NCBI GenBank assembly: GCA_903837555.1
Contig: CAILUV010000057.1
Coordinates: 1-32,242, forward strand
Length of the DNA: 32,242 nt
Direction: 5' to 3'
From: an uncultured Alphaproteobacteria bacterium
GTDB taxonomy: Bacteria; Pseudomonadota; Alphaproteobacteria; Micropepsales; Micropepsaceae
The notes under the pieces are model-generated. The model was not told the DNA's origin. It did not search any database and saw nothing but the letters and a program-made list of their open reading frames with translations. Position 1 is the first letter of the stretch, and each line of letters starts with the position of its first letter. A program made the translations under genes and the position numbers. This document shows positions 1 to 32,242 of the stretch, one piece after another.

Positions 1-209
1 CCGGCAACGTCCAGCATGAACAGGGTGGTCAGGAAATGACCGGCTTCGACATGGCGCTCCAGGGTGCGGCCGTCGACACTGATGTTCTCGGGCGTGGTGG
101 TGCCGCCATAAATCACGGCCGGGATCAGGCCCTTCAGGCGCGCCTGGTAGGCCGGACCCTTGCCGGTACCGTCACGCGATTCCACCTTAAGTTCTTGAAC
201 TTGCGCCAT
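1..209 (-). CDS. rplY: 50S ribosomal protein L25 (Ctc/TL5-type), N-terminal part; gene runs off the left edge
   Basis: The reading frame starts at the ATG at 209 and stays open to the window edge, giving about 69 residues. It begins MAQVQELKVESRDGTGKGPA and continues with a stretch carrying the residues RLKGLIPAVIYGG. This matches the N-terminal 5S-rRNA-binding domain of bacterial L25. The family role is to bind 5S rRNA in the central protuberance of the large ribosomal subunit. The C-terminal part, which would show whether this is the long Ctc form, lies outside the window. It sits downstream of prs on the same strand, 139 bp away. The prs–rplY order is common in Alphaproteobacteria. Confidence 0.93.
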   Translation of the reverse strand, partial: MAQVQELKVESRDGTGKGPAYQARLKGLIPAVIYGGTTTPENISVDGRTLERHVEAGHFLTTLFMLDVA

Positions 210-326
210 TTTCCTGATCCTTGGTCGACCCGTGGGAGCCATTGCCCCCTGCGGAGAGGCGGCTTTTAGCGAAAAGGCTGGCGGCCTGCAACCGCCCGTC
301 TGGCGGGTATTTGACCGGCGTCGGGC

Positions 327-341
327 GGGGCCGGGGGCCCC
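327..341 (-). terminator. GC-only hairpin just after prs (possible weak terminator)
   Basis: GGGGCC and GGCCCC flank a 3-nt spacer, forming a 6-bp all-GC stem that begins eight bases after the prs stop codon on the minus strand. There is no T tract after the stem in the prs direction; the T run lies before it. It may slow transcription or protect the prs 3' end, but a true intrinsic terminator is not demonstrated. Confidence 0.25.
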
Positions 342-348
342 AAAAACC

Positions 349-1308
<960 letters not shown>

Positions 1309-1405
1309 CGGCTCGCCCCTAACCCCAATGAAGCTTTGATGACGGGCTTTTAGCGGCTCGCCATCCGAGTCGCAACCGCCGCCTGTGGCGTATTTGCCGC
1401 GCCGA

Positions 1406-2167
1406 TCAGGGCTCCAGCAGGATGGCGGAAACCTGCCGCCCGTAATCGGGCTCGCCGGCATGGGTGGTGCGGCGGAAGCTGAAAAAGCCGTTTTCCGGCG
1501 GATAGGTGCAAACGCCCATTTTTTCGACAGACGCGATTCCAGCCGCCGTCAGCCGGTGAGCGGCGTAATCTTCCAGGTCGAAGCGGTAATGGCCTTCCTT
1601 GCCCGGCGACAGCGTGAAGAACTTGCGGTTGCGCAGGCCCAATTCCAGAAACTTGTCGCGGAATTCCCAGCTCACTTCGTAATTGTCCTGGCTGATGCAG
1701 GGGCCGATGGCGGCGGCGATGCGGCTGCGGTCGGCGCCCAGTTTTTCCATCGCTTCGATGGCACCCTCCAGCACGCCGCCCAGCGCGCCTTTCCACCCGG
1801 CATGGGCGGCGCCGATGATCCTGGCCTGCGCATCCACCAGCAGCACCGGCGCGCAGTCGGCGGTGAGGATGCCCAAGCCCAGACCCGGCGTGGCGGTGAC
1901 CATGGCATCGCCTTCCAAACGCTGCGCAGGCGCGGCGACCAGCGTGTGCACGATGGGGCTGTGAATCTGGGACAGGCTGATCAGTTCGGCTGCGCCCAGC
2001 TCGGACGCGACCCGGCGACGATTCTCCGTCACGGCGCCGGGATCGTCTTTCGAACCGGGCCCGCAATTGAGCGTTTCATAAAGCCCGTTGGAGACGCCGC
2101 CTTCGCGCCCAAAAAAGCCATGCGCCACGCCAGGCGCGGTCAGGTTGCCAGCTTCGAGGCGCTTCAT
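1406..2167 (-). CDS. pgeF: PgeF/YfiH (LACC1-type) multicopper-oxidase-like family protein
   Basis: The 253-aa product belongs to the DUF152/YfiH family. Members have been described as peptidoglycan editing factor, polyphenol oxidase and purine nucleoside phosphorylase, so the cellular substrate here is not fixed by sequence. Hallmarks are [11 protein letters not shown] near the N-terminus, [17 protein letters not shown], a later His in [10 protein letters not shown], and the C-terminal [18 protein letters not shown]. The His, Cys and His residues expected to bind metal are therefore present. The ATG overlaps the stop of midA as ATGA (2164–2167), implying translational coupling. Confidence 0.92.
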
Positions 2168-3243
2168 GCGAACCCCGCAAAACCGGCCACGCCGGGCGGC
2201 GCAAAGGCCAGCGCCTTGAACAGTTTGCCCATCTGGTCGGCGCCGATCAGCCGCTCGGTGGCGCTCAAGAGGTCGGCGGCGCTGTCGGGATGCAACTTCA
2301 TCAGTTGTTCGGCGCGTTCGGTGATGCCGATGCTGGCCAGAAGAGCCCCTTGCGTGACCGGTCCGAACACCGCCGCGCCGCCGCGCCGTCCGGCCTGCGC
2401 CAGCGCCGCGAAATCGACATGGGCGGACAGATCGTCGTCGCCCGGCGCGGCCAGCACATCGGCGAAGCGATGGCCGCCAACCGCCTGCAGGGTTTCGGCG
2501 AAGCCTGTCACCGCGTCATAGCCGTAATCGACCATCAGCGCTGCGCCGCCGCGTTGCGTCACGATGGCGGCGATATTTTCCGCCAGCGCCAGCGCGGCGG
2601 GCGAGGTTTCATAGACGCCGCCCTGCGGCGCGGTCTCGCGGTCCTGCGGAATGATGGGCAGCGGCACGGGCACCGGCGCCAGCGCGAAGTCCAGTTCGCC
2701 GTCCAGCGCCGTCACCATGCGCTCGTGCCATCCGCGTTCGCTGCGCACATACTGGCGCACCGGAAGCGCGTCGAAGAATTCGTTGGCCACCAGGAACAGC
2801 GGGCGATCCGACAGGCTGTCGTCGAACTGCGGCTGCCAGGAAATGTCCGCGCCAAAGCCGCGCAGCTTTTCGGCCTGCATCTGTTGCAGCACCGGGCTGG
2901 CTTCGATCAGCACAATCTCGAGATCATTGGTGAAGTCCGGCTCGACCGACGCGGCGCGCAGCATGTCGGCCATCAGCGTGCCGCGTCCTGGACCCAGTTC
3001 GACCAGCCGCGGATTTTTCGGACAGCCCTGATCGGCCCAGGCCTGCAGCATCCACAGGCCCAGCATCTCGCCGAACATCTGGCTGACTTCCGGCGCGGTG
3101 GTGAAATCGCCCTGCGCGCCGAAGGGATCGCGCGTGGCGTAATAGCCGTCCTTGGGATCGAGCAGCGCGATGGTCATGAACTGCGCCACCGACATCGGGC
3201 CCTGGGCCTCGATCAGCGCTGCGATGCGCGCTTTAAGAGTCAT
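2164..3243 (-). CDS. MidA/NDUFAF7-family SAM-dependent methyltransferase
   Basis: The 359-aa protein is a class I SAM-dependent methyltransferase of the DUF185/MidA family. Mitochondrial relatives (NDUFAF7) methylate an arginine on a complex I subunit, so a complex I assembly role is plausible by family only. Motifs include the N-terminal YYATRDPFGAQGDFTTAPEVS typical of the family, the SAM-binding VELGPGRGTLMADML (about residues 80–95), VANEFFDALPVRQY and MVDYGYD. The ATG at 3243 overlaps the lgt stop (ATGA), and its own stop overlaps the pgeF start. The frame is open further upstream inside lgt, but that part is out-of-frame lgt sequence. Confidence 0.93.
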   Translation of the reverse strand: MTLKARIAALIEAQGPMSVAQFMTIALLDPKDGYYATRDPFGAQGDFTTAPEVSQMFGEMLGLWMLQAWADQGCPKNPRLVELGPGRGTLMADMLRAASVEPDFTNDLEIVLIEASPVLQQMQAEKLRGFGADISWQPQFDDSLSDRPLFLVANEFFDALPVRQYVRSERGWHERMVTALDGELDFALAPVPVPLPIIPQDRETAPQGGVYETSPAALALAENIAAIVTQRGGAALMVDYGYDAVTGFAETLQAVGGHRFADVLAAPGDDDLSAHVDFAALAQAGRRGGAAVFGPVTQGALLASIGITERAEQLMKLHPDSAADLLSATERLIGADQMGKLFKALAFAPPGVAGFAGFA

Positions 3244-4124
3244 GCCGCGCGGGGCCTTTTCGACACGATCCACAGCAGCAGGCCGGCGCCGATCCAGATC
3301 GGGATCGACAGCGCCATGCCCATGCTGATGGGACCGATGAACTGGGTGTCGGGCTCGCGGAAGAATTCGCATATGAAGCGAAAGAGGCCATAGCCCGCCA
3401 GGAAGATTGCCGAGATCAGGCCGGGCTTCTGGTGGGCGCGGAACACGCGCAAGGCGACCTGCACGATCACCAGCAGCACCAGGCCTTCCAGCGCCGCCTC
3501 GTAAAGCTGGCTGGGATGGCGCGGCAGCGGTCCGCCGCGCGGAAATACCATCGCCCAGGGCACATCGGTGACCCGGCCCCACAATTCGTCATTCACGAAG
3601 TTGGCGATGCGCACCAGGAAGATGGTGATGGGCGCGAAGGCGCAGGTGAGGTCTGAGACCGACAACATGCTGACCTTGTGGCGGCGGCTGAAAAGCCAGA
3701 CCGCGATCACCGCGCCCAGCAGGCCGCCATGGAAGGACATGCCGCCTTCCCAGGCGGCGATGATGCGGACGGGATCGGTGACGAAGGCCAGCGGCAGCCC
3801 GTCGCAATATTGGGCATAGCTGGGGGTGACGCTGCACAGCACGGTTCCATAGATCAGCACCCAGCCCAGGCGCCCGCCCAGGATGACGCCGAAAATGATC
3901 CACACCGCCAGGTCGCTGATCTGGTCTTCCGTGGCCGGGGGGCGGCCGTTGAAGGGCGGGGGCGCCCACAGGGCCTTCTGGCGCAGCGCCCGGGTGATGC
4001 CCCACCAGCCCAGCAGGATGCCCGCGATATAGGACAGGGCGTACCAGCGGATCGGGATCGGCCCCAGTTGCAGGGCAATGGGATCGATATTGGGAAAGGG
4101 GAGCGCGGCCAGGGCTTCGATCAT
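3240..4124 (-). CDS. lgt: Prolipoprotein diacylglyceryl transferase
   Basis: Lgt transfers diacylglycerol from phosphatidylglycerol to the lipobox cysteine of prolipoproteins at the inner membrane. The 294-aa product starts MIEALAALPFPNIDP and has about seven hydrophobic segments. Family signatures are MSFHGGLLGA with its essential His, RIANFVNDELWGR, and RHPSQLYEA. The start at 4124 is preferred because residues before it in the open frame are polar and unlike the family. It is the first gene of the lgt–midA–pgeF–prs run. It is divergent from ubiK across 78 bp, which must hold both promoters. Confidence 0.96.
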   Translation of the reverse strand: MIEALAALPFPNIDPIALQLGPIPIRWYALSYIAGILLGWWGITRALRQKALWAPPPFNGRPPATEDQISDLAVWIIFGVILGGRLGWVLIYGTVLCSVTPSYAQYCDGLPLAFVTDPVRIIAAWEGGMSFHGGLLGAVIAVWLFSRRHKVSMLSVSDLTCAFAPITIFLVRIANFVNDELWGRVTDVPWAMVFPRGGPLPRHPSQLYEAALEGLVLLVIVQVALRVFRAHQKPGLISAIFLAGYGLFRFICEFFREPDTQFIGPISMGMALSIPIWIGAGLLLWIVSKRPRAA

Positions 4125-4202
4125 GGCGGTAAAACGCGATGGTTCGGTGCTTGTGTCAAGTGAAGGTGGCGGCCATATAGACGCTGACAACGGAGGCTTC
4201 TG

Positions 4203-4454
4203 ATGGCGCAGACCGACAATCCCTTCCTGGATGGCGTGGCGAAGGCGTTCACGGACGCAGCCGGCATGGCCCAGAGCGTGCGCGTCGAGATCGACACCTT
4301 CATGCGCCAGCGGCTGGAACGGCTGGTGGCGGACATGGATTTTGTTCCCCGGGAGGAATTCGAGGCGGTGAAGGCGATGGCGGCCAAGGCCCGCGCCGAG
4401 AACGAGGCCCTGGAGGCCCGGATCGCAGCTTTGGAATCCAAATCAACCACTTAG
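4203..4454 (+). CDS. ubiK: UbiK family accessory factor (BMFP domain)
   Basis: The 83-aa small protein matches the UbiK/YqiC family, which assists aerobic ubiquinone synthesis in γ-proteobacteria and forms trimers. The first half is an amphipathic region (MAQTDNPFLDGVAKAFTDAA), followed by MDFVPREEFEAVKAMAAKARAENEALEARIAALE, a clear heptad coiled coil. The length is typical. It is divergent from lgt, as in many Alphaproteobacteria. A role in ubiquinone synthesis is inferred from the family. Confidence 0.88.
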   Translation: MAQTDNPFLDGVAKAFTDAAGMAQSVRVEIDTFMRQRLERLVADMDFVPREEFEAVKAMAAKARAENEALEARIAALESKSTT

Positions 4455-4555
4455 CGGAATCGCCAAGTCATCCCCGACTCCTTTCGGGCGAATCTGTGAG
4501 CCGATTCAAAGCTGTGGAATCTTTTTCCGCGGCGTGGATGGGGACTCGCGGACTC
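4434..4555. promoter_or_regulatory. Cluster of eight GANTC (CcrM-type methylation) sites
   Basis: Eight GANTC pentamers start at 4434, 4457, 4476, 4490, 4503, 4517, 4543 and 4551. The first is inside the last codons of ubiK and the rest fill the gap before the YbjN gene. A random sequence of this length would hold about half a site at 1/256. GANTC is the target of the cell-cycle methyltransferase CcrM in Alphaproteobacteria. The 4503 and 4517 sites also form an inverted pair (GATTC/GAATC). The cluster lies 68 bp or more upstream of the YbjN start, so a methylation-sensitive promoter is one reading. No function is proven. Confidence 0.55.
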
Positions 4556-4622
4556 TTGTTTTCTCTAAATCTTGTGCCAGTTTGGATCGCAACTGCTTCG
4601 TTTAGTGGCTGGAGCGCGCCTT

Positions 4623-5129
4623 ATGAGTATCATGCATCTCGACGACGAACCGGTGGGCACCCTGCACCCGCTGGACCTGCTGGAGCGGGCGGTCGAGGCC
4701 AATGGCTGGGCCTTTGAACGGGCCGGGCGCGACGAACTCAACCTGTCGGTGGCGGGCAAGTGGAGCGACCACCATTTCAATTTCTCATGGCGCGAGGACC
4801 TGCAGTCGCTGCATTTGTCCAGCGCCTTCGACATGCGCATCAGCGAAGGGGTGCGCCGCCAGAACGTCGCCGACCTCTTGATGCATGTGAACGCCAAGCT
4901 GTGGATCGGCCATTTCGACCTGTGGCCGCAGGACGGCACCATCATCTTTCGCCACGCCATGATCTTCCCGGATGCGGAAGCCAGCGCCGCCCAGTGCGAA
5001 GCGCTGCTCAACCTGGCGCTGGAAGCCTGCGAACATTACTACCCCGCTTTCCAGTTCGTGCTGTGGGGCGGCAAGACGGCGGAAGACGCCATCGCTTCGG
5101 CCGTGCTGGAATGCGCCGGACAGGCTTAA
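4623..5129 (+). CDS. YbjN domain-containing protein
   Basis: The 168-aa product has the YbjN fold pattern: a start with LHPLDLLERAVEANGWAFER, alternating strands (LNLSVAGKWSDHHFNFSWRE), then a helix-rich second half (VRRQNVADLLMHVNAKLWIGHF) and a C-terminal EACEHYYPAFQFVLWGGK. The family resembles type III secretion chaperones in fold; in E. coli YbjN is linked to stress and motility, but no biochemical role is settled. The ATG at 4623 follows a GGAG at the right distance. An in-frame TTG at 4572 exists but would add an unlikely N-terminus. It lies four bases upstream of proC, so the two are likely co-transcribed. Confidence 0.86.
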   Translation: MSIMHLDDEPVGTLHPLDLLERAVEANGWAFERAGRDELNLSVAGKWSDHHFNFSWREDLQSLHLSSAFDMRISEGVRRQNVADLLMHVNAKLWIGHFDLWPQDGTIIFRHAMIFPDAEASAAQCEALLNLALEACEHYYPAFQFVLWGGKTAEDAIASAVLECAGQA

Positions 5130-5133
5130 GCCC

Positions 5134-5931
5134 GTGAGTGTGCTGCTGATCGGCGCCGGCCGTATGGGCGGCGCATTGTTGAAGGGCTGGCTGGCGCGCG
5201 GCGTCAAACCCATCACTGTGGTCGAGCCCAAGCCGTCGGCCGAATTGCGCAAGCTGGCGAACGCCAAAAAAATCTCGCTGCTGTCCGCGCCGTCGCAGGT
5301 GACGAAAAATCCGTCGGTGTGCGTGGTGGCGATCAAGCCGCAAGTGCTGAAAGGCGAGGCCGCGACGCTGGCGGGCTTTGCCAACGATGGCGCGCTGATG
5401 ATCTCCATTGCGGCGGGCACGTCGGTGATGGCGCTGACCAGGGCCTGGGGCGCAAAAGCGCGCATCATCCGCGCCATGCCCAATACGCCCGGTGCGATCG
5501 GCGCGGGCATCACCGGCATGTATGCTGCCAAAGGCGTGACGCCCGCGGACAAGAAGCGCGCGACATCGCTGCTGGCGGCCCTGGGCGATACCGAGTGGGT
5601 CGGCAAGGAAGGCCTGATCGACAGCGTCACGGCGGTGTCAGGTTCCGGCCCTGCCTATCTGTTCCTGATGGTGGAAGCGCTGACCGATGCGGGCGTGGCA
5701 GAAGGCCTTTCAAAAGTTCAGGCCGAGAAATTCGCCCGCGCCACGGTGGCGGGGGCAGGCGCCTTGCTGGCGGCGGACAAATCACCGGCATCGGCCTTGC
5801 GCGAGGCCGTCACCAGTCCCGGCGGCACGACTGCAGCGGCGCTATCGGTTCTGATGGCGAAAGATGGGCTGACGACGCTGATGAAGCGCGCGGTCAAGGC
5901 GGCGCGCAAACGCGCGCAAGAGCTGCGTTAA
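5134..5931 (+). CDS. proC: Pyrroline-5-carboxylate reductase
   Basis: This enzyme carries out the last step of proline synthesis, the NAD(P)H-dependent reduction of Δ1-pyrroline-5-carboxylate. A GTG at 5134 gives MSVLLIGAGRMGGALLKGW, a correct Rossmann start, and a 265-aa protein of family length. Further signatures are RAMPNTPGAIGAGITGM in the middle and the C-terminal SGSGPAYLFLMVEALTDAG plus REAVTSPGGTTAAAL, the ProC signature. The GTG lies four bases after the YbjN stop. The gene ends in a 4-bp interlocked overlap with the convergent histidine kinase (TTAA, 5928–5931), leaving no space for a terminator. Confidence 0.96.
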   Translation: MSVLLIGAGRMGGALLKGWLARGVKPITVVEPKPSAELRKLANAKKISLLSAPSQVTKNPSVCVVAIKPQVLKGEAATLAGFANDGALMISIAAGTSVMALTRAWGAKARIIRAMPNTPGAIGAGITGMYAAKGVTPADKKRATSLLAALGDTEWVGKEGLIDSVTAVSGSGPAYLFLMVEALTDAGVAEGLSKVQAEKFARATVAGAGALLAADKSPASALREAVTSPGGTTAAALSVLMAKDGLTTLMKRAVKAARKRAQELR

Positions 5932-7253
5932 ACCGGAAGACGGATGGTCGCTTTAAGGCCACCAAGCGCCGACTGATCGAGCAGGACATCACCGCCATGG
6001 GCGCGGGCCACGTCGCGGGCGATGGTCAGGCCCAAACCAGACCCACCCACCTGCAGGTTGCGGCCCTCATCCAGCCGGTGAAAGGGGCGGAACGCTTCCT
6101 CGCGGCGGGTTTCGGGAATGCCGGGGCCGTTGTCCTCGACGCTGATTTCCACCAGACGGCCATCCTGCTTCAGGCCGACCGCGACCTGGCTGCCATGCTT
6201 GAGGGCATTATCGATCAGGTTGATCAGGCAGCGGCGCAGGCCCACCCGCTTGACGCTGACGCGAATGTTTTCCGGCACGCTGAGGGTGACACCACGCTGG
6301 CGCGCCTTTGCGGCGGCGTCGGCGGCATCGCGCACCAGCGCCCCCAGGTCGGTGACTTCGGCCTCCTCGCCGCCTTCGCCGCGGGCGAAGGCCAGATATT
6401 CATCCAGCATATGCTCCATCTCGGCGATGTCGCCCTGCATGGATTTCACATCCGCATCCGCCGGCATCATCGCCAGCGCCAGCTTCAGCCGGGTGAGCGG
6501 GGTCTTGATGTCATGGCTGACGCCCGCCAGCATTTCGGTGCGCTGGGTGACATGGCGCTCGATGCGCTCGCGCATGGTGATGAAGGCCTGGGCGGCGCGG
6601 CGCACTTCGGTGGCGCCATAGGGCTTGAAGTCGGGCACGGCGCGGCCCTTGCCGAAGCTTTCCGCGGCGCGGGCCAGCCGCTCGATGGGCCGCACCTGGT
6701 TGCGCAGGAAGAGGGTGGCGATGCCCATCAGCAAAAGTGACGACACCACCATGTAAAGGATGAAAAGATCGGGCTTGGACACGGTGATGCGGTCGCGCGG
6801 CACCAGCACCGCCAGGGTGCCGTCATGCACTTCGGCGCGGATTTCGAAGTCATTGCCGACGCGCTTGGTGAAGAAATGCCGCCCTTCGCGGACGCGTTCG
6901 GCCAGAAAGTCGTCCAGCGCTACGTCAATGGTGCTGACGGCCGGCTCGCTGGGCGGCGCGACCTTCACGCCGGGCAGGAATTTGATGCCGTACTGAAGCT
7001 GCCGTTCCGACAGCAGGCGCAGCTTGATGCGTTCGTCGCCATGATAATTGTCTTCCAGCGCCACCAGCAGGTTGATGTCGGCGGCGACGTCGCGGGCCAG
7101 GCGGCGGGTGGTGCTTTCCAGGTCGCGCTCGAAAAAGACATAGGCGATGATCGCCTGCAGCAGCACGATGGGCGCGATGATGATGATCAGGGCGCGGCCA
7201 AACAGTCCCCGCGGCAGGATGCGCTTGACCGAATAGCCCGAGCTGTCAGGCAC
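5928..7253 (-). CDS. EnvZ-like membrane sensor histidine kinase
   Basis: The 441-aa kinase is the partner of the upstream OmpR-like regulator. Its layout is TM1 at about residues 20–41 (IIIIAPIVLLQAIIAYVFF), a periplasmic sensor region of about 120 residues, TM2 at about 163–183 (LFILYMVVSSLLLMGIATLFL), a HAMP linker (RPIERLARAAESFGKG), a HisKA domain with GVSHDIKTPLTRLKL (His about 247), and an HATPase_c domain with NLIDNALKHG, DNGPGIP and GSGLGLTI. The GTG at 7253 was chosen as start: it overlaps the regulator stop by eight bases. An ATG at 7280 in frame is the alternative. The periplasmic stimulus cannot be read from the sequence. Confidence 0.93.
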   Translation of the reverse strand: MPDSSGYSVKRILPRGLFGRALIIIIAPIVLLQAIIAYVFFERDLESTTRRLARDVAADINLLVALEDNYHGDERIKLRLLSERQLQYGIKFLPGVKVAPPSEPAVSTIDVALDDFLAERVREGRHFFTKRVGNDFEIRAEVHDGTLAVLVPRDRITVSKPDLFILYMVVSSLLLMGIATLFLRNQVRPIERLARAAESFGKGRAVPDFKPYGATEVRRAAQAFITMRERIERHVTQRTEMLAGVSHDIKTPLTRLKLALAMMPADADVKSMQGDIAEMEHMLDEYLAFARGEGGEEAEVTDLGALVRDAADAAAKARQRGVTLSVPENIRVSVKRVGLRRCLINLIDNALKHGSQVAVGLKQDGRLVEISVEDNGPGIPETRREEAFRPFHRLDEGRNLQVGGSGLGLTIARDVARAHGGDVLLDQSALGGLKATIRLPV

Positions 7254-7944
7254 GATCTGGAACCAGCATATAGCCAACACCGCGCACGGTCTGCAGGTAC
7301 AGCGGCAGCTTGGGGTCTTCCTCGATCTTGCGGCGCAGGCGCGTCACCTGCACGTCGATCGACCGTTCCAGCGCCACGTTCAGCCGTTTGCACAGTTCGG
7401 CGCGGCTGAACGGCCGCCCGGCATGGACGGCGAAAAGTTGCAGCAGTGCCGCTTCCGCCCCGGTCAGTTTCACCGGCTTGGCGCCCCGCGTCAGGCGCGA
7501 GGTGGCGGGATCGAACAGCGCCGATCCCATCTTCACCGGCCCTGTCGCGGGCGTTTCCGGCGGCGCGGCGCGGCGCAGCAGCGAATTGGCCCGCAGCAGC
7601 AGTTCGCGCGGTTCGAATGGCTTGGGCAGGTAATCGTCGGCGCCCAGTTCCAGGCCCGCGATGCGGTCCGCCGGATCGCCGCGCGCCGTCAGCATCAGGA
7701 TCGGCACGGAGGATTGCGTGCGCACGCTCTTGGTCAGCTCCAGGCCCGACTCCCCCGGCATCATCACGTCCAGGATCAGCAGGTCGAATTCCATGCTTTT
7801 CATCAGGGCGCGGGCCTGCGCCGCCCCGGTCGCGGCGGTCACCCGATAGCCGTTGGACGACAGATAGCGCTGCAGCAATGCGCGCAGCCTTTCGTCGTCA
7901 TCGACCACCAGCAGGTGCGGTTCGTCCGCGGCAGGGCTGTTCAT
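7246..7944 (-). CDS. OmpR-family response regulator
   Basis: The 232-aa DNA-binding regulator is phosphorylated by its cognate kinase. The receiver domain keeps the acidic triplet D15–D17, the phosphoacceptor D59 (LLILDVMMPGESG), a Thr in MLTARGD and K108 in YLPKPF. The C-terminal winged helix (about 130–230) shows GAEAALLQLFAVHAGRPFSRAELCKRL and SIDVQVTRLRRKIEEDP. It ends VRGVGYMLVPDRA, the classical OmpR ending. The start at 7944 gives MNSPAADEPHLLVVDDD. It is divergent from ilvE across 152 bp, which includes a small palindrome CTGCA-N5-TGCAG at 8002–8016 that could be an operator. The target genes are unknown. Confidence 0.94.
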   Translation of the reverse strand: MNSPAADEPHLLVVDDDERLRALLQRYLSSNGYRVTAATGAAQARALMKSMEFDLLILDVMMPGESGLELTKSVRTQSSVPILMLTARGDPADRIAGLELGADDYLPKPFEPRELLLRANSLLRRAAPPETPATGPVKMGSALFDPATSRLTRGAKPVKLTGAEAALLQLFAVHAGRPFSRAELCKRLNVALERSIDVQVTRLRRKIEEDPKLPLYLQTVRGVGYMLVPDRA

Positions 7945-8096
7945 GGCAAACTCATGGCAGCCATGCCTCCGGGCACCCTTGCGATTTTCGCGTCGGCCAT
8001 GCTGCAATACATGCAGAAAAACTAGGCCCTCGCCGGATGGGGGGCAAGCCCGGCCAGCTTATCCCTAAGACTGGCGGCTTTTCAGGAACGGAACCG

Positions 8097-8990
8097 ATGG
8101 CAGACGTGATCCCTTTCGACCAGCGTGATGGCTCGCTTTGGTATGACGGCAAGCTGGTGCCCTGGAAGGACGCCAAGACCCATGTGCTGACCCACGGTCT
8201 GCATTATGGCTCCTGCGTGTTCGAAGGCCAGCGCATCTACAACGGCACCATCTACAAGCTGAAGGAACATACCGAGCGCCTGTTCTTTTCGGCCGAAACG
8301 CTGGGCATGAAAATTCCCTTCACCCAGGAACAGATCAACCAGGCCTGCATCGATACTGCCGCCGCGCAGGGCATCACCGACGGCTATCTGCGCCCGGTCG
8401 CGTTCCGCGGCAGCGAGATGATGGCAGTGTCGGCGCAGAACACGACGATCCATGTCGCGATCGCCTGCTGGCCCTGGCCGTCCTATTTCAGCCCGGCGGA
8501 AAAGCTCAAGGGCATCCGTCTCGACATCTCGCGCTGGAAGCGCCCCGCACCCGATACCGAGCCGGTGCATGCCAAGGCCGCCGGCCTCTACATGATCTGC
8601 ACCATCTCCAAGCATGAGGCCGAGGCCAAGGGCTATGCTGATGCGATGATGTTCGATTATCGCGGCTATATCGCCGAAGCTACCGGCGCCAATGTCTTCT
8701 TCGTGAAGGATGGCGAGCTGCACACGCCGACGCCCGACTGTTTCCTCAACGGCCTGACCCGCCAGTCGGTGATCGCCATCGCCAAGGCGAAGGGCGTCAA
8801 GGTGATCGAGCGCCACATCAAGCCCGAAGAGCTCACAGGCTTCAGCGAATGTTTCCTCACCGGTTCGGCGGCGGAAGTCACGCCGGTGTCGGAAATCGGG
8901 CCGTATACCTTCAAGCCCGGCGCCCTGACCGAAACGCTCATGAACGCCTATTCGGACGAAGTGCGCGGTCTGGCGAAAGTCTCCGCCTGA
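8097..8990 (+). CDS. ilvE: Branched-chain amino-acid aminotransferase
   Basis: This fold-type IV PLP transaminase interconverts Leu, Ile and Val with their 2-oxo acids using glutamate/2-oxoglutarate. The product is 297 aa. The start MADVIPFDQRDGSLWYDGKL at 8097 matches the family; the frame is open far upstream but that is antisense to the regulator gene. Motifs are HGLHYGSCVFEGQRIY, the PLP lysine K160 in VHAKAAGLYM, and IAEATGANVFFVKDG with E194, followed by FLTGSAAEVTPV. It directly abuts the convergent pgsA: its TGA ends at 8990 and the pgsA stop begins at 8991. Confidence 0.95.
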   Translation: MADVIPFDQRDGSLWYDGKLVPWKDAKTHVLTHGLHYGSCVFEGQRIYNGTIYKLKEHTERLFFSAETLGMKIPFTQEQINQACIDTAAAQGITDGYLRPVAFRGSEMMAVSAQNTTIHVAIACWPWPSYFSPAEKLKGIRLDISRWKRPAPDTEPVHAKAAGLYMICTISKHEAEAKGYADAMMFDYRGYIAEATGANVFFVKDGELHTPTPDCFLNGLTRQSVIAIAKAKGVKVIERHIKPEELTGFSECFLTGSAAEVTPVSEIGPYTFKPGALTETLMNAYSDEVRGLAKVSA

Positions 8991-9605
8991 TTAATTTGGC
9001 GGTGTGGGGCCGGGGCGCAGATGCGCCATGCCGCTGCGGAAATAGTTCACGCCGGTATAGACGGTCAGCGCTGCCGCGACCCACAGCATCGCATAGGCGA
9101 TAAAGGCATAGGTGAGGGCGGCATCGCCCGGCAGATAGATGTCGGCCAGGGGCGTCAGGATCATGGCGCCGATCGCCACCATCTGCACCGCGGTCTTGAA
9201 TTTCGCCACCGCCGTCACCGGCACGCTGACGCGCAGGCCTGACAAGAATTCACGCAGGCCCGATACCAGGATTTCGCGCGACAGGATGATCACGGCCGGC
9301 ACCAGCTTGAGCAGGCTGAGCATGCCGTTGGGCTTGATCTGGGTGAACAGGCCTTCGGCCACCAGCATCATCAGCGCCACCGCTACCAGCACCTTGTCGG
9401 CGATGGGGTCCAGCATGCGGCCGAAATCCGATCCGGCTTTCAGCTTGCGGGCGGCAAACCCGTCCAGCCAGTCGCTGACCCCGGCAATCACGAAAATGCC
9501 GAAGGCGAACAGCCGCCAGCCGTCGCCCGGCAGCACAAAGGCGATGACGAACAGCGGCACCAGCGCGATGCGCAGGATGGTCAGGGCGTTGGGCAGGGCG
9601 AACAT
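8991..9605 (-). CDS. pgsA: CDP-diacylglycerol–glycerol-3-phosphate 3-phosphatidyltransferase
   Basis: PgsA makes phosphatidylglycerophosphate, the committed step to phosphatidylglycerol and cardiolipin, at the inner membrane. The 204-aa product starts MFALPNALTILRIALVP, typical for PgsA. It carries the complete CDP-alcohol phosphotransferase motif between D48 and D70 (DG-x2-AR-x8-G-x3-D-x3-D, with D66 and D70). Four or five hydrophobic segments follow. It is 31 bp downstream of uvrC, an order found in many proteobacteria, and is probably the last gene of the long glnD-containing unit. Confidence 0.95.
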   Translation of the reverse strand: MFALPNALTILRIALVPLFVIAFVLPGDGWRLFAFGIFVIAGVSDWLDGFAARKLKAGSDFGRMLDPIADKVLVAVALMMLVAEGLFTQIKPNGMLSLLKLVPAVIILSREILVSGLREFLSGLRVSVPVTAVAKFKTAVQMVAIGAMILTPLADIYLPGDAALTYAFIAYAMLWVAAALTVYTGVNYFRSGMAHLRPGPTPPN

Positions 9606-9636
9606 CGCATCACTTTAAGAGGCTGGCGCCGTACCG

Positions 9637-11520
9637 TCATCCGCCCGGATGAAAGAAATCGAAGATTTTCTTGGCCAATGTCTCGCTGACCCCGCCCACC
9701 GAGGCAAGATCGGTCAGGCTGGCCCCCGCCACCGCCCGGGCCGAGCCGAAATGCTGCAACAGGGCGCGTTTGCGGTTCGCGCCCACCCCTGCGATTTCGT
9801 CCAGCGGATTGGCGCCGATCGCGGCGCTGCGCTTCTTGCGATGGCCGCCGATCACGAAGCGGTGCGCTTCGTCGCGCAGCCGCTGCAGATAGTACAGAAC
9901 CGGGCTCTTGGGATCGAGGCGGAAGGGTTCCCTGCCGGGAATATAGAAATGCTCGCGCCCGGCATCGCGGTTGGGGCCCTTGGAGATGCCCACCAGCGCC
10001 ACATCCTCCACACCCAGGTCGGCAAAGATCTGGCAGGCGACCGACAACTGCCCGGGGCCACCATCGATCAGCACCAGGTCGGGACGCTTCCATTTTCCGG
10101 TGTCGGGCCCTTGGTCGGATGCGCCGGCCTCTTCCTTCACCATGCGGGCGAAGCGGCGGCTGAGCACCTCGCGCATCATGGCGTAGTCGTCGCCCGGCGC
10201 CAGCTCCTCGCTCTTGATGTTGAACTTGCGGTACTGGGCTTTTTCAAATCCGTCGGGCCCGGCCACGATGAAGGCCCCCAACGCATGGGCGCCCTGGATG
10301 TGCGAATTGTCATACACTTCGATGCGGCGGGGCGGCTGGTCCAGCCCGAAGGCGTCGGCCACGCCTTCCAGCAACTGGGTCTGGGCGCTGTTCTCGGCCA
10401 TGCGGCGGCCAAGCTGTTCGCGCGCGTTGGTCATGGCGCGTTCCATGATCTCGCGTTTCTCGCCGCGCTGGGGCGTGGCGATCTCGACCTTGCCTCCGGC
10501 GCGGGTGGCGAGCGCTTCGGCCAGCAGCGTGCTGTCCGGCAGTGCTTCGCTGGTCAGGATAAGGGAAGGCGGCGTGCGCTCATCGTAAAACTGGCCGACA
10601 AAACTTTCCAGAACTTCGCCCAGCGGCAGGTCGGGATCGTGGCGCGGAAAGTACGGGCGGTTGCCCCAATTTTGTCCGGCGCGGAAAAAGAACACCTGAA
10701 TGCAGGTATGGCCGCCTTCGCTGTGCAGGGCGAACAGGTCGGCTTCCTCGAAGGTCGCGGGATTGACGCCCTGCGAGGACTGGATGTGGCTCATCGCCTT
10801 CAGCCGGTCGCGCAATTTCGCAGCCGCCTCGAAATCCATGGCGTCGGAGGCCTTGGTCATCTCGGCTTTCAGCTCGTCCTGCACCGCCTGGCTTTTGCCC
10901 TTCAGGAAGGTTTCGGCTTCCTCGACCAGTTCGTGATAGCCGCCAAGATCGATGCGGTTCACGCAAGGGGCGCTGCAGCGCTTGATCTGGAACAGCAGGC
11001 AGGGACGGGTGCGGCTTTCGAACACCGAATCCGAGCAGGACCGCAGCAAGAAGGCGCGCTGCAGGGTGTTGAGGGTGCGGTTGACTGCGCCGGCGGAGGC
11101 GAATGGGCCGAAATAGACGCCCTTGATGGTCTTGGCGCCGCGATGTTTCAGAAGCTGCGGGAAAGGGTGGTCCTCGCGCAGCAGGATGTTGGGAAAGCTC
11201 TTGTCGTCGCGATAGCTGACATTGTAGCGCGGCTTCAGCCGCTTGATCAGGTTGGATTCCAGCAGCAGCGCGTCGGTTTCGCTGGCGGTGGTGACGAACA
11301 GCATCTCCGTCGTTTCCGCGATCATGCGGCTGATGCGCTCGTTGTGGGCGCCGCGGAGTGCATAGGAGCCGACGCGTTTCTTCAGGCTCTTGGCCTTGCC
11401 GACATACAGCACGTCGCCCGCGCCGTTCAGCATGCGGTAGACGCCCGGCGCGTCGGGCAGCGTCTTGAGATAGGCGGCGATGCGCTCGGCGCCCTTGAGC
11501 GGCGCTTCGGGGGAACTCAT
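9637..11520 (-). CDS. uvrC: Excinuclease ABC subunit C
   Basis: UvrC makes both incisions in nucleotide-excision repair after UvrB has marked the lesion. The 627-aa protein has an N-terminal GIY-YIG nuclease ([26 protein letters not shown], about 25–50), a Cys-containing patch ([17 protein letters not shown]), a UVR motif that binds UvrB (about 205–245), an RNase-H-like endonuclease domain ([22 protein letters not shown]) and tandem HhH at the C-terminus ([33 protein letters not shown]). Length and domains are normal. The start at 11520 is 12 bases after the folB stop. Its partner uvrB is also in this window, at 19558–21939. Confidence 0.97.
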
Positions 11521-11532
11521 GTCCGCAATATA

Positions 11533-11919
11533 TTAGCGGGTGCGTTCAATTTCTATTCCGACAGATTCCGCCGATGTCAGGGCTTCCAGCTTTTCCACCC
11601 GCACCCGCACGGTGCGCACCCGCGCATCCTCGAAACAGGCGGCGGCGATGCGTTCGGCCAGGGTTTCGGCGAGCCGGACATGGCCTTCCGAAATAATGGC
11701 GCGGATGCGTTTCTCGATCACATGGTAATCGACCACATTCTCCAGCATGTCCTGGGCGTCGGCGATGTCATCGGTGGCCAGGTCGACATTGATCCGCACC
11801 GGCTGGGTGCGGCCCTCTTCCTGGCGGTAGACGCCGATATGGGCCGGCAGTTCCAGGTTGCGGATGAAGACATGGCGGATGCCGCCGGCGGCGCTGGCGA
11901 AATAGGGGGGCTTGCTCAT
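11533..11919 (-). CDS. folB: Dihydroneopterin aldolase
   Basis: FolB splits 7,8-dihydroneopterin to 6-hydroxymethyl-7,8-dihydropterin and glycolaldehyde in folate synthesis. The 128-aa product shows HVFIRNLELPAHIGVYRQEE, the central VVDYHVIEKRI, LAETLAERIA, and VRVRVEKLEAL carrying the expected active-site Lys. The N-terminus is about ten residues longer than the minimal enzyme. The ATG overlaps the stop of the preceding SDR gene as ATGA (11916–11919), so the two are probably translated together. That SDR looks like a pteridine reductase, which strengthens the folate assignment. No folK or folP lies nearby. Confidence 0.92.
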   Translation of the reverse strand: MSKPPYFASAAGGIRHVFIRNLELPAHIGVYRQEEGRTQPVRINVDLATDDIADAQDMLENVVDYHVIEKRIRAIISEGHVRLAETLAERIAAACFEDARVRTVRVRVEKLEALTSAESVGIEIERTR

Positions 11920-12665
11920 TCGCTGCCCTGCACATCGGGGGTCTGCCAGATCAGGTGCTGGCCGCCATCCACGGCGATCATCTGGCCGGTGACCGAGGCT
12001 GCGTCCAGCAGATAGCGGACGGCAGCGCAGATGTCGGCCGGGTCGGCGCCGCGCTTCAGGATGGTGGCGTCGCGCTGGCGATCAAAATCGGCGTCGGACT
12101 GGCGCGGATTCTTCAGCGTCGGTCCCGGCCCCACCGCATTGACGCGGATGTTCGGTCCCATGCCCTGCGCCAGGGTGGTGGTCAGCCAGTACAGCCCTGC
12201 CTTGCTGACGCTGTAGGACAGGAACTGCGGCGTCGGCTTGAGCACGCGCTGGTCGATCAAATTGATGATGTTGCCGTTCTGTCCGGCGGGAAGCTGCTTG
12301 GCAAAAAGCTGCGACAGCAGCAGCGGCGCGCGCAGGTTGACCTCGATATGGTCATCCCAGCTTTTGCGCGTGGCCGACTGCCAGTCGTCATTCTCGAACA
12401 GCGAGGCCGAATTGATCAGCGCCGTCAGCGGGCCGATGGCGGCAGCGGCCCGGCTCACGAGCGTCGCGGTTTGGGACTCCTGTGACAGGTCGGCCTGGAT
12501 GATTTCGGCCTTCACGCCCGCCGCGCGCGCGGCCTGCGCGGCGCTGTCGGCATCGGCCTTGGAGCCATTGTAATGGATCGCCACGTTCCAGCCCGCCTGC
12601 GCCAGGTCCAGGGCGATGGCCCGTCCCAGCCGCTTGGCGGCGCCGGTGACGAGAACGTTTTTCAA
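11916..12665 (-). CDS. SDR-family reductase, pteridine reductase (PTR1/FolM)-like
   Basis: The 249-aa short-chain dehydrogenase has the coenzyme motif TGAAKRLG (7–14), [10 protein letters not shown] after the second strand (pointing to NADPH), INSAS (85–89) and [10 protein letters not shown]. The usual catalytic Ser is replaced by D138 in INLIDQR, with Y151 and K155 following. The 13- and 4-residue spacings equal those of Leishmania PTR1 (D181/Y194/K198). A pterin or dihydrofolate/dihydromonapterin reductase is therefore likely. The start codon is a TTG overlapping the trpS stop (TTGA, 12662–12665); no other start precedes the Rossmann motif. Direct coupling to folB supports a pterin role, but the exact substrate is an inference. 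Confidence 0.82.
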
Positions 12666-13678
12666 GCGATGAACCCGACGCGCTTCTTGACCTCGTCCAT
12701 GATGGGCGTGGCGATGGCGCGGGCTTTCTGGGCGCCCGACCGCAGGATATTGTCGATTTCACCGGGATCGCCCAGCAGCCGGCGCATTTCCTTGTTGATC
12801 GGCTCCAGCTTGCTGACCGTCAGGTCGGCCAGCGCATTCTTGAAGCCGCTGAATTGCTGGCCCGCGAACTGGGCGATCACCGCATCACGGTCCTGCTCGG
12901 CCAGGGCGGCATAGATGTTCAGCAGGTTCTCGGCTTCGGGGCGTTCCTTCAGCTCATCCTTGCTGGCGGGAAGCGGCAGCGGATCGGTCTTGGCGCGCTT
13001 GATCTTATTGGCAATGGTTTCGGCATCGTCGGTCAGGTTGATGCGGCTGGCATCGCTTTCGTCCGACTTGGACATTTTCTTGTTGCCGTCGCGCAAGCTC
13101 ATCACCCGCGTCGCCGTGCCGGTGATCACCGGCTCGGGCTGGGGGAAGAAATCCGGCGCGGCGAAATCATTGTTGAACTTGGCGGCGATGTCGCGCGCCA
13201 GTTCCAGATGCTGCTTCTGGTCTTCGCCCACCGGCACGTGGGTTGCCTTGTAGACGAGAATGTCCGCGGCCATCAGCACCGGATAGGTGTAAAGCCCGAC
13301 ACTGGCGCGTTCCTTGTGCTTGCCGGACTTTTCCTTGAACTGGGTCATGCGGTCCAGCCAGCCCAGCCGCGCCACGCAGTTGAAGATCCAGGCCAGTTCG
13401 CCATGCTCGGGCACCTGGCCCTGGTTGAAGATCGGCGTGCGCGCCGGGTCCACGCCCGCCGCGATATAGGCGGCGGTGACCTCGCGGATGGAATTGGCCA
13501 GTTCGGCCGGCTTGCCGTACCCGGCATCGGCGGTGATGGCATGCATGTCCACCACGCAGAACAGGCAGGGCATCTCTTCCTGCATCCGCACCCAGTTCTT
13601 GAGCGCGCCCAGGTAATTGCCCAGATGCAGCGTGTTGGTGGGCTGCATGCCCGAAAGAACCAGCGGTTTGTGTGTCAT
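12662..13678 (-). CDS. trpS: Tryptophanyl-tRNA synthetase
   Basis: This class Ic aminoacyl-tRNA synthetase charges tRNA-Trp. The 338-aa product has the HIGH-type motif HLGN (H18–N21, after SGMQPTNTL), the KMSKS loop at 201–205, and [16 protein letters not shown] and [17 protein letters not shown] typical of bacterial TrpRS. Length is normal. It starts eight bases after the glnD stop. Many alphaproteobacteria have the lipid II flippase gene murJ between these two genes; it is not here. Confidence 0.96.
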
Positions 13679-13686
13679 GCGGCGGT

Positions 13687-16482
13687 TTATGCCTTGGCCA
13701 GCGTATTTGCTTCAAGGGGTGCGGGGGCAAGCGCCTTTTCTAGCCGCTTTTCGACCGCTTCCAGCCGGGCAGGATGCACGATCTTGTGGCCGAAGCCGTC
13801 GCGCACATAGAAAACGTCGACCGCGCGCTCGCCATAGGTCGCCACCATGGAGGTGGAAATCGACAGGCCGGATTCAAATATTGCCTGGGTGACGTCATAG
13901 AGCAGGCCGGGCCGGTCCAGGCATTCCACCTCAATGACGGTGGCGATGCGCGAGGCTTCGTTGTCGAAATGGATGATCGGCTTGACGGAGAAGGCGCTGG
14001 CGCGGGTCTTCTGCACCTTGCGGGCAAGCTGCTGGCGCGGCCGCAGTTCGCCGCGCAGGGTTTTCTCGATCGATGTCGCCAGCCGCCCCAGCCGTTCCTT
14101 GTCGCCAAAGGCCTCGCCCTCGGCGTCCTGCACTGAGAACACGTCCAGCGCGAACCCGTCGCTGGTGGTGAAGGCCTTGGCGTCGACGATGGTGCCACCG
14201 GCCATGGCGATGGCGCCGGCAAAGCGCGAGAACAGACCGGCATGGTCGGGCGTGTAGAGCACGATCTCGGTAACGGAGCGGAAATCGTTGCTGTTGGCTT
14301 CCAGCGTCAGCAGTTTGCCTTCGCTGTCGGCCCTGGTGATCAGGCGGGCGTGACGCTCCAGTTCGCTTTCCTCGAAGGCCAGCCAGTAATTGTCGTAATG
14401 GCGGCTTAACGCCTTTTCGCGTTGTTCGGCGCTCAGGTCGGAGAGGCGCTTGTCCAGCGCCGCCTTGGCAGCTGCCACGCGCTGGCCGCGGCCCGGCGCC
14501 TGGTCGCCGCCCATCATCATGTTCTCGGCGGCGTAATAGAGTTCGCGCAGCAACTGGCCTTTCCAGCCGTTCCACACGCCGGGGCCGACGGCACGGATGT
14601 CGGCCACCGTCAGCACCAGGAGAAGGCGCAGCATTTCCGGCGACTGCACCATGTCGACGAAATCGCGCACCGTCTTGGGATCGGAAATGTCGCGGCGCTG
14701 GGCGGTGTCGCTCATCACCAGATGGTTTTTCACCAGCCAGGCCACAGCGGTGGTGTCGGCGGCGGACAGGCCCCAGCGCGGGCATAGGCTGCGCGCGATT
14801 TCCGCGCCGACATCGCTGTGATCTCCGGGCAGGCCCTTGGCGACGTCGTGCAGCAGGATGGCGCAGTACAGCACCTGGCGGTTCTGGATGCGCTTGACGA
14901 TGTCGCTGGCGATGGGATTGTCGTTCTTGTGTTCGCCGCGCTCGATGGACGCGACGTTGCCCACGGCGCGGATCAGATGCTCGTCCACCGTATAATGGTG
15001 GTACATGTTGAACTGCATCAGTCCCACGGCATGGCCGAATTCCGGCACGAAACGGCCCAGCACGCCCGCCTCGTTCATCAGGCGCAGCGCGCGTTCGGGA
15101 TCGTGGCGCGAGGTCAGGGTTTCCAGGAAGGCCTGGTTGGCGACCGGGTTGGCGCGCACCGCATCGGTGATCAGGTCCAGCGACCGGGTAACAGTGCGCA
15201 GCGCGTCGGGATGAATGTCCACGCCCTTGATGTCGGCGATGTGGAACATGCGCAGGATGTTTGCGGGGTCCTTGCGGAAGATGGCAGCATTGGCCGTCAG
15301 CCGTCCATTCTCGACATAGAAATCATCGTCCGGGCTGCGCGGCTTCAGAAAGCCCGGCAGCATGCGGCTCAGCGACGGGCGCGGCTTGCGATGCTGTTCT
15401 TCCAGCGCGGCGCAGAAAATGCGCGTCAGGTCGCCGACATCCTTGGCCACCAGGAAGTAGGCGCGCATGAAGGCTTCCACCGCCCGGCGGGGCTTTTCGG
15501 CGTCGACATAGCCCAGATGCGCGGTCAGCGCCGGCTGCACGTCGAAGCTCAACCGCTCTTCGGCGCGGCCCATCAGGTAATGCAAATGCACGCGCACGTT
15601 CCACAAAAAGGCTTCGGCCTTCTGGAAGGTGCGGTACTCGTCCTTGGTGAAGACGCCATGCTCGACCAGGTCGGCGGCGTCGTCGACGTGATAGAGATAC
15701 TTGCCGATCCAGTAGAGCGTCTGCAGGTCGCGCAGGCCGCCCTTGCCTTCCTTGATGTTGGGCTCGACCAAGTAACGGCTTTCGCCCTGGCGGGCATGGC
15801 GCTGATCGCGCTCGGCGAGCTTGGCGTTGACGAAATCGCGGCCGTTGCCGGTGGCGACTTCGTTCCAGAACTTCTTGCGCAGCTCGTCATACAGGCCGCG
15901 GTCGCCCCACAGATAGCGCGCTTCCAGGATCGCCGTGCGGATGGTGACGTCCAGCTTGGCCAGGCGCACGCATTCGGCAAGGCTGCGCGTGGCATGGCCG
16001 ACCTTCAGCCCCAGGTCCCACAGCATGTAGAGAATGAATTCGATGACGCTTTCGCCCCAGGCGGTCTGCTTGAAGGGGCGCACGAACAAAAGGTCGATGT
16101 CCGAGCCCGGCGCCAGCTCGCCGCGGCCATAGCCGCCGGTGGCGACGATGGCGATGCGCTCGGCGCTGGACGGGTTCTGCGCGTAATACACATGCTTGAC
16201 CGCGAAGTCGTAGATCACCTGGATGATCGCATCCTGCAGCCCCGACAGCGCGCGGGCGGCGGCGAGCCCCGAAAGCCCCTCGGCTTCCACCTGGTGGCGG
16301 ACCTTGTCGCGCCCCTCTTGGAAGGCCTGCTTGATCAGGCCCAGGCCCGCCTTGCGCAGGGTGCCGGGGTCGGGCGTCTCGCGCGCCAGGGCGGTCAGGG
16401 CATGGCGCAGGGCATCGGCATCGATCACGTCGCGTGCGGCAAGTGTCTGCGGTTTTTCAAGGCCCATGGCGGCGCGGATCAT
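13687..16482 (-). CDS. glnD: Bifunctional PII uridylyltransferase / uridylyl-removing enzyme
   Basis: GlnD senses glutamine and adds or removes UMP on PII proteins (GlnB/GlnK), controlling nitrogen assimilation. The 931-aa product has an N-terminal nucleotidyltransferase domain ([19 protein letters not shown]), a GlnD PII-UTase linker ([21 protein letters not shown]), an HD hydrolase domain ([23 protein letters not shown]) and two C-terminal ACT domains ([40 protein letters not shown]). All catalytic motifs are intact. The ATG at 16482 is used; an in-frame ATG five codons later (MGLEKPQTL) is equally possible. It lies 38 bp after the SOD-like gene. Confidence 0.96.
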
Positions 16483-16520
16483 GTCATGGGCACCCCGGGC
16501 GCACCACCCGGCAAAGCCCG

Positions 16521-17099
16521 CTACGGCCTTGCGTTTTGGGCAGGTTTGGCTGGGAAGCGCCGGGGGGCAGTCCCCTGGGTGCGCACCACCGTGCCGCAGG
16601 CGATGCGGTCGCCGGAATTGCCGATCGGCTGGGTGCGGTAATCGTCGCCGCGTTTCTTGACGATCAGGCTAACGCCATCGCGGTTGAAGATCGAGCGCTT
16701 GCCGTTGCCCAGGGTGAAGGCGTTGGTGACGGTGCTGGCCTTCAGGCGGCCATCCGCCCCCGCGAACTGGTTGGGCAGGTCGCCTGTCAGCGGGCCGCCC
16801 TTGGCCAGATAGCCATGCCGCTTCCTGGAGTTCAGCGACAGGATAGGCCCGGCCTTCATGAAGCCCGATTTGGCGTCGCACTGGGCGCTGGCATGCAGGT
16901 GCATGCCATGGGGGCCGGGGGGCAGGCCGTGCAGGTCCAGTTCGATCAGAACCCCGCCATTTACCGACCGGAAGCTGGCGGTCCCCATGGGCTTGCCGTC
17001 CAGCCCTGCCAGCCGGGCCATGGCCCGGGCGCGGGGCTGGGCGTCGGCGGGAAGGCAGGCGGCGAGCGCCAGACACAGGCTGAGGACAAGGCGGAACAT
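16521..17099 (-). CDS. Secreted Cu/Zn superoxide dismutase-like protein with lost metal ligands
   Basis: The 192-aa product has a signal peptide (MFRLVLSLCLALAACLPADA) and the Cu/Zn-SOD fold motifs: HGMHLH (H67, H69), RHGY (H95), TGDLPN (D107) and a GNSGDRIACG ending with the active-site Arg equivalent (R165) and disulfide Cys pair C74/C168. Compared with the family pattern, three ligands are replaced. The bridging His of the GGHWNP motif is I86, the Zn His before GDL is L104, and the fourth Cu His is K148. Catalytic SOD activity is therefore doubtful. It may be a divergent metal-binding or structural relative. The start at 17099 is set by the signal peptide. It reads toward glnD with a 38-bp gap. 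Confidence 0.85.
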   Translation of the reverse strand: MFRLVLSLCLALAACLPADAQPRARAMARLAGLDGKPMGTASFRSVNGGVLIELDLHGLPPGPHGMHLHASAQCDAKSGFMKAGPILSLNSRKRHGYLAKGGPLTGDLPNQFAGADGRLKASTVTNAFTLGNGKRSIFNRDGVSLIVKKRGDDYRTQPIGNSGDRIACGTVVRTQGTAPRRFPAKPAQNARP

Positions 17100-17190
17100 G
17101 GCCCAAGCCTGCCATAGCCACGAACCTGCGGGAACCCAAAGCCGCTTCACGCGCTTCTTTGCAAGTGAAGGGGCCAATGGAGATTTCGAA

Positions 17191-17622
17191 ATGCGCGCAT
17201 TGGTGATGACCGCCGCCGCGGCCTTCTTTCCCCTGACCATGCTGGCCAGCCAGGCGCTGGCGGTACAGGACACGCCCACCACCATCAACGGCGTCGAGAC
17301 GGTTTGCACCGGCGTCGGTTCGGCCAAGGACGATCCGCGCTGGGGCGCCTATCCGGTGAAGATCGTGCTGGCCACCACCGGCGGCGCCAACCTGGCCAAC
17401 GCCCATGTCTCGATTTCGCGAAACGGCAAGGATGTGGCGGGCCTGGATTGCGATGCCCCCTGGGTGTTGTTCAAGCCGATGGCCGGCAGCTACACCGCCA
17501 CCGCGACGCTGAAGAATGGCGGCGGCACCACCAGCCAGAATTTCACCACCGACGGCAACGGCCCGCAGAAGGAAATCACGCTGACGTTTGCGAGGCCGTC
17601 CAACACCGCCGCGTCGCAGTAA
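17191..17622 (+). CDS. Small secreted protein with a predicted β-sandwich domain
   Basis: The 143-aa product begins with a Sec signal peptide (about residues 1–24, ending LASQALA). The mature part has TINGVETVCTGVGSAKDDPRW, a strand-rich body with NLANAHVSISRNGKDV, and SYTATATLKNGGGTTSQNFTT, resembling carboxypeptidase-regulatory-like or transthyretin-type β-domains. Two cysteines (C39, C87) could form a disulfide in the periplasm. The ATG at 17191 follows GGAGA at good spacing; the frame is open earlier only as antisense of the SOD-like gene. Divergent from the SOD-like gene and followed by a strong terminator, it is probably monocistronic. I do not recognise a specific function. Confidence 0.75.
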   Translation: MRALVMTAAAAFFPLTMLASQALAVQDTPTTINGVETVCTGVGSAKDDPRWGAYPVKIVLATTGGANLANAHVSISRNGKDVAGLDCDAPWVLFKPMAGSYTATATLKNGGGTTSQNFTTDGNGPQKEITLTFARPSNTAASQ

Positions 17623-17643
17623 CGCCGCGAGCATCTGAAAAAG

Positions 17644-17683
17644 AAGAAGGCCCGGCGGAGTGATCCGCCGGGCCTTCTTTTTT
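17644..17683. terminator. Bidirectional intrinsic terminator
   Basis: A perfect 16-bp inverted repeat (arms 17644–17659 and 17664–17679, 4-nt loop GTGA) is followed by a run of six T on the plus strand and by a T-rich tract on the minus strand. It lies between the convergent genes ending at 17622 (plus) and 17703 (minus, cspA) and should serve both. Confidence 0.92.
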
Positions 17684-17702
17684 CAGAACTTCAGACCGTA
17701 AC

Positions 17703-17906
17703 TTAGACGGCCTTCAGGTTCGAGGCCTTCGCGCCACGGGCGTCCGGCACGATGTCGAACGAAACCTTCTGGCCTTCGTTCAGCGAGCGCAGGCCGGCCG
17801 CTTCGACGGCGGTGGCGTGCACGAACACGTCCTTGCCGCCGCCTTCCGGCGCGATGAAGCCAAAACCCTTGGAGGTGTTGAAGAATTTCACGGTTCCGAT
17901 CGTCAT
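17703..17906 (-). CDS. cspA: Cold-shock domain protein
   Basis: The 67-aa single-domain cold-shock protein binds single-stranded RNA/DNA as a chaperone. RNP1 (KGFGFIAP, residues 13–20) and RNP2 (VFVHATAV, 27–34) are both present, as is the start MTIGTVKFFNTSKGF. The length is typical. The ribosome-binding stretch AGGAATT lies just upstream. The gene ends at the bidirectional terminator and has a long upstream region without a clear gene, compatible with a long 5' leader as in many csp genes. Cold induction itself cannot be read from the sequence. Confidence 0.96.
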   Translation of the reverse strand: MTIGTVKFFNTSKGFGFIAPEGGGKDVFVHATAVEAAGLRSLNEGQKVSFDIVPDARGAKASNLKAV

Positions 17907-17960
17907 TTCAGTAATTCCTGCAGTAAGAGCCGCGCGGCGGAATGCCGGTACGGACGAAGC

Positions 17961-17989
17961 TTTACGATTGTCGCAGAGAAGGAAGTCAA
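17961..17989 (-). promoter_or_regulatory. Candidate sigma-70 type promoter for cspA
   Basis: On the minus strand TTGACT (17984–17989) is followed after 17 bases by CGTAAA (17961–17966). The −35 is close to consensus; the −10 matches only in the TAA core. It would give a 5' leader of roughly 50 bases. Confidence 0.3.
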
Positions 17990-18126
17990 CACGTCCAGGC
18001 GCGCACTCAAGGCGGGCAGGATTAGTCTAGGTGCGCTTCACTGTGACGGTTCGTATCTCCTCGGTACCGCGACAATACGCCCAATGGGGGTATCCACGCA
18101 ATGGTCGCTCACAAAGCGTGACTTCG

Positions 18127-18153
18127 CAGATGCAACTTGCCAGATGCAACTTG
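18127..18153. repeat. Short tandem duplication (14-bp period)
   Basis: CAGATGCAACTTG occurs twice in a row at 18127–18139 and 18141–18153, separated by one C, so the period is 14 bp. Since 14 is not a multiple of three, it would shift any reading frame here. That argues against this stretch being coding. Confidence 0.8.
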
Positions 18154-18274
18154 AAGCGGTGGCCCGACCACAAGATATGGGTCTGCAACGGGAAATCCGG
18201 CTGATTATTGGTCATGACCGCGCCGTCCGGCGGGCACCGGTCTTGCTGACAAGTGAAATGGCGATCGATCTGCG

Positions 18275-18442
18275 CTAGCGGCCCTGATCGTTCTGAACGG
18301 GATTGCCGGGACCGGACGGTAAAGAGGGCTGGCCGTCATTGTGACCGCCGCCCATCAGGAAAAGAACCACCACCACAGCCGCCACGCCGCCCGCGATAAA
18401 GATCAGGGTTTTGCTTTTGCCGCTGTCTGGCTGCGTTGCCAT
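18275..18442 (-). CDS. Small single-helix membrane protein
   Basis: The 55-aa peptide starts at the ATG at 18442 after an AAAGG ribosome-binding stretch. It consists of a short polar N-terminus (MATQPDSGKSK), one strongly hydrophobic helix (TLIFIAGGVAAVVVVLFLMGGG, about residues 12–33) and a Pro/Gly-rich tail. The charge pattern suggests the N-terminus is cytoplasmic and the tail periplasmic. It follows the GreA/B-like gene by 44 bp on the same strand. No family is recognised. Confidence 0.6.
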   Translation of the reverse strand: MATQPDSGKSKTLIFIAGGVAAVVVVLFLMGGGHNDGQPSLPSGPGNPVQNDQGR

Positions 18443-18486
18443 GGGATGCCTTTCGCTTTGCCGCGAAGGAACGAATGGCAATCGCT

Positions 18487-18945
18487 CTAGTTCCGGCCCT
18501 GGGTCGAAAGGATATCGATTTCACCCAATGGTTCCGGGGCCTCGACAATGTCGCCGGGCCTGGCGCCCAGAATGGCTTGGGCCATGGGCGAACGATGGGA
18601 AATCATCCCGTTGGACGCATCCGCCTCATCCACGCCCACGATGCGGAAGGTCTGCTGGCGGCCCTTGCGGGTAATGGTGACGGTGGAGCCGAAGGCGACG
18701 GTGTCGTCGCTGGATGGTGTCACCACTTCGGCGCTGGCTTTGCGGATTTCCCAGTATCGCAGGTCGCGGGCGAGCGTCTCGCGCAGCAGCACGTTGGTTT
18801 CGGTCTTCATAGCCGCTTCGATGCGGGCGATGTGCGCTTCGATCTGGGCAAGGCCCTCGGGCGTGACGAGGTTGGGGCCTTCGTCCACCATTCTCTCTGG
18901 CGGCGGGGCGGACTCGGCGGTTTCCTTGACGAAGGCGCGGGACAT
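18487..18945 (-). CDS. GreA/GreB family transcription elongation factor-like protein
   Basis: The 152-aa product begins MSRAFVKETAE. It has a helical N-terminal part (NLVTPEGLAQIEAHIARIEAAM, about 33–54) like the Gre coiled coil. The C-terminal FKBP-like domain carries VAFGSTVTITRKG, RIVGVDEADASNGMISHRSPMAQAILGARPGDIVEA. Gre proteins rescue backtracked RNA polymerase by stimulating transcript cleavage. The N-terminal coil has acidic residues but looks shorter than in GreA, so a divergent Gre/Rnk-like role is possible. It follows the ExoD-like gene by 23 bp. Confidence 0.82.
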   Translation of the reverse strand: MSRAFVKETAESAPPPERMVDEGPNLVTPEGLAQIEAHIARIEAAMKTETNVLLRETLARDLRYWEIRKASAEVVTPSSDDTVAFGSTVTITRKGRQQTFRIVGVDEADASNGMISHRSPMAQAILGARPGDIVEAPEPLGEIDILSTQGRN

Positions 18946-18968
18946 GGCAGGGACTCTAACGCAGAGAA

Positions 18969-19557
18969 CTACAGAAAGCTCGCGGCCATCAGCCAGACGC
19001 TGCCAACCGTGAGCATGAAGGCGATCAGCGCCCAGAGGCCGTCCTTGGCGATGATGGCCAGAGAAAAGGCCACCACCGCCGCATTGGGCGGAATGCCACC
19101 CAACGGCACCAGTTCCAGGATCGGCGTCACCAGCCCGATGAGCAGGCACATGAGCGCGATCAGGTAGAAGAAGGGGCCCCAGGTCAGCCAGGTCAGGCGT
19201 GGCATCAACAGGTGGTCGATGAAGCGCGCCACTGGCCGGAATTTTGTCAGGCCGCGTTCCATCTTGCCGGCATCGACGGAGCGGCGGCCCAGCCAGCGCG
19301 GAATCCAGACATGATCATGGTGCAGCAGGATCGCAGTCGCCACCAGCACGATCGCGATCGAGGTAAAGAGGGGAAGCCCTGGTATCGCGCCCACCGGCGA
19401 CACCGCGATCAGGCTGGGCACCAGCAGCAGCGGGCCGAAGGTGCGCTGGCCGATGGCGTCCATCAGCTCGTCCACCGACAACCGGCCATCGGCATCCCTG
19501 ACGCAGCATGTGATCAGGTTGTTGACCACATCTTCCAGGTCGTGATGAACGCCTTCG

Positions 19558-19568
<11 letters not shown>
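18969..19568 (-). CDS. ExoD family membrane protein
   Basis: The 199-aa product matches the ExoD (exopolysaccharide synthesis) family: an N-terminal soluble segment with [39 protein letters not shown], then [23 protein letters not shown], followed by further hydrophobic helices to the C-terminus. In Sinorhizobium exoD mutants are altered in exopolysaccharide and alkali sensitivity; the molecular role is unknown. A GTG at 19568 is taken as start; it overlaps the uvrB end by 11 bases. A TTG three codons earlier is an alternative. The frame is open further upstream only as out-of-frame uvrB. Confidence 0.83.
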
Positions 19569-21939
<2,371 letters not shown>

Positions 21940-21992
21940 GGGCGCAATATAGTGCGCGCCGCGGCTTTTTCTAACCCCTGATGGGCGTCAGA

Positions 21993-22898
21993 TCAGACGG
22001 TTTCCCACCATTGTTCGATGCGGCGGCGGAAGGCGGCGTCGGGCATGCGGCCGCGACCCGCGTTCAGATTGTCCAGCATGTATTTGGTCAGGTCGGTGCC
22101 GGGGATCACGGCGGTCACCGCCGGATGCGACAGGTTATATTTCAGGAAGAGCTGCGCGAAGCTGGTGCAGTCGATTTCCTTGGCGAAGTCCGGCAACGGC
22201 TTGCCCGCCACCCGCTTGAACATCGAGTTGCGCCCGAACGGCAGGTTGGTCAGCACCGCGCAGCCGCTGTCCTGCGCCAGGGGCAGCAGCACCTTTTCGG
22301 CGTCGCGGTCGCCCAGCGAATAGTTGATCTGGAAAAATTCCGGCTTTTCGCGGCGCACCACCGGCGCCAGCGCGTCATAGGCGCCGTCGAAGCTGGAGGT
22401 GATGCCGTAATGCTTGCAGTGACCGGCTGCCTTCCATTCCTTCATCTGGGCGCAGGAGAAGTTGGGGTCGTTGACGTTCCAGGCCTGTTGCAGGTCGACG
22501 TAATTGGTCTTCAGCCGCTGGAAGGACTGCTTCAGTTCGGCTTCCGCCTCGGCGCGGGTGTCGCGGCTGGAAAACTTGGTGGCCAGGAAAAGCTGCGGCC
22601 GGGTCTTGGTCTCGGCTGCCACGATGCCGACATTGGCCTCCGCCGTGCCGTAACCGGCGGCGGTGTCGATCAGGCTTCCGCCGCCCGCGACCAGCGCGCG
22701 GATCACCGCCTTGCGCTCTTCCAGCTTGGCGGGATCGTTCTCGAACTCGAACACCTGCGAGGTGCCGATGCCGACCACCGGCAGCATGAAGCCGGTCTGC
22801 GGCACCTTGCGCTTGAGGATCGGGGTTTGCGCCAGCGCGGCATGGGGCAGCGCCATGGCGGCGGCGGTGGTGGCGAGAAGCGTGCGACGGTTGAGCAT
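21993..22898 (-). CDS. Tat-exported aldo/keto reductase
   Basis: The 301-aa product starts at 22898 with a twin-arginine signal peptide (MLNRRTLLATTAAAMALPHAALAQ). It is followed by an AKR TIM-barrel: PVVGIGTSQVF, SLIDTAAGYGTAEANVG carrying the catalytic Asp/Tyr region, LFLATKFSS with the catalytic Lys, GITSSFDGAYDAL and AVIPGTDLTKYMLDNL. Periplasmic export of an NAD(P)H-type reductase is unusual; the cofactor may be loaded before Tat export. It lies 17 bp after the transporter gene and 53 bp before uvrB. The substrate is unknown. The frame is open upstream only as out-of-frame transporter sequence. Confidence 0.88.
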   Translation of the reverse strand: MLNRRTLLATTAAAMALPHAALAQTPILKRKVPQTGFMLPVVGIGTSQVFEFENDPAKLEERKAVIRALVAGGGSLIDTAAGYGTAEANVGIVAAETKTRPQLFLATKFSSRDTRAEAEAELKQSFQRLKTNYVDLQQAWNVNDPNFSCAQMKEWKAAGHCKHYGITSSFDGAYDALAPVVRREKPEFFQINYSLGDRDAEKVLLPLAQDSGCAVLTNLPFGRNSMFKRVAGKPLPDFAKEIDCTSFAQLFLKYNLSHPAVTAVIPGTDLTKYMLDNLNAGRGRMPDAAFRRRIEQWWETV

Positions 22899-22915
22899 GA
22901 GAATGACTCCTTGGT

Positions 22916-24190
22916 TCAGGAATGGGATTGAAGAAGCTTGGCGCGTTTTTCCTGCAGCCGGCCCAGCAGCAGGCTGAGGCCCGCCCAGCCCAGCATGAAG
23001 GGAATGGTGAGCGCGGCGATCGCCGGAATGCTCATCATCATGGTCTTGGAGAAGAAGTTGAACACCCAGGCCCAGATCACGTCGGCGCCGCGGAAGGTCA
23101 CGCCGTCGATGACATTCTTGGCCTTGTACTTGTCCTCGCGGTCGGCGGTGGTGAACAGGATTTCGCGCGCCGGGTTGGACACGGCGAAGTTGGCGGTGCG
23201 CTGGGCGACCTGGAAGGCCATGACCACCGCCAGAACTGGCGCCAGGAACATGGCGCCATAGCCCAGCGCGAAAATCACTGGCAGGAAAGCGGCGGCCATG
23301 CCGGTGCCGAAATACTTGATCAGCCGCCCGGTCACCGCCAGTTGCAGCACGATCTGCAGGAAGCCGGTCCATTGCTCGACCGTGGCGAAATAGCGGGTGC
23401 GTTCCACCGCGTCCTGGGTGGCGGCGCTGACCAGCTCGGCCTGCGACATGTAGAGCATCGAATTGCCCAGCGACAGCAGCACCACCCACATCGCGATGCC
23501 GCCCAGGTAGGACGACTTCAGGATCGCGGAAAAACCTTCAAAGGCGCTGCCGCCGATGGCCTTGGGATTCTCCGGCGTGTGGTTGAAGCCTTCGGCGGCG
23601 GGTCCCAGCCGCATGGCGCAAACGATCGCCAGTTCGATCAGCAGCACCGGCAACAGCAGCAAATTCACCGGGCCCAGCGGTTCGACCAGCAGCCGCGTCA
23701 CGGTCGGCCCTGCCAGCGCGCCCAGCGATCCGCCTGCAGCGATGAAGCCGTACAGCCGCTTGCCCTGGTCGCTGCGGTACAGATCGGCCAGGTACGACCA
23801 GAACACCGGCACCGCGAAGATCGAGAACACCGTCAGCCAGACGAAGAAGACCTGCGGCACGATGGTCAGGCCGATGCCCAGCGTCAGCAGCAGCCAGAAG
23901 ATCAGGATGTTGGATGCGAAGAAGTGATAGACCAGCGCGATCAGGCGGCGGCGCGGCAGCCTGGCCACCAGCCAGCCATACAGCGGGGCGGCGACCAGCA
24001 TCACGAAGAAGGTGGCGGTGACCAGCCAGGGCAGGGCGCGCGTGCCGCCGGTGATGCCGGCATTTTCGCGCAAGGGGCGCAGCACGTAATAGGTGCTGAG
24101 GATCAGGAAGAAATAGGCGAAGGACCAGAGCAGCGCGCGGCGCTCGCCCGGTTTGACCTCCACCACCAACGCCAGCATCCGGTCCAGCAT
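22916..24190 (-). CDS. Npt/Tlc-like (nucleotide-transporter type) MFS-fold membrane protein
   Basis: The 424-aa polytopic protein has about 10–12 hydrophobic helices. It begins with a soluble stretch VEVKPGERRALLWSFAYFFLILSTYYVLRPLREN. That opening, GGTRALPWLVTATFFVMLVAAPLYGWL, and the second half with NPAREILFTTADREDKYKAKNVIDG are the pattern of the ATP/ADP translocase (Npt1/Npt2, TLC) family found also in free-living bacteria. True NTP/NDP antiporters are best known in intracellular bacteria; here the substrate is uncertain. It is the first gene of a cluster with a Tat-exported reductase and uvrB. The ATG at 24190 is preceded by a 262-bp non-coding region. Confidence 0.75.
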   Translation of the reverse strand: MLDRMLALVVEVKPGERRALLWSFAYFFLILSTYYVLRPLRENAGITGGTRALPWLVTATFFVMLVAAPLYGWLVARLPRRRLIALVYHFFASNILIFWLLLTLGIGLTIVPQVFFVWLTVFSIFAVPVFWSYLADLYRSDQGKRLYGFIAAGGSLGALAGPTVTRLLVEPLGPVNLLLLPVLLIELAIVCAMRLGPAAEGFNHTPENPKAIGGSAFEGFSAILKSSYLGGIAMWVVLLSLGNSMLYMSQAELVSAATQDAVERTRYFATVEQWTGFLQIVLQLAVTGRLIKYFGTGMAAAFLPVIFALGYGAMFLAPVLAVVMAFQVAQRTANFAVSNPAREILFTTADREDKYKAKNVIDGVTFRGADVIWAWVFNFFSKTMMMSIPAIAALTIPFMLGWAGLSLLLGRLQEKRAKLLQSHS

Positions 24191-24401
24191 GCGTCCCCGT
24201 CTCAGGCATCATCTTGTTGTTATGCGCCAAGCCTAGCCTTGCATCGGCGCTTGCGGAAGCGGGGACGGCTGGCGAAACTTGCAGGCCGTCCGGGAAATTC
24301 GCCTTAATTCTGGCGCTTTTTGAAAGCGGTCCGTTGCATCAGGGCTAACGAGAAGATCCTCGAACGCACTCTCTCCAAGCCGCGCTGACGCGCGCGCGAA
24401 C

Positions 24402-24427
24402 AAAAAAGGCGCCCGCGAGGGGCGCCT
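24402..24427 (-). terminator. Intrinsic terminator after the His-rich secreted protein gene
   Basis: Arms AGGCGCCC (24407–24414) and GGGCGCCT (24420–24427) form a perfect 8-bp stem with a 5-nt loop. A run of A on the plus strand at 24402–24407 becomes the T tract on the minus strand. It lies 26 bases after the stop of the gene at 24453–24821. Confidence 0.85.
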
Positions 24428-24452
24428 CTTCGTTCTCGAAAAATCGAAACTG

Positions 24453-24821
24453 TTACAGCGCGTCGGCGGTAGCCTGCGCGGCCTTCTGCGCGGTGGCCAA
24501 GTCGGTGCTGGCTAGGCCCGCCTTGGCGGCGTCGGCGACGCCCTGCAGCTTGGCCTTCTGGGCGGCGTCGGTGGTTTCCGGGATAGCGCCGGTGCCCGCC
24601 TTGCCGCAGGGATTGCCGGCGGCGGCGTCAAAGCCCGCGCCGGCGGGGCCGACCAGGCAGTTCACGGCATGATGGTGATGCATCTGCACCATCTTCAGTT
24701 CGGTGGCCTTGGCGGCCATGCCGGCATGGTTCTTGGCGATGCTGATCTGGGCGGCGGGATCGGCCAGCGCCGGGGTGGCGAACAGGCCGGCGGCGGCCGC
24801 GAGGAACATGATCTTTTTCAT
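24453..24821 (-). CDS. Small secreted protein with a His cluster and two cysteines
   Basis: The 122-aa product has a clear Sec signal peptide (MKKIMFLAAAAGLFATPALA, cut after A20). The mature part carries H32, a run of four His (H48–H51) and a Cys pair C55 and C72 within NCLVGPAGAGFD and AGNPCGKAG. The second half is an Ala/Lys-rich amphipathic helix (about 85–121). The His run with a preceding Met (QMHHHH) suggests metal binding in the periplasm. No specific function is recognised. It is preceded by a hairpin at 24843–24875 that separates it from the SYLF gene. Confidence 0.78.
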   Translation of the reverse strand: MKKIMFLAAAAGLFATPALADPAAQISIAKNHAGMAAKATELKMVQMHHHHAVNCLVGPAGAGFDAAAGNPCGKAGTGAIPETTDAAQKAKLQGVADAAKAGLASTDLATAQKAAQATADAL

Positions 24822-24842
24822 GGGGCTTGTCCTTGTATGAAA

Positions 24843-24875
24843 TTCGGGGCGCCCGGTTTTACCGGGCGCCCCGAA
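24843..24875 (-). terminator. Strong intercistronic hairpin between the SYLF and His-rich protein genes
   Basis: TTCGGGGCGCCCGG (24843–24856) and its exact complement (24862–24875) form a 14-bp stem with a 5-nt loop. In the direction of transcription (minus) it comes 34 bases after the SYLF stop and ends about 21 bases before the start of the next gene. The following tract has only a few T. It may terminate the SYLF transcript, attenuate read-through or stabilise an mRNA end. Confidence 0.7.
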
Positions 24876-24909
24876 CCTTACTCTCTTTTCGGGACCTGAC
24901 TAGGCGTCC

Positions 24910-25536
24910 TTACCAGGTACGGGCGAGATTCTGCCGCAAGGCGGTGGCCAGCGGGCCGTTGGTCGGGGTGGCGTTCATTTCATCGTCACCCTTGATGATG
25001 GAACCGTTCAGGGTCAGGCCGCCATAGGCGCCCGTGGCCGAGGTCCAGACCACGATGTCGCCGCCGCGCAAGGTGGTGGCGCCTTCCGCGCCGCTGGACA
25101 GGGTCACCACAGTGATGCCGGCATTGGCGCCGATCTTGAAGTTGCCGCCCTCGATGCCTTTCAGAGCGCGCTCGCTGTTGATGATGAACACCAATTGCGC
25201 CTGTTCCAGGCCGATCTGGAACCCGAAGCTGGCCGAGCCCATGTCATAGAAGCGCGGGTTGCTCCAGCCATTGGCGGTGCGATGCAGCAGCACGCCGGAG
25301 CCGCCCTCGGCGCCGAAGATGAAGCCGCCCTTGATCAGCTTGGGCACGATGTAAACCGCGCGCGCATCACGCAGCATGTTGCGGGCAGCGCCGAAGGCCG
25401 GGTCGCTGCGCAGATTGTCGACGGTGCGTTCGGGGTCGCGCAGGATTTCCGCCTTGCTGGCGGCCTGGGCCGGAAGCACGAAACAGGCAGCGGCGACCGC
25501 GGCAACGCAGGCCGTGCGAATGAATGACTTGATCAT
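24910..25536 (-). CDS. SYLF (YSC84-type) lipid-binding domain protein, secreted
   Basis: The 208-aa product has a signal peptide (about residues 1–25, ending LPAQAAS). The SYLF domain follows: RNMLRDARAVYIVPKLIKGGFIFGAEGGSGVLLHR, WSNPRFYDMGSASFGFQIGLEQAQLVFIIN, and VVTLSSGAEGATTLRGGDIVVWTSATGAYGGLTLNGSII. Eukaryotic SYLF domains bind phosphoinositides; bacterial members are exported and their ligand is unknown. Length and domain order are normal. It is followed by the His-rich protein gene on the same strand. Confidence 0.92.
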   Translation of the reverse strand: MIKSFIRTACVAAVAAACFVLPAQAASKAEILRDPERTVDNLRSDPAFGAARNMLRDARAVYIVPKLIKGGFIFGAEGGSGVLLHRTANGWSNPRFYDMGSASFGFQIGLEQAQLVFIINSERALKGIEGGNFKIGANAGITVVTLSSGAEGATTLRGGDIVVWTSATGAYGGLTLNGSIIKGDDEMNATPTNGPLATALRQNLARTW

Positions 25537-25608
25537 AAGAAAATGTCCTTTGGGGGCTATGGCGCAATAACGCCATGGCGCTTCAAAGGTTCCACGACCG
25601 CCGAGTGG

Positions 25609-26133
25609 TCAAACTTGCGTAAAGTCCATTTTCTGCTTTTTGGCCACCCGGGTGCGGCGGTCGTCGCCATGCCAGGGCGCGCGGGCCCTGGCGCGGCGGT
25701 CCGGGCCGAAGAATTCACTGGCGACGATAAAGGGGCGCGGCGCGGTGGTGGCCGCGTGCAGCTTGGACATGATGGTCCGGGGGCTGATGGGCGTGGTCAG
25801 CACATCGGTGACGCCGACATCGCGGGCCTGTTCGACATCGCGGCGGCGGGCGCGTTCCTGGAGGGCGAAGATCGGGATCATGGGGTTGAGCATGCCCTTG
25901 GCGCGGCGCGCGGCGACCGGAAAGCTCATGCCGTCCATGCCTTCGGCATTCTGGTCGCAGAACACGGCGCTGAAATGCTCCATGCCCAGAAGGTCGAGCG
26001 CGCGCGCGGTCTGTTCGACATGAATGATCTTGGTGACGCCGGCGTTGCTGAGGATCGAGCGCAGAATGCCGATCGTGTGGGTCTTGCCGCCCAGCACCAA
26101 AACACGGAGAGAGGAAAAATCCGACCGTTCCAT
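25609..26133 (-). CDS. CheY-like stand-alone receiver-domain protein with degenerate active site
   Basis: The 174-aa product has a receiver fold (about residues 8–128) and a basic C-terminal tail containing FFGPDRRARARAPWHGDDRRTRV. D60 in FCDQNAEGMDG fits the phosphoacceptor, but the acidic pair normally after the first strand is G15-G16. The Thr/Ser switch position is Q92 in PIFALQ, and the conserved Lys of the KP motif is T114 (TTPIS). Such a pseudo-receiver is unlikely to be phosphorylated by the usual Mg-dependent chemistry and may act by protein contact. It starts 94 bp from the divergent lipoprotein gene. No kinase is adjacent. Confidence 0.83.
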   Translation of the reverse strand: MERSDFSSLRVLVLGGKTHTIGILRSILSNAGVTKIIHVEQTARALDLLGMEHFSAVFCDQNAEGMDGMSFPVAARRAKGMLNPMIPIFALQERARRRDVEQARDVGVTDVLTTPISPRTIMSKLHAATTAPRPFIVASEFFGPDRRARARAPWHGDDRRTRVAKKQKMDFTQV

Positions 26134-26227
26134 GAAAGACCCCGATTATTCTTATGATGCGAATTTGCACCTTTTGCCCTTAATCCGGGGTAAAACGGGG
26201 TGGTTAACGCAAGATGGAAAATCGCCT

Positions 26228-26566
26228 TTGCCCACCCGCCTGATCGCGCTTTTGCTGCTGCTGCCCTTGTCGGCCTGCGGTCTTTTCATGAGCCAGGAGA
26301 CGCGCGCCCTGCGCAAGTCGCCCGACTATCGCGCCGGCTATCAGGATGGCTGCAACAGCGCCCAGGGGCCGGGCGCCGACAAGAGCCGCGCCAGCGACAT
26401 GGTGCGCGACGAGGAATCCTATCGCACCAACAAGGCCTATCGCGCCGGTTGGGGCCGGGGGCATGGGGCCTGCCGCAGCACCGGCTATACCGGCGGCGCG
26501 CTGCCCGGCACGGTGCCTTATGGCGGGCCGGTGCGCGATCCGGTGCCGGGCCAACCGCGCTTTTGA
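26228..26566 (+). CDS. Small lipoprotein with two Y-R-A-G repeats
   Basis: The best reading starts at a TTG at 26228, giving a 112-aa lipoprotein: signal peptide MPTRLIALLLLLPLSAC with lipobox LSAC and lipidated C17. In-frame ATG codons upstream (26132) would put 32 extra polar residues before the signal, which is unlikely. The mature part contains two related segments, YRAGYQDGC (34–42) and YRAGWGRGHGAC (71–82), suggesting a duplicated module, possibly with a disulfide between C42 and C82. It ends in a Pro/Gly-rich tail. It would be matured by the lgt pathway found in this window. No function is recognised. Confidence 0.72.
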   Translation: MPTRLIALLLLLPLSACGLFMSQETRALRKSPDYRAGYQDGCNSAQGPGADKSRASDMVRDEESYRTNKAYRAGWGRGHGACRSTGYTGGALPGTVPYGGPVRDPVPGQPRF

Positions 26567-26577
26567 CGATCCCCTCC

Positions 26578-26658
26578 GGTTTCAGCTTACGCGCCGCTTC
26601 GCTGCGCACGCTGAAACCACCTCCCCTTGAATGCGCAGACGCGCAGGAAGGGAGGTGG
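26578..26658. repeat. Compound double hairpin between convergent genes (REP-like or bidirectional terminator)
   Basis: Hairpin 1: GGTTTCAGC (26578–26586) pairs with GCTGAAACC (26610–26618), with an inner near-perfect GCGCCGC/GCTGCGC stem. Hairpin 2: CCACCTCCCCTT (26617–26628) pairs with AAGGGAGGTGG (26648–26658) with one bulged C, and has an inner TGCGC/GCGCA stem around AGAC. The two overlap by two bases. It lies between the lipoprotein gene and sodB, which converge. There is no clear T tract, so a dispersed palindromic repeat is as likely as a terminator. Confidence 0.65.
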
Positions 26659-26668
26659 GTTGCGTTAG

Positions 26669-27304
26669 CTACTCTGCGGCCGCGCGCACGGGATTGTTTT
26701 CCCGGGCCAGGTTCTGGGCCGCGAACTCCCAGTTGATGATCTTGCCCAGCACGGCTTCCAGATATTTGGGCCGCGCATTCTGGTAATCCAGATAGTAAGC
26801 GTGTTCCCACACATCGACCGTCAGCAGGCAATTGACGCCCTTGGCCATTGGGGTCTCGGCATTGGATGTCTTGTCAATCGACAGCTTGCCATCCTTGCTC
26901 ACCAGCCAGGCCCAGCCGGACCCGAACTGGTCCTTGCCGGCTTCCGCCAGCTTGGCGATCAACGCGTCCTTGCTGCCGAAGGCGGCGGTGATGGCGCTGT
27001 CCAGCGTCGCGTCGCCTTCCGTCTTGGCCGGGGTCAGGCTGCGCCAGTAGAAATCGTGATTCCACACCTGGCCGGCATTGTTGAAAATCTTCTTGTCCTT
27101 AGGATCAGTCGCGCCGGCCGTTTTGTGCACGATCTCTTCCAGCTTCATGTCCGCATAGGGCGTGCCTTCCACCAGCGTGTTGAGCATGTCCACATAGGCC
27201 TTGTGGTGCTTGTGGTAGTGGAAACTGATGGTGTGGGCGGAAATTGTGGGGGCCAGCGCGTCATCATCCCAGGGAAGGGGCGCAAGTTTGAATGGGGCAG
27301 ACAT
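26669..27304 (-). CDS. sodB: Superoxide dismutase [Fe]
   Basis: This cytoplasmic Fe/Mn-SOD fold enzyme dismutates superoxide. The 211-aa product starts at 27304. Ligands are H29 (SFHYHKHH), H83 (QVWNHDFYW), D164 and H168 (TVDVWEHAYY). Q79, four residues before H83, is in the position and context that mark iron-type enzymes (NAGQVWNH). The frame is open upstream to 27415 but without family similarity. It faces a divergent 70-aa gene across 210 bp containing a 13-bp perfect palindrome (27434–27446). This is the only clearly active SOD in the window. Confidence 0.96.
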   Translation of the reverse strand: MSAPFKLAPLPWDDDALAPTISAHTISFHYHKHHKAYVDMLNTLVEGTPYADMKLEEIVHKTAGATDPKDKKIFNNAGQVWNHDFYWRSLTPAKTEGDATLDSAITAAFGSKDALIAKLAEAGKDQFGSGWAWLVSKDGKLSIDKTSNAETPMAKGVNCLLTVDVWEHAYYLDYQNARPKYLEAVLGKIINWEFAAQNLARENNPVRAAAE

Positions 27305-27433
27305 GAAAAACTCCTTGGTATGAAAATCCGGCTCCCCGTTAACGCCTTTGGCCGGAAAAAGCTCCGCACCTGTTGCCGCAGGAAAGTCACAGCGATGCCA
27401 TGCGACAACACGCAATTTGTGATCGATGTAACG

Positions 27434-27446
27434 CGAATGTCATTCG
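27434..27446. promoter_or_regulatory. Perfect palindrome in the sodB upstream region (candidate operator)
   Basis: CGAATG-T-CATTCG is a perfect 6+1+6 palindrome in the 210-bp region between divergent sodB and the 70-aa gene. It does not match a Fur, Irr or LexA consensus that I know. A palindrome of this size has a few percent chance in a gap of this length. Confidence 0.3.
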
Positions 27447-27514
27447 ACTTTCGCAACCCAGTCGCAGAAATTGGAAACAAGCGGGGTAATTGGTCGAAGC
27501 ATTCGGAGGCGCTC

Positions 27515-27727
27515 ATGCCCGCATATGAAATCTGTTATCTCGATGAGGGCGGCGCCCTTACCTACAAATTTTCCGCCACCTGCGACGACGACCAGCGCGC
27601 CAAGATTCTGGCGCATGCCATGAAGCTGCCCAGCGCCAAGAAACTGGAAGTGTGGAGCGGCGAGGCGCTGATCTACACCCGCCCCGCGGCGCTGCTGGAA
27701 CGCCCGCATATGCGGGCGGCAGGTTAG
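27515..27727 (+). CDS. Small uncharacterised protein (70 aa)
   Basis: The ATG at 27515 is preceded by GGAGG at the right distance, which fixes this start against the longer open frame upstream. The product MPAYEICYLDEGGALTYKF… has a strand-rich first half, an α-helical DDDQRAKILAHAMKLP, and a strand KLEVWSGEALIYTRP. It looks like a compact small αβ protein with no signal or membrane segment. The stop interlocks with the convergent aminotransferase stop (TTAG, 27724–27727). No family is confidently recognised. Confidence 0.72.
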   Translation: MPAYEICYLDEGGALTYKFSATCDDDQRAKILAHAMKLPSAKKLEVWSGEALIYTRPAALLERPHMRAAG

Positions 27728-29112
27728 ATCAGTCCTTCTGAGCGCGCCCAGTCCAGCGTCTTGTTTAACCCGCGTTCCAGCCGGTCGAACAGTTCCGTGA
27801 TCTCCGCTTCGCTGATCACCAGCGGCGGGCATAGCGCGATGCGGTCATTGATCAGCGGCCGCACGATGATGCCTTCGTCCTGGCAGAACTGGCCGCAGCG
27901 TGCACCCACCAGCTTTGCGGCTTCGAAATTGCGCCTGGTCTTCTTGTCGGCCACCATTTCAAGGGCGCCGATCAGGCCCACGCCATTGGCTTCGCCCACC
28001 AGCGGGTGATCGCGCAGCGCCGCCAGGCGGTTCTGGAACAGCGGCGCCACCTTGCGCACATGGCCGAACGTATCGCGGCGTTCATAGATTTCGAGCGTCT
28101 TCAGCGCCACGGCGGCGGCGACCGGATGGGCGCTGTAGGTAAAGGCGTGCCACAGCCCGCCGATGCGCACCGCTTCCTCCTCGATGATCTCCACCAGTTC
28201 GGGCGACAGCAGCACCGCCGAGATCGGCACATAGGCCGATGACAGCGCCTTGGCGATCGACATGGAATCGGGCTGGTAGTTGAAGGTCTGGCAGCCAAAG
28301 GCCTGTCCGGTGCGGCCGAAGCCGCAGATCACTTCGTCGTCCACCAGCTTGATGTCGTATTTGTTCAGCACGGCGGTGATGGCTTCGAAATAACCTTTCG
28401 GTGGCACCATGGCGCCGCCCGCGCCCATCACGGCTTCCACGAACATGGCGGCGATGGTACCCGGACCTTCGCGCTGGATCATCGCATCCAGGTCGGCGGC
28501 CAGGCGGACGGAATATTGCTCCTCGCTCTCGCCGTCTCTCGCGTTCTTGTAATAGTGTGGGCACTCGGCGCGCAGGGTGAAGTCGAACGGCAGGTCGAAG
28601 CTTTTGTGGAACGCGTCCAGCCCGGTCAGGCTGGCGCTGGCCAGCGTGACACCATGATAGGCCCGGTCGCGGGCGATGATCTTCTTGCGCCCCATCTGGC
28701 CGCGCGCATTGGCGGCGTACCACATGAACTTGATCTGGCTGTCATTGGCTTCCGAACCGGAATTGGCGAAGAACACCTTGCCCACCGGCATCGGCGCCAT
28801 TTCCTTGAGCTTCTCGGCCAGGGCGATGCCCGGCTCATGGCTCTTGCCGCCAAAGATGTGACCGAAGGACAGTTCGCGCATCTGCCGGGCAGCCGTTTCG
28901 GCCAGTTCATTCTCGCCCCAGCCCAGCGCCGTGCACCACAGGCCGGACATGGCTTCCAGATAGTCCTTGCCGTCGCTGCCATAGACGAACACGCCTTGGC
29001 CGCGCTCAATCACCAGCGGGCCGGTCTCGCGCAGAATCGTCAGGTTGGTGAAGGGATGCAGCAGGCTCGCCATGTCGCGCGCCTGGGTGTTGGAAAAGGG
29101 ACGGCTGGGCAT
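27724..29112 (-). CDS. Class III (ω-amino acid:pyruvate-type) aminotransferase
   Basis: The 462-aa PLP enzyme of fold type I has VFFANSGSEANDSQIKF (phosphate-binding region), RAYHGVTLASASLTG, KLVDDEVICGFGRTGQAFG with the PLP-contacting D259, the Schiff-base lysine K288 in SMSIAKALSSAYVPISAV, and ALCPPLVISEAEI near the end. Family members use β-alanine, putrescine, GABA or other ω-amino donors with pyruvate, so the substrate is open. The ATG at 29112 lacks a strong ribosome-binding site; the in-frame ATG thirteen codons later (MASLLHPFTN) is an alternative. No transport or regulator gene adjoins it. Confidence 0.9.
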   Translation of the reverse strand: MPSRPFSNTQARDMASLLHPFTNLTILRETGPLVIERGQGVFVYGSDGKDYLEAMSGLWCTALGWGENELAETAARQMRELSFGHIFGGKSHEPGIALAEKLKEMAPMPVGKVFFANSGSEANDSQIKFMWYAANARGQMGRKKIIARDRAYHGVTLASASLTGLDAFHKSFDLPFDFTLRAECPHYYKNARDGESEEQYSVRLAADLDAMIQREGPGTIAAMFVEAVMGAGGAMVPPKGYFEAITAVLNKYDIKLVDDEVICGFGRTGQAFGCQTFNYQPDSMSIAKALSSAYVPISAVLLSPELVEIIEEEAVRIGGLWHAFTYSAHPVAAAVALKTLEIYERRDTFGHVRKVAPLFQNRLAALRDHPLVGEANGVGLIGALEMVADKKTRRNFEAAKLVGARCGQFCQDEGIIVRPLINDRIALCPPLVISEAEITELFDRLERGLNKTLDWARSEGLI

Positions 29113-29200
29113 GGGCGTTTCGCTTTACGGATGTCTCGCGGGGAGCGGGAATCTATCTTATGGTGCCCGCCATTAAACAGCGATTTGCGGAATTTCTTCC

Positions 29201-29986
29201 ATGCGTTTCCAGCTTCTTGCCGCGCGTTCGGCGCTTGGCGCCCTGATCCTGGCCGTGATCGGCGCCGTGGTCGCGGTGGCCGGGGTGCGGCTGGGCTTTT
29301 TCCCTTATGCCACCGGCATGGTGGTGATGTGGCCCGCCACCGGTCTGGGCCTGCTGGCGCTGGCCGCCGCGATTGCCTGGCTGTGGTCGGCCATCGCCAA
29401 GAATGAAGGCGCGGGCAAGCGCATCGGGCTGATCGCGCTGCTGGGATCGCTGGTCTTCCTCTATCCGCCGCTGTCGACCGTCTGGGCCGGTTTCACCGAA
29501 ATGCCGATCCACGATGCCAGCACCGATCCCGACGATCCGCCGCTGTTCGTCACCCTGGCCAAGATGCGTCAGCCGGGCATGAACGATCCCGCGCCGGACT
29601 TCCAGCGCGAGGTGCGCTATCGCGGCGAGGAAGGCACCATCGCCTACCTGCTGCACGAATTTTACCAGACCGATGTCAGCAAGCCGATGGCGCGGCTGAT
29701 GCCCAAGGTCGAAAGCCCGATGAACACGATGTTCTGGCGCTGTTTCGAGATCGCAAAGTCGCTGGGCTGGAAGATCGTGGATTACAGCGAAAAGGAAGGA
29801 CGCATCGAAGCCACGACATCGACCTTCTGGTTCGGTCAAGTGTCGGACATCGTGATCCGGGTCAAGGCGCGCGGACCGATTGGCGCGCGCGCCGATGTGC
29901 GGTCGCAAAGCCGCACCGGCGCCATCGACAACGGCTTCAACATCGCCGAGCTCAAGCAGTTCGTCGAAAAATTCTGGAACAACTAG
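29201..29986 (+). CDS. DUF1499 domain-containing membrane protein
   Basis: The 261-aa product has three N-terminal hydrophobic helices (about residues 10–31, 38–62 and 75–93). A soluble DUF1499 domain follows, with ESPMNTMFWRCFEIAKSLGWKIVDYSEKEGRIEATTSTFWFG, then IVIRVKARGPIGARADVRSQSRTG and a helix ending in FVEKFWNN. DUF1499 proteins have no established role. It is interlocked at its stop with the convergent MBL gene (CTAG, 29983–29986). The start has no alternative upstream. Confidence 0.87.
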   Translation: MRFQLLAARSALGALILAVIGAVVAVAGVRLGFFPYATGMVVMWPATGLGLLALAAAIAWLWSAIAKNEGAGKRIGLIALLGSLVFLYPPLSTVWAGFTEMPIHDASTDPDDPPLFVTLAKMRQPGMNDPAPDFQREVRYRGEEGTIAYLLHEFYQTDVSKPMARLMPKVESPMNTMFWRCFEIAKSLGWKIVDYSEKEGRIEATTSTFWFGQVSDIVIRVKARGPIGARADVRSQSRTGAIDNGFNIAELKQFVEKFWNN

Positions 29987-30855
29987 GCTTTGGCATAACC
30001 GCCACCCGGCAAAAGCGTGATCGCGCCTTTGCCCGCCAAGTGATCCAGATGCGCCTGCACCTGGGCAGCCGCCGCGCCGCGCAGCGCAGGCGCGATATCC
30101 GGATACAGATGCGCTACGAGCGCGGCGATGCCATGGCCGTTCTCCAGCGCGTCCAGAATCTGCGCTTCGCGCATCCGCCGGTGGGCCAGCAATTCGCGGA
30201 GGTAAATCTGGGGCTGCGTGATGGGTGATCCATGGGTGGGATATAAGATTCTGTCGCCGCGTGCGATCAGCTTTTCCAGGCTGGCAAGATAGGCCGCCAT
30301 GTCGCCATCGGGCGGCGCCACCACGCTGGTCGACCAGCCCATCACATGGTCGCCGCAGAACAGCGCCTGTTCCTCGGCCAGCGCGTAGCACATATGGTTT
30401 GCGGCATGGCCGGGGGTGGCGACGCAGCTCAGCGTGAAGCCATCACCGGCGAGCACGTCGCCATCACGCACCACGGCGTCGGGCACAAAATCGCGATCCG
30501 CGCCTTCTTCCACCTCGCCTTCGGTGTCGCCATGCGGTCCGGCGGCGAAGGTCTTTGCTCCGCTCCAGGCTTTCAGCGCGGCGGCGGCGGGCGAATGATC
30601 GCGGTGGGTGTGGGTGATCAGGATGTGGCTGACCCGGCGCGCGCCGATCGCCTGTTTCAGCGCGGCGATGTGGGCGGGAATATACGGACCGGGATCGATC
30701 ACCGCCACTGAAGCGCCCGCGCCGATGACATGGACCCCGGTTCCCTGAAAGGTGAAAGGTCCGGGATTGGGCGCCACCAGCCGGGTAACGCGCGATGATA
30801 GTGGCACCGGCACGCCATAAACAGCTTCCAGCGTACGGTCGAAATGCAGCGCCAT
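29983..30855 (-). CDS. MBL-fold metallo-hydrolase (LACTB2-like)
   Basis: The 290-aa product has the metal motif THTHRDHS (H82, H84, D86, H87), followed by the expected ATPGHAANHMCY, FCGDHVMGW and YPTHGSPI residues for a dinuclear site. The C-terminal helical domain (REAQILDALENGHGIAALVAHLYP) resembles LACTB2/RNA-nuclease-like or hydroxyacylglutathione hydrolase-like members. The ATG at 30855 is preferred; a TTG two codons upstream is in frame. The substrate is undetermined. The upstream 127 bp is shared with the divergent uncharacterised gene. Confidence 0.88.
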   Translation of the reverse strand: MALHFDRTLEAVYGVPVPLSSRVTRLVAPNPGPFTFQGTGVHVIGAGASVAVIDPGPYIPAHIAALKQAIGARRVSHILITHTHRDHSPAAAALKAWSGAKTFAAGPHGDTEGEVEEGADRDFVPDAVVRDGDVLAGDGFTLSCVATPGHAANHMCYALAEEQALFCGDHVMGWSTSVVAPPDGDMAAYLASLEKLIARGDRILYPTHGSPITQPQIYLRELLAHRRMREAQILDALENGHGIAALVAHLYPDIAPALRGAAAAQVQAHLDHLAGKGAITLLPGGGYAKA

Positions 30856-30921
30856 GGCCAAATGTTAATGCAAAGCGGGATTTTTTAACAATCAGACCCG
30901 CATTTCCGGCAATTCGGCCGT

Positions 30922-30939
30922 TAAGGAAAGCAATCCTTA
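30922..30939. promoter_or_regulatory. Inverted repeat TAAGGA-N6-TCCTTA between divergent genes
   Basis: Arms TAAGGA (30922–30927) and TCCTTA (30934–30939) lie in the AT-richer gap between the MBL gene and the uncharacterised gene starting at 30983. The arms could form an operator for a dimeric regulator. No consensus is matched with confidence. Confidence 0.35.
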
Positions 30940-30982
30940 GTAATACCTGCCCAAGATGCGCTGATCGTCACCATTTCAGTTT

Positions 30983-32136
30983 ATGAGCGCACCCGTGTCG
31001 AATGATCGTTCCGTCCGCTACCTGGGCGCCCTAGGTGGCGCATCCACCAGCCGGGTCCTCAATCTTTTCCGAATCGCCCAGGATAACGCCGACAATCCCG
31101 ATCACGCCGAAAAGCCGCTGTTTGTTTCGCCGCTGATCAACAAGGCGTTCCTGCTCAAGCATCGCACCCGCGCCGACGAAACCTATCTGTTCAACCAAAC
31201 GCGCTCGGTGGCGACCAAGATCATCATTCCCTTTGACGGGTCCGACTTGCGGGCCGGCGGCCGCTCGCTGTTCGTCGACCAGCGGGGCTACGAAGATGCC
31301 CTGCGCACGGCCGGCAACTACAATGCCGACAATCTGGCGCGCGACCTGTCGGTCCTGCGCCTTCTCAACGCCGTGCCATCGCTGGATCCGTTCCTGCTGC
31401 GCGAGCATCTGCGCAACAACGACATCGAGGTTGCACCCTGCTATTTCGCGATTTCAGCCGGCGACCAGGAGCGCATGCACCGCTTCGTGACCGAGGAGAT
31501 GTCAAAGCTGGTCAGCCTGGCGGGCGGCGGCGGTGGCAGTGGTTCCAGTAACCGGCTGGTGACGGCGATGCTATCCAACGAGATCAATGAAAAGCTGGAG
31601 CCGCTGCGCCTGACCCTGAACCTGACCGGCAACGACTTCCGCGAAGGCGTTTTCAGTTGGCGCGGCTTTCTCTATTACAAATGGTCGATGGGCAAGTTCT
31701 GGCCCGACGTGATGGGCGTGCTGCGCGAGATCAATGCCATCCAGCCGGTGGGCGCCATCACCCCCGAACAGAAAGTCTATCTGTCCAGTGCCCGGCGCAG
31801 CATCATCGAAATGCTGCGCGACAACGGCAATCACGTGAACAAGGCGCTGTCGGTGTATGACTCGTCCTTCGCCGACCTGGTGAAAAACCAGGCGCCCAAG
31901 ACCTTCCGCGACTTCCTGCTGAGCGCGCCCTTCATGTTCTTGGAGCTAGGCGAAAAGCTGGGCGCGATTTCCCATATCGTCAGCTTCTGGCGCTACCGCT
32001 TCCCGCAGGGGGCAAGATCAATATCGATGCCGAGGAGCTGTCGGCCATCTTCCAGGATTTTTCCAGCGGCTTCGGCGAAAAGCTGAAGAGCGAGGAATCC
32101 TTGATCAAGAAGCCGGTGGTGATCAACGCCGCCTGA
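30983..32136 (+). CDS. Uncharacterised protein with an apparent −1 frameshift near its end
   Basis: The frame starts at 30983 (MSAPVSNDRSVRYLGALGGA). It reads well to Q342 (32008), then goes through an unlikely Ser/Arg/Pro-rich tail to a stop at 32086. If one G is added to the run of five at 32008–32012, the alternative frame gives a helical, coding-like C-terminus GKINIDAEELSAIFQDFSSG…VINAA and stops at 32136, for about 384 aa. Visible features are a Gly-rich linker (181–189) and mostly helical segments without signal or membrane spans. It looks cytosolic. I do not recognise the family. The annotated end assumes the corrected frame. Confidence 0.65.
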
Positions 32137-32163
32137 GGCCAGATTGCGCCCGGCCGTTGATTG

Positions 32164-32242
32164 TTAGATGGCGCCAAGGCGCTGTGCGCGGGCGCGTCTG
32201 TCGGCGGCGATCTGTTCCTTCACATCCGCCAGCCCGGCAGCA
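32164..32242 (-). CDS. C-terminal end of an unidentified gene (runs off the right edge)
   Basis: On the minus strand a frame reads AAGLADVKEQIAADRRARAQ and ends RLGAI followed by a TAA at 32164–32166. Only about 25 residues are visible, with a charged, helical look. The family cannot be determined. It is convergent with the uncharacterised gene, 27 bp apart. Confidence 0.5.
   Translation of the reverse strand, partial: AAGLADVKEQIAADRRARAQRLGAI

Follow-up and report, generated by a model that had tools for sequence, protein, structure and literature searches.

CcrM-controlled promoters are already known; what appears new at the locus described here is the unusually large number of GANTC sites and the proposed link to ybjN. 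The GcrA protein of Caulobacter binds methylated GANTC, and its coverage of the DNA widens when both strands are methylated (PMC3667746). Caulobacter transcription starts that carry GANTC between the -35 and -10 elements are reported to rise at 40-60 min (PMC4287350). In that study, 11 of 96 cell-cycle starts had more than one GANTC within 50 bp; mipZ has two GANTC (PMC3667746). No promoter with eight to eleven GANTC, and no report linking ybjN to CcrM or GcrA, was found in the open-licence papers searched, and the main text of PMC7987155 contains no mention of ybjN.

The GANTC array was identified in the window (the whole 32,242-nucleotide stretch of DNA that was analysed, from a member of the Micropepsaceae). 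The array spans 4434..4555 (no strand assigned) and comprises eight sites, starting at 4434, 4457, 4476, 4490, 4503, 4517, 4543 and 4551. A re-count on the window letters recovered every one of the eight starts claimed in an earlier note made from the letters alone (hereafter the sequence-only reading). That note had placed the array between a gene for a ubiquinone factor and a YbjN/proC unit, which is right for the seven sites in the 168-bp gap between ubiK/BMFP and ybjN; the first site (4434) lies instead within the final codons of ubiK/BMFP, whose stop codon ends at 4454. This upstream neighbour, recognised from its reading frame, encodes an accessory factor of the UbiK/BMFP family (4203..4454, plus strand; PF04380, E = 7.5e-26). 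The first gene downstream of the array is ybjN (4623..5129, plus strand; PF10722, E = 1.1e-29), with its ATG at 4623, followed by the pyrroline-5-carboxylate reductase gene proC (5134..5931, plus strand; PF14748, E = 3.9e-32, and PF03807). The proC gene starts with GTG four bases past the ybjN stop codon, a spacing from which the two genes probably form one operon. A check for phage DNA gave no match among phage records.

GANTC is avoided in the window (45 sites observed against 124.5 in dinucleotide shuffles), which makes the cluster more outstanding than the sequence-only reading supposed. Its estimate of one GANTC per 300 bp elsewhere holds for the first 2 kb alone, where there are 6 sites; the 37 sites outside the cluster correspond to about one per 870 bp. 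The GANTC rate of the own genome is 1.45/kb in a sample of 637,110 bases (10,189 of them masked N), or 26% of the genome, and 1.42/kb in 321 kb. At the genome rate, about 0.17 sites are expected in a 122-bp interval and the Poisson probability of at least eight is 1.5e-11; the eight-site cluster is not due to chance. Similar clusters occurring throughout the genome, which the sequence-only reading had named as evidence against itself, were not seen in the 26% sampled: at least five GANTC in 122 bp occur at one other place, the own ccrM promoter, with seven sites, and three further places hold four. Seven control palindromes of the same base make-up reach a maximum of 5 in 122 bp in the 637-kb sample. 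The site-to-site distances of the array are 23, 19, 14, 13, 14, 26 and 8, so that several spacings are indeed of 13-14 bp, as had been pointed out. Among 21 family arrays with at least six sites, no clear periodicity of 10-14 bp was found; the best period is 13 bp (mean R 0.41 vs 0.30 for random placement, mean rank-p 0.29), and no helical phasing was found at ybjN.

The ybjN gene was detected in 85 of 100 genomes, which include 55 of the 60 same-genus genomes, own included. A total of 130 loci were compared, 50 of the same genus and 80 from named contigs, with 61 non-redundant same-genus upstream regions; some of the same-genus ybjN matches outside the 50 (G003, G010, G026, G053 and G058) may be among the named-contig loci. 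The 220 bp before ybjN contain 1 to 11 GANTC in the 61 non-redundant loci, with one site in five loci, two in five, three in seven, four in seven and at least five in 37. Conservation in relatives, a check proposed by the sequence-only reading, is thus borne out, all 61 loci having at least one GANTC; 17 of the 61 have only one to three, and the array is weak in some species. The GANTC density in the 61 220-bp gaps is 23.5/kb, compared with 1.1-6.6/kb for the seven control palindromes. Across 55 same-genus loci, GANTC peaks at 25.0/kb in the 200 bp before ybjN, and the 19 other 200-bp bins from -2,000 to +2,000 show 0.8-2.6/kb. Six GANTC are present in the 220 bp before ybjN in Rhizomicrobium electricum DSM 21034 (L097); as this is an isolate, the array is unlikely to have arisen from faulty metagenome assembly. 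The contrast is weaker in the single-contig same-genus genome G046, which has 6 GANTC per 220 bp at ybjN, and 5 in two of 19 other 16-kb stretches.

The alignment indicates that the upstream array sites come and go between relatives, while the block at 4551-4604 stays. In 14 close relatives, mean entropy is 0.58 at N, 0.28 at G, 0.50 at A, 0.58 at T, 0.26 at C and 0.59 in the flanks; N varies scarcely more than the four fixed bases or the flanks, and selection on each individual site is therefore not proved. The 315 family sites have A (88), C (118), G (82) or T (27) at N, and 161 of them are preceded by G. Judging from these comparisons, a single core site and a high overall density seem to be kept, and the remaining sites turn over.

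The conserved block GACTCTTGT..AAATCTTGTGCCAG..TGCTTCGTTT (4551..4604, plus strand) is non-coding, measures 54-56 bp and carries GACTC at its head, a site found in 58 of the 61 loci. Part of its invariance in the block alignment is by construction, as the 31 relatives aligned were picked by pattern; the 61-locus figures are independent of this choice. Further upstream, the sequence and the family alignment reveal a AAAGCTGTG box followed directly by the GAATC at 4517 (4508..4521, plus strand). A [CT]TGTG box starts 39 bp ahead of GACTC in 51 of 58 loci; the distance is 38 bp in four others and 25 bp in the last three, and the sequence between them is variable. GACTC and AAATC are 18 bp apart in 42 loci and 16 bp apart in 13, which covers all 55 loci measured. 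Among the 61 loci, GACTCTTG occurs in 58, A(A/G)AT(C/G)(T/C)TGTG in 58, TGTGNCA in 61 and TGCTTCG in 60.

The -10 form of Caulobacter is GCTANAWC, and TCTAAATC (4564..4571, plus strand) matches it at 7 of 8 positions and was predicted as a putative -10 element. The near-invariant GACTC at 4551 lies 10 bases before this element, and no -35 was recognised. With TCTAAATC as the -10, the invariant GACTC would be set in the spacer and the TGTG box would fall near -67. A scan with an E. coli-type consensus found no sigma-70 promoter at the block. No RNA covariation was found in the block: the consensus fold reaches -1.87 kcal/mol, and none of its pairs shows changes on both sides across 20 sequences. 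The fixed spacing across unconserved DNA, together with the lack of RNA covariation, points to proteins bound on double-stranded DNA, and hence to the gap being a promoter.

No convincing second copy of the block was found in the own genome, where all other matches have E values of 0.8 or worse. A block search of 240 class genomes, run with stricter filters, gave some match at E ≤ 1 in 114 of them; the four strongest (33.6-61.5 bits) are all from the same genus, and the next, at 19.4 bits, was treated as noise. The block model has no match in 26 ccrM, gcrA and class-level loci. A degenerate palindrome, CTCTAAATCTTGTG (4563..4576, plus strand), is a possible operator on exploratory grounds, with the exact form CACAAAATCTTGTG in 14 of 61 relatives. 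This palindrome overlaps the putative -10 of ybjN, and sequences like it are present ahead of ccrM and gcrA. CACAAAATCTTGTG resembles the NrdR box. No genome-wide enrichment of the NrdR-like pattern was found in four genomes (21 vs 44 for the control); among its matches are ybjN (three genomes) and ccrM loci (two genomes), and the motif of the class-level scan was drawn partly from the same sequences. The 168-bp gap contains neither GTTC nor GAAC, and so no LexA motif GTTC-N7-GTTC (PMC7987155), and the CtrA half site TTAA is absent from it as well.

The regions upstream of ybjN in more distant bacteria were also compared. Upstream of 25 ybjN loci from other Alphaproteobacteria (mostly Hyphomicrobiales, seven of them Ancylobacter), GANTC reaches 12.0/kb in the first 200 bp and is also raised in the three next bins (6.6, 3.6 and 4.0/kb). 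GANTC stands 7 or 8 bases before a TATAnT-like hexamer in 12 of these 25 loci, compared with 1 of 25 further upstream, and other palindromes give 0 or 1 in this position. This pattern is a lead only, since it was spotted in the same sequences before being counted and the loci are not independent of one another by descent. Across many orders the sites are unevenly distributed, with GANTC in 14 of 25 ybjN loci (20 at 250 bp and 5 at 200 bp) and none in 11; of 30 class-level ybjN matches, those outside the loci read are in G063, G065, G066, G071 and G081. The genome G083, 86% complete and with no ccrM match, has three GANTC within 250 bp before ybjN (L222).

One CcrM-type methyltransferase, with N6_N4_Mtase and RAMA domains, was found in the own genome. 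Its best solved match is 6pbd (CcrMI), with 572 bits over residues 6-356 of 357. The genome thus encodes a ccrM homolog, the lack of which would have told against the proposal made from the letters alone. One GcrA was also found (PF07750 at G000:C95, E = 1.8e-47; G000 is the own genome). Seven GANTC lie in the 78 bp upstream of the own ccrM, as read from the sequence (L001:2266-2343 on G000:C98, minus strand). Among the best 30 same-genus ccrM matches, own included, 29 loci have 6-8 GANTC within about 150 bp of the start, and the thirtieth (L209) has three in that stretch, with another three a little further upstream. The centre of the ccrM array is nearly fixed in position (GATTC, GACTCTTGAC, GANTC, GAATC), and the GACTCTTG element is common to the ybjN and ccrM promoters. 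The ccrM arrays lean to phasing at 10.5 bp (mean R 0.59 vs 0.33, mean rank-p 0.09) in 18 arrays that are related to one another. In another 15 ccrM loci (13 class-level and two same-genus), two lack GANTC within 200 bp, and the remaining 13 have at least two sites there. By eye, TTGAC-N3/4-GANTC-N5/6-GANTC is visible in many ccrM promoters of other families (L281-L295), an arrangement that looks like an old core of ccrM control. ccrM has already been proposed as a core GcrA target from a set that includes Rhizomicrobium palustre (PMC7987155), and the ccrM array therefore extends known biology.

The gcrA promoters have 0-3 GANTC in 250 bp in 25 usable same-genus loci; from the set of 30, three loci of other families and two with mis-found starts (L249 and L259) were left out, and L254 is roughly placed. 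By eye, gcrA promoters of the genus (L232-L258) share TGTGGAC(A/G)A, CTTGTG and TACGATATCTTGTGG-like elements at similar spacing.

Collectively, we favour, at a probability of roughly 0.6, that the gap is the ybjN(-proC) promoter and that the GANTC array makes this promoter respond to CcrM methylation. A methylation-dependent promoter is the best reading because ccrM is present, comparable clusters are not scattered over the 26% of the genome sampled and the cluster is conserved. The methylation-dependent switch put forward by the sequence-only reading gains from the rarity and conservation of the cluster and from the ccrM homolog, and the switching itself is presumed. In the proposed mechanism, the array sites would be methylated on both strands before replication, would become hemimethylated upon passage of the fork, and would regain full methylation as CcrM builds up late in the cycle. 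The near-invariant GACTC, set ten bases upstream of the putative -10, may be the main target of GcrA with sigma-70 RNA polymerase, or of another reader of the mark. The variable upstream sites may bring more reader to the locus or lessen the weight of any one site in the signal. Transcription of ybjN, in whichever direction it is controlled, would thereby be tied to replication via a mark that is also abundant at the ccrM promoter, and by analogy with Caulobacter ybjN should follow the methylation cycle. The extended GcrA consensus is YGAKTCK (PMC7987155), and it is fitted by 0 of the 8 own sites, 17 of the 315 ybjN family sites and 58 of 195 ccrM sites. So few fits at ybjN count against a simple GcrA reading. 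Further points against the favoured account are the 17 gaps with one to three sites, the weaker contrast in G046, the 11 ybjN loci of other orders with no GANTC, the three sites in G083, the limited freedom at N and the failure to recognise a -35.

Several other explanations of the array were considered. It could titrate CcrM or GcrA as a decoy or sink, or could serve a chromosome-organising protein as a binding patch, and its place in the gap would then be incidental, with only the block at 4551-4604 regulating ybjN. The array and the block do evolve differently, the upstream sites turning over while the block persists, and there are far more sites than in the Caulobacter promoters covered by PMC4287350; set against this, in 55 loci the array holds its position immediately ahead of ybjN, and the other array found is on the ccrM promoter, where a promoter role is natural, which leaves such a sink unlikely. 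That the sites bind a regulator whose motif contains GANTC, methylation not being read, seems unlikely as well. It would suit an N that is just slightly freer than the fixed bases, the G at the 5' side in 161 of 315 sites and the mixed fit to the GcrA consensus, but all four bases are found at N and the flanks form no single longer motif. Moreover, the genome avoids GANTC and encodes a CcrM homolog, from which the sites are probably methylated. A passive accumulation of GANTC merely tolerated between genes is hardly credible when the 61 gaps carry GANTC at about 16 times the genome rate, with control palindromes less enriched, even though GANTC is more than 1.5-fold over-represented between genes as a mean of CcrM orders (PMC3973325).

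The strong conservation over about 55 bp would also be expected if the block encoded a small RNA or formed a structured leader, with the array as its promoter, and a small RNA promoter was among the functions suggested by the sequence-only reading. This suggestion found no support: a search of 4000-5200 against Rfam gave nothing up to E 1, the block has no compensatory pair in the 20 sequences with the fold given above, and we regard it as improbable. A replication origin, in which GANTC would play the part of GATC at E. coli oriC, might be suggested by the packing of the methylation sites, by the likeness of the TGTG boxes to DnaA boxes and by the strong conservation of the non-coding block. 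In many Alphaproteobacteria, hemE and parB mark the origin region. In the own genome these genes are on another contig, separated by 13 kb; in G053 they are separated by 14 kb, with ybjN at a distance of about 0.44 Mb. No lasting GC-skew change was found at the site in the window or in G046, whose skew is noisy and does not pin down the origin; an origin in the gap is thus very improbable. The position of dnaA does not coincide with that of ybjN in G028, G046 or G053. The distance from hemE to the best parB match is 1.5-1.7 Mb in the single-contig genomes G028 and G046, compared with 13-14 kb in G000 and G053; some members of the genus thus seem to have lost the usual grouping of genes around the origin.

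A broader proposal, which we consider less likely than not, is that YbjN is an unrecognised part of the CcrM/GcrA circuit, timed by a multi-site methylation integrator, and that the Micropepsaceae have a small class of promoters with high-density GANTC arrays. The clearest members of such a class would be ccrM and ybjN, and YbjN might, for example, be a partner or feedback regulator; taken jointly, these additions are speculative too. If the methylation-dependent reading is true, the locus offers a natural test of the effect of site number in an m6A-controlled promoter outside Caulobacter, and ybjN, a poorly known conserved gene, is flagged as a cell-cycle gene. The array common to ccrM and ybjN is a concrete, falsifiable lead on the role of YbjN.

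Compared with known systems, the ybjN promoter resembles the CcrM/GcrA promoters of Caulobacter (ctrA P1, mipZ and podJ P2) in having GANTC in the presumed promoter of a host with CcrM and GcrA, and in having one near-invariant GANTC close to a putative -10. It differs from them in its eight sites, and up to 11 in relatives, whereas Caulobacter starts mostly have one, and its methylation dependence is putative. E. coli oriC has a GATC cluster. The ybjN array is like it in that sites of an orphan methyltransferase are packed in a short non-coding stretch, and unlike it in lying off the usual origin neighbourhood, in its motif and enzyme, and in having a gene directly downstream. The nearest likeness within the genus is to the ccrM promoter: both have a dense GANTC array and the GACTCTTG element, but the ccrM sites are near-fixed around TTGAC, whereas most of the ybjN sites drift.
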